A program made the position numbers and the translations under genes. Shown piece by piece: positions 1 through 49,853 of a stretch of DNA of 49,853 nucleotides (positions are counted from its first letter, which is position 1; every line of letters begins with the position of its first letter). The stretch is from Lachnospiraceae bacterium (lineage in GTDB: Bacteria > Bacillota > Clostridia > Lachnospirales > Lachnospiraceae). The notes below the pieces were generated by a model that worked only from the letters and a program-made list of their open reading frames with translations, was not told the origin of the DNA and made no database searches. The DNA lies in NCBI GenBank assembly GCA_017634975.1, contig JAGBMJ010000019.1, forward strand, positions 1 to 49,853, written 5' to 3'.

Positions 1-1
1 A

Positions 2-691
2 AATGTTCCGGAGATCTCTTTCGATGCACAGAAAAAAGTTGCTGGGGTAATTGATAGAGTGAACGCAGTAAGGAGCAAGCAAGAACGAGAATTACAGTTG
101 CTTGACAATCTCATTAAAGCCCGATTTGTCGAGATGTTTGGAACTCCGTATGGAAATGAAAAAGGGTTTCCTATGAAAACTGTGGACGATGTTATTGAAT
201 TCACTGGAGGATCTCAACCGGACAAGAAATATTTTGAATATGAACCTAGTGAAGACAATATTCGCTTGATTCAGATAAGGGATTATAAGACAGATAATTA
301 TATTACATACATTCCAAAATCAATGGCAAAAAGATTCTGTAATGTCGATGATATTATGATTGGAAGATATGGACCGCCCATTTTTCAAATACTGAAAGGT
401 ATAGAAGGCTCATATAATGTAGCGTTGATGAAAGCTACACCTAAGATGGGGAATAAGGAATTTGTTAGACATTTTTTAATGCAGGACTGCCTGTTCAACT
501 ATTTGGATGGACTATCTCAAAGAACAGCAGGCCAGAGCGGAATAGAGATGCCTGCATTAAAGGCATATCCTTTTCCTTATCCACCAATTGATCTTCAAAA
601 TGAGTTTGAGAATTTTGCAGAACAAGTCGACAAATCAAAAGTTGTCGCTGAAAAGAATTGGAACATACATAACATTTGCTTAGTCGCTTGA
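2..691 (+). CDS. hsdS: Type I restriction-modification specificity subunit HsdS, 3' part (5' end outside window)
   Basis: The frame is open from the first bases, so the gene starts before the window; 229 codons are visible. HsdS sets the DNA sequence recognised by the HsdM methylase and HsdR nuclease. The visible part begins with the central conserved helix region (AQKKVAGVIDRV, then ELQLLDNLIKARFVEMFG), continues through the second target-recognition domain, and returns to the distal conserved region (PPIDLQNEFENFAEQVDKSK). The last residues are odd. HsdS proteins usually end in a helix finishing near SLMQ plus a few residues, but this frame ends EKNWNIHNICLVA. The +1 frame over the same bases reads SRLMQED, so a small indel near 660-690 may have altered the C terminus. 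hsdR lies 1.7 kb downstream with two unrelated genes between. Confidence 0.9.
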   Translation, partial: NVPEISFDAQKKVAGVIDRVNAVRSKQERELQLLDNLIKARFVEMFGTPYGNEKGFPMKTVDDVIEFTGGSQPDKKYFEYEPSEDNIRLIQIRDYKTDNYITYIPKSMAKRFCNVDDIMIGRYGPPIFQILKGIEGSYNVALMKATPKMGNKEFVRHFLMQDCLFNYLDGLSQRTAGQSGIEMPALKAYPFPYPPIDLQNEFENFAEQVDKSKVVAEKNWNIHNICLVA

Positions 692-712
692 TGCAGGAGG
701 ATAGGGATAGTT

Positions 713-1168
713 ATGGGATTGATAGAATTAGCCAGTAGTAATTCCTTTTGGCGAGGAGTAGATTATTATAAAAGTAATAAAGTGATTTCTTGGAAAAAGA
801 ATGACGAAGATACCTATTCCGGCACTGTAAAAGGAAGCAATGGAAAGCAGTATGATGTATATGTTGATGTAGAGCATCCGAGGAAGTCTAAATGCTCATG
901 TCCATTTGCCGAAGATAAGCGTGTGATCTGTAAGCATATGTTGGCGTTATACTTTACGGCGAAACCTGAGGCACTGGAAGATTATCTGACAGAGATGGAA
1001 GAATATGAGCGCCAACTGGAAGAGGAAGAAGAGAGACGAAGTATTGAACACGAGCAGGAATTGATGAAAAAAGCAAAGTCGATGAGTAAATCGGATTTGA
1101 TAGAAGAATTAGTTTTGGCATGGTTAAGAATCGAAGAAATTGAATCAAGTAGATACTATTATGAATAA
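713..1168 (+). CDS. SWIM zinc-finger domain protein
   Basis: This 151-residue protein carries a SWIM-type zinc ligand set, C61-x-C63-x9-C73-x-H75 (CSC...CKH), in the first half. SWIM fingers are thought to mediate DNA or protein contacts. Before the finger is a small beta-rich stretch (GTVKGSNGKQYDVYVDVE) typical of SWIM proteins. After it comes a strongly charged Glu/Arg helix (residues about 88-125), probably a coiled coil, and a short helical tail. It starts 21 bases after the hsdS stop and ends close to the start of the HipA-like gene, so the three genes look co-transcribed. Its position between hsdS and hsdR suggests an accessory part of a defence locus, but that is inference; no catalytic domain is visible. 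Confidence 0.75.
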   Translation: MGLIELASSNSFWRGVDYYKSNKVISWKKNDEDTYSGTVKGSNGKQYDVYVDVEHPRKSKCSCPFAEDKRVICKHMLALYFTAKPEALEDYLTEMEEYERQLEEEEERRSIEHEQELMKKAKSMSKSDLIEELVLAWLRIEEIESSRYYYE

Positions 1169-1192
1169 TGGCTTTGAATGGGAGAATTTTAT

Positions 1193-2338
1193 ATGGAATA
1201 TATTTTAAAACTATTTGATATAGATTTAATTAAATTTAAAATCATTGAGAACTTGTCTGATCCTGTGTTACAGATTACATGGATAAATGAAAAGAAAAAG
1301 CATCTGCTTCCTTTAGGTATGGAACTAAGCGACAAAGGCATTGCTTCTTGGCTGAAGAACAGGACTATTCCCAAAAACCGAGCCTATGTTAATGCCTTCC
1401 TTGCAAAGTGTGGGCTTAATGCCAACAGGCCTATGGATGTAATCTCAGTTTGCAGAGGTTTATCCTTAAATGATTCATACTGGGTAGTGGAAGAAGGATT
1501 TGCAGGAACATTTGGAGATAATAATCTTTATGAGAATAATTTCAGCCGTGTGCTTGCCATGATTGCTTTTACCGGATATGGGAGCAGTGCCAGATCTTCA
1601 TTGGCATCTTCTCCGGAGTTTACAACAAACGGAATGCTTCCAAAATGTTGGAGAAGAATTAGCGGGAAAGTTTATCTTTATAAAGGAGCTACATCGGGAG
1701 CATCCAATACGGGAAATGAGCCGTATTCGGAATTATATGCATATGAGATAGGGACAGCCTTGGGTATGAATGTTGTTCCTTACAAGGTTTCGAAATGGAA
1801 GAAGCAATTGTGCTCTGCATGTGAATTGTTTACGAGTAAAGATATAGCTTTTGTTCCTATAGGTCGGGTAGTAAAAACCGGTGGGATGAGGGCAGTACGA
1901 GAGTATTATGAGAATCTTGGATCTGAATATGTAGATGCACTTAACGATATGATAGTGTTAGATGCAGTGATCTACAATACTGACAGGCACTTTGGCAATT
2001 TCGGAGTGCTTGTTGATAGTAAAACAAATAAGATAATAGCTCCGGCACCACTGTTTGACCAAGGAAATTCCCTGTTTAATCTGGCAGGAGAAGAAAACTG
2101 GGCAGATGAGAAACTACTTAAGGAATATGCCGAGACATTACTTCCTTGTGTCTATGAAGATTATATGGAGGAGGCAAAAAAAGTAATGGACAGCAGATTA
2201 AAAGAAAAGTTAAGAAAGTTGCTGACATATAATCTGAAAAAATCAGGTGCGTATAATTATTCTTCTGATAGATTGAAATTAATCAGTAGGATGATTCAGG
2301 AAAGAGCGCGTATGATATTGGATGGGAAGGAGGCATAG
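1193..2338 (+). CDS. HipA-like kinase-fold protein
   Basis: This protein of about 381 residues has the C-terminal kinase-like signature of the HipA family. Residues YNTDRHFGNFG (about 261-271) supply the catalytic Asp and Asn, and LFDQGNSLF (Asp about 289) supplies the metal-binding Asp. HipA proteins are Ser/Thr kinases, the best known being toxins that phosphorylate glutamyl-tRNA synthetase. No HipB-like antitoxin gene is adjacent; the N-terminal 100 residues are not recognised as HTH with confidence. I chose ATG 1193 because GGGAG at 1180-1184 lies 8 bases before it; an in-frame ATG at 1178 has no ribosome site. The gene sits between the SWIM gene and hsdR in a type I restriction locus. 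The protein type is common in Firmicutes and usually annotated only as HipA-domain protein. Confidence 0.8.
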   Translation: MEYILKLFDIDLIKFKIIENLSDPVLQITWINEKKKHLLPLGMELSDKGIASWLKNRTIPKNRAYVNAFLAKCGLNANRPMDVISVCRGLSLNDSYWVVEEGFAGTFGDNNLYENNFSRVLAMIAFTGYGSSARSSLASSPEFTTNGMLPKCWRRISGKVYLYKGATSGASNTGNEPYSELYAYEIGTALGMNVVPYKVSKWKKQLCSACELFTSKDIAFVPIGRVVKTGGMRAVREYYENLGSEYVDALNDMIVLDAVIYNTDRHFGNFGVLVDSKTNKIIAPAPLFDQGNSLFNLAGEENWADEKLLKEYAETLLPCVYEDYMEEAKKVMDSRLKEKLRKLLTYNLKKSGAYNYSSDRLKLISRMIQERARMILDGKEA

Positions 2339-2340
2339 CG

Positions 2341-2370
2341 CATGACCGCTCGAAAGTCTCCGCGGTCATG
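2341..2370 (+). repeat. Perfect 9-bp inverted repeat ahead of hsdR
   Basis: CATGACCGC (2341-2349) and GCGGTCATG (2362-2370) form a perfect stem around a 12-base loop, extendable by G-U and C-G pairs. A short T-rich run follows (TTTCTC). It starts 3 bases after the HipA-like stop and ends 15 bases before the hsdR ATG. It could be a weak terminator, an operator, or an RNA hairpin limiting hsdR expression. The sequence shows only the symmetry. Confidence 0.6.
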
Positions 2371-2384
2371 TGTTTCTCATAGCT

Positions 2385-5300
2385 ATGACAAATTTTGATT
2401 ATCTAAAAAAGGAGCCGAAATTTGACACATTTTCTGATGTGGCAATTGCGGCTGAGAAAATATTATATATAGATCCTACCTCCTGCATCATCAACTGCCG
2501 CAGGGCAATGGAGTTTGCTATAAAGTGGATGTATTCGGTCGATGCTTCTCTATCTATGCCTTACCAGGATAATCTGATAAGCCTTATGAGCACAGAGGAA
2601 TTCAGAGATATCATCGATGAAGACCTTATGAAACGTATGGATTTCATATGTAAGATGGGTAACAATGCTGCTCATTCCGGCAAGAAGATCACAGAAGATC
2701 AGGCGATACTCTGCCTTGAGAACCTTCAGATTTTCTTTGACTTTGTGTGTTACTGCTATGCTGATGAATACGAAGAGCACAGTTTTGACAGGTCTTTGCT
2801 CAAAAAGGACGAAAACGAACAAGTTAAAAAGGATTTCCCTGACGTTGATATTGAAAAACTGATTGCTGAGAATTCTGCTTTAAAGAAAGAACTGACATCC
2901 CGTCGTGAAGAGCAGGCCGAGACCTATGTTCCGAAGCCGCTGGATCTTTCTGAGTATAAAACACGAAAGATTTATATTGATGCCATGCTTATGGATGCCG
3001 GTTGGAAAGAAGGTTCCGACTGGATCAATGAAGTAGAACTTCCGGGAATGCCAAATAAATCCGAAGTCGGCTATGCGGATTATGTCCTTTATGACAATTC
3101 ACATAAGCCGCTTGCCGTTATTGAAGCAAAGAGAACCTGCGTAGATGTATCAAAGGGACGACAGCAGGCAAAACTTTATGCCGATCTTCTGGAAAAACAG
3201 TACAAGAGAAGACCTTGTATATTTTTAACTAATGGTTTTGAAACAAGAATTATAGATGGACAGTATCCGGAGAGAAAGGTTGCCTGCATATACTCCAAGG
3301 CAGACCTTGAAAAGATGTTCAATCTTAGAAGGATGCGTACATCCCTTGATCATATAAATGTAGATAAGAAGATTGCCGGTCGTTATTACCAGGAGGCTGC
3401 TATAAAGGCAGTATGTGACAGCTTTGATAAGAAGAACCGTCGTAAAGCGCTTCTTGTCATGGCAACAGGTTCCGGTAAGACAAGAACTGTAATAGAACTG
3501 TGTCATGTACTTCTTGATGCAGGATGGATCAAGAATATCCTTTTTCTTGCAGACAGAACATCGCTCGTAACACAGGCAAAGAGAGCGTTTGTAAATAATT
3601 ATGCTTCCCTTTCAGTGACAAACTTATGCGAAGAGAAGGATAACTATAATGCGCACTGCGTTTTCTCAACCTATCAGACAATGATGAACTGCATCGATTC
3701 TGTAAAGGTTGAGGATCAGAAACTGTTTACCAGTGGACATTTTGACCTTGTAATATGCGATGAGGCACATAGGTCTATCTATAATAAATACAGAGATATC
3801 TTTACTTACTTTGATGCTCCACTGGTAGGTCTTACGGCTACACCTAAGGATGATATCGATAAGAATACTTATGAAATATTCGAATTGGAGCCCGGAGTTC
3901 CTACATACGGTTATGAGCTCGGTCAGGCTGTAACCGACGGATATCTTGTTGATTTCCTGTCTGTAGAAACTAAGCTTAAGTTTATAGAACAGGGAATCGT
4001 TTATGCGGACCTTTCCGATGAAGATAAAGCTATTTATGAGAGCACATTTGAGATGGAGGATGGAGATGTTCCAGAGGCTATCAGTTCATCTGCGCTCAAT
4101 TCATGGATATTCAATGAAGATACCATCCGTCAGGTACTGCACACTGTTATGACAGAGGGCATCAAGATAGATTATGGTCAGAAGCTTGGAAAGACTATTA
4201 TCTTTGCAAAGAATCATGATCACGCGGAAAAGATTCTTGAGATATTTAATAAAGACTACCCGCATCTTAACGGATTTGCTCAGGTGATCGATAATAGAAT
4301 TAACTATGCTCAGACGCTTATTGATGAATTCTCTGAGCCTAATAAGCTGCCTCAGATTGCGATATCCGTTGATATGATGGATACCGGTATCGATGTACAG
4401 GAGGTATTGAACCTTGTCTTCTTTAAGAAGGTAATGAGCTATGCTAAGTTTTGGCAGATGATCGGACGCGGTACCAGACTTTGTCCGGGACTCATTGATG
4501 GAGAAGACAAGAGTAAGTTTTACATTTTTGATTTCTGTGGTAACTTTGAGTTCTTCCGCATGAGTAAGGGAAAACCTACTGCTAATATGATTGCGCTTCA
4601 GGGAGCAATCTTTAACTTGCAGTTCGAGATTACATATAAGCTACAGGATCTGGAATATCAGGTGGACAGGCTTATAGCATATCGTAATGCCTTGGTAGAA
4701 ATTATGACCGGTAAGGTGCAGGAACTTCCGCGTGAAAATTTTGCGGTAAGGCAGCACCTGAAATATGTTGATTTGTATTCAAATGAGGCGAATTATCAGA
4801 CTCTGACGTATGAAGATACTTTGATCGTACGTGAAGAACTTGCGCCTCTGATTCTTCCGAACGATGACGAAGCAAGTGCGGTACGTTTCGATGCACTTAT
4901 GTATGGCATAGAGCTTGCATACCTTGTGGGCAAGAAATATGGAAAAGCTCGAAGTGATTTGTTTAAGCGTGTCAGGGGTATCGCCAGCGTTGCAAACATA
5001 CCGGAAATAAAGGTACAGGCAGAACTTATCGATAAGATACTTCACACGGATTACATCGATAACTGCGGTATAAACGAGTTTGAGGAAATCAGAGAAAAAC
5101 TTCGTAATCTTATGAAGTATATTCCTCATAATAAGCTTCGTTATGATACGAACTTTGAGGATGATATCCTTGATGTTTCATGGAATGAGTCGGAGCTTGA
5201 GAACGATGATCTGAAGAATTACAAAGCAAAAGCGGAATATTATATCCGTGAACACCAGGATAATGAGGCGATAAAGAAGCTTAAGTCTAATATTCCTTTG

Positions 5301-5675
5301 TCGCACGACGATATAGAGGCATTGGAAAAAGTTCTTTGGTCTGAACTTGGTACCAAGGAAGAATACGAGCAGGAATACGGCTCTAAGCCTTTGGGCGAGC
5401 TCGTGCGTGAAATCGTTGGTCTTGATATGAATGCAGCCAAGGCGGCGTTTTCAGAGTACTTGGATGGTGCTAATCTTGACAGCCGGCAGATATACTTTGT
5501 GAACCAGATTGTCGAGTATATTGTTCACAATGGCATGATGAAAGATCTCTCTGTACTTCAGGAATCTCCGTTCACAGATCAGGGCAGCGTAGTTGAGATA
5601 TTTACAGATCTAAATGTCTGGATGGGAATCCGGAAAGTTATTGAAAGCATAAATGATAACGCGATAGCAGCGTAA
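2385..5675 (+). CDS. hsdR: Type I restriction endonuclease motor subunit HsdR
   Basis: This 1096-residue protein is a complete HsdR, which translocates DNA using ATP and cuts unmethylated DNA. The first 130 residues form a DUF4145-like N-terminal domain, followed by a charged helix. The nuclease core shows the PD-(D/E)xK set: D232 (ADYVLYD), E247-A-K249, then a QQAKLYAD motif. The SF2 helicase has Walker A ATGSGKT (360-366), DEAH (459-462), a TATPK motif and the late motif QMIGRGTR. The C-terminal third is helical, as expected for the part docking to HsdM/HsdS. ATG 2385 is chosen because the DUF4145-like homology starts at once after it; a GTG at 2370 is possible. Neither has a clear ribosome site, and a hairpin lies directly upstream. 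No frameshift is visible. Confidence 0.95.
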   Translation: MTNFDYLKKEPKFDTFSDVAIAAEKILYIDPTSCIINCRRAMEFAIKWMYSVDASLSMPYQDNLISLMSTEEFRDIIDEDLMKRMDFICKMGNNAAHSGKKITEDQAILCLENLQIFFDFVCYCYADEYEEHSFDRSLLKKDENEQVKKDFPDVDIEKLIAENSALKKELTSRREEQAETYVPKPLDLSEYKTRKIYIDAMLMDAGWKEGSDWINEVELPGMPNKSEVGYADYVLYDNSHKPLAVIEAKRTCVDVSKGRQQAKLYADLLEKQYKRRPCIFLTNGFETRIIDGQYPERKVACIYSKADLEKMFNLRRMRTSLDHINVDKKIAGRYYQEAAIKAVCDSFDKKNRRKALLVMATGSGKTRTVIELCHVLLDAGWIKNILFLADRTSLVTQAKRAFVNNYASLSVTNLCEEKDNYNAHCVFSTYQTMMNCIDSVKVEDQKLFTSGHFDLVICDEAHRSIYNKYRDIFTYFDAPLVGLTATPKDDIDKNTYEIFELEPGVPTYGYELGQAVTDGYLVDFLSVETKLKFIEQGIVYADLSDEDKAIYESTFEMEDGDVPEAISSSALNSWIFNEDTIRQVLHTVMTEGIKIDYGQKLGKTIIFAKNHDHAEKILEIFNKDYPHLNGFAQVIDNRINYAQTLIDEFSEPNKLPQIAISVDMMDTGIDVQEVLNLVFFKKVMSYAKFWQMIGRGTRLCPGLIDGEDKSKFYIFDFCGNFEFFRMSKGKPTANMIALQGAIFNLQFEITYKLQDLEYQVDRLIAYRNALVEIMTGKVQELPRENFAVRQHLKYVDLYSNEANYQTLTYEDTLIVREELAPLILPNDDEASAVRFDALMYGIELAYLVGKKYGKARSDLFKRVRGIASVANIPEIKVQAELIDKILHTDYIDNCGINEFEEIREKLRNLMKYIPHNKLRYDTNFEDDILDVSWNESELENDDLKNYKAKAEYYIREHQDNEAIKKLKSNIPLSHDDIEALEKVLWSELGTKEEYEQEYGSKPLGELVREIVGLDMNAAKAAFSEYLDGANLDSRQIYFVNQIVEYIVHNGMMKDLSVLQESPFTDQGSVVEIFTDLNVWMGIRKVIESINDNAIAA

Positions 5676-5713
5676 GAACTAAGAGATAAAGATTAGAATG
5701 AAGAATTATTAAC

Positions 5714-5742
5714 TTGAAATGAGACGGCATTTATTATATGAT
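5714..5742 (+). promoter_or_regulatory. Sigma-A-type promoter
   Basis: TTGAAA (5714-5719), a 17-base spacer and TATGAT (5737-5742) lie upstream of the small membrane-protein gene at 5784, which has an AAGGAGG ribosome site. This is the most likely start of the transcription unit that runs into pyk. Confidence 0.55.
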
Positions 5743-5783
5743 ACTATAGGATATAGCAAATAACAAGAAAGGAGGATTCTGCA

Positions 5784-6194
5784 ATGTATCAGTATTTGTG
5801 TGATAGAAATAAACATTATTACAGATCCGTCTTATACTTTCTTGTTATATGTATCCTTGTTGCATGTACGGCATATGAGAAACCTGATTTAGAGAAGCTG
5901 CCTTATTCGGGAGCGAATGGCGTTAATGCGATAACATCTCTGGGAAACGGTGTTTATGATATTGTAGTATGTGAGTCTACAGATTTTTCGATCATTAAAA
6001 ATGTGATACCCAGGAATTCTGAAAACGGCAGGTTTACCGGATTCAGAACGGCAACGTCTTGCGCTGTAATAATATATCTGTTTATTCTTATAAGTACGTG
6101 CGTACTATTTCTGTCCTGTTCTGAAAGGAATTTAGTAACAAGTCATCATTTTATCATTACTTATATCCACAATCTGGATGGAATGAAACCCTAA
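5784..6194 (+). CDS. Small membrane protein of unknown function
   Basis: This 136-residue protein has two hydrophobic segments: residues about 13-29 (SVLYFLVICILVACTAY) and about 93-112 (CAVIIYLFILISTCVLFLSC). Between them lies a polar stretch of about 60 residues. The first segment ends in VAC, which resembles a lipobox, but the following residues (TAYEKPD) and the second helix make a two-pass protein equally likely. A strong AAGGAGG ribosome site precedes the ATG by a normal distance, which supports a real gene. It is the first of three small membrane-protein genes in front of pyk. I do not recognise the family. Confidence 0.55.
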   Translation: MYQYLCDRNKHYYRSVLYFLVICILVACTAYEKPDLEKLPYSGANGVNAITSLGNGVYDIVVCESTDFSIIKNVIPRNSENGRFTGFRTATSCAVIIYLFILISTCVLFLSCSERNLVTSHHFIITYIHNLDGMKP

Positions 6195-6280
6195 TCTCAG
6201 TTTAATAGTATTAATCGTTGTCAGGTAAGCGTAGGATACGTTTGCCTTGTTTTGCTATGGAAAAGGAGATGGAGGTTATC

Positions 6281-6427
6281 ATGGATCAGTTATATTCGAA
6301 CATTATTTTTGCAATTATGGCTATTATGGGTGGGGGTTCGTCGTTGCTTATAGTAATTTTATTACCGATGACGATCATATGGAAGTTATATCGTAAGATC
6401 AGGTATGGTTACAAGATGACAGACTAA
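6281..6427 (+). CDS. Single-pass small membrane protein (48 aa)
   Basis: The ATG at 6281 follows AAGGAGATGGAGG (6262-6275), an excellent ribosome site; a longer reading from a TTG at 6218 has none. The product is a 48-residue protein, mostly one hydrophobic helix (IIFAIMAIMGGG through LLIVILLPMTII), then a basic tail (KLYRKIRYGYK) that should face the cytoplasm. No family is recognised. It precedes the next tiny membrane protein by 20 bases and is part of the run leading to pyk. Confidence 0.55.
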   Translation: MDQLYSNIIFAIMAIMGGGSSLLIVILLPMTIIWKLYRKIRYGYKMTD

Positions 6428-6447
6428 TAATATCGGAGGTTGAGAGA

Positions 6448-6624
6448 ATGCTATCGAATATAATCATTGCAATAATGTGTGTAATAATGGTAGCGGCAGG
6501 AATTTTCGGTTGGTGGTGGGAAAACGGAGGATGTTATCGGAATTCTGAAAAGGATGAAGAGAAACCGGAATCAGAAATTGAAACAGATAAAACAGAAGGG
6601 ACAAAGGAAGATGAGAAAAACTAA
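6448..6624 (+). CDS. Small membrane protein (58 aa) overlapping the pyk start
   Basis: ATG 6448 follows GGAGG (6435-6439) at a normal distance. The 58-residue product is an N-terminal hydrophobic helix (NIIIAIMCVIMVAAGIFGWWW) followed by a highly charged Glu/Lys tail ending KEDEKN. Its last 14 bases overlap the start of pyk in another frame, so the two are probably translationally coupled. Its N terminus resembles that of the preceding small protein (SNIIFAIM versus SNIIIAIM), suggesting the two arose by duplication. Function unknown. Confidence 0.5.
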   Translation: MLSNIIIAIMCVIMVAAGIFGWWWENGGCYRNSEKDEEKPESEIETDKTEGTKEDEKN

Positions 6625-8026
6625 GATCATATGTACGATCGGACCGGCCAGTGATAATGAAGAAGTGCTGACCCGCATGTGTCAGGCCGGAATGAATGTG
6701 GCAAGATTGAATTTCTCTCATGGCACTCATGAGGAGCATCGAAAGAAAATTGAGTTGTTAAAAACGGTTAGGGAAAAACTTAATTATCCTTTGCCGATCA
6801 TGCTTGATACCAAGGGACCGGAGTACAGGATCAGAGATTTCAAGAACGGGAAGGAAATCCTGCAAGACGGCCAGACCTTTACATTTACCACGAGAGATGT
6901 TTCAGGGGATGCGACTATTGTTTCCGTAAACTATGCAGCCCTTGTGTCAGAATTAAAGGTTGGTGACAGGATACTTGTAAATAATGGTTTGCTCATTTTT
7001 GAAGTCAGGGAATTGACGGAAACAGACATAGTATGCGATGTCATAGCGGGCGGAGAAATCTCAGATCATAAAAGCATGAATTTTCCGGGGCATGTATTCA
7101 AAGGCGATTTCCTCAGTGAAGCTGATAAATCTGATCTGTTGTTCGGTATTGAGAATGATATTGATTTTGTTGCTGCATCTTTTGTGTCTAACAAAGAAAA
7201 TGTCAGTGAACTCAGGAATTTTCTTGATGAAAACGGGGGCAAGGATATAGATATCATCGCCAAGATTGAGAACAGATCCGGTGTGGATAATATTGATGAG
7301 ATATGTGAAATCGCTGATGGGGTAATGGTGGCGAGAGGAGATCTGGGCGTTGAGATTCCATTTATTGAAGTACCGGCTATCCAGAAATACCTGATCAAGA
7401 AATGCAGACTTCTCGGAAAACGAGTGATTACCGCAACGGAGATGCTTGAATCCATGATACATAATCCCAGACCTACGAGGGCAGAGATTTCGGATGTTGC
7501 CAATGCTGTATATGATGGTTCTTCTGCCATAATGCTTTCCGGGGAATCTGCTGCAGGGAAATATCCTGTTGAAGCTGTAAGGAATATGGCAGAGATCGCA
7601 GAGTATACAGAAAAGAATATTGACTATGTGAAAAGGTTTTACAGAACGGATTATGTCATAAAGAACAATCTGGATGCACTTTCACATGCTACATGTGCAA
7701 TGGCAATTGATACTAAGGCAAAGGGAATCGTAATAAGTTCCATGTCCGGGATAACTGTCAGAATGGTAAGCCGGTTCAGGTGCCCGGTGGATATAGTCGG
7801 TATGACTACTTCGTCAAAAGCATGGCGGAAATTGAATCTGAGCTGGGGAGTTACTCCTGTCATGAGTGATGAGTTCGACTCGGTAGATGTAATGTTCTAT
7901 CATGCCGCGCGGCATGCTACGGATCTTCTTGAGCTTAAGAGCGGAGATAATATCATACTTACCGGTGGACAGGCGGGCAAACAATCAGGCAGTACCAACA
8001 CGATACGCCTGGAAACGATAAAGTAG
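6611..8026 (+). CDS. pyk: Pyruvate kinase
   Basis: This 471-residue enzyme transfers phosphate from phosphoenolpyruvate to ADP, the last step of glycolysis. It begins MRKTKIICTIGPASDNEE, the standard start of the family. It contains the nucleotide and metal site motifs DTKGPEYR, IIAKIENRSGV, VMVARGDLGVEIP, TATEMLESM and MLSGESAAGKYPVE. It lacks the extra C-terminal PEP-utiliser-like domain found in Bacillus-type enzymes. I chose ATG 6611; the upstream in-frame ATG at 6554 would add a lysine-rich leader unlike any pyruvate kinase. Its start overlaps the preceding small membrane-protein gene, an unusual neighbourhood for a glycolytic gene. An antiporter gene follows after 15 bases, probably in the same transcript. 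Confidence 0.97.
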   Translation: MRKTKIICTIGPASDNEEVLTRMCQAGMNVARLNFSHGTHEEHRKKIELLKTVREKLNYPLPIMLDTKGPEYRIRDFKNGKEILQDGQTFTFTTRDVSGDATIVSVNYAALVSELKVGDRILVNNGLLIFEVRELTETDIVCDVIAGGEISDHKSMNFPGHVFKGDFLSEADKSDLLFGIENDIDFVAASFVSNKENVSELRNFLDENGGKDIDIIAKIENRSGVDNIDEICEIADGVMVARGDLGVEIPFIEVPAIQKYLIKKCRLLGKRVITATEMLESMIHNPRPTRAEISDVANAVYDGSSAIMLSGESAAGKYPVEAVRNMAEIAEYTEKNIDYVKRFYRTDYVIKNNLDALSHATCAMAIDTKAKGIVISSMSGITVRMVSRFRCPVDIVGMTTSSKAWRKLNLSWGVTPVMSDEFDSVDVMFYHAARHATDLLELKSGDNIILTGGQAGKQSGSTNTIRLETIK

Positions 8027-8041
8027 AGGAGGAATGGTTCT

Positions 8042-9022
8042 ATGTTTATTCTGCTTCAAATACTGCTTCTGGCAGTAGGTTTTGTATGTCTTGTTAAGGG
8101 TGCCGACATATTCGTAAGTGGAAGCTCAGCGCTCGCCAGGAATTTTAATGTTCCCGGGTTGATCATCGGATTAACGATCGTTGCGCTTGGGACAAGTGCA
8201 CCGGAAATGGCAGTCAGTACAGTTGCAGCGTTTCAAGGTTCAAACGAGATCGCACTCAGTAACGTTGTAGGCTCCAATATTTTTAATCTGTTAGGCGTTC
8301 TCGGAATGTGTGCGATCATTTATCCTCTCCCGGTTGACGGGATTGTATTAAAGCGGGATTTCCCTGTTGCGATCATCACCACTATATTGCTTTTACTGGT
8401 GTCCTGCGGTTCAGTATTGTTTAATGGACACTTTGCCGAATACAGTATGGATCGTGGAGTTGCTGTTGTATCGCGGCCGGTGGCATCTATCCTTGTGGTA
8501 ATGTTTATCGGGTATATTCTTTTCCTGGTCTTAAAAGCGAGGAAGAATCCAACCGATGATGAGCAAGCCGGCAAAGAGCCTATGTGGAAGTGTTTATTGT
8601 ATATTGTGATCGGACTTGCACTGATCATTGCGGGAGGACAGGTTGTTGTGAACAGCGCAAAAGAAATCGCAAGAGCAGCCGGTATGACAGAGACACTGAT
8701 AGGGCTTACGATCGTGGCTATCGGAACATCCCTTCCGGAACTGGTCACATCTGCAGTTGCCGCCAGAAAAGGTGAAACCGGTATGGCGATTGGAAATGTT
8801 ATTGGTTCTAATATTTTTAATCTTCTGTTCATTTTGGGTATTTCGGCATTGATCCATCCTGTATCGATCAATATGGCTTCTGTATATGACTTAATGATAC
8901 TCATAGTAGTCAGTGGAATATCTTATATATTTGCCTTTACCTCGAGGAAAATTGCACGTGGCGAAGGAATATTGATGCTTATGATTTATGCTGCAGATGT
9001 TGTATTTGCAATACTCAGATAG
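8042..9022 (+). CDS. Calcium/sodium antiporter (CaCA family, YrbG-like)
   Basis: This 326-residue membrane protein contains the two inverted alpha-repeats that define the CaCA superfamily: GLTIVALGTSAPEMAVS with NVVGSNIFNLLGVLG in the first half, and GLTIVAIGTSLPELVTS with NVIGSNIFNLLFILG in the second. The acidic residue in each (Glu of APE and LPE) is the ion ligand. Around ten hydrophobic segments surround a central charged loop (KARKNPTDDEQAGKEP). Such proteins exchange Ca2+ or a related cation for Na+ or K+ across the cytoplasmic membrane. It follows pyk by 15 bases with a GGAGG site. Confidence 0.92.
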   Translation: MFILLQILLLAVGFVCLVKGADIFVSGSSALARNFNVPGLIIGLTIVALGTSAPEMAVSTVAAFQGSNEIALSNVVGSNIFNLLGVLGMCAIIYPLPVDGIVLKRDFPVAIITTILLLLVSCGSVLFNGHFAEYSMDRGVAVVSRPVASILVVMFIGYILFLVLKARKNPTDDEQAGKEPMWKCLLYIVIGLALIIAGGQVVVNSAKEIARAAGMTETLIGLTIVAIGTSLPELVTSAVAARKGETGMAIGNVIGSNIFNLLFILGISALIHPVSINMASVYDLMILIVVSGISYIFAFTSRKIARGEGILMLMIYAADVVFAILR

Positions 9023-9044
9023 TTATTGAGAGGAGAAAGTTTTC

Positions 9045-9884
9045 ATGAGAATTAAGTGGGTGGAGGAATTGTTTTCGAGTCTGATGATAAGTCTTGGAGC
9101 ATTGATGGCGAGTTTTTCGGTAATCTGTATCCTGATTCCCAATGATGCGATTGATTATGGTACGGCCGGGATTGCGATAATAATCAATAAACTGACGGGA
9201 TTCAATCTGTCGCTATGTGTAGGACTGATATTTCTGCCGTTTCTTATCGCGGGAACCGTTATACTTGGAAAACGTTTTGGGCTGAAAGCATTGCTCGGAA
9301 CGGCGATATATACGATTGGACTGGAGGTGTTTGAAAAGGTACCTTTTGAACTGAATACGGAACATTTTTTGGCAGTGGTATTTGGCGGTGCCATTCTTGC
9401 TGCCGGGCTTGCATTGATCCTTAAAAATGGCGGTTGTATCGATGGTTCAGAGATATTTGCAAACATTGTTGTCAAAAAGGTATCGGAAAAGCTAGGGAAG
9501 AATTTCAGTCTCACGTATCTTTTGATAGGATTTAATGCGTGCGTATATACGGCTGTTTTTTTGCTCATTAATCGTAATGCAGCGCTGATGAGCCTGCTGG
9601 TTTATGTCATAGCGACGTCTATTATCAACCACTTTACGGATCGTTTTGAGGCGATCAAGCAGGTGACGATAATTACCAAGGAACCGGAAGAACTGGTTCG
9701 CGCGATCCGGGAAGATTTAAATAAGACCTGCACGATCATGGATTCTTATGGAGCTATAGCGGGCGAAAATAAGACATTGATCTGTTATGTCAATTATTTT
9801 GAGATGCAGAAGATGAAAGAGATCATCTCCGCTCATAAAGGAACATTCAGTACAGTATCCACGATTGATGAGATATTAAGATAG
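9045..9884 (+). CDS. YitT family membrane protein (DUF161/DUF2179)
   Basis: This 279-residue protein has five or six hydrophobic segments over the first 190 residues, including the usual glycine-rich pattern (GTAGIAIIINKLTGFNL and GCIDGSEIFANIV). A soluble C-terminal DUF2179 domain follows (QVTIITKEPEEL to the end), with a ferredoxin-like fold predicted from family knowledge. YitT proteins are very common in Firmicutes and their substrate is unknown. It starts 22 bases after the antiporter gene with an AGGAG site, so pyk, the antiporter and this gene likely form an operon. Confidence 0.9.
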   Translation: MRIKWVEELFSSLMISLGALMASFSVICILIPNDAIDYGTAGIAIIINKLTGFNLSLCVGLIFLPFLIAGTVILGKRFGLKALLGTAIYTIGLEVFEKVPFELNTEHFLAVVFGGAILAAGLALILKNGGCIDGSEIFANIVVKKVSEKLGKNFSLTYLLIGFNACVYTAVFLLINRNAALMSLLVYVIATSIINHFTDRFEAIKQVTIITKEPEELVRAIREDLNKTCTIMDSYGAIAGENKTLICYVNYFEMQKMKEIISAHKGTFSTVSTIDEILR

Positions 9885-9965
9885 GAGCTGAAAAAAACTT
9901 GAATTTATCTGTTTAATTGAATATTATATAACCACCGAATGTGTGGATGCGGCGTGGTGGTATAT

Positions 9966-10173
9966 ATGAGCGAGAAGAGAGAAGATTTAAAGAAACAAGC
10001 GGAAATATTGAAAAAGTCTCGGGAACAGGCAGGGCTCAACAGAAAAAGAGTTTTCGGAGTATATGGGAATTGTGGTACAGAAAGCCAACTATGCGGTCAG
10101 GATGTATGAGAATGTCGGATTCAAAACCGTGGACGAGAATGACGAAGAATATATTATGGTGTGTGAGTTATGA
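9966..10173 (+). pseudogene. Remnant: XRE-type N terminus joined to GNAT C terminus, with frameshift
   Basis: From ATG 9966 the first frame reads MSEKREDLKKQAEILKKSREQ then AGLNRK, which is the start of an XRE-type helix-turn-helix protein. At an A-run near 10041-10045 the reading must shift by one base to continue as EFSEYMGI. The sequence then changes to QKANYAVRMYENVGFKTVDE and EEYIMVCEL, a typical end of a GNAT acetyltransferase. So two unrelated gene ends have been joined and one base added. A small inverted repeat (ACCACC 9931-9936, GGTGGT 9956-9961) lies just ahead of the start. An 80-codon open frame across the area translates the wrong phase and is not a real protein. Confidence 0.6.
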
Positions 10174-10634
10174 GAATCTATGAGGTAAAGGATAATAAAA
10201 GAGATTATATGGACTTGCTTTTTCTTGCGGATGAGCAGGAAGATATGATTGAAAAATATCTGGATAGAGGTTCAATGTATGTCCTTGAAGATGATGGGAT
10301 CAAAGGAGAATGCGTTGTTACCGATGAAGGTGATGGGATACTGGAAATCAGGAACATTGCAACAATTCCAGAAGTTCATGGTAAGGGATATGGAAGGCTG
10401 CTGATTGATTTTATTGCACGAGAATACAGCGATAGTTTTACGATTCTTCAGGTTGGTACTGGAGATAGTCCGCTGACGATTCCATTTTATGAAAAATGTG
10501 GATTCGCAAGACATCATGTTATTAAGGATTTCTTTTTGGAGAACTATGATCATCCAATATTTGAGGAAGGAATACAACTAAAGGACATGATATATCTGCG
10601 AAAGAATCTTCATAAAACATTGAACAGACAATAA
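10170..10634 (+). CDS. GNAT family N-acetyltransferase
   Basis: This 154-residue protein has the GNAT fold. Acetyl-CoA binding motif A is EVHGKGYGRLLIDFIA (about 68-83, Q/R-x-x-G-x-G/A type), preceded by the beta strand ILEIRNIATIP. Motif B is FYEKCGFARHH. The substrate cannot be told. Its ATG overlaps the stop of the preceding remnant, whose last residues are themselves a GNAT C terminus, so this spot has seen more than one acetyltransferase gene. It is separated from the methyltransferase gene by a 129-base leader. Confidence 0.85.
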   Translation: MRIYEVKDNKRDYMDLLFLADEQEDMIEKYLDRGSMYVLEDDGIKGECVVTDEGDGILEIRNIATIPEVHGKGYGRLLIDFIAREYSDSFTILQVGTGDSPLTIPFYEKCGFARHHVIKDFFLENYDHPIFEEGIQLKDMIYLRKNLHKTLNRQ

Positions 10635-10701
10635 AATGACAATACAAACTTCAAAAAGTATAGTAGATACATTCAAACCGTTCATAAATGAACTGTTAAA
10701 C

Positions 10702-10811
10702 AAGGTTTGTATAATTAACAGTAATCATGACCAGGTGAATCTGTATACGGGTAGGGGTGTTTTGTGGATAATAAAGCATTTGATTCTAAAAGGATAGCAA
10801 TGGGGTATGCG
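10702..10811 (+). repeat. Direct repeat copy 1: methyltransferase leader and first codons
   Basis: This 110-base stretch is repeated at 16529-16638 with seven differences, all transitions. It includes a TATAAT box (10710-10715), a conserved leader, the AGGGG ribosome site and the first 16 codons of the methyltransferase gene. No good -35 element is visible at 16-18 bases upstream of the TATAAT box. Confidence 0.85.
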
Positions 10812-11573
10812 AAAAGACCCTGGCTTCACGAAAACGTTATCGCGCGGCTGAAAAAAGATTGTAATTTTGATCTGAATTATAGATTCAAAAATGGGCTTGA
10901 TGTTGGATGTGGCGCCGGATTATCGACAAAAGCACTTAGGCTTGTTTGCGATAAGGTTACCGGAACGGATATTGCTGAAACGATGATAGAGGTGTGCAGG
11001 GAACTGTACGGAGATGATCCTGCATATGATTTTTATGTGGCCAAAGCAGAGGAGACTATAATACCTGATGAGAAATATGATATTATAACCGCTGCCGGAT
11101 GCATCAATTGGGTTGATGAAAAGTTATTTATGGATAATGTGGAGAAGGTTCTTGATGAGACCGGATTGTTGCTTATTTATGATTTCGGAATAACCGACAG
11201 GATGATAGGAGATACTGATTATACTAAATGGTATCAGGAGTACCTTTGGAGATTTCCGAAACCGGCAAGAAAAGAACGCAAGTGGGCGCAGAGTGATCTG
11301 CCTGAAAGTTTTATCATGGAAAAGCAGATCGATTATGATATGGTGTATTCATTTGACCTTGAACAGTTTGTAGACTTTATGCTGATCCAATCAAATGTTA
11401 ATGCTCAGGTAGAGAATGGGATCATTACCACGAATAAGATTCGGACTTGGATGGAAGAATCATTGTCACCTATTTTCAATAATGACAGAAAGCAGCTTGT
11501 ATTTTGCGGTTATAGTTGGTACATAAGGAGAAACAGGAATATATGCGGAGTCGGAAAGGATAAACAACAATGA
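10764..11573 (+). CDS. Class I SAM-dependent methyltransferase
   Basis: This 269-residue protein has SAM-binding motif I LDVGCGAGLST (46-55), the acidic loop after strand 2 (VTGTDIAETMIEV) and motif IV ITAAGCINWVDE, the arrangement of UbiE/type-11 small-molecule methyltransferases. It starts at GTG 10764, with AGGGG (10753-10757) six bases ahead. The last four bases (ATGA) overlap the start of the next gene, indicating coupling. The C-terminal tail after FCGYSWYI (RRNRNICGVGKDKQQ) looks like an added read-through rather than part of the fold. The target is unknown. A broken copy of its 5' end lies at 16591. Confidence 0.85.
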   Translation: MDNKAFDSKRIAMGYAKRPWLHENVIARLKKDCNFDLNYRFKNGLDVGCGAGLSTKALRLVCDKVTGTDIAETMIEVCRELYGDDPAYDFYVAKAEETIIPDEKYDIITAAGCINWVDEKLFMDNVEKVLDETGLLLIYDFGITDRMIGDTDYTKWYQEYLWRFPKPARKERKWAQSDLPESFIMEKQIDYDMVYSFDLEQFVDFMLIQSNVNAQVENGIITTNKIRTWMEESLSPIFNNDRKQLVFCGYSWYIRRNRNICGVGKDKQQ

Positions 11574-12124
11574 AACTTTATCATTACTACGAAAAAGATA
11601 ACGGTCCTTTCAGAAGCATATCGGATCTTCCGGATAAGGAGGCTGAGGAGGTGCTTCAGCAGATCCGCCTGGAAAAACCGGATATCTTCCTCTCTAAGAG
11701 ACCGGATGATTATTTGTTGAAGCGAAGGCATTTTGAAGAAGTGCTTCGAAATGAGTTTATTAAGTTGGGAGGCGTTCCTGAAAGGAATACGCCGCATTAT
11801 ATGGTAGTTGAAGAAGTACCGTTTTTCGAAAAATGGTATGAGCATACGGCGTATATTGCTATAGAAGCAAGTGAACTGGATCTAAAGATGCTTTCATTTA
11901 CTTATGGCGATTCACACCCTACATTCAGTGGAAAGATCAAGGACGGGAAAGAGTATAGAAACCGTCTGTACGGTTATGAAGAAATACTGAAGATCATTGA
12001 TAAGTATGGCCTGCCACAGATATGGAATCCGGATTTTAAGTATGGGCCGGAGTGTTATATTGAGGTTCAGATCTGGACTGACCGTGGGCTTGAAAAGTGG
12101 CTGAAGGACGAGGAAAGATTATAA
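11570..12124 (+). CDS. Conserved hypothetical protein (184 aa)
   Basis: The protein begins MKLYHYYEKDNGPFRSISDL, is rich in aromatic and charged residues and has no signal peptide or membrane segment. The middle (PHYMVVEEVPFFEKWYEH, then LSFTYGDSHPTFSG) looks like a compact alpha/beta domain. The end YIEVQIWTDRGLEKWLKDE suggests a terminal strand and helix. I recall similar proteins in Firmicutes without a function. It overlaps the methyltransferase stop by four bases and ends one base before the next acetyltransferase start, so the three genes form a tight operon. Confidence 0.65.
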   Translation: MKLYHYYEKDNGPFRSISDLPDKEAEEVLQQIRLEKPDIFLSKRPDDYLLKRRHFEEVLRNEFIKLGGVPERNTPHYMVVEEVPFFEKWYEHTAYIAIEASELDLKMLSFTYGDSHPTFSGKIKDGKEYRNRLYGYEEILKIIDKYGLPQIWNPDFKYGPECYIEVQIWTDRGLEKWLKDEERL

Positions 12125-12125
12125 A

Positions 12126-12527
12126 ATGGAGATCAAAGAGTATAAGGAGTATAAGACGGAAGAAATCCGGCGGCTGTATACGGAAGTGGGCTGGAAGGCA
12201 TATACGGATAATATGACGGCACTTGAGCTGGGATATAAGAATTCTCTGCTGGTTTTAGCAGCTTATGAAGGAGATGAGCTGTTGGGAATCATCAGAGTTA
12301 TAGGAGATGGTTATACAATAGTTCTTATTCAGGATATACTTGTTTTTCCTTCGAAACAACGGCAGGGTATTGGAACAGCTCTGCTAAAAGCCGTATTGGA
12401 AAGATATTCGGATGTAAGACAGATTGAGTTGACTACGGATAATACTGATAAGACAGTTTCATTTTATAAGTCGTTGGGTTTTGCGGAGTTCTCTGAAATT
12501 GGCTGCTGTGGGTTTATGAACAGGTGA
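12126..12527 (+). CDS. GNAT family N-acetyltransferase
   Basis: This short 133-residue GNAT protein has a clear motif A, VFPSKQRQGIGTALLKAV (about 73-90), in which the QRQGIG loop holds the acetyl-CoA pyrophosphate. Motif B is SFYKSLGFAEF. The N-terminal region ELLGIIRVIGDGYTIVLIQDI is the central sheet. The family acts on small amines; the substrate is unknown. It starts one base after the preceding stop and ends four bases before the serine hydrolase gene, so it is translated as part of the same operon. Confidence 0.88.
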   Translation: MEIKEYKEYKTEEIRRLYTEVGWKAYTDNMTALELGYKNSLLVLAAYEGDELLGIIRVIGDGYTIVLIQDILVFPSKQRQGIGTALLKAVLERYSDVRQIELTTDNTDKTVSFYKSLGFAEFSEIGCCGFMNR

Positions 12528-12531
12528 TCAT

Positions 12532-13404
12532 ATGGATTTTAAGGCTTTTACAGATGATATAGAAAAGAAGAAATGGTGTGTATACGGAGTTGAGGTTTAT
12601 GAGGACGGAACCCTGACTCATAGCTGGGGAGACACGGACAATAATCTTCACGATATTTACTCAGCTGCCAAAACCGTTGAATCCATATCTGCGGGATTGG
12701 CCTATGACAGAGGGCTTATTGATTTTAGTAGATCGATACTTGATTATCTTCCTGAGGATAAGGTGGAAATGATGTCTCAGGGGCAGAAGGATACATTCAA
12801 AAAGATCACTGTTAACAGGCTGCTTACTATGTCTGTGGATGGATTTCCTTTTAGGCCTGAAGGGGATGCGTGGCTGGATCAGGCGCTTTCCTGCAAGATA
12901 AAGAAGCCGGAAGAGAGGATATTCAATTACAGTAATATAAGTACATTTCTTGTTGGAGTCGCACTGACTGAGGCTCTTGGAGAGGACCTTGGAAAATTTA
13001 TAGAACGGGAAATATTTAAGCCTCTTGGAATCTGTAACTACGAGTATGCAAGAAGTCCTGAAGGATACTTCTACGGTGCTTCCGGTATGAAGCTTACAGT
13101 TCATGATCTGAGCAAGTTTGGTCTGCTTCTCTATAACAAGGGTGTGTATGAAGGGCGACGGATAGTATCCGGGGAATATGTGGAAATGGCCACATCAGTT
13201 CAACAAATGAATAGAGAAGGCGGTTATGGATTCTATATCTGGAAGTATCGTGACGGTTTCAGCATTAACGGAAAGTGGAAGCAGAAGTGTTATGTTTTGC
13301 CGCAGAGGAGGATTATAGTAACTTATCTTTCGCATATCGAAGATGATTCGCATGACCTCTTGGACAGTATGGAAAGGAATATACTTGAGTTGAAGTCGCA
13401 GTAA
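12532..13404 (+). CDS. Serine hydrolase, beta-lactamase (class C/esterase) family
   Basis: This 290-residue protein has the three landmarks of the serine beta-lactamase-like fold. S44-A-A-K47 (YSAAKTVESISAG) gives the nucleophile and general base, Y-S-N near 132-134 (FNYSNISTFLVGVAL) is motif two, and the late strand GFSINGKWKQKC stands near the usual third motif. The conserved GASGMKLTVHDLSKFGLLL is also typical. There is no signal peptide, so it is cytoplasmic and more likely an esterase or peptidase than a resistance enzyme. It closes the methyltransferase operon. Confidence 0.85.
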   Translation: MDFKAFTDDIEKKKWCVYGVEVYEDGTLTHSWGDTDNNLHDIYSAAKTVESISAGLAYDRGLIDFSRSILDYLPEDKVEMMSQGQKDTFKKITVNRLLTMSVDGFPFRPEGDAWLDQALSCKIKKPEERIFNYSNISTFLVGVALTEALGEDLGKFIEREIFKPLGICNYEYARSPEGYFYGASGMKLTVHDLSKFGLLLYNKGVYEGRRIVSGEYVEMATSVQQMNREGGYGFYIWKYRDGFSINGKWKQKCYVLPQRRIIVTYLSHIEDDSHDLLDSMERNILELKSQ

Positions 13405-13424
13405 TGCGGATATGAATATATAAC

Positions 13425-13614
13425 AGTGGGAGACCTTATATTGTTTTGCTTCACCTAATGCCGCCATTGATGCATTCCAAAAAGTAGCCGAGGCCATCAA
13501 GCAGAGGGGCCCCATGTTGGAATTATGAGGATGTAGGATTTGGTGCTGATTTATTTCGGAAGTTATTGAACATGAAGATATTACGGGATAACTTAGAATG
13601 TGTGAGGAAAAAGA
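13425..13614 (+). pseudogene. Decayed coding remnants in spacer
   Basis: No intact gene lies between the serine hydrolase and the YwqG-like gene, but protein-like stretches remain in shifting frames. One reads ASPNAAIDAFQKVAEAIKQR and stops near 13528. The adjacent frame continues YEDVGFGADLFRKLLNMKIL. Neither has a start codon with a ribosome site. This looks like the worn end of one or two lost genes; I cannot name the family. Confidence 0.3.
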
Positions 13615-14952
13615 ATGGTAATAGACAACGGATTTGAGCACGAATCAAAGATCATGAGCAAAAACTTAGATTGCCCTACATTATCCGGCTTTAACCACAT
13701 TGCCATATACCTGAGATGGGCATATGAAAAAGGCTTGGTATCGGGTACATTGTTAAAAACTGAGCCACGCATTAAAGAAACTATTGAAGGTGATGGCGAC
13801 CTTCGTCAGGTTATTGCCGAAAGTAAAATCATGAAAGGAAGGATCAGATCTGCGGATTTTACTACTGAAGGCGAGAAGTTTACTAAATTCTTCTATGCTT
13901 TTGGAGGAAAGGATAAATATCCCCACTACGTGGACAAAGTAGCTGAAAGCTATTTTGGGGCCGGGACAAATTCCGAACAATTCAAGAACGAGAAGTACCT
14001 CTTTGTCCCCTATGATGAGGATTACTATAATAATCTGTGCAAATACATAGACGAAGCATGGGAGAAGAGAGACACTATAGATGATGACAAAGCAGCTAAG
14101 AAAGAGACTCTTATAAAATGGCTTAACTCTGTAGCTAAAACTGAGATACGTGTAAGCTATACCCATGCAGATTCATCCACAGCTCTTACCGCAAGCAGGA
14201 TTGGTGGAAGGCCTGCCGTTCCCGAGGGCTTTGTGTGGCCTTACTTTGAAGGTGTGGGATTTGGTGATTCCAATCCGAAAAACAGACCACTTTCATTCAT
14301 GGCTCAGATTAATCTTAAAGATATTACACCAATGGATAAAGAAGGACTCCTTCCCGACACCGGAATTCTAGCCTTCTTTTATGAAATGAATACCCAGACA
14401 TGGGGATTTGATCCCAAGGATAACGAAGCTGCAAAGGTTTACTATTTTCCTGACGAAACCGATCTTCACCTTGAGGAAATCCCGGATGATATGGAAGATG
14501 ATTTCAGATTTCCGGAATTTGCTCTGTCCTTTGAAGAGAAGATAAGTCTTCCGGATATGAGTGAATTCAGAAGTGATCTATCTCTGGATTGGGAGGACAA
14601 TATAGATTGCGTCACTAAGGCTGGATATGATCTCGACGAGTGGGGAGAGCATACCAAGTTGTTAGGTTACCCCGATACCATACAGAATCCCATGTATGAA
14701 GATTGCGAGGCAGTAACAAGAGGCTGGCGCATGGGATGTCCTGAGGACTTTGCCAAGATTCCCGAAGAAGAAAAAGCAGATATCAAGGAAAAGTCTTCGG
14801 AGTGGATGCTCTTGTTCCAGATGGGAACAGTTGAAACTAATGATTTTGAGATGATGTTCGGAGACTGCGGGCATATCTACTTCTGGATCAGAAAAAGTGA
14901 CTTGGCCGCAAGGGATTTTAATAAAGTGTGGCTCATTTTACAGTGCAGTTAA
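13615..14952 (+). CDS. YwqG-like (DUF1963) protein with DUF7832-like N-terminal domain
   Basis: The 445-residue protein starts at ATG 13615, with GAGGA at 13604-13608. The first 150 residues resemble DUF7832 (FNHIAIYLRWAYEKGLVSG; EKYLFVPYDEDYY), a domain often found next to DUF1963. From about residue 180 the YwqG pattern appears: SRIGGRPAVPEGFVWP, PLSFMAQINLKDI, LLPDTGILAFFYE and WGFDPKDNEAAKVYYF. It ends with LLFQMGTVETNDFEMMFGDC and HIYFWIRKSDL. DUF1963 proteins are cytoplasmic and of unknown function. It lies in the repeat-bracketed accessory segment, and a 179-base spacer without a clear gene follows. Confidence 0.8.
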   Translation: MVIDNGFEHESKIMSKNLDCPTLSGFNHIAIYLRWAYEKGLVSGTLLKTEPRIKETIEGDGDLRQVIAESKIMKGRIRSADFTTEGEKFTKFFYAFGGKDKYPHYVDKVAESYFGAGTNSEQFKNEKYLFVPYDEDYYNNLCKYIDEAWEKRDTIDDDKAAKKETLIKWLNSVAKTEIRVSYTHADSSTALTASRIGGRPAVPEGFVWPYFEGVGFGDSNPKNRPLSFMAQINLKDITPMDKEGLLPDTGILAFFYEMNTQTWGFDPKDNEAAKVYYFPDETDLHLEEIPDDMEDDFRFPEFALSFEEKISLPDMSEFRSDLSLDWEDNIDCVTKAGYDLDEWGEHTKLLGYPDTIQNPMYEDCEAVTRGWRMGCPEDFAKIPEEEKADIKEKSSEWMLLFQMGTVETNDFEMMFGDCGHIYFWIRKSDLAARDFNKVWLILQCS

Positions 14953-15131
14953 GTTGACAGGCGATAGAACATTATCTCGGAAACAATTCTTTTACAAACT
15001 TATGATATCGGGCGCGGAGTCCAATCCGGTCCCTTTTTATATCTTGACTTATGAGGACGATTGGAATATAGTAATCATAGATACTGAAAAACATTTCAGA
15101 GAAAATATTTTCAGAATAAGAGAGGCTTATC

Positions 15132-16502
15132 ATGTTTGTTGGGAGAGAAAATGAACTTGCTGAACTCCAGAGAGAATTAAGGAGCTGGAAGCGCAAAACG
15201 GCTATACTTGTGTATGGTAAGAGAAGAGTAGGAAAATCTACCCTGATTAACAAAGCTGCCGATTCTTTTGAGGGTGTGGTAATTAATCATCTATGTGTGA
15301 CCAGCACATTCGAAGGGAACATGGCGCTTTTATATCAAAGCATCTGTACATCATTGTCTCTCCCTAAAATGAGTTTTGAATCCATTTTCGCTATGATGGA
15401 TTATTTAAAATCGCTGGAAAAGAAAATTCTTCTGATTATTGATGAATATCCTTACCTTAAAGAGACCAAAAAAAGGGGAGAGGTTGATTCCATAATGCAG
15501 GCTATAATAGATAAGCTGCCTGAAAATGTAAAGATTATTCTTTGCGGTTCCTATATCTCTGTAATGAAAGAACTGCTTGAAGAAGACAATCCCCTTTACG
15601 GAAGATTTTCACTTATTCTTCATATAAGAGATTTTGATTACTATGATGCAGCTAAGTTCTACCCCAAACTTTCGCCGAAAGAAAAAGTTGAAATGTATTC
15701 CGTTTTTGGAGGGTCTCCATATGTACTGGGACTTATAGATGAATCGACTTCTTTGGAAGATAATATAAAGAAGCTTCTCTTGCCAGAGACTGGTTTGGTT
15801 CGGGTTCATATTGAGAATACTATGATCAAAGAAATAAAAAAGACATTTGACACGCGTATTCTTGAGGCATTGGGGAATGGTAAAAAGAAATATTCTGAAA
15901 TAAGAGACTGGATGAGGAGCAACGAAAACGGACTTCTTGATAAGCAGTTGAAGATACTTCTTGATATGGAAACAATCAGGAAGGAAGAGCCTATTAACAG
16001 AAAGAATGATAAGAAAAAACAATTCTACGAGATAGAAGATAACCTTATGAGGTTTTATTTCGCTTTCATTTTCGGTAATGCCGGAATAATAACCAGAATA
16101 GGACCGGAACAATATTATAAGCGCAACTTTGGAGAAAATCTTCGTGAGTTTATCAGCAGAAGATTTGAAGGCGTTGTGCTCGAATACTTCCACAGACAAG
16201 CTGTTAGTGGAGCAATAGATGACATTGAAGACTTTGGCTGCTATTGGTATGATGATCCGGTTAATAAAACTAACGATGAATTTGATTGCGTAGTAAAAAG
16301 GGTAGGAGATAAATATGACTTCTATGAGTGCAAGTTCTTTGACAGAAAAATGACTGCAGAAGAATGCAAACAGGAAAAAAAGCAGCTTGAAGAAATAAAG
16401 GGGATAACTGTTGAGAGAGTTGGATTTGTAAGCATAGAGGGCTTCTCATCAAAGAAGATCAAGGATTTTGTACTAGTGGATGGTAAGATTCTGTATTCGT
16501 AA
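15132..16502 (+). CDS. AAA ATPase of the archaeal-ATPase/DUF234 family
   Basis: This 456-residue protein starts MFVGRENELAELQREL, the standard opening of the family. Walker A is GKRRVGKST (29-37), Walker B ILLIIDEYPYL (about 98-108), and sensor-like segment VKIILCGSYISVM follows. The C-terminal half has a winged-helix region (KKYSEIRDWM) and then a DUF234 nuclease-like part (FGCYWYDDPVNKTNDEFDCV, YDFYECKFFD) in which D, E and K residues resemble a PD-(D/E)xK core. Such proteins are abundant in gut Firmicutes and Bacteroidetes and archaea; their role is not settled. It is a stand-alone gene just left of the second copy of the direct repeat. Confidence 0.88.
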   Translation: MFVGRENELAELQRELRSWKRKTAILVYGKRRVGKSTLINKAADSFEGVVINHLCVTSTFEGNMALLYQSICTSLSLPKMSFESIFAMMDYLKSLEKKILLIIDEYPYLKETKKRGEVDSIMQAIIDKLPENVKIILCGSYISVMKELLEEDNPLYGRFSLILHIRDFDYYDAAKFYPKLSPKEKVEMYSVFGGSPYVLGLIDESTSLEDNIKKLLLPETGLVRVHIENTMIKEIKKTFDTRILEALGNGKKKYSEIRDWMRSNENGLLDKQLKILLDMETIRKEEPINRKNDKKKQFYEIEDNLMRFYFAFIFGNAGIITRIGPEQYYKRNFGENLREFISRRFEGVVLEYFHRQAVSGAIDDIEDFGCYWYDDPVNKTNDEFDCVVKRVGDKYDFYECKFFDRKMTAEECKQEKKQLEEIKGITVERVGFVSIEGFSSKKIKDFVLVDGKILYS

Positions 16503-16528
16503 TATGACATAGATACATACTTTAAGGG

Positions 16529-16638
16529 AAGGTTTGTATAATTAACAGTAATCACGACCGGGTGAGTCTGTATACGGGTAGGGGTGTTTTGTGGATAATA
16601 AAGCATTTGATTCTGAAAAGATAGCGATGGGGTATACG
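16529..16638 (+). repeat. Direct repeat copy 2: truncated methyltransferase start
   Basis: The stretch matches 10702-10811 with seven transition differences and no gap. It preserves the TATAAT box, leader and AGGGG ribosome site. Confidence 0.85.
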
Positions 16639-16659
16639 GAGAGATATCAGATAGGATAA
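16591..16659 (+). pseudogene. 5' fragment of a SAM methyltransferase gene
   Basis: From GTG 16591 the frame reads DNKAFDSEKIAMGYTERYQI and stops after 22 codons. The first 15 residues match the methyltransferase at 10764 (DNKAFDSKRIAMGYA), and similarity ends there. It is a broken copy of that gene's start left at the right edge of the accessory segment. Confidence 0.75.
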
Positions 16660-16742
16660 AAATATATGATATGATTTCTTGTTTTTAGTGATCTGCACTA
16701 TGATGAAGTAAGCGACGGAGACGCACGGATAGAGGAGGCAGG

Positions 16743-17543
16743 ATGAATCTTATAAAGGTTGCGAACGAAACGATCCGGATCTGTAAGGAAGCAAAGTACG
16801 AAGCAGAAGGAACACAGGTGGTATTTCCGCAGGGCAGATATGATTCAGTTGAACTGATCACACCAAAGATGGGAGAGGATCTGTTGGCTGCGGAAGCAAA
16901 GACAAAGGATTCCGGTAAAATGTGCAGGATCTTGGTGCAGAACAGTGATTCCTATGCTGCAGCCCGTGCTTATGATCACGCATTGGTAATGAATTTTGCG
17001 AATGCGCATAATCCGGGAGGCGGATTCCGGATGGGCGCGACAGCACAGGAAGAAGCACTGTGCAGATGCAGTACGCTGTATGAATCGATCACTTCAAAGG
17101 ATGCTGCAGAAATGTATAAATATAACAATATGCATATCAGCAACGTCGAATCGGATTATATGCTCATTTCTCCGGAGGTGCTTGTATTTCGGAATGAGAA
17201 CCTGGATCTGTTAAAAGAACCGTTTCGGACTGCAGTGCTCACGGTACCGGCACCCAATCGTTTTGGGGCAGCGATGTTTGCATCTTCGGAAAAGATCCGG
17301 GATACCTTCCTTCGCAGGATCCGCATCATGTTGCGGGCGGCAGCGGAAAGAGGTTATCGGGATCTGGTGCTGGGTGCATGGGGCTGTGGTGCTTTTGGAA
17401 ATAAACCGGAGGAAGTCGCAGGATATTTCCGGCAGGTGATCCTCGAAGAAAAGGAAGGGGCCGCCTTTGATACCATCTGCTTTGCAATCTATGGTTCAGA
17501 GAATGGGAAGAATATTACCGCTTTTCACGAGGTGTTCCGGTAA
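16743..17543 (+). CDS. TIGR02452-type macrodomain protein (PARG-like)
   Basis: This 266-residue protein has the bacterial poly(ADP-ribose) glycohydrolase-like signature. NAHNPGGGFRMGATAQEEAL contains the ADP-ribose loop GGG (92-94) and the catalytic QEE (102-104), and LVLGAWGCGAFGNKPEEVA is the second loop. The family removes ADP-ribose from modified targets; in bacteria the partner is often unknown. A GAGGAGG site precedes the ATG. It stands alone: a decayed region lies upstream and 360 bases without a clear gene lie downstream. No ADP-ribosyltransferase gene is visible in this window, so its substrate source is open. Confidence 0.9.
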   Translation: MNLIKVANETIRICKEAKYEAEGTQVVFPQGRYDSVELITPKMGEDLLAAEAKTKDSGKMCRILVQNSDSYAAARAYDHALVMNFANAHNPGGGFRMGATAQEEALCRCSTLYESITSKDAAEMYKYNNMHISNVESDYMLISPEVLVFRNENLDLLKEPFRTAVLTVPAPNRFGAAMFASSEKIRDTFLRRIRIMLRAAAERGYRDLVLGAWGCGAFGNKPEEVAGYFRQVILEEKEGAAFDTICFAIYGSENGKNITAFHEVFR

Positions 17544-17582
17544 GATTTCGCTTTAGGTCGGTGTTATCAGAGGGAGGCCCCC

Positions 17583-17596
17583 GGGGGTCAGACCCC
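17583..17596. repeat. GC-rich palindrome GGGGGTCAGACCCC
   Basis: The palindromic core GGGGTCAGACCCC is followed by ATTGA. A close relative, GGGGGTGACCCC followed by ATTGA, occurs at 18743. A further GC-rich symmetry (GGCCCCCGGGGGTC) overlaps the left side. These look like members of a dispersed intergenic repeat family. Confidence 0.5.
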
Positions 17597-17905
17597 ATTG
17601 AACATGTGCAAAGATCGTGACATCCCGCCGTTTCAATTGATCGAAGATGGGGAGTTTTGTCGTCTGCGCACGACAAAAACATATTGACAATATCGTGCGC
17701 GGACGATAGATTTTATGCAGAAAATGCGTATCTTTTGTTTAGAAACAGAAATTACGTTTCCAAATTCGCCGAAAAGGAGAGTAGAAAAAAAGGAAAACCG
17801 TATGCGTAAGGCAATCAGTGACGGCGAAGCCGATGACTGGCAGGAAACATTATTTTGAGTGCATTCTTGCTGACAGGCTGTTCTGCGAATATAAGAGAGA
17901 GAATA
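17597..17905 (+). other. Gene-poor region with promoter, operators and a broken lipoprotein start
   Basis: No convincing gene lies here. It holds the operator-promoter pair at 17654-17712. Near 17801 is a ribosome-site-bearing ATG (AAGGA then MRKAISDGEADDWQETLF, then stop). One base of frame change at the stop would continue it as LSAFLLTGCSAN, a textbook lipoprotein signal peptide ending in a lipobox. This suggests a frameshifted lipoprotein gene whose remainder has been lost or replaced by the next small protein. Confidence 0.4.
17654..17712 (+). promoter_or_regulatory. Strong promoter with two palindromic operators
   Basis: TTGACA (17684-17689), a 17-base spacer and TAGATT (17707-17712) form a promoter. 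The palindrome TTGTCGT-n6-ACGACAA (17657-17676) lies just upstream of the -35 box. A second, TATCGT-n6-ACGATA (17691-17708), fills the spacer and touches the -10 box. The cores share TCGT-n6-ACGA. This layout fits repression by a MarR- or TetR-type dimer, but no such regulator gene is adjacent. Confidence 0.6.
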
Positions 17906-18157
17906 ATGAAAAAGATAGCAGGAATCGTTATATTAGTCGTAGGTGTACTGGCGACTGTTGTTGGAGCGTTAACATTCTACAAAATCGGATCTTATGTACC
18001 GCCTGAAGCATCGATCATTGGCGGGGCGGATGGCCCGACGACAGTTTTTCTGGCCGGCAGGATTGGACTGCCGGTATACGGAACAATCGCTGGCGGTGTT
18101 GTTCTAATGATTGTAGGAATACTATTGCTTATTTACAGAAAAGACAAAGAACAGTGA
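17906..18157 (+). CDS. Small two-pass membrane protein with OadB-like IIGGADGPT motif
   Basis: This 83-residue protein has two hydrophobic helices (residues about 4-25 and 60-77). The loop between carries ASIIGGADGPTTVFLAG (36-51), which matches the hallmark IIGGADGPT segment of the beta subunit of Na+-translocating decarboxylases (OadB/GcdB). The full beta subunit is about 350-430 residues, so this is not a complete pump subunit. I start it at ATG 17906 (weak AGAGAG site). The frame extends upstream into a lipobox-like stretch (LLTGCSAN) with no proper start. It overlaps the endonuclease V-like frame by four bases if that one starts at GTG 18154. Confidence 0.6.
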   Translation: MKKIAGIVILVVGVLATVVGALTFYKIGSYVPPEASIIGGADGPTTVFLAGRIGLPVYGTIAGGVVLMIVGILLLIYRKDKEQ

Positions 18158-18210
18158 CTCATGGATTTTTGCATCCGGAGGCAGTCACTAATGATGCGAA
18201 AGAGAGACAG

Positions 18211-18717
18211 ATGATCGTAATAATTGATGCTGATTACAATGAAGAGATCGGAAAAGCACACATAGCGGGCATTGTTGCCGAAACCATTTTTGATGAAAAG
18301 GAAAAGATGGTTGTTACGGCGATATCCGATGAGATCGGCGAATACATTCCGGGACAGTTTTACAAAAGGGAATTGAAAAGTGTCGAGCTGATCATCGCGC
18401 AGCTTGAGGTTTCTCAGATCGAACTGATCGTTGTAGACGGATACGCAGACTTCGGAACAGATAAGCTTGCACTGGGGGCTTATGTTTTTGAAAAGTACAG
18501 GATACCGGTGATCGGGATCGGAAAGAACAAGTACGAAGGATGCAAAGTACCGGAGACGGAAGTGTACCGCGGAGACAGTAAAAAGCCTTTGTATGTGACC
18601 TGCAAAGGGATACCGCTTGCAGAAGCAAAAGAAATGGTTGAAAAGATGGCGGGAGAGTATCGATTACCATATCTGGTAAAATATGCGGACAGTAAAGCCA
18701 GAGATTGGACTTTATGA
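18211..18717 (+). CDS. Endonuclease V-like protein, divergent
   Basis: This protein of about 168 residues follows the endonuclease V pattern: first strand IVIIDADY (Asp6), YIPGQFYKREL (Tyr45, Glu54), IELIVVDGYAD (Asp76-Gly77), RIPVIGIGKNKYEG and the C-terminal YRLPYLVKYADSKAR. Endonuclease V cuts DNA or RNA next to deoxyinosine or inosine. The two active-site Asp residues and the Glu are in place. However, the conserved segment after DG, normally GxxHPRxxGxAsH, reads YADFGTDKLALGAY, so the His/Pro pair is missing. I prefer ATG 18211, which puts the first strand at the N terminus; GTG 18154 would add 19 unrelated residues. Activity is uncertain. Confidence 0.7.
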   Translation: MIVIIDADYNEEIGKAHIAGIVAETIFDEKEKMVVTAISDEIGEYIPGQFYKRELKSVELIIAQLEVSQIELIVVDGYADFGTDKLALGAYVFEKYRIPVIGIGKNKYEGCKVPETEVYRGDSKKPLYVTCKGIPLAEAKEMVEKMAGEYRLPYLVKYADSKARDWTL

Positions 18718-18742
18718 TCTGAGCAGCTGCGGGACCGGCTGA

Positions 18743-18754
18743 GGGGGTGACCCC
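18743..18754. repeat. Second copy of the GGGG...CCCC-ATTGA element
   Basis: GGGGGTGACCCC followed by ATTGA is a shorter relative of the element at 17583. Both stand at the edge of a gene-poor spacer. Confidence 0.45.
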
Positions 18755-18759
18755 ATTGA

Positions 18760-18930
18760 CAAGAACGGGAATGGCTGGGCGGGGAGGATACCGACGAAAA
18801 TACGATCTGCGTTACGCCGGTGTCCCTGGCGCAGATCGAGAAGATCCATACGCTCACACGGATACGATTTTGAGTAGCCCAAAAGTATCTTGGAGATGAT
18901 AAAGGGGGATGTGATGAATTGTCAGCATAA
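18760..18930 (+). pseudogene. Possible coding remnant with one internal stop
   Basis: One frame is open from 18760 to 18930 except for a TGA at 18871-18873. It reads protein-like (EDTDENTICVTPVSLAQIEK before the stop, VAQKYLGDDKGGCDELSA after it). It has no start codon with a ribosome site and I do not recognise the family. It precedes the riboswitch promoter. Confidence 0.25.
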
Positions 18931-18979
18931 TTCACAAATATACAAGTGGAAGATTGGCACTCTAACGACGGAAGAAACA

Positions 18980-19007
18980 TTGATTTTATACGGATTTTTG
19001 GTATAAT
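18980..19007 (+). promoter_or_regulatory. Promoter of the riboswitch transcript
   Basis: TTGATT (18980-18985), a 16-base spacer and TATAAT (19002-19007) place the transcript start near 19014, a few bases before the aptamer. Confidence 0.75.
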
Positions 19008-19013
19008 AGTATT

Positions 19014-19112
19014 CAAATCTAAGGGCAAAACCATCGAAAGATGGCGACGCAAAGCTATAGGGACTAACGATGAAATGCGATTGCATCCATCAATGTCAGC
19101 CAGTTGCGATCA
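19014..19112 (+). ncRNA. Cyclic di-GMP-I (GEMM) riboswitch aptamer
   Basis: The core matches the GEMM-I consensus: GGGCAAAACC (19023-19032), a CCATC-GAAA-GATGG hairpin with GNRA tetraloop (19031-19044), then the near-invariant GACGCAAAGC (19046-19055), GGGACTAA, and the closing AGCCAGTTGC (19098-19107). The second hairpin (GATGAAATGCG through CATCCATC) supplies the tetraloop-receptor arm. It is preceded by its own promoter and followed by a strong terminator, so c-di-GMP binding should decide read-through into the membrane-protein gene at 19238. Whether binding turns the gene on or off cannot be read with confidence. Confidence 0.92.
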
Positions 19113-19144
19113 ACCATTGAAAAAGCAGTTGAAATCGAAACCGG

Positions 19145-19185
19145 ACGGCATTATGAAAAGCAATTTCATAGTGCCGTTTTTCTTT
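19145..19185 (+). terminator. Intrinsic terminator, expression platform of the riboswitch
   Basis: ACGGCATTATGAAA (19145-19158) pairs with TTTCATAGTGCCGT (19164-19177), a 14-bp stem with one G-U pair and a 5-base loop, and runs into TTTTTCTTT. It lies between aptamer and gene, as expected for transcriptional control. Confidence 0.9.
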
Positions 19186-19237
19186 GGCGCAGGTGGGATC
19201 GTGGGAGAAAACTGTGAGAACAAAGGGGGGGACCGGT

Positions 19238-19579
19238 ATGGAGCTGGAGGTAAGAAATGAAAACAGGCAGAGAGAGACGGAAAAAAAGAAGGAGATGCCG
19301 GTGCAGATCATAAAGCGTCCGGGCAATGAGCTGACGGTTGAATACGACAAAGAGCAGAAAATGTTGAAAATCAAAATCTGGACCCCGCTTCTGGTACTTC
19401 CGGGGCTGACTCTGCTGGGAATCGGCGGTCTGCTGCTGATCATCGGTATGCCGATATTGTGCCTGGTAACCTGTATCATCGGGGCAGTTTTGTTTGGTAT
19501 GTCAAACTTATCCAACATACAAAAAGAGGAAGAAAAAAATGACAGCATAGACCGGGAAATCGAAAAGCGGATCGGATGA
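19238..19579 (+). CDS. Riboswitch-controlled two-helix membrane protein
   Basis: ATG 19238 follows a run of seven G (19225-19231) that serves as ribosome site. The 113-residue product has a highly charged N terminus (ENRQRETEKKKE) and a short beta-like stretch (QIIKRPGNELTVEYDKEQ). Two adjacent hydrophobic helices follow (LLVLPGLTLLGIGGLLLIIG and ILCLVTCIIGAVLFGMS), then a charged cytoplasmic tail. I do not recognise a family. It is the only gene downstream of the c-di-GMP-I riboswitch before a terminator, so its expression should follow cellular c-di-GMP. A role in the envelope or in surface behaviour is inference. Confidence 0.75.
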   Translation: MELEVRNENRQRETEKKKEMPVQIIKRPGNELTVEYDKEQKMLKIKIWTPLLVLPGLTLLGIGGLLLIIGMPILCLVTCIIGAVLFGMSNLSNIQKEEEKNDSIDREIEKRIG

Positions 19580-19589
19580 TCCGTTTTTT
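19568..19589 (+). terminator. Intrinsic terminator at the gene end
   Basis: CGGATC (19568-19573) pairs with GATCCG (19578-19583) around GGAT, followed by six T. The stem includes the stop codon of the membrane-protein gene, closing a single-gene riboswitch unit. Confidence 0.8.
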
Positions 19590-19653
19590 CTTTGCTCTGC
19601 TAACTGAGTTACCCTGCTTATACACAAGATGGCAGATGGCAATAAAATAATCA

Positions 19654-19682
19654 TTTCAAAAAAGCTTCGAAGATGCTAAAAT
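19654..19682 (+). promoter_or_regulatory. Promoter just before the WYL gene pair
   Basis: TTTCAA (19654-19659), 17 bases and TAAAAT (19677-19682) precede ATG 19689. The expected transcript start falls on or next to the ATG, and no ribosome site is visible, so the first WYL gene may be leaderless. Confidence 0.45.
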
Positions 19683-19688
19683 CATGCT

Positions 19689-20996
19689 ATGTCAGATTTT
19701 CAGGAATTGATCAAAAACATCGATAAGTGCCGGGATTATGTGCGGGATTTCTTTGTCTACGGCTTTAAGAGCCGCAGTGATTTCCCCGGGAAAAGTGCGC
19801 GAACTTATGATGATGAACGCCGTCGTATCGTCAGCTGGCTGCCGGAGTATGTAGCGGAGGATTTTACGGAGGGCGGCAAGTCCAAGAATATTTCCCTTCA
19901 GATCGATCAGAAAAAACTGCATACCAATCCGCTGTATCGTGTGTGGGAAACCAAAAGTTTTACCGACCGGGATCTGAGCCTGCACTTCTTTCTCTTAAAA
20001 CTTCTGCAGGAGAGGGATGCAGCCTTTTCTGCCGCAGAACTGACGGATCTGCTTATGGACGAATACGGATATGAAGCTGATCTGCAGAGTGTGCGCAGGA
20101 AGTGCAATGAGTATGTGGAGGAAGGGCTTCTGACTGTCCGAAAGGAAGGCAAAACAATCCGCTATCGCAGGGAGATCTTTTATAAAGAGCTGCCGTATGC
20201 GGAGAAACTGCTCGATCTGATTCGCTGTTTTCAGATGGATCAGCCGCTGGGGATCGTCGGACATACGATACTGACAGAACAGCGGGCAGAAAACGAGATC
20301 TATCGCGTTAAGCATGGATTTCCGACCTTTACATTGGAGGATGAGATCCTTGCTTCTCTTCTGGAGGCCATCCATCAGCGGCAGAAGGTGCAGATGCGCG
20401 TGCAGAGTAACCGCCATACCCAGGAGGCGAGCAGTCAAAAAGCAGGATTTCCGGTAAAGATCTTTGTGAGCGTGCGCAGCGGACGACGTTTTGTATGCAT
20501 ATATATGATCAATAAAAGATCTTCGCATTTTCATTGCGTGCGGCTGGATCAGATCAAGGAAGTTACTATCCTGCCGGACGTGGTTCCGGAAGGGAAAGAC
20601 TTAAAGCATATCCTGACATCGGTGCAGCCAAAGGTCTGGGGTGTTTCGTTTTCGCCTCTGCTTCCCGGGCACAAGCCGTTTCAGAAGCTGATCCTGACGA
20701 TCCGAGCGGACGAAAAGAGAGAACCCTATATTGTGCAGCGTCTGGTCCGGGAGGGCGAAGGCGGAACGATTGAAAAGACTGCCCCCGATACATTCCGTTA
20801 TGAAAAGACCGTAAAGGATGCGATGGAGATGTTTCCCTGGGTCCGCAGTTTTATCGGAAGGATCGTGGATCTGAAGATCTACGGGACGGACGGGGAGCAG
20901 ACGTTTGAAGAGAATGAGCAGCTGGAAAAAATGTTTTTTGCGGATCTGCAGAAGATGTATCAGGTCTATGGCATAGCGAAAGATTCGGAAGCGTAA
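19689..20996 (+). CDS. WYL-domain transcriptional regulator (first of pair)
   Basis: This 435-residue cytoplasmic protein has an N-terminal region (RDYVRDFFVYGFKSRSDF) with an ARTYDDERRRI segment typical of Lachnospiraceae WYL pairs. A winged-helix domain follows about residues 115-160 (FSAAELTDLLMDEYGY, VRRKCNEYVEEGLLTV). Next is a WYL-type Sm-like beta domain (FVCIYMINKRSSHFHCVRLD, residues about 260-300), and a WCX-like C-terminal part ends the protein. WYL proteins bind DNA and are switched by nucleic-acid or nucleotide ligands. The start has no ribosome site and the promoter ends seven bases before it. The second WYL gene begins one base after the stop, so the two products probably act together. 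Confidence 0.85.
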   Translation: MSDFQELIKNIDKCRDYVRDFFVYGFKSRSDFPGKSARTYDDERRRIVSWLPEYVAEDFTEGGKSKNISLQIDQKKLHTNPLYRVWETKSFTDRDLSLHFFLLKLLQERDAAFSAAELTDLLMDEYGYEADLQSVRRKCNEYVEEGLLTVRKEGKTIRYRREIFYKELPYAEKLLDLIRCFQMDQPLGIVGHTILTEQRAENEIYRVKHGFPTFTLEDEILASLLEAIHQRQKVQMRVQSNRHTQEASSQKAGFPVKIFVSVRSGRRFVCIYMINKRSSHFHCVRLDQIKEVTILPDVVPEGKDLKHILTSVQPKVWGVSFSPLLPGHKPFQKLILTIRADEKREPYIVQRLVREGEGGTIEKTAPDTFRYEKTVKDAMEMFPWVRSFIGRIVDLKIYGTDGEQTFEENEQLEKMFFADLQKMYQVYGIAKDSEA

Positions 20997-20997
20997 G

Positions 20998-21960
20998 ATG
21001 GAGAGACTTTTTTCAGAAATCTACAATCGATATTTTCAGATCGTAAACCGCCTGCTGCTGAAGCGTGGAACCATCAGTCCGAAGATGCTGAAAAGTACGG
21101 TGCAAAAGTACGGCTTTGGCGAAAGCATGCTCTTTTTGCTTCCCGGACTTTCCGAAAATCGCTGGGAACTTTTTGAGAAAACAGAGGGCGGCTTTTGTTC
21201 CAAGCTTCCGGGTGGTGTGACGGTACCGCTCAGCCGGCTGCAGAAGCGGTGGTTAAAGGCGGTTTTGTGCGACCCGCGCGCGGCGCTTTTTCTGGATGAG
21301 GAACAGAAGGAGAAGATAACCGAGGTATTACGGGATGTTACGCCTTTGTTTCATTATGAAGATTTCCGCTATTTTGACCGTTTCTCCGACGGGGATGATT
21401 ATGCAGAGGAAAACTATAGAAAACAGTTCCGGATCATACGGGATGCGATCCGGAACGAACAGATCCTGCGCATTCGTTACGAGGCACGGACGGGAAGGGT
21501 CACAAAACTGACGATACGTCCGCAGTATCTGGAATACTCCGTCAAGAATAACTGTTTCCGACTGTTGTGTGAAGTGGTCGGGAAAAACCGCACGCAGAAA
21601 CACATCCTGCGCATCTCCCGGATGAGAGAGGCAGAGGTTTCTGACGAAGATCCAAACGAGGAGCTGTTGGCTTATGAAGAAAAAGAACCGGAAAAGATCA
21701 CGCTTCTGATCCGGGATCAGCGGAATGCCGTGGAGCGCATTATGCTGCAGTTTGCGGATTACCGCAAAAACACGGTACACCTGGAGGATAATACATACCG
21801 TTGCGAGATCTTTTACGATAAAGATGATGAGACGGAGCTGCTGATCGAGATCCTGTCTTTCGGGCCGATGATCGAGGTGGTGAATGTACCGGAAAACAAG
21901 CGATTTCTCGGGCTGATGCGGGAGCGGCTGCAAAAGCAAAAGGCGCTGGAATTGATATAG
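20998..21960 (+). CDS. WYL-domain protein (second of pair)
   Basis: This 320-residue protein lacks an obvious N-terminal winged helix. Its core, residues about 140-205 (AIRNEQILRIRYEARTGR through LTIRPQYLEYSVKNNCFRLL), is a WYL domain in which the eponymous motif is altered. It ends with a WCX-like domain (RMREAEVSDED onward; FGPMIEVVNVPENKR). The gene starts one base after its partner's stop, which demands translational coupling. Tandem WYL genes of this layout are frequent in Lachnospiraceae and are thought to form a heteromeric regulator; the target here is unknown. Confidence 0.82.
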   Translation: MERLFSEIYNRYFQIVNRLLLKRGTISPKMLKSTVQKYGFGESMLFLLPGLSENRWELFEKTEGGFCSKLPGGVTVPLSRLQKRWLKAVLCDPRAALFLDEEQKEKITEVLRDVTPLFHYEDFRYFDRFSDGDDYAEENYRKQFRIIRDAIRNEQILRIRYEARTGRVTKLTIRPQYLEYSVKNNCFRLLCEVVGKNRTQKHILRISRMREAEVSDEDPNEELLAYEEKEPEKITLLIRDQRNAVERIMLQFADYRKNTVHLEDNTYRCEIFYDKDDETELLIEILSFGPMIEVVNVPENKRFLGLMRERLQKQKALELI

Positions 21961-22041
21961 ATATACTGTTGAACAGCAGTTTAGGAAGGTTTGCAGAATG
22001 TATAAGGCGGAGCAGGAAACTTTCAGAAGCGGGAGAGTAAA

Positions 22042-23253
22042 ATGGAGGATAAATATCTGACCTCCGGACGTTTTGCGAAGATGGCAAAGGTTTCGGTACG
22101 GACAGTAAGATTTTATGACAAACAGAATATCTTAAAACCCAGTTACGTGAATGAAATGACGGGCACAAGATACTATACGGCAGAGGATCTGGTGAAACTG
22201 CAGCAGATCCTGCTGTATAAATATCTCGGTTTTTCGCTGGATGAGATCAAAGAACTAATGGTGAAAGCAGAAGATCAGAACTATATGGTCGATTCCATGA
22301 AACTGCAGCAGACACTGATCCGCGATAAGATCGATCAGATGCGTCTGGTGCAGAAGGCTGTCGATGATACGCTTGCACTGTATGAAGAAGGCAGCGAGAT
22401 GAATTGGGACAATATGCTCCGGATCATTGAACTGACCAGTATGGAGAACAGTTTAAACCGGCAGTATCAGAATGCGAGTAATGTATCGGCAAGGATACGA
22501 TTACATCATCTCTACTCCGTAAATACGGAAGGGTGGTTTCCGTGGCTGTTTCGACAGATGCAGCTGAAATCCGGAATGAAGATCCTGGAACTCGGCTGCG
22601 GAAACGGCGCACTCTGGGTGGAGAACGCAGAGAAGATACCGCATGGAAAAGGAACAAAGATCGTATTATCCGATATTTCCGCAGGTATGCTGCAGGATGC
22701 TTCCAGAGCGATCTTTGCGGAAAAAAACAAAACGGATGCATTGAAAAAAGTGATCTCTTTTCACGAGTTTGACTGCAACGAGATCCCATATCCTGAGGAT
22801 TCTTTTGATGTGGTGATCGCCAATCATATGCTCTTTTATTGCGAGGATCCGGAAAAAGTGGCAAAAGAGATCCGGCGGGTATTAAAGGACGGAGGATGTC
22901 TGTATGCAAGCACCTACGGCAGCCGGCATATGAAGGAGATCACGGAACTGGTCAGGGAGTTTGATGACCGGATCGAACTGGCGGCCACGGAATTGTACCG
23001 TATCTTCGGACTGGATAACGGGGCCGGGATACTGGGAGAGCATTTTGAAACGGTAGAGAAGTATACTTACGAGGATGCCCTGGTCGTAGATAAGGCAGAG
23101 CCGTTACTGGAGTACATCATGTCCTGCCATGGCAACCAGAATCAGTATATCATCGATCGTTACAAGGAATTCAAGGCTTTTGTGGAAAAGAAGACCGGCA
23201 GAAAAAAGGGCTTTATGATCACAAAGGAAGCCGGATTTTTCAAGGCAGAATAA
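22042..23253 (+). CDS. MerR-family regulator fused to a SAM-dependent methyltransferase
   Basis: In this 403-residue protein, residues about 5-75 form a MerR DNA-binding domain (LTSGRFAKMAKVSVRTVRFY, then GTRYYTAEDLVKLQQI). A coiled dimerisation helix follows (about 80-125). From about 180 there is a class I methyltransferase: motif I ILELGCGNGALW, IVLSDISAGML, the acidic FDCNEIPYPEDSFDVVIAN and RVLKDGGCLYASTYG. MerR regulators twist promoters with long spacers to activate them; the C-terminal domain is the ligand sensor, here a methyltransferase fold that may bind SAM or a substrate. A MerR-type promoter lies immediately downstream in front of rfbB (23279-23309). The start is supported by GGGAG. 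Confidence 0.9.
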   Translation: MEDKYLTSGRFAKMAKVSVRTVRFYDKQNILKPSYVNEMTGTRYYTAEDLVKLQQILLYKYLGFSLDEIKELMVKAEDQNYMVDSMKLQQTLIRDKIDQMRLVQKAVDDTLALYEEGSEMNWDNMLRIIELTSMENSLNRQYQNASNVSARIRLHHLYSVNTEGWFPWLFRQMQLKSGMKILELGCGNGALWVENAEKIPHGKGTKIVLSDISAGMLQDASRAIFAEKNKTDALKKVISFHEFDCNEIPYPEDSFDVVIANHMLFYCEDPEKVAKEIRRVLKDGGCLYASTYGSRHMKEITELVREFDDRIELAATELYRIFGLDNGAGILGEHFETVEKYTYEDALVVDKAEPLLEYIMSCHGNQNQYIIDRYKEFKAFVEKKTGRKKGFMITKEAGFFKAE

Positions 23254-23278
23254 AAATCAGATTTTTTGAAAAAAATGC

Positions 23279-23309
23279 TTGCAGATGACGTAACGTCACC
23301 CTTTATAGT
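23279..23309 (+). promoter_or_regulatory. MerR-type promoter with 19-bp spacer and central palindrome
   Basis: TTGCAG (23279-23284) and TATAGT (23304-23309) are 19 bases apart, two more than optimal. The palindrome TGACGT-A-ACGTCA (23286-23298) fills the spacer. An over-long spacer containing an operator is the hallmark of MerR-activated promoters. It lies 26 bases after the MerR-methyltransferase stop and drives rfbB. Confidence 0.75.
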
Positions 23310-23366
23310 GATATCATCAAAACACAGTTCATGAGATTTGTCAGACACACGAAAGGAGATACAGAA

Positions 23367-24389
23367 ATGACTATTATTGTAACGGGTGGCGCAGGTTTTA
23401 TCGGCAGCAACTTTATGTTCCATATGCTGAACAAGTATCCGGAATATCGCATCGTTTGTCTGGATTGCCTTACTTATGCAGGAAACCTTTCTACACTGGC
23501 TTCCGTTATGGACAATCCCAATTTCCGCTTTGTAAAGGAAAGTATCACGGACCGGGAAGCCGTATACAGACTCTTTGAGGAAGAGCATCCGGATATGGTG
23601 GTAAACTTTGCGGCAGAGAGCCATGTAGACCGTTCCATTGAGAACCCCGGGATCTTTCTGGAAACCAATATCATGGGTACTTCCGTATTGATGGATGCCT
23701 GCAGAAAGTATGGCATTCAGCGTTATCATCAGGTATCCACCGATGAAGTATACGGTGATCTTCCGCTGGACCGTCCGGATCTGTTCTTTACCGAAGAGAC
23801 GCCGATCCATACCAGCAGTCCGTACAGTTCTTCCAAGGCAGGAGCGGATCTTCTGGTACTGGCTTATCACAGAACCTTTGGTTTGCCTGTGACCATCAGC
23901 CGCTGCTCCAATAACTACGGTCCTTATCACTTCCCGGAGAAACTGATCCCACTGATGGTGATCAATGCGTTGCATGACAAGCCGCTTCCGGTCTACGGGG
24001 AAGGTTTGAATGTAAGAGACTGGCTGTATGTAGAGGATCACTGCAAGGCGATTGATCTGGTGATCCATAAAGGACGTGTCGGTGAAGTATACAATATCGG
24101 TGGGCATAACGAGATGAAGAATATCGATATCGTGAAGCTGATCTGTAAAGAGCTGGGCAAGCCGGAGAGTCTGATCACCTATGTGACGGACCGGAAAGGA
24201 CACGATATGCGCTATGCGATCGATCCGACCAAGATTCACAACGAGCTGGGATGGCTGCCGGAGACGAAGTTTGCCGACGGTATCAAGAAGACGATCAAGT
24301 GGTATCTGGACAATAAGGATTGGTGGGAGCCGATCGTTTCCGGTGAATATCGGAATTATTACGAGAAGATGTACGGAAACCGCGGATGA
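23367..24389 (+). CDS. rfbB: dTDP-glucose 4,6-dehydratase
   Basis: This 340-residue short-chain dehydrogenase/reductase makes dTDP-4-keto-6-deoxyglucose from dTDP-glucose, the second step to dTDP-rhamnose and other deoxysugars. It shows the NAD site GGAGFIGS (7-14), NFAAESHVDRSI, the catalytic STDEVYGDL and YSSSK (Tyr153, Lys157), and the substrate loop CSNNYGPYHFPEKLIPLM. Start ATG 23367 follows AAAGGAGAT; the in-frame upstream ATG at 23331 has no site. The usual partners rfbA, rfbC and rfbD are not in the window, so this copy stands alone, closed by a terminator and preceded by a MerR-type promoter. A 459-codon frame on the other strand is its shadow. Confidence 0.95.
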   Translation: MTIIVTGGAGFIGSNFMFHMLNKYPEYRIVCLDCLTYAGNLSTLASVMDNPNFRFVKESITDREAVYRLFEEEHPDMVVNFAAESHVDRSIENPGIFLETNIMGTSVLMDACRKYGIQRYHQVSTDEVYGDLPLDRPDLFFTEETPIHTSSPYSSSKAGADLLVLAYHRTFGLPVTISRCSNNYGPYHFPEKLIPLMVINALHDKPLPVYGEGLNVRDWLYVEDHCKAIDLVIHKGRVGEVYNIGGHNEMKNIDIVKLICKELGKPESLITYVTDRKGHDMRYAIDPTKIHNELGWLPETKFADGIKKTIKWYLDNKDWWEPIVSGEYRNYYEKMYGNRG

Positions 24390-24418
24390 TCCGTTATCGG
24401 GTTTTATGAAAAACAAAA

Positions 24419-24454
24419 GCGGACAACGGCAAAAAGCTGTTGTCTGCTTTTTTT
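24419..24454 (+). terminator. Intrinsic terminator after rfbB
   Basis: GCGGACAACGGC (24419-24430) pairs with GCTGTTGTCTGC (24436-24447), a 12-bp stem with two G-U pairs and an AAAAA loop, followed by seven T. Confidence 0.9.
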
Positions 24455-24482
24455 CTGCATTTCGCTTTAACAGCACGGCACA

Positions 24483-24511
24483 TTGATTTGAGCATCGGAA
24501 ATTGTTATAAT
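24483..24511 (+). promoter_or_regulatory. Promoter of the cation-efflux gene
   Basis: TTGATT (24483-24488), 17 bases, TATAAT (24506-24511). The predicted start near 24518 supports ATG 24542 as the first codon. Confidence 0.75.
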
Positions 24512-24541
24512 GATATCTGTGATATGAGGAACATAACAACT

Positions 24542-25450
24542 ATGGAAGAAAAAAAGATCGTCAGAAAACTGTCACTGGTCGGGATACTGGGGAATGTATT
24601 ACTGGCGGGATTTAAGCTGCTTGCCGGTATCCTCGGAAGATCCGGAGCGATGGTTTCGGATGCGGTACATTCGCTCTCGGATGTGTTTGCGACGTTTGTT
24701 GCTTATATCGGTGTGCTTCTGTCCAGGCAGCCGGAGGATGCAGAGCATCCCTATGGGCACGAGCGTCTGGAATGTGTTGCGGCACTGGTTCTCGGGCTGA
24801 TCCTGGCAGGAACCGGGCTTGGGATCGGGTATACCGGGATCCGCAAACTGGTGATGAAGGAAGAACTGGCGGTCCCGACGATGCTGCCGTTGATCGCGGC
24901 AGTCGTATCGATCGTAGCGAAAGAGGCTATGTACCGCTATACAATGTATTATGCAAAGAGGATGGATTCGGCAGCTTTTAAGGCAGACGCCTGGCATCAT
25001 CGTTCGGATGCATTATCGTCGATCGGATCGTTTATCGGTATCGGGCTGGCGAAGGCCGGTATTCCGGCGGCCGATCCGGTTGCCGGGGTGATCATCTGTT
25101 TCTTTATCTTAAAAGTGGCCGGTGAGATTTCCAAAGATGCTTTGGATAAGATGCTGGATACTTCGTGCGGAAGAGAAACCGAGGAGCGTATCCGGAGTTT
25201 TGTAGAGAAGCAGCCGGGCGTGGAAGGTGTGGACCTGCTCCATACCAGACAGTTCGGGAACAAGATCTATATCGATCTGGAGATCGCAGCAAACGGGGAA
25301 CTGTCTCTAAATGAAGCACATGAGATCGCAGAAGAGGTTCATGATCGCGTCGAGACGGAGTTTGCCAATGTAAAACATGTGATGATACACGTAAATCCGG
25401 TGAATAAGAACAATGCCGGAAAGCACACTGATCACGAAAACGGTGGATGA
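24542..25450 (+). CDS. Cation diffusion facilitator (CDF) family metal exporter
   Basis: This 302-residue membrane protein exports divalent metals such as Zn2+, Mn2+ or Fe2+ in exchange for protons. Six hydrophobic segments are visible. The metal sites are in TM2 (SDAVHSLSDVFATF, an HxxxD pattern) and TM5 (ADAWHHRSDALSS, D-x3-H-x3-D). A cytoplasmic ferredoxin-like C-terminal domain follows (GVEGVDLLHTRQFGNKIYID, then AHEIAEEVHDRVE). The H/D pattern in TM5 alone does not settle which metal is used. The start is fixed by the promoter at 24483 and GAGGA. Its 3' end overlaps a GH39 remnant by 38 bases. Confidence 0.93.
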   Translation: MEEKKIVRKLSLVGILGNVLLAGFKLLAGILGRSGAMVSDAVHSLSDVFATFVAYIGVLLSRQPEDAEHPYGHERLECVAALVLGLILAGTGLGIGYTGIRKLVMKEELAVPTMLPLIAAVVSIVAKEAMYRYTMYYAKRMDSAAFKADAWHHRSDALSSIGSFIGIGLAKAGIPAADPVAGVIICFFILKVAGEISKDALDKMLDTSCGRETEERIRSFVEKQPGVEGVDLLHTRQFGNKIYIDLEIAANGELSLNEAHEIAEEVHDRVETEFANVKHVMIHVNPVNKNNAGKHTDHENGG

Positions 25451-25700
25451 AACTACCTGTAATCCGTTAAAACTCTGGCATGATCTGGGAGAGCCGGCTT
25501 ACACGACCAAAGAAGAGACGGATCTGATCCGCAGTGCTGCGCAGCCGCTAGTAAACAGCAGTATCGCAATTATTGAAGAGAAGATGGCAAATGTGAGAAT
25601 AGTCACAAGGCGGAACGGTGTAGTATACTTTACCCTGACCAAAAGAAACTATACACCGGATCGGGGATATGATTACGATAAGGTGCTTTCGTTTCACTAA
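25413..25700 (+). pseudogene. C-terminal remnant of a GH39-type beta-xylosidase
   Basis: The 95-codon frame reads VDETTCNPLKLWHDLGEPAY, then AQPLVNSS, VRIVTRRNGVVYFTL and YTPDRGYDYDKV. To my reading this matches the last 80 residues of GH39 xylosidases (an ID-E-x-NP segment, W-x-x-MG/LGEP, NGVVYFEL, then a DRGYDY ending). The catalytic barrel is absent. The first 25 codons overlap the end of the CDF gene, so no natural start exists. The GH43 lipoprotein gene follows in 15 bases. The arrangement suggests a deletion removed most of a xylosidase gene that once preceded GH43. The family call comes from memory of the motif. Confidence 0.55.
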
Positions 25701-25715
25701 AACGGCGGAGGCATA

Positions 25716-27380
25716 ATGAAAAGGGAAAATATATTACGACTGAGGATGCTGCGCAGAGTCATCTGCGGTACGGCGCTGACCGGGACGCTGTTCCTGGCCG
25801 CCTGCGGGAACAGCGGATCACAGGATACTGCGGCAGATGGTAATATTACACCGATCGCAGAAGCGGAACCGACTACGGCAGGAGATGCCGGGAAAATAGC
25901 AAACAATACGGCAGAGGAGGAAGAAGAGATGAATTATGCGGAATACTTCGGGGGATTGGAGCTCGCAAAGAGTTACAAAGGAGTACAGAACAGCAATCCG
26001 ATCATAGAACAGCATTACGGAGCTGATCCGTTTGCGATGGTATATGAGGATACTGTGTATTTCTATATGACCGCGGATGCATACGAGTACAATGCGGCAA
26101 AGGAGATCAAAGAGAACAGTTACAGCAAGATCGCCAGTATTTATGTGGTTTCCACGAAGGATATGGTCAATTTTACAGATCATGGTGAGATCCGGGTAGC
26201 CGGAAAAGATGGTGTGGCGACCTGGGCGAAAAATTCCTGGGCACCGGCAGCAGCGTGGAAGATGATTGACGGAAAGCCGAAGTTCTTCCTGTATTTTGCG
26301 GATAACGGCGGCGGGATCGGAGTGATATGTGCCGACAGTCCGGTCGGACCGTTCCGGGATGAGTTAGGTAAGGGCCTGATCCGCAGGGATATGGAAAACT
26401 GCGGTAACGTGGAATGGCTTTTTGATCCGGCCGTGCTGGTGGACGATGATGGTAAGGCATATATCTATTTCGGCGGCGGTGTACCGCAGGGGAAAGCATC
26501 CCATCCGATGACCGGCCGGTGTGCGCAGCTGGGCGAGGATATGATGAGTCTGGTGGATGTGCCGAAGGTGATCGACGCACCGTATCTGTTTGAAGATTCC
26601 GGTATTCACAAATACAATGATACCTATTATTACACCTATTGCAGTAATTTCAACGTGGATGAGGAAGGCACGAAGGAATACGGATTCGAAAATGGCGAGA
26701 TCTGCGTAATGGAAAGCAGGAACCCGCTCGGGCCGTTTACCTTTAAGGAACGGATCCTGAAGAATCCGGGGTATTATTACGGTGTAGGCGGAAACAATCA
26801 CCATGCGATCTTCTGCTTTAAGGATCAGTGGTACATCACCTACCATACCCGTATGCTGGAAAAGGCGCAGGGTATCCTGCATGGCTATCGTTCCACCAGC
26901 ATCGAGGAATTTACCATGGGAGAAGATGGAACGATCGGCGATATCCCGATGACAAACGATACAAGAAAACAGGTCGGAACGATGGATCCGTATCAGACGA
27001 TCAATGCAGCGACCTTTGCCGTGATGGGCGGTGTGGATACTGCTCCGGCGGATGAAGTGAGCAGGGAATGCGGCTGCGGCAATATGCTGCTGACTGCGAT
27101 TAACAGCGGTGATTTTGTGAAACTGCAGGGTGTGGATTTTGGAAGCGCCGGTGCAAAAAAAGTGATTGCTACCGTGAAGAGCAACGGACAGGAAGGCGTG
27201 ATCCGCGTGACGACAAAGACGGTCAATGGTGATGTGGCAGGCTATATCCCGGTAAAGGGTGACGGAAACGAGACAACGGTCATCGAAGCGGAGCTGGATC
27301 AGAGCATTACCGGACTGCAGGATGTATATTTCACGTTCTATGGGGACGGATACGAAGTGGCAGACTGGCGTTTTGAATAA
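25716..27380 (+). CDS. GH43-family glycoside hydrolase lipoprotein with C-terminal CBM6-like domain
   Basis: This 554-residue exported protein has a lipoprotein signal peptide ending LFLAAC (Cys30), then a low-complexity linker. The five-bladed propeller starts near 85 and shows the GH43 landmarks: GADPFAMVYED (Asp104 as general base), SWAPAAAWK, DPAVLVDDDGKAYIYFGG (Asp237) and LFEDSGIHKYND (Glu293 as likely acid). GNNHHAIFCFKDQWYITYH follows. The last 130 residues (LLTAINSGDFVKLQGVDFG to VADWRFE) resemble a CBM6 carbohydrate-binding module. GH43 plus CBM6 enzymes act on arabinoxylan or arabinan side chains or xylo-oligosaccharides. It is anchored outside the cell. A GGAGG site and a strong terminator bound the gene. 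Confidence 0.9.
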   Translation: MKRENILRLRMLRRVICGTALTGTLFLAACGNSGSQDTAADGNITPIAEAEPTTAGDAGKIANNTAEEEEEMNYAEYFGGLELAKSYKGVQNSNPIIEQHYGADPFAMVYEDTVYFYMTADAYEYNAAKEIKENSYSKIASIYVVSTKDMVNFTDHGEIRVAGKDGVATWAKNSWAPAAAWKMIDGKPKFFLYFADNGGGIGVICADSPVGPFRDELGKGLIRRDMENCGNVEWLFDPAVLVDDDGKAYIYFGGGVPQGKASHPMTGRCAQLGEDMMSLVDVPKVIDAPYLFEDSGIHKYNDTYYYTYCSNFNVDEEGTKEYGFENGEICVMESRNPLGPFTFKERILKNPGYYYGVGGNNHHAIFCFKDQWYITYHTRMLEKAQGILHGYRSTSIEEFTMGEDGTIGDIPMTNDTRKQVGTMDPYQTINAATFAVMGGVDTAPADEVSRECGCGNMLLTAINSGDFVKLQGVDFGSAGAKKVIATVKSNGQEGVIRVTTKTVNGDVAGYIPVKGDGNETTVIEAELDQSITGLQDVYFTFYGDGYEVADWRFE

Positions 27381-27404
27381 GAAACATTGATCGCATAAAT
27401 ATAC

Positions 27405-27443
27405 AAAAAGGCGCATCCATTAGGCAGAAGATGCGCCTTTTTT
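27405..27443 (+). terminator. Intrinsic terminator after the GH43 gene
   Basis: GGCGCATC (27410-27417) pairs with GATGCGCC (27430-27437), flanked by AAAAA before and six T after, so it could work in both directions. Confidence 0.88.
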
Positions 27444-27465
27444 GTACTTTTTGTATTCAAAAGGG

Positions 27466-27495
27466 TTGGCGTATGTGGGATGTTTGTGTTATAGT
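27466..27495 (+). promoter_or_regulatory. Probable lysA promoter
   Basis: TTGGCG (27466-27471), 18 bases and TATAGT (27490-27495). The short leader (about 35 bases) leaves no room for a lysine riboswitch. Confidence 0.5.
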
Positions 27496-27533
27496 GTGAA
27501 AATGTAATACTATTATAAAGTGAGGATAAAACT

Positions 27534-28781
27534 ATGGAATCATTTATCAGGGCGGTGGATTTTTTTAAGGGCAACCGGCCGGAAGATATCGTTGCAAAAT
27601 ACGGTACGCCGGTATATGTGTACAATGAAGATATTTTAAGAGACCGTATGCGCAAGGTCAGCAGGATCATTACGAAGTACGAGTTTCATTCCAACTATTC
27701 CATCAAGGCGAACACCAATATCAATATTTTAAAGATCGCCTTGTCCGAGGGACTTTATGCGGATGCAATGAGTGTCGGCGAGATGCGTATCCTTCTGGAT
27801 GCGGGATTTCCGGCAGAAAAGATCTTTTTCGTATCCAACAATGTATCTGCGGAAGAGATGCAGTTTGCCATCGATCATGATATTCTGGTCAGTATCGATT
27901 CCTTAAGCCAGCTGGAGCAGTTCGGTGAGATCAACAAGGGAGGCAAATGCGCGGTCCGCATCAATCCGGGAGTCGGTGCCGGACATCACGAAAAAGTGGT
28001 GACGGCAGGAAAGAAGACGAAGTTTGCGATCGCGGAAGAGGATATCGATCAGATCTTTGACATTACAGCCAGATATGATCTGACGATCGCCGGGATCAAC
28101 CAGCACGTGGGATCCCTCTTTATGGATCCGGAACCGTTCCTGGCAGCGGTTAAGAACTTCCTGCGTATCGCGATGAAGTTTAAGGATCTGGAGTTTATCG
28201 ATTTCGGCGGTGGTTACGGTATCCCGTATCACAAACTGGATGATGAGAAAGATTTCCCGATGGAATCGTTTAAGAAGGATTTTGAGCTGCTGATCGATGA
28301 GTTTGTAAAGGATTACGGGTATGCACCGCTCTTTAAGACCGAGCCGGGGCGATTTGTTGTGGCAGAGAGCTGCATCCTGCTTGGGCGGGTACATTCCGTA
28401 AAGCAGAATTCCGGCGTGAAATATGTAGGAACCGACATTGGTATGAATGTGCTGGTGCGTCCTTCGATGTACGACTCCTGGCATGATATCGAATTTATCC
28501 GTGGCAATGAGATCGTGGCTCGTGAAAATATGGAAGAGCAGACCGTGACCGGTAATATCTGCGAATCCGGCGATCTCCTGGCAAAGAACCGTATGCTCCC
28601 GGTGGCCCGGAAAGGGGATCTGGCAGCCGTACTGGATGCCGGTGCTTACGGATATGCGATGTGCTCCACCTACAATTCCAGACCGCGTCCCGCGGAAGTA
28701 CTGATCACTTCCTCGGGAGAGGTAAAGTGCATCCGGCGTGCGGAGACATACGAGGATCTGATGCGTCTGTTTGAAGTATGA
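27534..28781 (+). CDS. lysA: Diaminopimelate decarboxylase
   Basis: This 415-residue PLP enzyme of the alanine-racemase fold converts meso-diaminopimelate to lysine, the last step of lysine synthesis. Lys58 in YSIKANTN binds PLP. Other landmarks are the glycine loop FIDFGGGYGIP, EPGRFVVAESC, the active-site segment ICESGDLLAKNR and the C-terminal GAYGYAMCSTYNSRPRPAEV. The start has no long leader and a promoter with a weak -35 is 39 bases upstream. It stands alone between two terminators. No asd, dapA or dapB gene is in the window. Confidence 0.96.
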   Translation: MESFIRAVDFFKGNRPEDIVAKYGTPVYVYNEDILRDRMRKVSRIITKYEFHSNYSIKANTNINILKIALSEGLYADAMSVGEMRILLDAGFPAEKIFFVSNNVSAEEMQFAIDHDILVSIDSLSQLEQFGEINKGGKCAVRINPGVGAGHHEKVVTAGKKTKFAIAEEDIDQIFDITARYDLTIAGINQHVGSLFMDPEPFLAAVKNFLRIAMKFKDLEFIDFGGGYGIPYHKLDDEKDFPMESFKKDFELLIDEFVKDYGYAPLFKTEPGRFVVAESCILLGRVHSVKQNSGVKYVGTDIGMNVLVRPSMYDSWHDIEFIRGNEIVARENMEEQTVTGNICESGDLLAKNRMLPVARKGDLAAVLDAGAYGYAMCSTYNSRPRPAEVLITSSGEVKCIRRAETYEDLMRLFEV

Positions 28782-28964
28782 GGCTTAGGAACTGATACAA
28801 AAGTTCCTTAAAGGTAGCCGGTGCTCCGGGCAGGCGGTCTTGTCTGCGGCATATGTCACAAGGCGAAGAAACGTCATATCCGGCGCTTCTGCCGGGCGGA
28901 TTCCTCCGGGAGAATGGCGGAAAATGAATTAAGAATTATTTAAGGAATAAAAAAGGATCAGATT

Positions 28965-29026
28965 AAGACTTCTGTGGAAGGCTGTTGTATAGTAACATCA
29001 GTAACAGACCACAGAAGTCTTTTTTT
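28965..29026 (+). terminator. 13-bp hairpin with T-run between lysA and the exporter operon
   Basis: AAGACTTCTGTGG (28965-28977) pairs perfectly with CCACAGAAGTCTT (29009-29021), followed by T to 29026. The 31-base loop contains TATAGT (28988-28993). It can terminate transcription coming from lysA. If the loop box is a true -10 element, transcripts starting there would carry only the right arm and escape termination. The first exporter gene begins 16 bases further on. Confidence 0.75.
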
Positions 29027-29041
29027 GAGGAGTGAAAGATT

Positions 29042-30568
29042 ATGAAGAATAACAGTTTTATGAGAACGATGTTGGCGGCCGGGATGGTATGGGTGGCAGT
29101 ACTGACGACCGGCTGCGGTAAGGAAGAAGGTATTTCCGCCGGGATGCTTACAACGCTTACGAGCGGCGATTTCCGTGAGAAGTTTAATGCAGACGGTACG
29201 GTAGAGTGTGCGGAGCCGCACTTTGTATATTCCACACTGACCCTTCCGGTGAAAGATGTGCTGGTGAAGGAAGGAGATCACGTACAGGCCGGCGATCTGC
29301 TTTGCGTGCTGGATACGGAATCTATCGAAAAAGAGATCGCGATGCAGCAGGCATCGATGGATGTGACACAGAAAAATGCTTCGACCACGGTATCTGCGGC
29401 AAAACGTCAGTACAATACGTATGTGGAAGGGATCACAAACGGAACCGATACCAATCTGGTGGCGGCAATGGCCAGAGCAGAGCAGGCAAGGGAGCTTTGC
29501 GAAGCGGCGCAGATCCAATACGCAAACTACAAAGAGACGGTGAATATGGGGATGGATCCCACGCTGGCAGCGGCGGATCAGGCAGTAAAGTCGGCAGCGA
29601 ATTCCATCCAGCAGGCGCAATCGATGCAGTACGAGATGGACGGAAAAGATTATGTGACCGAGATCCAGAAGGAACAGGCAGAGGATGCGGTGGACAGTGC
29701 CAATCTGGCATATGTGCAGGCAATTGAGAGAAGAGATAACCTGCTGCGTCAGAGTGATCTGCAGCTGGCGGCTTATGCGAAGGACGTGGATGATGCGATG
29801 AATCAGTATCTGGGAGCAGTTGCGGCTTATCAGGCAACGGTAAGGGATCTGGAAAATGCAAAGCAGGCCAGTTCGGATGCGATCAGTCAGGCGATGCGCT
29901 CCGGTGATGTGAGTGTCGAGGAACTTCGTCTGGCACAGCTGCAGGATGATTTGCTGGACGCACAGATCCTGGCAGAGGCATCCGGAACCGTTACGGCCGT
30001 AAATATCAAAGAGGGTGAGAATTCCACCGGTGTGCTCTTTGTGATCGAGGATACGCAGGATCTGATCCTGACGGCAAGAGTATCGGAGAAGGATATCAAC
30101 CACGTAGACCGCGGGATGGTAGCCGATGTAACGACCAAATCCGACAGCTCCGATGTGTATGAAGGGCGGGTAATGCAGATTTCCGAAACAGCGTACAAGA
30201 ATGCTGCAGGTGAGACAGATACCTCCGGCAAGGATGCGGATTACAAGGTGACTCTGAACATTGCCGAGCCGGACAGCCGGATCCGTGTGGGAATGAATGC
30301 AAAGGTGTCCTTTGTGGCTTATGAAAAGAAAGACTGTCTGACCGTACCGAATGAAGCAGTGTATACGGATGAAAACGGTGACAGTTATATTCTGACGGTT
30401 ACGATGGGCGAAGAAGGTGGTACAATAGGAACCGAAAAGATCAATGTGATCTACAAAGGCAAACGTGAAAGTGTAGTGGAAGGCGAAGGCCTGACAACAG
30501 GGACGCAGATCATCATCGATGGTGAGACCTATCAGGATCTGGCAGGACAGACAGTGAAGATCATCTAA
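29042..30568 (+). CDS. HlyD/MacA-like adaptor lipoprotein of an ABC exporter
   Basis: This 508-residue protein has a lipoprotein signal peptide ending LTTGC (Cys25). A split biotinyl-lipoyl-like domain follows (FVYSTLTLPVKDVLVKEGDH then AGDLLCVLD, and later LLDAQILAEASGTVTAVNIK). Between these halves is a long Ala/Gln/Glu-rich helical hairpin (about 100-310), and beta-barrel domains come after (MVADVTTKSDSSDVYEGRV; MNAKVSFVAYEKKDCLTVP). It is the Gram-positive counterpart of MacA, anchored to the membrane and working with the next two genes. A GAGGAG site lies just past the terminator hairpin. A 547-codon frame on the opposite strand is a shadow. Confidence 0.9.
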   Translation: MKNNSFMRTMLAAGMVWVAVLTTGCGKEEGISAGMLTTLTSGDFREKFNADGTVECAEPHFVYSTLTLPVKDVLVKEGDHVQAGDLLCVLDTESIEKEIAMQQASMDVTQKNASTTVSAAKRQYNTYVEGITNGTDTNLVAAMARAEQARELCEAAQIQYANYKETVNMGMDPTLAAADQAVKSAANSIQQAQSMQYEMDGKDYVTEIQKEQAEDAVDSANLAYVQAIERRDNLLRQSDLQLAAYAKDVDDAMNQYLGAVAAYQATVRDLENAKQASSDAISQAMRSGDVSVEELRLAQLQDDLLDAQILAEASGTVTAVNIKEGENSTGVLFVIEDTQDLILTARVSEKDINHVDRGMVADVTTKSDSSDVYEGRVMQISETAYKNAAGETDTSGKDADYKVTLNIAEPDSRIRVGMNAKVSFVAYEKKDCLTVPNEAVYTDENGDSYILTVTMGEEGGTIGTEKINVIYKGKRESVVEGEGLTTGTQIIIDGETYQDLAGQTVKII

Positions 30569-30581
30569 TAAGGAAAACAAA

Positions 30582-31409
30582 ATGGAAAAGGTAAAAATCA
30601 TATCAGCAAAAGATCTTTCGAAGACATTTTCGAACGAATCCGTACAGCAGCATGTGCTGAAAAATCTGAATCTGGATATCTATAAAGGGGATTTCACCGT
30701 AGTTATGGGAAACTCCGGGTCCGGCAAGAGTACACTGCTCTATGCGCTCTCCGGTATGGACCGGCCGACGCTCGGTACGATCACGTATTATGTGGAGGAT
30801 CCGAGAAAAAAGAAAGGCGCGGACGGGATCGAGATCTCGAAATACTCCAATGACAAACTGGCACTGTTCCGCAGAAATCATGCCGGTTTCGTATTTCAGC
30901 AGAATTATCTGAATGACTCGATGAGTGCGCTGGACAACGTGATGATCAGCGGGCTGCTGAAATCCAAAAACCGCAGGGAACTGGCAAAGCGTGCGAAGGA
31001 ACTGCTGGGACGTGTAGAGATCAGTGAGTCGGATGCGAGAAAGTTTCCGTCACAGCTCTCCGGTGGTATGCAGCAGCGTGTAGCTGTGGTACGTGGCGTG
31101 ATCAACCGGCCGGAAGTGCTTTTTGCGGATGAGCCGACCGGTGCGCTGAATTCACAGAATACCACCAATGTATTGGATATCTTTACGGAGCTGAATCAGG
31201 ACGGCCAGAGTATTGTGATGGTAACGCATACCGTAGCGGCAGCAGAACGCGGCAACCGCATCATCTATCTGGCGGACGGTGTGATCTCGGATATCTGTGA
31301 TCTGGGACCGTATATCGGTGATTACAAAGATGAAAGCAATCCGGACATCGAACAGGCAAAGGAAAGGCATAAGAAACTGAAAGATTTCCTGCAGGCACAG
31401 GGCTGGTAA
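30582..31409 (+). CDS. ABC transporter ATPase (MacB/LolD type)
   Basis: This 275-residue ATPase has Walker A GNSGSGKST (43-51), a Q-loop (FVFQQNYL), the signature LSGGMQQRVAV, Walker B VLFADEPTGALN and the H-loop VTHTV. An insert after strand 3 (VEDPRKKKGADGIEISKYSN) is longer than in typical LolD proteins and is seen in peptide or lantibiotic exporters. It starts 13 bases after the adaptor gene and the permease follows in 15 bases, so the three genes form one exporter operon. The cargo is unknown; antimicrobial peptides or lipids are plausible from family knowledge. Confidence 0.93.
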   Translation: MEKVKIISAKDLSKTFSNESVQQHVLKNLNLDIYKGDFTVVMGNSGSGKSTLLYALSGMDRPTLGTITYYVEDPRKKKGADGIEISKYSNDKLALFRRNHAGFVFQQNYLNDSMSALDNVMISGLLKSKNRRELAKRAKELLGRVEISESDARKFPSQLSGGMQQRVAVVRGVINRPEVLFADEPTGALNSQNTTNVLDIFTELNQDGQSIVMVTHTVAAAERGNRIIYLADGVISDICDLGPYIGDYKDESNPDIEQAKERHKKLKDFLQAQGW

Positions 31410-31424
31410 ACGTAGAGGAAGAAT

Positions 31425-33824
31425 ATGTATCGATTATTTGTCATTGCAAAAAATAATATGAAAAAGCAGAAAGGGGATATGATCACCTTCCTGCTTCTGA
31501 CCTTTCTGGCGGCACTGATGATCTTTGACTGTATATCCGCTATGTCCGGGATCGGGAACGTGCTGGATGCCAAATTTAAAGAGGTGAACGGCGCGGATGT
31601 GATGCTCTATACTTCCGATAATACGGCTGCCCGCCGGATTTCGGAAAAGGCGTTTGAGGAAAATGAACATATTGCCGAGTATGAGGTGACCCCGCAGCTG
31701 GATATGATCGCAAAATTCCGCAAAAAAGGCGAGAGGGATTTCAATGCATACAATTTTTTTGCTGAGGCTTTTGATGAAGAAAAGCGCATTATGAACATTG
31801 AAAGACCGGGACGGAATCTGCTTCCGAGTGAAGTGCTCCTTCCTTATAATATGAAAGGCACGTTTGCGGTCGGGGATGTGATCCAGCTGAAACTGGATGA
31901 GGATGTTTATGATTTCACGGTGGCAGGTTATCTGGAGGATCCGTATTTCTGTGCGACGATGAATATCTCGGTGTACTGCATCTGCCTGGACCGGGATGTC
32001 ATGGAAGAACTGGCAGACGAGCATCCGAACCTGGTGACTAGAGAGAACATATTTAAGGGCAGGCTCTCTGCAGCTGACAGGAAGGCCGGATTTTCAACAG
32101 CCGATCTGGAGAGGGAGATCGAGGATCGCTACAAAGACGGATGTGCCAAATACGACGGCGAGGGTTCTTTTGGCTATCTGCTGATCAACTGGGATATGAT
32201 GAAAGGCGGATCTTCGTTTCTTCCGCTTATCATCATCGCACTGATCCTGATCTTTGCGGTAATGATCCTGGCGATCGCTATCGTGATCATCTCCTTCAGT
32301 ATCAATAATTTTATCCGGAAGAATATGAAAAATACCGGTATCCTGGAAGCATGCGGATATACGGTGAGCGAACTGCGCTGGGCACTCACGCTGCAGATCG
32401 CGATCGTGGCGACGATCGGTAGTATTCTGGGCGTCACAGCGGGGATCCTGACGTTTGATTATTTTGGCAATATCATCAGTCTGGTGTTGGGATTGTCCTG
32501 GAACCAGCCGGCCGATCAGCTGACGGCAGCCGGAACGGTGCTCGGCATCGTACTGTTGATCGTACTAGTGGCAAGAGCGGTCAGCCGGGCTTATAAAAAA
32601 GTGAGTGTTTTGGATGCGCTTCGCGGCGGGATCAATACACACAATTTCCGAAAGAATTTCTTCCCGTTTGAATCGAGTCCTTTTCCGATCCCAGTGGTAT
32701 TGGCACTGAAAGAAACCTTTGGCGGTCTGGGCAGAAACCTGTTGATGGTCTTTATTGTGGCTCTGCTTGCGGTATCCACGCTGGTGGGCTTTGGTATGTA
32801 TGAAAATTTCGGGACTGATCCGAAGACGATCATGGATATCATGAGTGTCGAAGTGGGCACGGCAATGGTAGAAGATAACAGTCACAGCCTGGATTACAAG
32901 GAACTGGGAGATGCGATGCGCCAACTGGACAGTGTAGACTCCGTGCTGGCTATTTCCAATTATTCGCCGACGGTAGTGAAGGGTGATCGCGAAATGAATG
33001 TGAGCACATCTGCCTATGATGATGTGAATAATACGAGAGCGACCAAGGTAGTGGAAGGAAGGATACCGGAGAGCGATAATGAAGTGATGGTCAGTACCGG
33101 TATCGCGAAGGATCTGAACATTCGTGTTGGGGATGTGATCACGCTCAAGTATTCGGAAAACGAAGCGGATTATATGGTGGTCGGGATCAACCAGGCACTG
33201 CAGAATATGGGACGGACCATGATCATCACAATGGACGGGATCCGGAAGATCTTTCCGGGGGAACCGCATCCCGGTTTCTATGTATATGCAAAAGACCATA
33301 TCTCATACCGTACCCTGGAGAGACAGCTGCTGGAGATGGTGGATGAGGAGGGGTATGACCTGACCGTGACGGATATGCAGGGCTTTATCAGCGGAACGGT
33401 GGATTCCGTCGTGATGGCGACCAGGATGCTTTGTATCGTTATCGTGTTCATCACCTGCTTTGTCGTGATCTTTGTGGAAGCTCTGGTCATCCGCGCCAAG
33501 ATCAGCAAGGAGTGGCATAATATGGGTGTGAGTAAAGCCCTGGGACAGACGACTCGTGAACTGGTAACACAGATCATGCTCTCCAATCTTCCGGCAATCG
33601 CCTGCGGAACCCTGTTCGGCGTATTGCTGTCGCAGGAACTCGGAAAAAAAGCGATCAGCGCCGCATTCTCGCTCTTTGAGATGAATGATATCGCATTCCG
33701 GATCTCTCCGGTCTGGATGATCCTGACGGTGACCGGTATCCTGCTGATCGCAGTACTGACCGCCGGCTTCGAGGGCCTTAAGGTGAAACGCCTGATCCCG
33801 GTGGAAATGATCACGGAGGATTGA
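31425..33824 (+). CDS. FtsX/MacB-like ABC transporter permease
   Basis: This 799-residue permease has eight predicted membrane helices in two FtsX units. TM1 (MITFLLLTFLAALMIFDC) is followed by an extracytoplasmic domain of about 220 residues, then three helices (near residues 265-290, 325-345 and 365-385). A fifth helix (LLMVFIVALLAVSTLVGFGM) leads to a second external domain, then three C-terminal helices. The cytoplasmic coupling segment NTGILEACGYTVSELRWAL is present, and a corresponding one is KEWHNMGVSKALGQTTREL. This is the duplicated architecture of MacB-like and BceB-like permeases, which work by mechanotransmission. It completes the exporter operon; the two-component genes follow after 117 bases. 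Confidence 0.9.
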   Translation: MYRLFVIAKNNMKKQKGDMITFLLLTFLAALMIFDCISAMSGIGNVLDAKFKEVNGADVMLYTSDNTAARRISEKAFEENEHIAEYEVTPQLDMIAKFRKKGERDFNAYNFFAEAFDEEKRIMNIERPGRNLLPSEVLLPYNMKGTFAVGDVIQLKLDEDVYDFTVAGYLEDPYFCATMNISVYCICLDRDVMEELADEHPNLVTRENIFKGRLSAADRKAGFSTADLEREIEDRYKDGCAKYDGEGSFGYLLINWDMMKGGSSFLPLIIIALILIFAVMILAIAIVIISFSINNFIRKNMKNTGILEACGYTVSELRWALTLQIAIVATIGSILGVTAGILTFDYFGNIISLVLGLSWNQPADQLTAAGTVLGIVLLIVLVARAVSRAYKKVSVLDALRGGINTHNFRKNFFPFESSPFPIPVVLALKETFGGLGRNLLMVFIVALLAVSTLVGFGMYENFGTDPKTIMDIMSVEVGTAMVEDNSHSLDYKELGDAMRQLDSVDSVLAISNYSPTVVKGDREMNVSTSAYDDVNNTRATKVVEGRIPESDNEVMVSTGIAKDLNIRVGDVITLKYSENEADYMVVGINQALQNMGRTMIITMDGIRKIFPGEPHPGFYVYAKDHISYRTLERQLLEMVDEEGYDLTVTDMQGFISGTVDSVVMATRMLCIVIVFITCFVVIFVEALVIRAKISKEWHNMGVSKALGQTTRELVTQIMLSNLPAIACGTLFGVLLSQELGKKAISAAFSLFEMNDIAFRISPVWMILTVTGILLIAVLTAGFEGLKVKRLIPVEMITED

Positions 33825-33941
33825 TCGATCTGCAAAAAAGCGTAATTGGACATTATGCCTGAAATTTGATAAAATACCCTCTGATGAATGCAGACTTTCT
33901 TTCCGTTACGGAAGGAGCCGGAAGGCAGATGAGGGGGACCT

Positions 33942-34658
33942 ATGCACTACGATTGTCTGATCGTGGATGACGAAACAGATCTGGCCAGGATGACGGCCGA
34001 GTATTTCGAGATGTTTGATGTAAAGACGCAGTATGTGGAAAGTGCTGCGTCTTGTTTTGATTTTCTGTCGAAGAACAATGTGGATCTGATCCTGCTGGAT
34101 ATCAACCTGGGGGACGGTTCCGGATTTGATGTGTGTAAAAAAGTCCGCGAGGAGTATAAGCTTCCGATCCTGTTTATCAGTGCCAGACAGAGCGATGATG
34201 ATGTGCTGATCGCGCTCAGCATCGGTGGTGATGATTATGTCAAGAAACCATACAGCCTGGCGGTATTGCTGGCAAAAGTCAAGATTCAGCTGAAAAAAGC
34301 GGAGGAACTGCGGCAGTTAATGACATTGGAGAATCCGCCGGCAGCGATCCTGGCGGAGGAACAGCCGGTCTCTCCGGAAAACTTTGCATTGGATGAACCG
34401 ACGATGTCCGTGATCGTAAAGGGACAGCGGATCGGACTGAAAGCCAAAGAATTTGCACTTCTGAAGTGTCTGTATGATCGCAGGAATACGATCGTGACGA
34501 AGGATGCTCTTTTTGAGGAGGTCTGGGGGGACAAGTTTTACTCGGATGGCACGCTTAATGTGCATATCCGTAAACTGCGTGAAAAACTGGAGAAGGATCC
34601 GAACAAGCCGGATCTGATCAAGACCATCTGGGGGACGGGGTATATACTGGAATTATGA
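33942..34658 (+). CDS. OmpR/PhoB-family response regulator
   Basis: This 238-residue protein has a receiver domain with the acidic pair Asp9-Asp10, phospho-acceptor Asp53 (LILLDINLGDGSG) and the switch Lys in DYVKKPY. A DNA-binding winged helix follows (LKAKEFALLKCLYDRRNTIV, VHIRKLREKLEKDPNKPDLI, IWGTGYIL). It overlaps the kinase gene by four bases (ATGA), so they are a translationally coupled pair. The pair stands directly after the exporter operon and on the same strand, a layout typical of peptide-sensing exporter systems; control of that exporter is inferred. Confidence 0.95.
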   Translation: MHYDCLIVDDETDLARMTAEYFEMFDVKTQYVESAASCFDFLSKNNVDLILLDINLGDGSGFDVCKKVREEYKLPILFISARQSDDDVLIALSIGGDDYVKKPYSLAVLLAKVKIQLKKAEELRQLMTLENPPAAILAEEQPVSPENFALDEPTMSVIVKGQRIGLKAKEFALLKCLYDRRNTIVTKDALFEEVWGDKFYSDGTLNVHIRKLREKLEKDPNKPDLIKTIWGTGYILEL

Positions 34659-35803
34659 AACGGATACGAAACATTGCGATCATGTATACCATATTAATGA
34701 TGGGCGTCTTTTGCGTGATCTGGAAGATGCATCATGGCATGCGTTTTACGATGGCGTCGCCGGATACCTATACCGATGAACAGCTGCAGATCTATAAGCA
34801 GATCTGGAATGTGATGAGTGTGGCGATGGAACAGTATCAGGGGCGTATGTTTCAATATGTGTTGCTCCTCTGGGTGATCATGCTCCTGGTCGGGTATCTG
34901 CTGCTGTTTTGCATCTGGCAGTCCGAGATCCGGCCGATACTGGAATTGCAGCGATATGCGACCGAGATTGCGAAGGGCAATCTGGATGTGAAACTCCCGA
35001 TGCGGAAAAACAGCAGTTTTGTTGCTTTTACGGAAAGCTTTGATCTGATGCGCGAGGAACTGAAGGCTTCCAGACAGCGTGAGATGGAAGCAGAGAATGC
35101 GAAACGCCAGATGGCTGCGGAACTCAGCCATGATCTGAAAACGCCGATCGCTACGATACAGGCCACCTGTGAGCTTTTGCAGATGCAGATCCTGAAAGCA
35201 AAAAAAATACAGACCTACGGAGTGGATGAGATCAGCGGACTGGACGAAAAGATCGGATGTATCACCAAAAAAGCAGCCACGATCAATGAACTGGTACAGA
35301 GTGTACTTCACGCGACGATCGATGATCTGGAGGAGATCAAGGTAGAAGTCGGGGAATACGGTTCCCCTTTGATCGGGGATTTTTTTAAGGATCTGAAAGA
35401 ATACGGAAACATCATTCTGGAAAACGCTGTTCCGGAGTGTCTCATCTATATGGATAAGCTGCGTATGGAGCAGGTGATCGATAATGTGGTGGGCAATTCC
35501 TATAAATATGCCCATACGGATATCCGGGTATCGTTTGGCGAGACGGAAGAGATACTGATGCCGGATGGGAAAAAGAGCCGGTTTCTTAGGATCACGATAA
35601 AGGACAGCGGCCCCGGTGTGGCACCGGAGGAGCTGCCCCTGTTGGTTGAAAAGTATTACCGCGGATCCAATGCAAAAGAGCAGAACGGATACGGTCTGGG
35701 CATGTATCTGGTCAAGTGGTACATGGAAAAGCAGGGCGGCGGTATGGAATACTATAACGATGACGGTTTTACCGTGGATCTTTTAGTGAAAAAGGTTTCG
35801 TAA
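34655..35803 (+). CDS. Sensor histidine kinase
   Basis: This 382-residue kinase has two membrane helices (about 6-25 and 69-89) around a short external loop of about 43 residues, then HAMP-like helix, and a HisKA domain with AELSHDLKTPIATIQ (phospho-accepting His near 159). The ATPase domain has the N box (DNVVGNSYKYAH), G1 (DSGPGVAPEEL), F box (YYRGSNAK) and G2 (GYGLGMYLVKWYM). The external loop is too short for a large sensor domain, so sensing may occur in the membrane or through the exporter. Its last 52 bases overlap the 3' end of the MATE gene on the other strand. Confidence 0.94.
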   Translation: MKRIRNIAIMYTILMMGVFCVIWKMHHGMRFTMASPDTYTDEQLQIYKQIWNVMSVAMEQYQGRMFQYVLLLWVIMLLVGYLLLFCIWQSEIRPILELQRYATEIAKGNLDVKLPMRKNSSFVAFTESFDLMREELKASRQREMEAENAKRQMAAELSHDLKTPIATIQATCELLQMQILKAKKIQTYGVDEISGLDEKIGCITKKAATINELVQSVLHATIDDLEEIKVEVGEYGSPLIGDFFKDLKEYGNIILENAVPECLIYMDKLRMEQVIDNVVGNSYKYAHTDIRVSFGETEEILMPDGKKSRFLRITIKDSGPGVAPEELPLLVEKYYRGSNAKEQNGYGLGMYLVKWYMEKQGGGMEYYNDDGFTVDLLVKKVS

Positions 35804-37182
35804 AATTTCTTTTTTTTTCCTGCGGGATCGATGATGATCTGGTTTCTGCGTACAAAATAGCTGCGGTAGCGGAGGTAAGCCGTATAAGCGCTTAAGCACC
35901 ATACCACACCCGAGGAGATCCAGATGCCGGCGGAACCGCAATCTATATAGGCGGTCAGGAGGATCGGGAAGGTAAAACGTCCGATCACTTCCACGATACC
36001 ATTGATCAGCTGGAACAGGGCATCGCCGATCCCGGTCAGTACGCCACGGATCACATAGATCATGCCGAGTGCCATATAGAACATACTGGTGATCTGCAGA
36101 CCGATGGTCGCCAGTGTGATGATGTACGGACTTTCATCCGCATCCAGAAACAGCGAGGCGATGGGACGGCCGAAGAACTGCATTACCACGATCAGGATGC
36201 TGGAGAGTATGAGCATGATCACGGTGCCGGTCTTGTAGCCTTCGTAAACACGATCCGTTCTTTGAGCACCATAGTTTTGTCCGCAGAAGGTGGAAAGGGA
36301 AGCACCCAGAGTCATATACGGCTGATGGATCAGCTGCTCGATGCGGTTGGTGGTCGTGAAGGCTGTAGCAACCGAAGGACCGAAGGAATTGACCACGCGC
36401 TGCAGAGCCATTGAGGAGATAGCGATCAGACTGAACTGCATAGACATCGGCACGCCCAGACGTACGATTTTGCGGATCATATTGCGGTCGATCGCAAAAT
36501 CGCTCTTTTGAAAACGGAAATACGGATTCCTGCGGACAGCGTAAACCGCGCAGGTGATGACGGAGATGAACTGCGCCATCAGTGTAGCCAGTGCGGCACC
36601 GGCGACGCCCATCGGGATCACACAGACAAACAGGACATCCAGTACTACGTTGACAATGGTCGAAAAGATCAAAAAGTACAGCGGGGATTTGGAATCGCCC
36701 AGCGCACGCAGTACGGAAGACAGGTAGTTATACAGCGACACAAACAACAGTCCGCAGCACATAAAGCGTACGTACAGGGTGGCATCGGCCATAAATTCCG
36801 GCGGTGTATCCAAAAGATGCAGCAGGGACGGCGAGAGTACAAATGCCAGAGCACCGATGATCAGCGGTACGACGAGCATGATCAGACCGGTATTGATGAT
36901 ACACCTTTTCACACTTTCGTCATCGTGCGCTCCGAAAAACTGAGAGGTCACGATACCACCGCCGTTTCCGACACCGTTGCACAGGGCGAAGAATAAAAAG
37001 GTGATGGAGGAGGTGGCTCCGATCGCACCGAAAGCATCCGGTCCCACAAAGTTACCAACGATGATGGAATCGGCGAGATTATACACCTGCTGAAAGAGAT
37101 TCCCGATCAGCATCGGAAGGGCAAAGATCAGGATATGTTTTGCGGGACTGCCCGTGGTCATATCGGTTATATTATTTTTCAT
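35752..37182 (-). CDS. MATE-family multidrug efflux protein
   Basis: This 476-residue protein has twelve hydrophobic segments in two repeats and starts MKNNITDMTTGSPAKHILIF, a typical MATE opening. It contains the family segments LPMLIGNLFQQVYNLADSII (with Asp in TM1), NGVGNGGGIVTSQFFGA and, in the second half, LGASLSTFCGQNYGAQRTDR. MATE proteins expel cationic drugs or metabolites using Na+ or H+. A GGAGAT ribosome site precedes the start. It is divergent from an AraC gene, which may control it. The last 17 residues are encoded antisense to the kinase C terminus, a convergent overlap of 52 bases. Confidence 0.93.
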   Translation of the reverse strand: MKNNITDMTTGSPAKHILIFALPMLIGNLFQQVYNLADSIIVGNFVGPDAFGAIGATSSITFLFFALCNGVGNGGGIVTSQFFGAHDDESVKRCIINTGLIMLVVPLIIGALAFVLSPSLLHLLDTPPEFMADATLYVRFMCCGLLFVSLYNYLSSVLRALGDSKSPLYFLIFSTIVNVVLDVLFVCVIPMGVAGAALATLMAQFISVITCAVYAVRRNPYFRFQKSDFAIDRNMIRKIVRLGVPMSMQFSLIAISSMALQRVVNSFGPSVATAFTTTNRIEQLIHQPYMTLGASLSTFCGQNYGAQRTDRVYEGYKTGTVIMLILSSILIVVMQFFGRPIASLFLDADESPYIITLATIGLQITSMFYMALGMIYVIRGVLTGIGDALFQLINGIVEVIGRFTFPILLTAYIDCGSAGIWISSGVVWCLSAYTAYLRYRSYFVRRNQIIIDPAGKKKKFYETFFTKRSTVKPSSL

Positions 37183-37202
37183 AGGTTTATCTCCTTAATT
37201 TC

Positions 37203-37234
37203 TTGCTATCCGTGTGTATTATGGATTATAATCC
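37203..37234. promoter_or_regulatory. Divergent promoter region with GGATTATAATCC palindrome
   Basis: The 12-bp palindrome GGATTATAATCC (37223-37234) contains TATAAT on both strands. On the plus strand TTGCTA (37203-37208) lies 18 bases ahead. It sits between the MATE and AraC starts and could be both a -10 box and an operator. A TTGACA at 37284 has no matching -10 element at 17 bases. Confidence 0.45.
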
Positions 37235-37356
37235 GTACTATAGGAGATACCATCTCATCAATTGACGCAATACTTATCATTTTTTGACATGTTGTCTTGT
37301 ATCACCTGCCGTTTTTGTGAAAAATACATAAAGAATACAGGTATAAGGGGGAGCTT

Positions 37357-38238
37357 ATGGATTACAGTACTTATGAGATTTATGATTTTGATCATGTAAG
37401 CGCATTCAATATGTCCACGGGGTATAAGGAACGCAGTTATCCGATGCACTGGCATTCCTATGGAGAGATCCTGCTAGTAGGCCCCGGAGAGACCAATGTC
37501 TATAAGGTAGGAAAGAATACGTATCATCTCGTGCCGGATGATCTTATGCTGGTATGGCCGATGGAGACGCACGAGATCGTGGATGCAGATCGGGAGAAGT
37601 CACTGGTGATCCAGTTTTCCAATGCGTTTATCAATTCGCTCTTTGATCTGCAGAGGATCATGCATCTGTACCGGAATGTGCACGTGATCTGTGTGACCGC
37701 GCATCCGGAACTGGCGGCAAAATTGAAAGCGATCACGTTGAGGATGAAAGACATTTTTTACTCGGAACGCTCTGACAAAGAGATCCGCTGCTGTATGCTG
37801 CTGATGGAGTTTATGCTGCTCTTGGATGAATACCGGAAAGAACTGGCACCGGAGCTGAATGACGAAGAGCAGTACGGCTATACGGACGATGTGATGCGGC
37901 GAATGATGCAGGTATCCGATTATATTAAGAATAATCTGACTGCGGATGATCTGTCACAGGCGGCGATGGCGGAGATGGCAGGGATCAGCCGGGATTATTT
38001 TTCCAGGATCTTTAAGAATGTCACGGGGATGAATTACAGCAAGTGGCTGAATATGATACGGATGGAGAAGGCCTCTGAACTGTTGACACAGGAGGGAAGG
38101 ACGTTGACGGAGATCGCGATGCTGTCCGGATTTCAGAGTATCCCGAGCTTTAACCGTGTGTTCCGGGAAGAAAAAGGGATGGCACCGGGCGAATACCGGG
38201 CCCTGTTTGCCGGAGGGAAAAATGTAAATAACAAATAA
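37357..38238 (+). CDS. AraC-family transcriptional regulator
   Basis: This 293-residue protein has an N-terminal cupin-like sensor (ERSYPMHWHSYGEILLVGPG, YHLVPDDLMLVWPMETHEI) and a C-terminal double helix-turn-helix of about 100 residues (MAEMAGISRDYFSRIFKNVT and TLTEIAMLSGFQSIPSFNRV, ending MAPGEYR). Such regulators usually sense a sugar or small molecule and activate a nearby gene. It is divergent from the MATE exporter with 174 bases between, and starts behind an AGGGGG ribosome site. Control of the MATE gene is inferred from position only. Confidence 0.93.
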   Translation: MDYSTYEIYDFDHVSAFNMSTGYKERSYPMHWHSYGEILLVGPGETNVYKVGKNTYHLVPDDLMLVWPMETHEIVDADREKSLVIQFSNAFINSLFDLQRIMHLYRNVHVICVTAHPELAAKLKAITLRMKDIFYSERSDKEIRCCMLLMEFMLLLDEYRKELAPELNDEEQYGYTDDVMRRMMQVSDYIKNNLTADDLSQAAMAEMAGISRDYFSRIFKNVTGMNYSKWLNMIRMEKASELLTQEGRTLTEIAMLSGFQSIPSFNRVFREEKGMAPGEYRALFAGGKNVNNK

Positions 38239-38239
38239 C

Positions 38240-38268
38240 TTGCCAAAAAGGTTGCCAGGCATTAAAAT
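38240..38268 (+). promoter_or_regulatory. Promoter of the EAL-protein gene
   Basis: TTGCCA (38240-38245), 17 bases and TAAAAT (38263-38268). The predicted transcript start (about 38275) is only about 14 bases before ATG 38289 but about 85 bases before the alternative ATG 38361. Confidence 0.6.
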
Positions 38269-38288
38269 GGTAATTTGAGGTAGTGTTT

Positions 38289-40748
38289 ATGGATACGATT
38301 CGATTGGAAAAGAACCAGATCATCCGGATGAAGAATCATTTCGGAGAACAAGGGGGCAAAATGGGAAATCAGAAAGAAAAAGGTTTCCGGAAGCTGAACC
38401 GAAGTCAGCTCGGGTCGGTATTGATCATTTATCTGATCGTATCTTTGGTTTTTAATGCATTTCTGGCCTTTTTTGCCAATATGTTCCTAAAGTACGTGGT
38501 AGAGAGCAGGATCTACAGCGAGTATAAAGATCTTGTTTATATGACAAAGCTGTACGAGAAGCAGGATGTGCTCGGGGATATTGCCGTTTTTCTCGGAGAA
38601 GAAGATAAAGAGTATTTTCTGGCAGACCGGGATCAGAATATCCTGTACCAGAGAGGAGAGAATACCTGCAGCAAGAATGGCGGCACGGTACGGCTGTCTA
38701 TGCTGGGAAAAAAAGTATATCTGTGTGAGGACCGGGAGATCCGGCTGCTGCGTCGTAAGAGTGACGGGGTAACGTTTGATATGCCGGCATTTTTGGAATG
38801 GACAAAGCAGACCAATGGCTTACAGAAGCTGGCGGATAAAGGGGCAACGCTGGATATTCCGTTCTGGATCGCGGAAGATGTAGGATTCACCAATACGAGG
38901 CTTTACTGTAAAGCATACTTCAGTGTGGATGCTTCGGATCTGATCTTTCTGGCGGCGATCACCGTATCCATTCTGGTGATGATCCTCGGTATGTCCTTTA
39001 TGCTCATTTATCATATCGTGGGCAGTATCGTCAGACAGCGCAAGATGACCAATCTTTTCTTTATGGACGATGTGACCGGCGGGCGCAACTGGATGTGGTT
39101 TATGATCAAAGGTGAGCAGCTGCTGCAGAAGCCATATACGCAGAGAAGTAATTTTGCGATGATCAATATTTCTTTTATCAAGTATCGCAATTTCTGCATG
39201 TGTCACTCGATCAAAGAAGGTGAGGATATCCTTGCCAAGGTGGATAAACTTCTGGTGAAGGATATTGAAAAGAATGATCTGTGTGCGCACAATTCTTCCG
39301 CTAATTTTGCGGTGCTGATGAGGTTTAATAATGAGGAACAGCTCCATTCCTTCCTGGAGAAGCTGCTGAAGGATCTGGAGATCGTAGACGGTATCCATAA
39401 ATTCAGTTTCCATATCGGTGTAAGTATCATACGTGAATGGCATGATGTGCGGAAATGGTGGCTGCTCCGACGCCGTATGGCAGATCTGGAAAAGGAATAT
39501 AACAATGCCTGCACGGCAAGAGAGACGCTGGCGGATAACGATAACTCCGCGATCGCTTTCTTTGATGAGCGGATGATACAGGAGCAGCGGTGGCTGGATA
39601 TCGTGCAGGAGAACCAGCAGAGAGCGTTGCAGGATGAAGAGTTTGTGGTATTCTATCAGCCGAAGTACGATCCCAAGACGGATCGTCTGTGCGGTGCGGA
39701 AGCTCTGATCCGCTGGGAATCGCCGGTCTATGGCTTTAAGGGACCGGATACCATCATTCCGATCTTTGAAAAGAACGGTTTTATTACCGAGATCGATACC
39801 TATATGATCCGGCGCGTCGCCAGAGATCAAAAGGAATGGGTAGATAAGGGCTATGCCTGTGTACCTGTTTCCGTTAATGTGTCCAGAGCACATTTTGCGG
39901 AGAGCAATCTGGCCCAGCAGATCCGTGATCTGGTAGATGCCGAGCAGGCACCGCATGAGCTGATCGAGATCGAGCTGACGGAAAGTGCATTCTTTGATGA
40001 CAAGACGGCATTGGTATCCACGATCAAGAAACTGAAGGAATTTGGTTTTGTGGTTTCTATGGATGATTTCGGCGCGGGTTATTCTTCCTTAAATTCTCTG
40101 AAGGATATGCCGCTGGATGTATTGAAACTGGATGCGGAATTTTTCCGCGGTGACAGCGAAGACGGAAGAGGCGAGATTGTAATCTCCGAAGCGTTGCAGC
40201 TGGCCAAAAAGCTGCATATGCGTACGGTTGCGGAAGGCGTGGAAGCCCGTGAACAGGTGGATTTTCTGGCGGAAAAAGGCTGCGATATGATCCAGGGCTA
40301 TTATTATTCCAAACCTCTGCCAAAGAGCGATTTTGAAAGCCGCCTGAAAGAAGAGATGCAGAAAGTGGCCGCGGAAAAAGAGGAGAAGGAAAAAGAAGAA
40401 AAGGATAAAGAAGAAAAGGCAGCCGGGGAAGTGAAGACGGACGAAGAAACAGAAAACGGAGAGAGTCCGGAAGAAGTCAAACCGGAAGATAGAAAGAACG
40501 AAACGGCTGGAACGGAAGAAGTGAAGAACGAAGGGGCTTCCGCGACAGAGGATAAAGCGGAGAGCGCGGAGGAGCCGGAGGCAGTAAAGATCAGGAACGA
40601 AGAAACGAAGGACGGAGAGCCGGAGAATGCAGAAACGGAAAGTGAAGAGGATAAAAGAAAAGAATTCGAGAGAGAAGAAGGAAAGGAAGCGTTCCTTTTG
40701 AAACCGGATCCGGAGATGGCCGGGCAGGAACAGCCGGACAGTCCGTAA
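38289..40748 (+). CDS. Membrane c-di-GMP phosphodiesterase: degenerate GGDEF plus EAL, with acidic tail
   Basis: This protein of about 819 residues has a membrane helix at about 43-66, an external sensor region of about 150 residues, a second helix (about 215-243), a GGDEF-like domain (about 255-410) and an EAL domain (about 440-685). The GGDEF signature is replaced by SSANF, so it should not make c-di-GMP. The EAL domain keeps its catalytic set: EAL near 470, NVSRAHF, ELTES, DDFGAGYSSL, LKLDAEF, AEGVE and IQGYYYSKP. It therefore probably hydrolyses c-di-GMP. The last 130 residues are a Glu/Lys-rich low-complexity tail. ATG 38289 has GAGG nearby; ATG 38361 has AGGGGG and may be the true start. 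The stop overlaps the next gene by one base. Confidence 0.9.
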   Translation: MDTIRLEKNQIIRMKNHFGEQGGKMGNQKEKGFRKLNRSQLGSVLIIYLIVSLVFNAFLAFFANMFLKYVVESRIYSEYKDLVYMTKLYEKQDVLGDIAVFLGEEDKEYFLADRDQNILYQRGENTCSKNGGTVRLSMLGKKVYLCEDREIRLLRRKSDGVTFDMPAFLEWTKQTNGLQKLADKGATLDIPFWIAEDVGFTNTRLYCKAYFSVDASDLIFLAAITVSILVMILGMSFMLIYHIVGSIVRQRKMTNLFFMDDVTGGRNWMWFMIKGEQLLQKPYTQRSNFAMINISFIKYRNFCMCHSIKEGEDILAKVDKLLVKDIEKNDLCAHNSSANFAVLMRFNNEEQLHSFLEKLLKDLEIVDGIHKFSFHIGVSIIREWHDVRKWWLLRRRMADLEKEYNNACTARETLADNDNSAIAFFDERMIQEQRWLDIVQENQQRALQDEEFVVFYQPKYDPKTDRLCGAEALIRWESPVYGFKGPDTIIPIFEKNGFITEIDTYMIRRVARDQKEWVDKGYACVPVSVNVSRAHFAESNLAQQIRDLVDAEQAPHELIEIELTESAFFDDKTALVSTIKKLKEFGFVVSMDDFGAGYSSLNSLKDMPLDVLKLDAEFFRGDSEDGRGEIVISEALQLAKKLHMRTVAEGVEAREQVDFLAEKGCDMIQGYYYSKPLPKSDFESRLKEEMQKVAAEKEEKEKEEKDKEEKAAGEVKTDEETENGESPEEVKPEDRKNETAGTEEVKNEGASATEDKAESAEEPEAVKIRNEETKDGEPENAETESEEDKRKEFEREEGKEAFLLKPDPEMAGQEQPDSP

Positions 40749-41698
40749 TGCAGGCGTATCAACCCTCGGAAGCATATCAGGTATGCAGACTTTGTCCGCG
40801 TGCTTGTTGTATCGACCGGAGCGCAGGCAAAAGAGGATTTTGTGGTGCCGATGCACAGCTTCGGATAGCAAGAGCGGCTCTGCATTATTGGGAAGAACCG
40901 TGCATCTCCGGAACGGAAGGTTCCGGTGCGGTTTTTTTTACGGGGTGTAATCTTGGCTGCGTTTTTTGTCAGAATTATGAGATTTCCCATTTGGCGACGG
41001 GGATGACAGGAACGACTGTCAGTCCGCAGCGTCTGGCGGAGATCTTTTTTTCTTTACGGGATCAGCAAGCCAACAATATCAATCTGGTCACTGCGGATGT
41101 GCATATTCCTGCAGTTGCGGAGGCTATCCGGTTCGCAAAAACACAGGGACTGTCGATTCCGGTGATCTTCAACAGTTCTGCATATGTGACAGTCGAAAGT
41201 CTGCATATGCTGGAAGGTCTTGTGGATGTGTATCTTCCGGATTTTAAATTTTATTCTTCCTCCAAGGCGGCAAAATATCTGCGCGCGGCAGACTATCCAC
41301 AGACCGCCCGCAGGGCGATCGAAGAGATGGTGCGTCAGGTGGGAGCGTGTGTCTTTGATGCAAAAGGCAGGATACAAAAGGGTGTGATCGTACGCCATTT
41401 ACTGATGCCGCATGGTCTGCTGGAAGCCAAGATGATCGTAAAGGAACTTTATCGCACCTATAAGGATGGGATATATCTGTCCCTGATGAATCAGTACACT
41501 CCGATCACGGCACATCTGAAAGACTATCCGGAACTGCGGAAAGGACCGTCGGAAGCGGAATACACGGATCTGATCGAATATGCGCTTGCGCTTGGCGTGA
41601 CAAATGCTTATATGCAGGAAGGCGGTACCGTATCGGAGAGTTTTATCCCCGCATTTGACGGGACCGGAGTAGAAAACGAAGAAGGGATGCCGGTTTGA
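40748..41698 (+). CDS. Radical SAM protein related to PFL-activating enzyme (COG1313/PflX-like)
   Basis: This 316-residue protein has the radical SAM cluster motif C67-x3-C71-x2-C74 (TGCNLGCVFCQNYEIS). N-terminal cysteines C13, C16, C20 and C32 (VCRLCPRACC, GFCG) probably hold a further metal or Fe-S site. Later segments FFSLRDQQANNINLVTADVH and VDVYLPDFKFYSSSKAAKYL fit the PflX-like branch of radical SAM enzymes, whose substrate is not established. Its ATG uses the last base of the preceding stop (TAATG), which suggests coupling to the EAL protein. The phosphoesterase gene follows at once. Confidence 0.9.
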   Translation: MQAYQPSEAYQVCRLCPRACCIDRSAGKRGFCGADAQLRIARAALHYWEEPCISGTEGSGAVFFTGCNLGCVFCQNYEISHLATGMTGTTVSPQRLAEIFFSLRDQQANNINLVTADVHIPAVAEAIRFAKTQGLSIPVIFNSSAYVTVESLHMLEGLVDVYLPDFKFYSSSKAAKYLRAADYPQTARRAIEEMVRQVGACVFDAKGRIQKGVIVRHLLMPHGLLEAKMIVKELYRTYKDGIYLSLMNQYTPITAHLKDYPELRKGPSEAEYTDLIEYALALGVTNAYMQEGGTVSESFIPAFDGTGVENEEGMPV

Positions 41699-41721
41699 GA
41701 AGAAAAGGAGGAAAACGCCCT

Positions 41722-42384
41722 GTGCGATACTATATAGCGGATTGTCATTTTTTTCACGATAATCTGAACCATCGGATGGATATGCGCGGTTTTGCGGATG
41801 CAGAGCAGATGAATGCGTATATGATCGGACAATGGAATAATAAAATACGAAAGAATGATGAAGTGGTGATCCTCGGAGATTTTTCGTTCGGCAAAGGGGA
41901 AGAAACCAACAGGATCCTGGAACAGCTGAACGGGAGACTGTTTCTGATCCGGGGCAATCATGATGACCGGTATTTAAAAGACCGGGCATTTCGCAAAGAT
42001 CGTTTTGAATGGATCAAAGATTATGAAAAATTGCATGATAATGGCCGGAGTGTGGTACTCAGCCATTATCCGGTTTTCTGTTATGACGGTCAATACCGGC
42101 GGGATGCACAGGGGCGTCCGAAGACCTATATGCTGTATGGACACGTGCACGATACCTACGATGAGATCCTTGTAAACCGTTTTGTCCGGGAAACGAAAGA
42201 TGCCGTGCGGATGGCGCATGGACAGACCGAAGAAAAAAATATCCCATGTCAGATGATCAACTGCTTTTGTATGTATTCCGATTATATTCCTTTATCTTTG
42301 GACGAATGGATCGAGCTGGATGCTGCCAGGCGTCAGAAACTCGATCAGAGCAGTGCTTTTAATTCATCCACGGAAAAGGTATAG
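41722..42384 (+). CDS. Metallophosphoesterase (calcineurin-like)
   Basis: This 220-residue protein starts at GTG 41722, ten bases after AAGGAGG (41705-41711); a longer reading from TTG 41695 has no site. The metal-binding motifs are all visible: DCHFFH (Asp7, His9), VILGDFSFG, RGNHDDRY, VLSHYPVF and YGHVHDTY. It is a small cytoplasmic member of the family with unknown substrate. The gene follows the radical SAM gene by 23 bases. Its last 40 bases overlap the 3' end of hslO on the minus strand. Confidence 0.92.
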   Translation: MRYYIADCHFFHDNLNHRMDMRGFADAEQMNAYMIGQWNNKIRKNDEVVILGDFSFGKGEETNRILEQLNGRLFLIRGNHDDRYLKDRAFRKDRFEWIKDYEKLHDNGRSVVLSHYPVFCYDGQYRRDAQGRPKTYMLYGHVHDTYDEILVNRFVRETKDAVRMAHGQTEEKNIPCQMINCFCMYSDYIPLSLDEWIELDAARRQKLDQSSAFNSSTEKV

Positions 42385-43205
42385 TCTTTGTTGCAGAAGT
42401 CGCAGTGCAAAGTCACGGGACGGTCGTCGGCGATCATTTTGTCCAGCTCTTTCCGCCCCAGGCTGATAAGCGCTTTGGTGACACGTTCGCGGTCACAGTT
42501 ACAATGGTACTGTACGGGACGCACGGCTTCGATTTCAATCTCTCCTAAGATATCCTGCATCATTTCCTCGGGAGTCTTTCCCTGCAGAAAGTAATCCGTC
42601 ACACTGCGTACTTTGCCAAGGGCCTGTTCCAGCGCCGAGATGGTATCCTCGGAAGCAAAGGGCAGCAGCTGGATGATAAAACCGCCGGCATGCTTTACGG
42701 ACAAATCGGTATCTACCAATACACCGAGTCCTACGGAGGTAGGCACCTGTTCACTGGAGGCGAAATAATACGTAAGATCCTCACCGATCTCGCCGGAAAC
42801 CAGGGAGGTCTGCCCGACATAGGGTTCTTTCAGTCCCAGGTCTTTGATCACGCATAAGGTCCCATGGCCGATGGCTGTGCCCACATCCAGATGACCGTTT
42901 GCTTTCAGCGGCAGTTCCACAGCCGGATCATAGAGCAGTCCTTTTACATTTCCATGGGCATCCGCTGTCACGGCAGCCTGTCGGATCGGACCGTCACCGT
43001 CGATCTTTAAGGTGATAAGATCCTCTTCATTTTTACACATCGCGCCCATCATCGCGGCACCGGTAAGCAGACGGCCCAATGCGGCCGTGCACACCGGGTA
43101 GGTGTGATGGATCTGCTGTGCTTTATTTACGGTTTCTTTGGTATAGGCGGCCAAAAATCGTACTTCGTTGCCGAAGGCCAGCCCCTGTAGGATCTGATCG
43201 TTCAT
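42345..43205 (-). CDS. hslO: Redox-regulated chaperone Hsp33
   Basis: This 286-residue holdase protects unfolding proteins during oxidative stress. It starts MNDQILQGLAFGNEVRFLAA, has the family segments GRLLTGAAMMGAMCKNEEDL and GTLCVIKDLGLKEPYVGQT, and ends in the zinc-binding redox switch C235-x-C237 (HCNCDRERV) with C268-x2-C271 (LHCDFCNKDY). All four cysteines are present, so it should be redox-active. It lies nine bases after the aldo-keto reductase gene, behind an AAGGAA site, as the last gene of a minus-strand run. Confidence 0.97.
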   Translation of the reverse strand: MNDQILQGLAFGNEVRFLAAYTKETVNKAQQIHHTYPVCTAALGRLLTGAAMMGAMCKNEEDLITLKIDGDGPIRQAAVTADAHGNVKGLLYDPAVELPLKANGHLDVGTAIGHGTLCVIKDLGLKEPYVGQTSLVSGEIGEDLTYYFASSEQVPTSVGLGVLVDTDLSVKHAGGFIIQLLPFASEDTISALEQALGKVRSVTDYFLQGKTPEEMMQDILGEIEIEAVRPVQYHCNCDRERVTKALISLGRKELDKMIADDRPVTLHCDFCNKDYTFSVDELKALL

Positions 43206-43214
43206 ATTCGTTCC

Positions 43215-44408
43215 TTATTTCCCTGATTTTTTACGGAGCATCCACCATCTGGCGATGTTCAGCCCGATCTTGTAGTAGAAAGGCCGCAGCTCTTTATCCG
43301 CAACTTTGATCATTTTACGGATCTCGATGTGCTGCGGGCAGTGGGATTCACATTTGCCGCATTCCACACACTGATCGGCAAATGCCGGATCTTTGCGCAG
43401 GCCGATGGTCTGTGCAAATTCGTGGCGTGCTTCTCCTTTATTCTCGGTATAGATCTTGTTGTAACACTGGAACAGACCGGGAATGTCTACGCCTTTCGGG
43501 CATGGCATACAGTAGCGGCATCCGGTGCATCCGATTTTGACGTTTTCTTTGATCAACGCACGCAGGGTTTCGATGGTTTCCTGTTCGGCTTCGGTAAAAC
43601 TGCCTGCGGCTGCCTCGGAGGCAATACGGCAGTTTTCCTCCACCATTTCTGTGGAATTCATACCGGATAGGATGCATGTGACACCGGGCTGGTCCCATAG
43701 CCAGCGGAGTGCCCACTCGGCCGCGGACCATTTGTTGGGATGGTCTGCGATGTGCTGTTTTGCCTTTTGCGGGAGCATATCGACCAGCTTGCCGCCGCGC
43801 AGGGGTTCCATGATGATAACAGGAATGCCCTTTTTGTACGCGGTTTCGAGACCGCGGCGTCCGGCCTGGGTATGCTCATCAAGATAGTTGTACTGGATCT
43901 GACAGAAATCCCAGTCATAGTCGTTCAGGATCTGCAAAAACATATCCGTGTCGCCGTGGAAGGAAAAGCCGAGATTGCGGATCGCGCCGGAGGCCTTTTT
44001 TTCCTCGATCCACTGCAGGATCCCCAGATCTTTGAGCTTATGCCAGGAGGCAATGTCTGTCAGCATATGCATCAGATAATAATCCACATAGTCGGTCTGC
44101 AGACGGGAAAGCTGCTCCTGAAAATACTTTTCGATCTGTGCGGTACTGCTGATCAGGTATTGCGGCAGTTTGGTCGCGATATGGATCTTTTCCCGGATCC
44201 CGTTTCGCTTGACGATCTCACCGAGCGCCACTTCGCTTCCCGGATAGATATAGGCGGTATCATAGTAGTTTACACCGGCTTTAAATGCGGTCATCAGTTC
44301 TTTCTCCGCTTTTTCCAGGTCGATACCGGTACCTTTGCGGGAAAAGCGCATGCAGCCATAGCCGAGCTGCGAGATCTCAGTACCGTTCTTGTCTTTGCGA
44401 TAAAGCAT
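43215..44408 (-). CDS. Aldo/keto reductase with C-terminal 4Fe-4S domain
   Basis: This 397-residue protein has an aldo-keto reductase barrel in the first 280 residues, with YDTAYIYPGSE (catalytic Tyr), LMHMLTDIASW and the NADPH-binding region near ILSGMNSTEMVEENCR. The last 110 residues hold two ferredoxin-like cysteine sets: CTGCRYCMPCPKGVDIP and CVECGKCESHCPQHIEI. This fused type is frequent in anaerobic Firmicutes and probably passes electrons from Fe-S clusters; the substrate is unknown. It has a GGAGGT site. A 139-base spacer with a repeat separates it from the upstream TSCPD gene. Confidence 0.93.
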   Translation of the reverse strand: MLYRKDKNGTEISQLGYGCMRFSRKGTGIDLEKAEKELMTAFKAGVNYYDTAYIYPGSEVALGEIVKRNGIREKIHIATKLPQYLISSTAQIEKYFQEQLSRLQTDYVDYYLMHMLTDIASWHKLKDLGILQWIEEKKASGAIRNLGFSFHGDTDMFLQILNDYDWDFCQIQYNYLDEHTQAGRRGLETAYKKGIPVIIMEPLRGGKLVDMLPQKAKQHIADHPNKWSAAEWALRWLWDQPGVTCILSGMNSTEMVEENCRIASEAAAGSFTEAEQETIETLRALIKENVKIGCTGCRYCMPCPKGVDIPGLFQCYNKIYTENKGEARHEFAQTIGLRKDPAFADQCVECGKCESHCPQHIEIRKMIKVADKELRPFYYKIGLNIARWWMLRKKSGK

Positions 44409-44435
44409 GTATTACCTCCGGATCTGTTCCCTGTT

Positions 44436-44463
44436 ACTCGTGCTTGTTAAGTGCTTCATTTAC
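44436..44463. repeat. 28-bp direct repeat copy A
   Basis: The stretch matches 44549-44576 at 27 of 28 positions. Read on the minus strand it encodes NEALNKHE and a stop, the same as the C terminus of the TSCPD gene. It is a duplicated gene end lying in the spacer before the aldo-keto reductase. Confidence 0.8.
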
Positions 44464-44546
44464 CTGATGTCGCTAAACTCAAGCTTCGCGTTTGCTCGCT
44501 TTCGTTAAGTTCGGCAGGTAAGTGAGCACTAAACGCGCACTTCGTT

Positions 44547-44804
44547 TCACTCGTGCTTGTTAAGTGCTTCACTTACGGCTTTTGACAGCTGATCCGCACA
44601 GGAAGTACCGCGCCCGCCGCAGTCATTACCACGCAGCAAGGATGCGATCTGTGAAGCATCGGCGCCTTCCACCAGTCGGCCGATCGCTTTCAGGTTTCCG
44701 TTGCATCCGCCGACAAAACGTACATTGTGCAGTTTTCCGTTATCAATCTCAAAATCGATCTGCCTGGAGCATACGCCCTGCGGATAATACGTGTAATTTT
44801 CCAT
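44547..44804 (-). CDS. TSCPD-domain protein (TIGR03905 family)
   Basis: This 85-residue protein shows the conserved cysteine pattern of the TSCPD domain found at the C end of vitamin B12-dependent ribonucleotide reductases: GVCSRQIDFEIDNGKLHNV, FVGGCNGNLKAIGRLVEG, and NDCGGRGTSCADQLSKAV. Stand-alone versions are common in Clostridia and are of unknown function, perhaps metal- or redox-linked. It starts four bases after the patatin stop; its GGAGG site is formed by the last codons of that gene. Its 3' end is duplicated in the spacer beyond. Confidence 0.88.
   Translation of the reverse strand: MENYTYYPQGVCSRQIDFEIDNGKLHNVRFVGGCNGNLKAIGRLVEGADASQIASLLRGNDCGGRGTSCADQLSKAVSEALNKHE
44549..44576. 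repeat. 28-bp direct repeat copy B (inside the TSCPD gene end)
   Basis: This is the in-gene copy, encoding SEALNKHE on the minus strand. The 85 bases between the copies include AAGTGAGCACTAAACGCGCACTT and similar short symmetries typical of intergenic repeat DNA. Confidence 0.8.
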
Positions 44805-44808
44805 GTTC

Positions 44809-45684
44809 TTAATCCTCCAGATATTTTTTCATTGCCTCATAGTTCTGCGCAGCATCGTGATACCCTTGCAGATACAGCGCTTTCAGTTTATTTTTATCTT
44901 TTTCGATCCGGTTGATCTTAAAAAGCGGTTCCGGGCGGAAAACAAATACATGTCCGTCCGCTTCCAGCTTTTGAATATAGTCCAGCGTCCGGTTGTAGAC
45001 CTGATAGCGCCGTCTCATAACTACGGGTACCATGGGGTAATCCTTATATCGGATGCACATTGCCCGGGTATTGGCGTGCGAGATCGGTTTCTTCCGGTAG
45101 CCTTTCGGCTGGGTCAGAACGATGACATTCTTCCGGTTCCCATCCAGAATGGAACGGCGAATGGGGATGGAGTCGACCATACCGCCATCCAGATACAGCT
45201 TCCCGTTAAAGCTCACATTGCGTGAGACCAGGGGCAGGGAAGCGGATGCCTGCACGGCCGTGATATCGGTTCGCATATCTTTCATCGGCAGGTATTCGGC
45301 CTCACCGGTTTCGATATTGACAGCTACCGCAAAGCATTTGCCCGGATAGGCGGCTGCTGCATCGTAATCGTAGGGATCCAGCTCGTTCGGGATGCGATCG
45401 TAGCAAAAATCCACGCCGAAGAGATCACCGGTTTTCAACAGACTTTTGGTACTGCAATACTCCGGGTCGTCCAGATAATCCAGGGAGATGCGATATGCAC
45501 GACCGATCTGACCGGACATATAGCTGGATAAATGACAGGCACCTGCCGATACACCGTAGCAGGACGAGAACTGAAGCCCTTTCTCCATAAAAAAGTCCAG
45601 AATGCCCGCAGTATAGAGACCACGCATCCCGCCGCCCTCCAAAACAAGACCGGCACGTACCAATTCTTTATGTTCCGTATTCAT
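44809..45684 (-). CDS. Patatin-like phospholipase
   Basis: This 291-residue protein has the patatin oxyanion loop GLVLEGGGMRGLYTAG (13-27), the nucleophile elbow GVSAG (Ser46) and the catalytic Asp in LYLDGGMVDSIPI. The rest of the fold (RNVIVLTQPKGYRKKPI and similar) fits the bacterial YjjU/RssA-like branch. Members are lipid acyl hydrolases acting inside the cell; the substrate is unknown. No signal peptide is present. It is the first gene of the minus-strand run. Confidence 0.93.
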   Translation of the reverse strand: MNTEHKELVRAGLVLEGGGMRGLYTAGILDFFMEKGLQFSSCYGVSAGACHLSSYMSGQIGRAYRISLDYLDDPEYCSTKSLLKTGDLFGVDFCYDRIPNELDPYDYDAAAAYPGKCFAVAVNIETGEAEYLPMKDMRTDITAVQASASLPLVSRNVSFNGKLYLDGGMVDSIPIRRSILDGNRKNVIVLTQPKGYRKKPISHANTRAMCIRYKDYPMVPVVMRRRYQVYNRTLDYIQKLEADGHVFVFRPEPLFKINRIEKDKNKLKALYLQGYHDAAQNYEAMKKYLED

Positions 45685-46035
45685 AATAATATTTGATCAT
45701 CCTTCGCTTTATCAGTATCATTGTTATAATTTATAAATTCCTATTTATTCTACCATGGTTAGGACGGGTGTCAATGGGGAGGGTTCTTACGAGGCTACCT
45801 TTTGGATACGATCACAGCCCAAAACACTTCGGTTGAAATGGTCTAAAAATGAAAAAAATTTCAGGACGGTTTATATACTACATATGCAGAAAGGGATATA
45901 CCAGATACTACATATTGCGTGAAATGTCGGATTCATAAGGAGTTCGGAGCATGTTCCCTGTGTTCACGGGAAAAATAGTAATGGAAAATATGTAAACCAT
46001 GTGATATATATATTATTGGAGAGGTATAACCTGTT
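45685..46035. other. Intergenic region between divergent genes, with repeated ATACTACATAT
   Basis: This 351-base AT-rich stretch between the patatin gene (leftward) and the YcxB gene (rightward) contains no plausible gene. The 11-mer ATACTACATAT occurs twice, at 45875-45885 and 45905-45915, exactly 30 bases (about three helical turns) apart. GATATA repeats and a GAGAGG ribosome site (46019-46024) precede the YcxB start. The repeats may be regulator sites for the rightward operon. Confidence 0.5.
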
Positions 46036-46599
46036 ATGGCAAAACTGATGTATGAAAATCGTTTCATACTTACCCGAAAGCTGCATAAGGAGTATTTTCG
46101 CTTCTGTTATCGGAAATTGCAGAAACGTACACAGCTGATCTCGGGACTGCTGGCATTGGTTTCTCTCGGGGCATCCGCCTGGTTATTTCTGGGATTGCAC
46201 AGCGTTCCGGGGGCGGTGATCGGGCTGATCCTCACGAGCTATTTTGTATTTGTCATCTTTTTTGGCTATGCTTTCCGTGAGTGGCTGCAATACCGTGAAC
46301 TGCAGGATCTGCATGGCAAGGCGATCGTCAATCTGGTACGGTTCCATTCGGATCAGGTGCAGGTGACGGTAAACAAAACGAAGTTTTCCTTTAAGTACAG
46401 CACTATTGTACGGGCTTACGAATCTGAAGAACTGCTGATCCTGATCCTGGGAAAAAAGGGAATGCTGGAACATGGGCAGCCGTTATACAAGAATGGATTT
46501 ACCGGAAAGATCCCGCTGAAAGAGTTTAAGAGATTTATTAATGCGAAAACAGCGAAAGATATATTTTCGCCGGAAGAACAGATAACGGAGACTCGTTAG
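46036..46599 (+). CDS. YcxB-like membrane protein
   Basis: This 187-residue protein starts with a polar N terminus (MYENRFILTRKLHKEYFRFC) and has two close membrane helices (about 35-53 and 57-77). A C-terminal beta-rich YcxB domain follows (HSDQVQVTVNKTKFSFKYST, LLILILGKKGMLEHG). The family is widespread in Firmicutes and of unknown function, usually a membrane-associated accessory protein. It is followed one base later by the HD-GYP response regulator, so the two are probably coupled. Confidence 0.8.
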   Translation: MAKLMYENRFILTRKLHKEYFRFCYRKLQKRTQLISGLLALVSLGASAWLFLGLHSVPGAVIGLILTSYFVFVIFFGYAFREWLQYRELQDLHGKAIVNLVRFHSDQVQVTVNKTKFSFKYSTIVRAYESEELLILILGKKGMLEHGQPLYKNGFTGKIPLKEFKRFINAKTAKDIFSPEEQITETR

Positions 46600-46600
46600 T

Positions 46601-47674
46601 ATGGCAAGAAATACGATCTTAATCGCAGATGATGATGAGGAGAACAGAAGCTTTTTAAAAGATCTGTTCAAAGCAAACTACCAGACGGCAACGACAGCAA
46701 ACGGTCGTGAGGCTATGGAGTATCTGATGGAACATCAGAAAGATGTAGCCCTGATCCTTCTGGATATGCATATGCCGGTGGTAGACGGGCGTGCGCTTTT
46801 GAAGGTGTTGTTTCAAAAGGGCGTGACCAAACGTATCCCTATTGTCATGATGACAACGAGTCAGGACAATGACTTGGTGAAGGAGTGTTATGCAAACGGT
46901 GCTGTGGATTTTATCCTGAAACCGTTCATTTCGGACATCGTTTACGGACGTGTCAGAAATACATTGTCTTTGTTCCATAGCAAATCGCAGCTGGAGAGCA
47001 TTATCAGTCAGCAGACAGCGCAGATCAAGGAGAAAAACAAGGAACTGAAATCCACGAATGACCGCCTGATGGAACTGGTAGGATCGATCACGGAATTCCG
47101 TAATATGGAGTCGAACGGGCATATCAAGAAGATCAAAGCGATATCCCATATTCTGGCAGAGGCTCTGGGACGATTTTATCCTGCGGATTACGATCTGCCG
47201 CCCGAACGGATCGAGGCGATCGAGAGTGCGTCGGCGCTTCATGATATCGGAATGATCGCGATCTCCGATACGATACTGTTAAAACCGGGAAAGCTTACGG
47301 CAGATGAATTCGAAGTGATCAAATCGCATACGACCCGCGGCTGCGAGATCCTGGATCAGATCCGGGAACTGCAGAGTAAGGATACGATCGAGATCAGTTA
47401 CAACATTGTGCGTCATCATCATGAAAAATACGATGGAAGCGGATACCCGGATCATCTTGCCGGGGAGGATATTCCGATCGAGGCGCAGATCGTCTCCCTT
47501 GCAGATGTGTATGATTCCCTGATCTCGGATCGCAGCTATCGTGATGCATTTGATATGGATAAGGCATATACGATGATCATGCAGGGCGATGCGGGTTCTT
47601 TTTCCGAAAAAATGCTGGAGTGTTTTTCAAAAGCACGACCGGTGATCGAAATGGCATGTAAGAAGTTTACCTGA
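46601..47674 (+). CDS. Response regulator with HD-GYP c-di-GMP phosphodiesterase domain
   Basis: This 357-residue protein has a receiver domain at the N terminus with the acidic cluster DDD (10-12), phospho-acceptor Asp55 (LILLDMHMPVVDG) and the switch Lys in FILKPF. After a coiled linker (about 125-160) comes an HD-GYP domain: LHDIGMIAI (His214, Asp215), KSHTTRGCEIL, VRHHHEKYDGSGYP (GYP 281-283) and SLADVYDSLISDRSYR. HD-GYP enzymes break down c-di-GMP to GMP or pGpG, here probably under phosphorylation control. No histidine kinase is adjacent. With the FapA-like gene it forms a candidate c-di-GMP or motility-linked cluster. Confidence 0.92.
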   Translation: MARNTILIADDDEENRSFLKDLFKANYQTATTANGREAMEYLMEHQKDVALILLDMHMPVVDGRALLKVLFQKGVTKRIPIVMMTTSQDNDLVKECYANGAVDFILKPFISDIVYGRVRNTLSLFHSKSQLESIISQQTAQIKEKNKELKSTNDRLMELVGSITEFRNMESNGHIKKIKAISHILAEALGRFYPADYDLPPERIEAIESASALHDIGMIAISDTILLKPGKLTADEFEVIKSHTTRGCEILDQIRELQSKDTIEISYNIVRHHHEKYDGSGYPDHLAGEDIPIEAQIVSLADVYDSLISDRSYRDAFDMDKAYTMIMQGDAGSFSEKMLECFSKARPVIEMACKKFT

Positions 47675-47703
47675 TGTTTTGAAGGTATGATTGGGGGGTA
47701 TGG

Positions 47704-49716
47704 ATGTCTGATATTAACGAAGAAGATGATCTCCTGGATCTGGGTGGTCTGTTTGATGAGAATGGGGGAGAAGATCTCCTCAGTCTTTTGGATTCCGTAC
47801 AAAAACAGCAGGATGGTGTGGAAGAGGCAGAAGCAGAAGTGATCCCTTCTGCTTTGGATAATGTTGCCGAAACGATGGCGGCGGTCGGCAGTGTTTCATC
47901 GGAAGATGCTTTCCAGAAATTGATGGGAAGCCTGAATGAAGAGGAAGAAGAGCTTCTGGCAGATACGGACTTTTCCGAGGATGCGGTTCGGAAACGGAAG
48001 ATGGAAGAGTATGACAAAGCCGTTTACGGTTTTGCGCAGCTCGATGAGATCGAAAAAGGGATCCGGCAGGGGCTCGATGTTTCTCTGTATGACAGCGAGG
48101 AACTGTCCTTCCGGCAGATGCGGGAGGTGCGCATCGGTCTGGAACAGGGCATAGATGCAACGTTTTATGCCAATAAGTATTATAAGGACAGCCAGATGCG
48201 CGAGATTCGTCTGGGGCTGATGGAAGGGCTGGATGTGAGTGGTTATGCCCGGCTGATCTACAGTCTTCCGGATATGGAACGCATGCGGCGTGAACTGTTC
48301 AAAGAAAGATATAAAGAAGATCCGGATAGTATGGATTTTTCGCTGGTGGATATGGACACCGGTCTGATGATCCGTACCACAGGCGGACTGATGCGGGCAA
48401 CGATACAGTTGACGAAGCCGCTTCCGGGGAATTTTTCAAAGAAGAATCTGGAGACCAGATTAAGGATCTACGGGATCGAGTATGGTTATAATTTTGATGC
48501 GCTCGGTCCGGATCTAGGCAGTCTTCCGCTGGAAGAAGAGTTCCTGGTAGCAGAGGGAACGGCACCCGAAGAAGGGAAAGACGGCTGGTATGAATATTTT
48601 GTTGATAATCTTGATGATTCCCGTCCTTCGATCAAGGAAGACGGCTCGATCGATTATCGTGCGAAAAAAGAGTATTCGGCCACGCATCCGGGAGAAAAAG
48701 TAGCATTATATCACCCGGCCACGCAGGGAAAGATGGGATATAATGTCAAGGGGATCGAGATTACGGCACATTCCGGCCGCAATATCCCAAGACTGGATTG
48801 TTCCGGTGTGCGTCTGCTTCCGGACTCCATGACATACGTATCGATGAAGGAAGGGTATATCACCTTAAAGAACGGTAAGCTGGTGGTGGTCGAGTACCTG
48901 GAGTTTCAGGGCGATGTGGCTTACGGAAACGGCAATATCTCCTTTGACGGTACCGTACATGTGACCGGTTCCGTGCGGGAGAATGTGATCATTGAAGCGA
49001 CCGGGGATATCCAGATCGACGGCTTTGTGGAGAATGCCCTGCTGAAAGCCGGACGTGATATCATCATCCGAAGAGGAGTGAACGGTAACGGAAAGGGACG
49101 ACTGGAAGCGCGCCGGAATGTCGTGGCAGCATTTTTTGAGAATGTGACGGTTGTTGCAGGCGGAAATGTGGAAGGCGGATATATCCTGGACAGTATGGTG
49201 TTCAGCAACGAGATGATCCATACGGAAGGTAAGAAAAATCTGATCTGCGGCGGCAAAGTACACGCGATCGGAGGTATTATTACGGGAACCATCGGCAATC
49301 CGACACAGGTACGTACGGAGGTAGAAGCCGGAAGAGTAACGGATACTACGGAAAAGCTGAGAGAGCTGCTGCAGCGCAAGCGTAAACTGGATCTGGAAAT
49401 GGATAAGGTACGGGCCGGAATGAATACGGTGCTTCAGAAGATGGGGGCACTGAAGGGGCGGACAAACAGTGTGTTCCTGAAGTTCCAGGAAGTATTGGAA
49501 CGCCAGAAGGAAGAAATGCGTCAGATCCGTAAAGAGCAGGAGATGCTGGAGAGCGGAGTGGCAGATTCCAAACGAGTGTATATCAAGGCGACCAATGGAG
49601 CACATGAGAATACGAAAGTGACGGTAAACGGTGCGACTATGATCCTGCGGGAAGATATTACGAGACCGCGTTTTTACAACGAAGGAAAGAAACTTTTGTA
49701 TGATCACTCGGTCTAG
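47704..49716 (+). CDS. FapA/DUF342-family protein with N-terminal helical repeats
   Basis: This 670-residue protein begins with a very acidic 90-residue region. Three or four copies of a 20-24 residue helical repeat follow (AQLDEIEKGIRQGLDVSLY; RQMREVRIGLEQGIDATFYA; SQMREIRLGLMEGLDVSGYA). The same repeat occurs in other Lachnospiraceae proteins. From about 210 to 560 is the DUF342/FapA beta-solenoid (VHVTGSVRENVIIEATGDIQ, LLKAGRDIIIRRGVNG, VVAGGNVEGGYILDSMV). A long coiled coil (about 560-640) and a small C-terminal strand domain follow. FapA proteins are polymer-forming regulators linked to flagellar assembly or surface structures. The gene follows the HD-GYP regulator by 29 bases behind a GGGGGG site. 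Confidence 0.88.
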   Translation: MSDINEEDDLLDLGGLFDENGGEDLLSLLDSVQKQQDGVEEAEAEVIPSALDNVAETMAAVGSVSSEDAFQKLMGSLNEEEEELLADTDFSEDAVRKRKMEEYDKAVYGFAQLDEIEKGIRQGLDVSLYDSEELSFRQMREVRIGLEQGIDATFYANKYYKDSQMREIRLGLMEGLDVSGYARLIYSLPDMERMRRELFKERYKEDPDSMDFSLVDMDTGLMIRTTGGLMRATIQLTKPLPGNFSKKNLETRLRIYGIEYGYNFDALGPDLGSLPLEEEFLVAEGTAPEEGKDGWYEYFVDNLDDSRPSIKEDGSIDYRAKKEYSATHPGEKVALYHPATQGKMGYNVKGIEITAHSGRNIPRLDCSGVRLLPDSMTYVSMKEGYITLKNGKLVVVEYLEFQGDVAYGNGNISFDGTVHVTGSVRENVIIEATGDIQIDGFVENALLKAGRDIIIRRGVNGNGKGRLEARRNVVAAFFENVTVVAGGNVEGGYILDSMVFSNEMIHTEGKKNLICGGKVHAIGGIITGTIGNPTQVRTEVEAGRVTDTTEKLRELLQRKRKLDLEMDKVRAGMNTVLQKMGALKGRTNSVFLKFQEVLERQKEEMRQIRKEQEMLESGVADSKRVYIKATNGAHENTKVTVNGATMILREDITRPRFYNEGKKLLYDHSV

Positions 49717-49853
49717 TACATCGAACATTAATTAACTAGCCATATCCTTGTTCGATAGCCCGTATGCTGCTTCATCGTCAGTCGCCGTAGCCCGCTACGA
49801 CTCCTTCCTCTTCATTGCCTACAGACTATCGCACGGCGGATTTGGCCAGTTAT
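49717..49853. other. Window edge: non-coding DNA with inverted repeats
   Basis: ATCGAACA (49720-49727) pairs with TGTTCGAT (49749-49756). Further on, AGTC...GTAG and CTACGACT (about 49780-49802) form a second hairpin. No gene start is seen. It could be an intergenic repeat element or the end of a leftward gene that lies outside. Confidence 0.4.

Follow-up and report, generated by a model that had tools for sequence, protein, structure and literature searches.

A self-contained c-di-GMP-I riboswitch unit, probably an OFF switch, ahead of a gene for a small putative membrane protein in Lachnospiraceae

A contig of a Lachnospiraceae bacterium carries a c-di-GMP riboswitch directly ahead of one small gene, and the question raised by this locus is what the switch controls, in which direction, and whether the pair constitutes a new c-di-GMP output. 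The window analyzed is the whole stretch of 49,853 bases. A preliminary description, made from the letters alone, saw five parts here (promoter, aptamer, terminator, gene and closing terminator) and proposed a new c-di-GMP output through a two-helix membrane protein. Follow-up analysis indicates that the unit is probably a self-contained c-di-GMP-I riboswitch governing a single gene at the level of transcription and turned OFF by its ligand, as judged from sequence and folding, such that the protein, a membrane hairpin by hydropathy, would be made at low c-di-GMP.

The identity of the riboswitch as c-di-GMP-I is near certain from its fit to the family model. A covariance-model scan matched RF01051 (c-di-GMP-I, GEMM-I) at 19014-19111 on the plus strand over the full model, with 66.7 bits and an E-value of 5.5e-11, nearly twice the gathering cut-off of 35 bits, and the significant hit on which the preliminary description depended was thus obtained. 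This was the sole Rfam match at gathering scores across the window. Of the 21 modelled pairs whose two positions are both filled in the main alignment block, 20 are standard, and the GAAA tetraloop lies at 19036-19039. At 98 bases the aptamer has a long P3 arm, a trait common to a sub-group of eight leaders in the genus. In c-di-GMP-I aptamers, a G at the discriminating position confers preference for c-di-GMP over cGAMP; the segment GGGCAAA, with G throughout, may include that position.

Upstream of the aptamer, and ending six bases 5' of it, is a sigma-70-type promoter at 18980-19007 (plus strand), TTGATT and TATAAT with a 16-base spacer and an extended TG before the second hexamer, which matches 10 of 12 hexamer letters and is 86-96% identical in three genomes. 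The promoter scan alone proves little, since it returned five such sites in the 1 kb concerned, against 1.2 expected from shuffles. Further upstream, 18925-18979 (plus strand) forms the conserved edge of the unit and possibly a transcription-factor region: blastn homology to loci L037 and L038 begins at exactly 18925 in both, and identity among the three genomes stands at 72-82% for 18941-18979, as against 49-55% for the 5'UTR after the terminator.

The intrinsic terminator of the riboswitch (19143-19185, plus strand) starts after a 31-base linker 3' of the aptamer and comprises a stem at 19143-19179, of 16 pairs by both scan and fold, plus a T tail. In a covariation test of 14 of these pairs across eight related leaders, seven changed on both sides, a number reached in 0 of 500 shuffles. 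Between terminator and gene lie the last 52 bases of the leader, among them a G-rich ribosome-binding stretch. The 5' arm of the terminator also has a potential partner within the aptamer. AATGTC at 19092-19097 and GGCATT at 19147-19152 (both plus strand) would form the two sides of an anti-terminator, and this pairing is possible in all eight related leaders, with 48 of 48 cells standard compared with 23-54% when the strands are slid by one to three columns. Variants occur in the terminator 5' arm (GACATT in G010, GGCGTT in C51) and in the aptamer strand (GATGTC in C51). Three of the six pairs are invariant, three vary on one side only and none on both, and the shuffle control cannot separate them; support for the anti-terminator is therefore conservation and not covariation. 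The best duplex lies at AATGTC in six of the eight leaders and elsewhere in L010 and L001. Complementarity within single sequences was non-significant against shuffled arms (p 0.07-0.29 for seven group members, 0.096 for the window copy), with two arms, those of L001 and L009, set by hand.

Folding of nascent RNA places the two structures in competition. In the unliganded ensemble, the anti-terminator had a probability of 0.82, 0.85 and 0.82 for RNA ends at 19158, 19163 and 19170, respectively, all of which precede completion of the terminator 3' arm. When the aptamer was forced at 19158-19170, the six GGCATT bases were unpaired with probabilities of 0.28-0.98 (16 of 18 values above 0.5), and by an RNA end of 19170 terminator formation had already begun. 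The forced aptamer was less stable than the free fold by 7.5-8.2 kcal/mol at 19158-19170 and by 3.9 kcal/mol at 19111, a difference that ligand binding must pay, although these energies ignore tertiary contacts and ligand. Because the full-length minimum-energy fold holds the terminator with or without the aptamer, the argument for an OFF switch is a kinetic one. On sequence and energy grounds, then, aptamer and anti-terminator are mutually exclusive and a T run follows the terminator, as in an OFF switch, with single sequences falling short of significance. Since aptamer folding frees the terminator 5' arm, c-di-GMP should permit the terminator, and the platform likely acts to halt transcription upstream of the gene, a direction on which the preliminary description had not decided. 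In the proposed mechanism, without ligand, 19092-19097 and the linker would pair with the terminator 5' arm, the terminator could not form in time, and RNA polymerase would proceed into the gene. With c-di-GMP bound, the aptamer would retain strand 19092-19097 and leave the arm free, the terminator would form near 19185, and the membrane protein would not be produced; it follows that the protein would be made in the low c-di-GMP state.

The gene runs from an ATG at 19238 to a stop at 19577-19579 (19238-19579 with the stop, plus strand) and has 113 codons. Across the three homologue pairs, dN/dS by NG86 was 0.10/0.75, 0.30/1.52 and 0.28/1.26, ratios of about 0.14-0.22 that are rough because dS is near saturation; the low values argue that the frame is kept as protein by purifying selection. 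A hydrophobic stretch spans about residues 48-90, and on hydropathy the product is inferred to be a membrane hairpin, as the preliminary description had it with its two helices. The best-kept parts among the three homologues are this hydrophobic region and a C-terminal NDSxDREIxKRIG. AlphaFold2, run on three sequences, returned a single long helix at 31-112 at low confidence (mean pLDDT 63.4, pTM 0.28). No Pfam or NCBIfam model, those of c-di-GMP effectors included, exceeded its cut-off (best E 0.11 and 0.13, respectively), and no relative was found by sequence among PDB chains, in agreement with the earlier view that this is an unrecognized protein and not a known c-di-GMP effector. As a guess, its cellular role when c-di-GMP is low could be that of a small envelope protein or of a factor that modulates a membrane complex.

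Homologues of the protein were found in three of the 60 genomes searched, the organism's own (G000) included, and all three belong to the same Lachnospiraceae genus (3 of 35 genus genomes). The other two homologues are 81% and 56% identical to the window protein; their genomes, of which G006 is one and G032 the other, are Lachnospiraceae metagenome-assembled genomes, one of them from sheep omasum. A further search of genome contigs returned just the same two homologues, and no relative was detected in the viral contigs, phages and plasmids searched. In 397 genomes of the family (an even draw, with few of this genus), no convincing homologue was found outside the genus. Four weak, partial matches there (E 3.5e-4 to 4.9e-4) were set aside as chance matches to membrane segments: three lie in open frames of 404-590 amino acids and the fourth in a frame of 80 aa with a stop, and RF01051 was absent from the fetched loci of all four.

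The riboswitch precedes all three homologous genes, and the pairing that the preliminary description proposed to look for in relatives was thus found. The conserved unit is 18925-19581 (657 bp), beginning 55 bases before the -35 box. Its left edge is identical in all three pairwise blastn comparisons, and the match to the G006 locus stops at 19581; beyond these edges the surroundings differ in G006, while G032 has the same right flank of WYL-like genes and a different left. Identity among the three genomes is 96-100% in the aptamer, 75-87% in the linker, 86-95% in the terminator and lowest in the post-terminator stretch cited above. Pilin-type aptamers of the genus (named by eye) served as a control, with 78-92% identity to the own-genome copy over eight comparisons; conservation of the unit's aptamer is thus high, without being unparalleled. 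There being no terminal repeats around the unit, it is not put forward as a transposon or integron cassette. The repeat search gave one 12-base inverted pair in the window, with its right arm inside the gene, and, within the upstream gene of L038, one direct pair.

It is at the right edge that the five-part arrangement requires revision. Promoter, aptamer, terminator and gene stand as described, and together with their co-conservation they make a complete single-gene c-di-GMP-I unit on the evidence of the sequence. The closing terminator, however, does not belong to the conserved unit: a terminator-like hairpin at 19562-19589 (plus strand, by scan) overlaps the last codons, spans the junction at 19576-19581, and is missing in G006, one of the three homologues. 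Abutting the unit, and not part of it, is a tRNA-like RNA gene truncated to its 5' part (19576-19617, minus strand, by flank homology); on the side of the WYL-like genes, flank homology with the window starts at 19576 in five of ten loci and at 19578 in a sixth. From the position of the hairpin across this junction and its absence in G006, the closing terminator is probably a product of the joining of the unit to the truncated RNA gene, a state common to the window and G032.

Several observations concern the tRNA-like RNA and its neighbors. Complete copies of the tandem RNA occur at L046 (from 1430, minus strand), L047 (2898-3118), L048, L050, L052, L117 and L118, and the RNA is flanked by a DUF2828 gene on one side and a pair of WYL-like genes on the other. 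Its first part has acceptor, D and T arms, and where an anticodon arm would stand it has a GGATCA..TGATCC hairpin; its second part has a T-arm-like loop closed by TGACACAT..ATGTGTCA. RF00005 was over cut-off in two of ten loci scanned (42.6 and 38.5 bits), and ARAGORN called no tRNA at the tRNA-like RNA loci. Seven copies fold alike, with 285 of 294 cells paired and both-sided change in 3 of 42 pairs, a count without control in which two copies are identical. The RNA is reminiscent of the bacterial Y RNAs near Ro60 that carry a tRNA-like domain (PMC7790460). A TROVE (PF05731) label for the DUF2828 neighbor was rejected, as it was over cut-off in none of 35 genus genomes, with one sub-threshold match. 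In G006 and G021 a complete copy adjoins WYL-like genes; the complete copy of the own genome, like that of G032, lies beside the DUF2828 gene on another contig, the WYL-like pair and the DUF2828 gene being on different contigs in both. In the window the pair is 19689-20996 and 20998-21960. Its second gene matches PF13280 at 20.8 bits, just below the cut-off of 21.8, and its first matches no family; this first gene is present in 13 of 35 genus genomes (one weakly) and the DUF2828 gene in 14 of 35 (four at 36-40% identity). A shared operon with the WYL-like genes was also dismissed, since a terminator-like hairpin lies between and, in G006, unit and pair are on different contigs. The window further holds a PARG-type macrodomain protein (16743-17543) and, just upstream of the unit, an endonuclease V-like frame (18154-18717).

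The organism is rich in c-di-GMP signaling, its genome having 52 GGDEF and 25 EAL matches at E <= 0.001, of which 50 and 25 are over cut-off; near-duplicates occur among them, and contamination of the assembly is rated at 7.5%. A GGDEF-EAL protein is encoded in the window itself (39060-40316). RF01051 finds five c-di-GMP-I places in this genome, and model R1 adds a sixth, weaker one on C96 (50.9 bits); genus-wide there are 45 places in 17 of 35 genomes, by searches that score only part of the first-look candidates. The close leader group comprises the window, three leaders in G032, one each in G006, G002 and G010, and own-genome C51. A model from these eight leaders scored its members at 129-180 bits in the 35 genus genomes, values raised because those same leaders built it, and the next best at 86; in the 397 family genomes the best score outside the genus was 97 bits.

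Genes behind the genus switches include those for pilin-like, small helix-turn-helix, secreted-looking and zinc-ribbon membrane proteins, as named by eye and, for six, by Pfam, which found a zinc ribbon in L025, a helix-turn-helix (HTH_17) below cut-off in L009, and no family for the first-gene proteins of L010 and L013. At 28 further family loci, a simple rule called a frame in 26 and none in two, and by eye the first genes included those for zinc-ribbon membrane and small helix-turn-helix proteins, one flagellin-like protein and several secreted-looking ones. Helix-turn-helix-like proteins of 64-73 aa, again by eye, stand behind leaders L009, L020, L021, L059 and L072 in five genomes. Two tandem c-di-GMP-I aptamers, 271 bases from start to start, were seen near a contig end at G000:C126 9833-10177 (L005). 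Zinc-ribbon membrane proteins lie directly behind leaders in three family genomes (L025 849-1400 minus, L071 1714-3135, L073 275-1453 minus) and are a possible recurrent target class, assigned by Pfam for L025 and by eye for L071 and L073. Like the window protein they are membrane proteins, by hydropathy, directly behind the switch, and over 164 columns the L025 leader shares 80% identity with that of the window; they differ from it in carrying a zinc ribbon.

Among known systems, the window agrees with c-di-GMP-I (RF01051) in matching the full covariance model and in its terminator platform, and differs in its long-P3 aptamer sub-group and new target gene. In the available text of two Clostridioides difficile studies, class I switches there are mostly OFF, by premature termination (PMC3649979, PMC6200980). 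Four duplicated ones precede conserved hypothetical proteins (PMC3649979, same portion), with altered downstream-gene transcripts described for three of the four, and one class I target that rises with c-di-GMP does so because of its promoter (PMC6200980, likewise). As far as these papers and a 2024 review are available, Cdi1_8 to Cdi1_11 and others (CD1424, CD1990.3, CD2309, CD3368.2) resemble the window in being class I, with a gene for a small hypothetical protein behind and a duplicated leader; for Cdi1_9, termination-based OFF control, the mode predicted for the window, is demonstrated (PMC3649979, PMC6200980, PMC11477304). According to the review, several class I targets are small hypothetical proteins, and mention is made of 58-aa proteins without conserved domains, from which the 113-aa window protein with its hydrophobic hairpin is set apart by description (PMC11477304). 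Since class I OFF switches ahead of small uncharacterized proteins are already known from C. difficile, the novelty of the window is a new orphan target. The suggestion of a new c-di-GMP output thus holds for the target, which is new to the searches made, and is too broad otherwise, with the protein in three of 35 genus genomes and riboswitch-controlled small uncharacterized proteins already described in C. difficile.

Other readings of the locus must be weighed against the preferred one. An ON switch, in which ligand would let transcription go on and the protein would be made at high c-di-GMP, has parallels close by: in four of the 24 genus switches with a called terminator (L014, L022, L032, L035) the terminator 5' arm overlaps the aptamer 3' end, which suggests that these are ON switches, and both directions may occur within one genus (the finder called no terminator in 9 of 33 aptamers and chose a sub-hairpin in L009). 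The conserved upstream region could also add positive control at the promoter. The window terminator, however, begins only after the linker and has a 5' arm able to form pairs with the aptamer core, such that aptamer folding frees the arm; an ON switch is accordingly considered unlikely here.

In a further proposal, the leader RNA would be the conserved product, with the protein secondary: either the RNA of about 170 nt released at the terminator would have an additional role in trans, or leaders would be homogenized between paralogues. The whole leader is indeed 90-95% identical among the three genomes compared with 53-72% at third codon positions, and the eight close leaders, in five genomes, stand before genes of at least five kinds, the one at C51 being hard to classify. 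The needs of aptamer, linker and terminator can nonetheless account for much of this conservation, the 92% identity of the G000/G006 pilin-type aptamer means that the window's 100% is not far out, and the gene itself is under purifying selection, leaving a primary role for the leader RNA improbable. That the switch has decayed or been decoupled, its aptamer no longer binding c-di-GMP or its gene unexpressed, would have precedent in C. difficile, where 5 of 12 class I copies are without a downstream coding sequence in the available text of PMC6200980; it is very hard to reconcile with a full-length aptamer match, 96-100% aptamer identity across genomes, a covarying terminator and low dN/dS.

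In summary, the preferred reading is of a riboswitch-gene pair that is clean and minimal, has an expression platform open to reading, and is predicted to repress a small membrane protein when c-di-GMP is bound. A bolder and rather doubtful extension is that near-identical c-di-GMP-I leaders specific to this genus spread independently of coding sequence and recruit unrelated small envelope genes, the 657-bp unit having become portable as a cassette whose dedicated output at low c-di-GMP is a new membrane protein, and the terminated leader perhaps acting as an RNA. Little published work joining c-di-GMP, riboswitch and Lachnospiraceae was found in a limited search, which gave a C. difficile biofilm review, and such work may exist elsewhere. 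Confirmation of the preferred reading would suggest that small orphan membrane proteins are recurrent c-di-GMP-repressed outputs across clostridia, and the switch would then provide a direct handle on what these proteins do.
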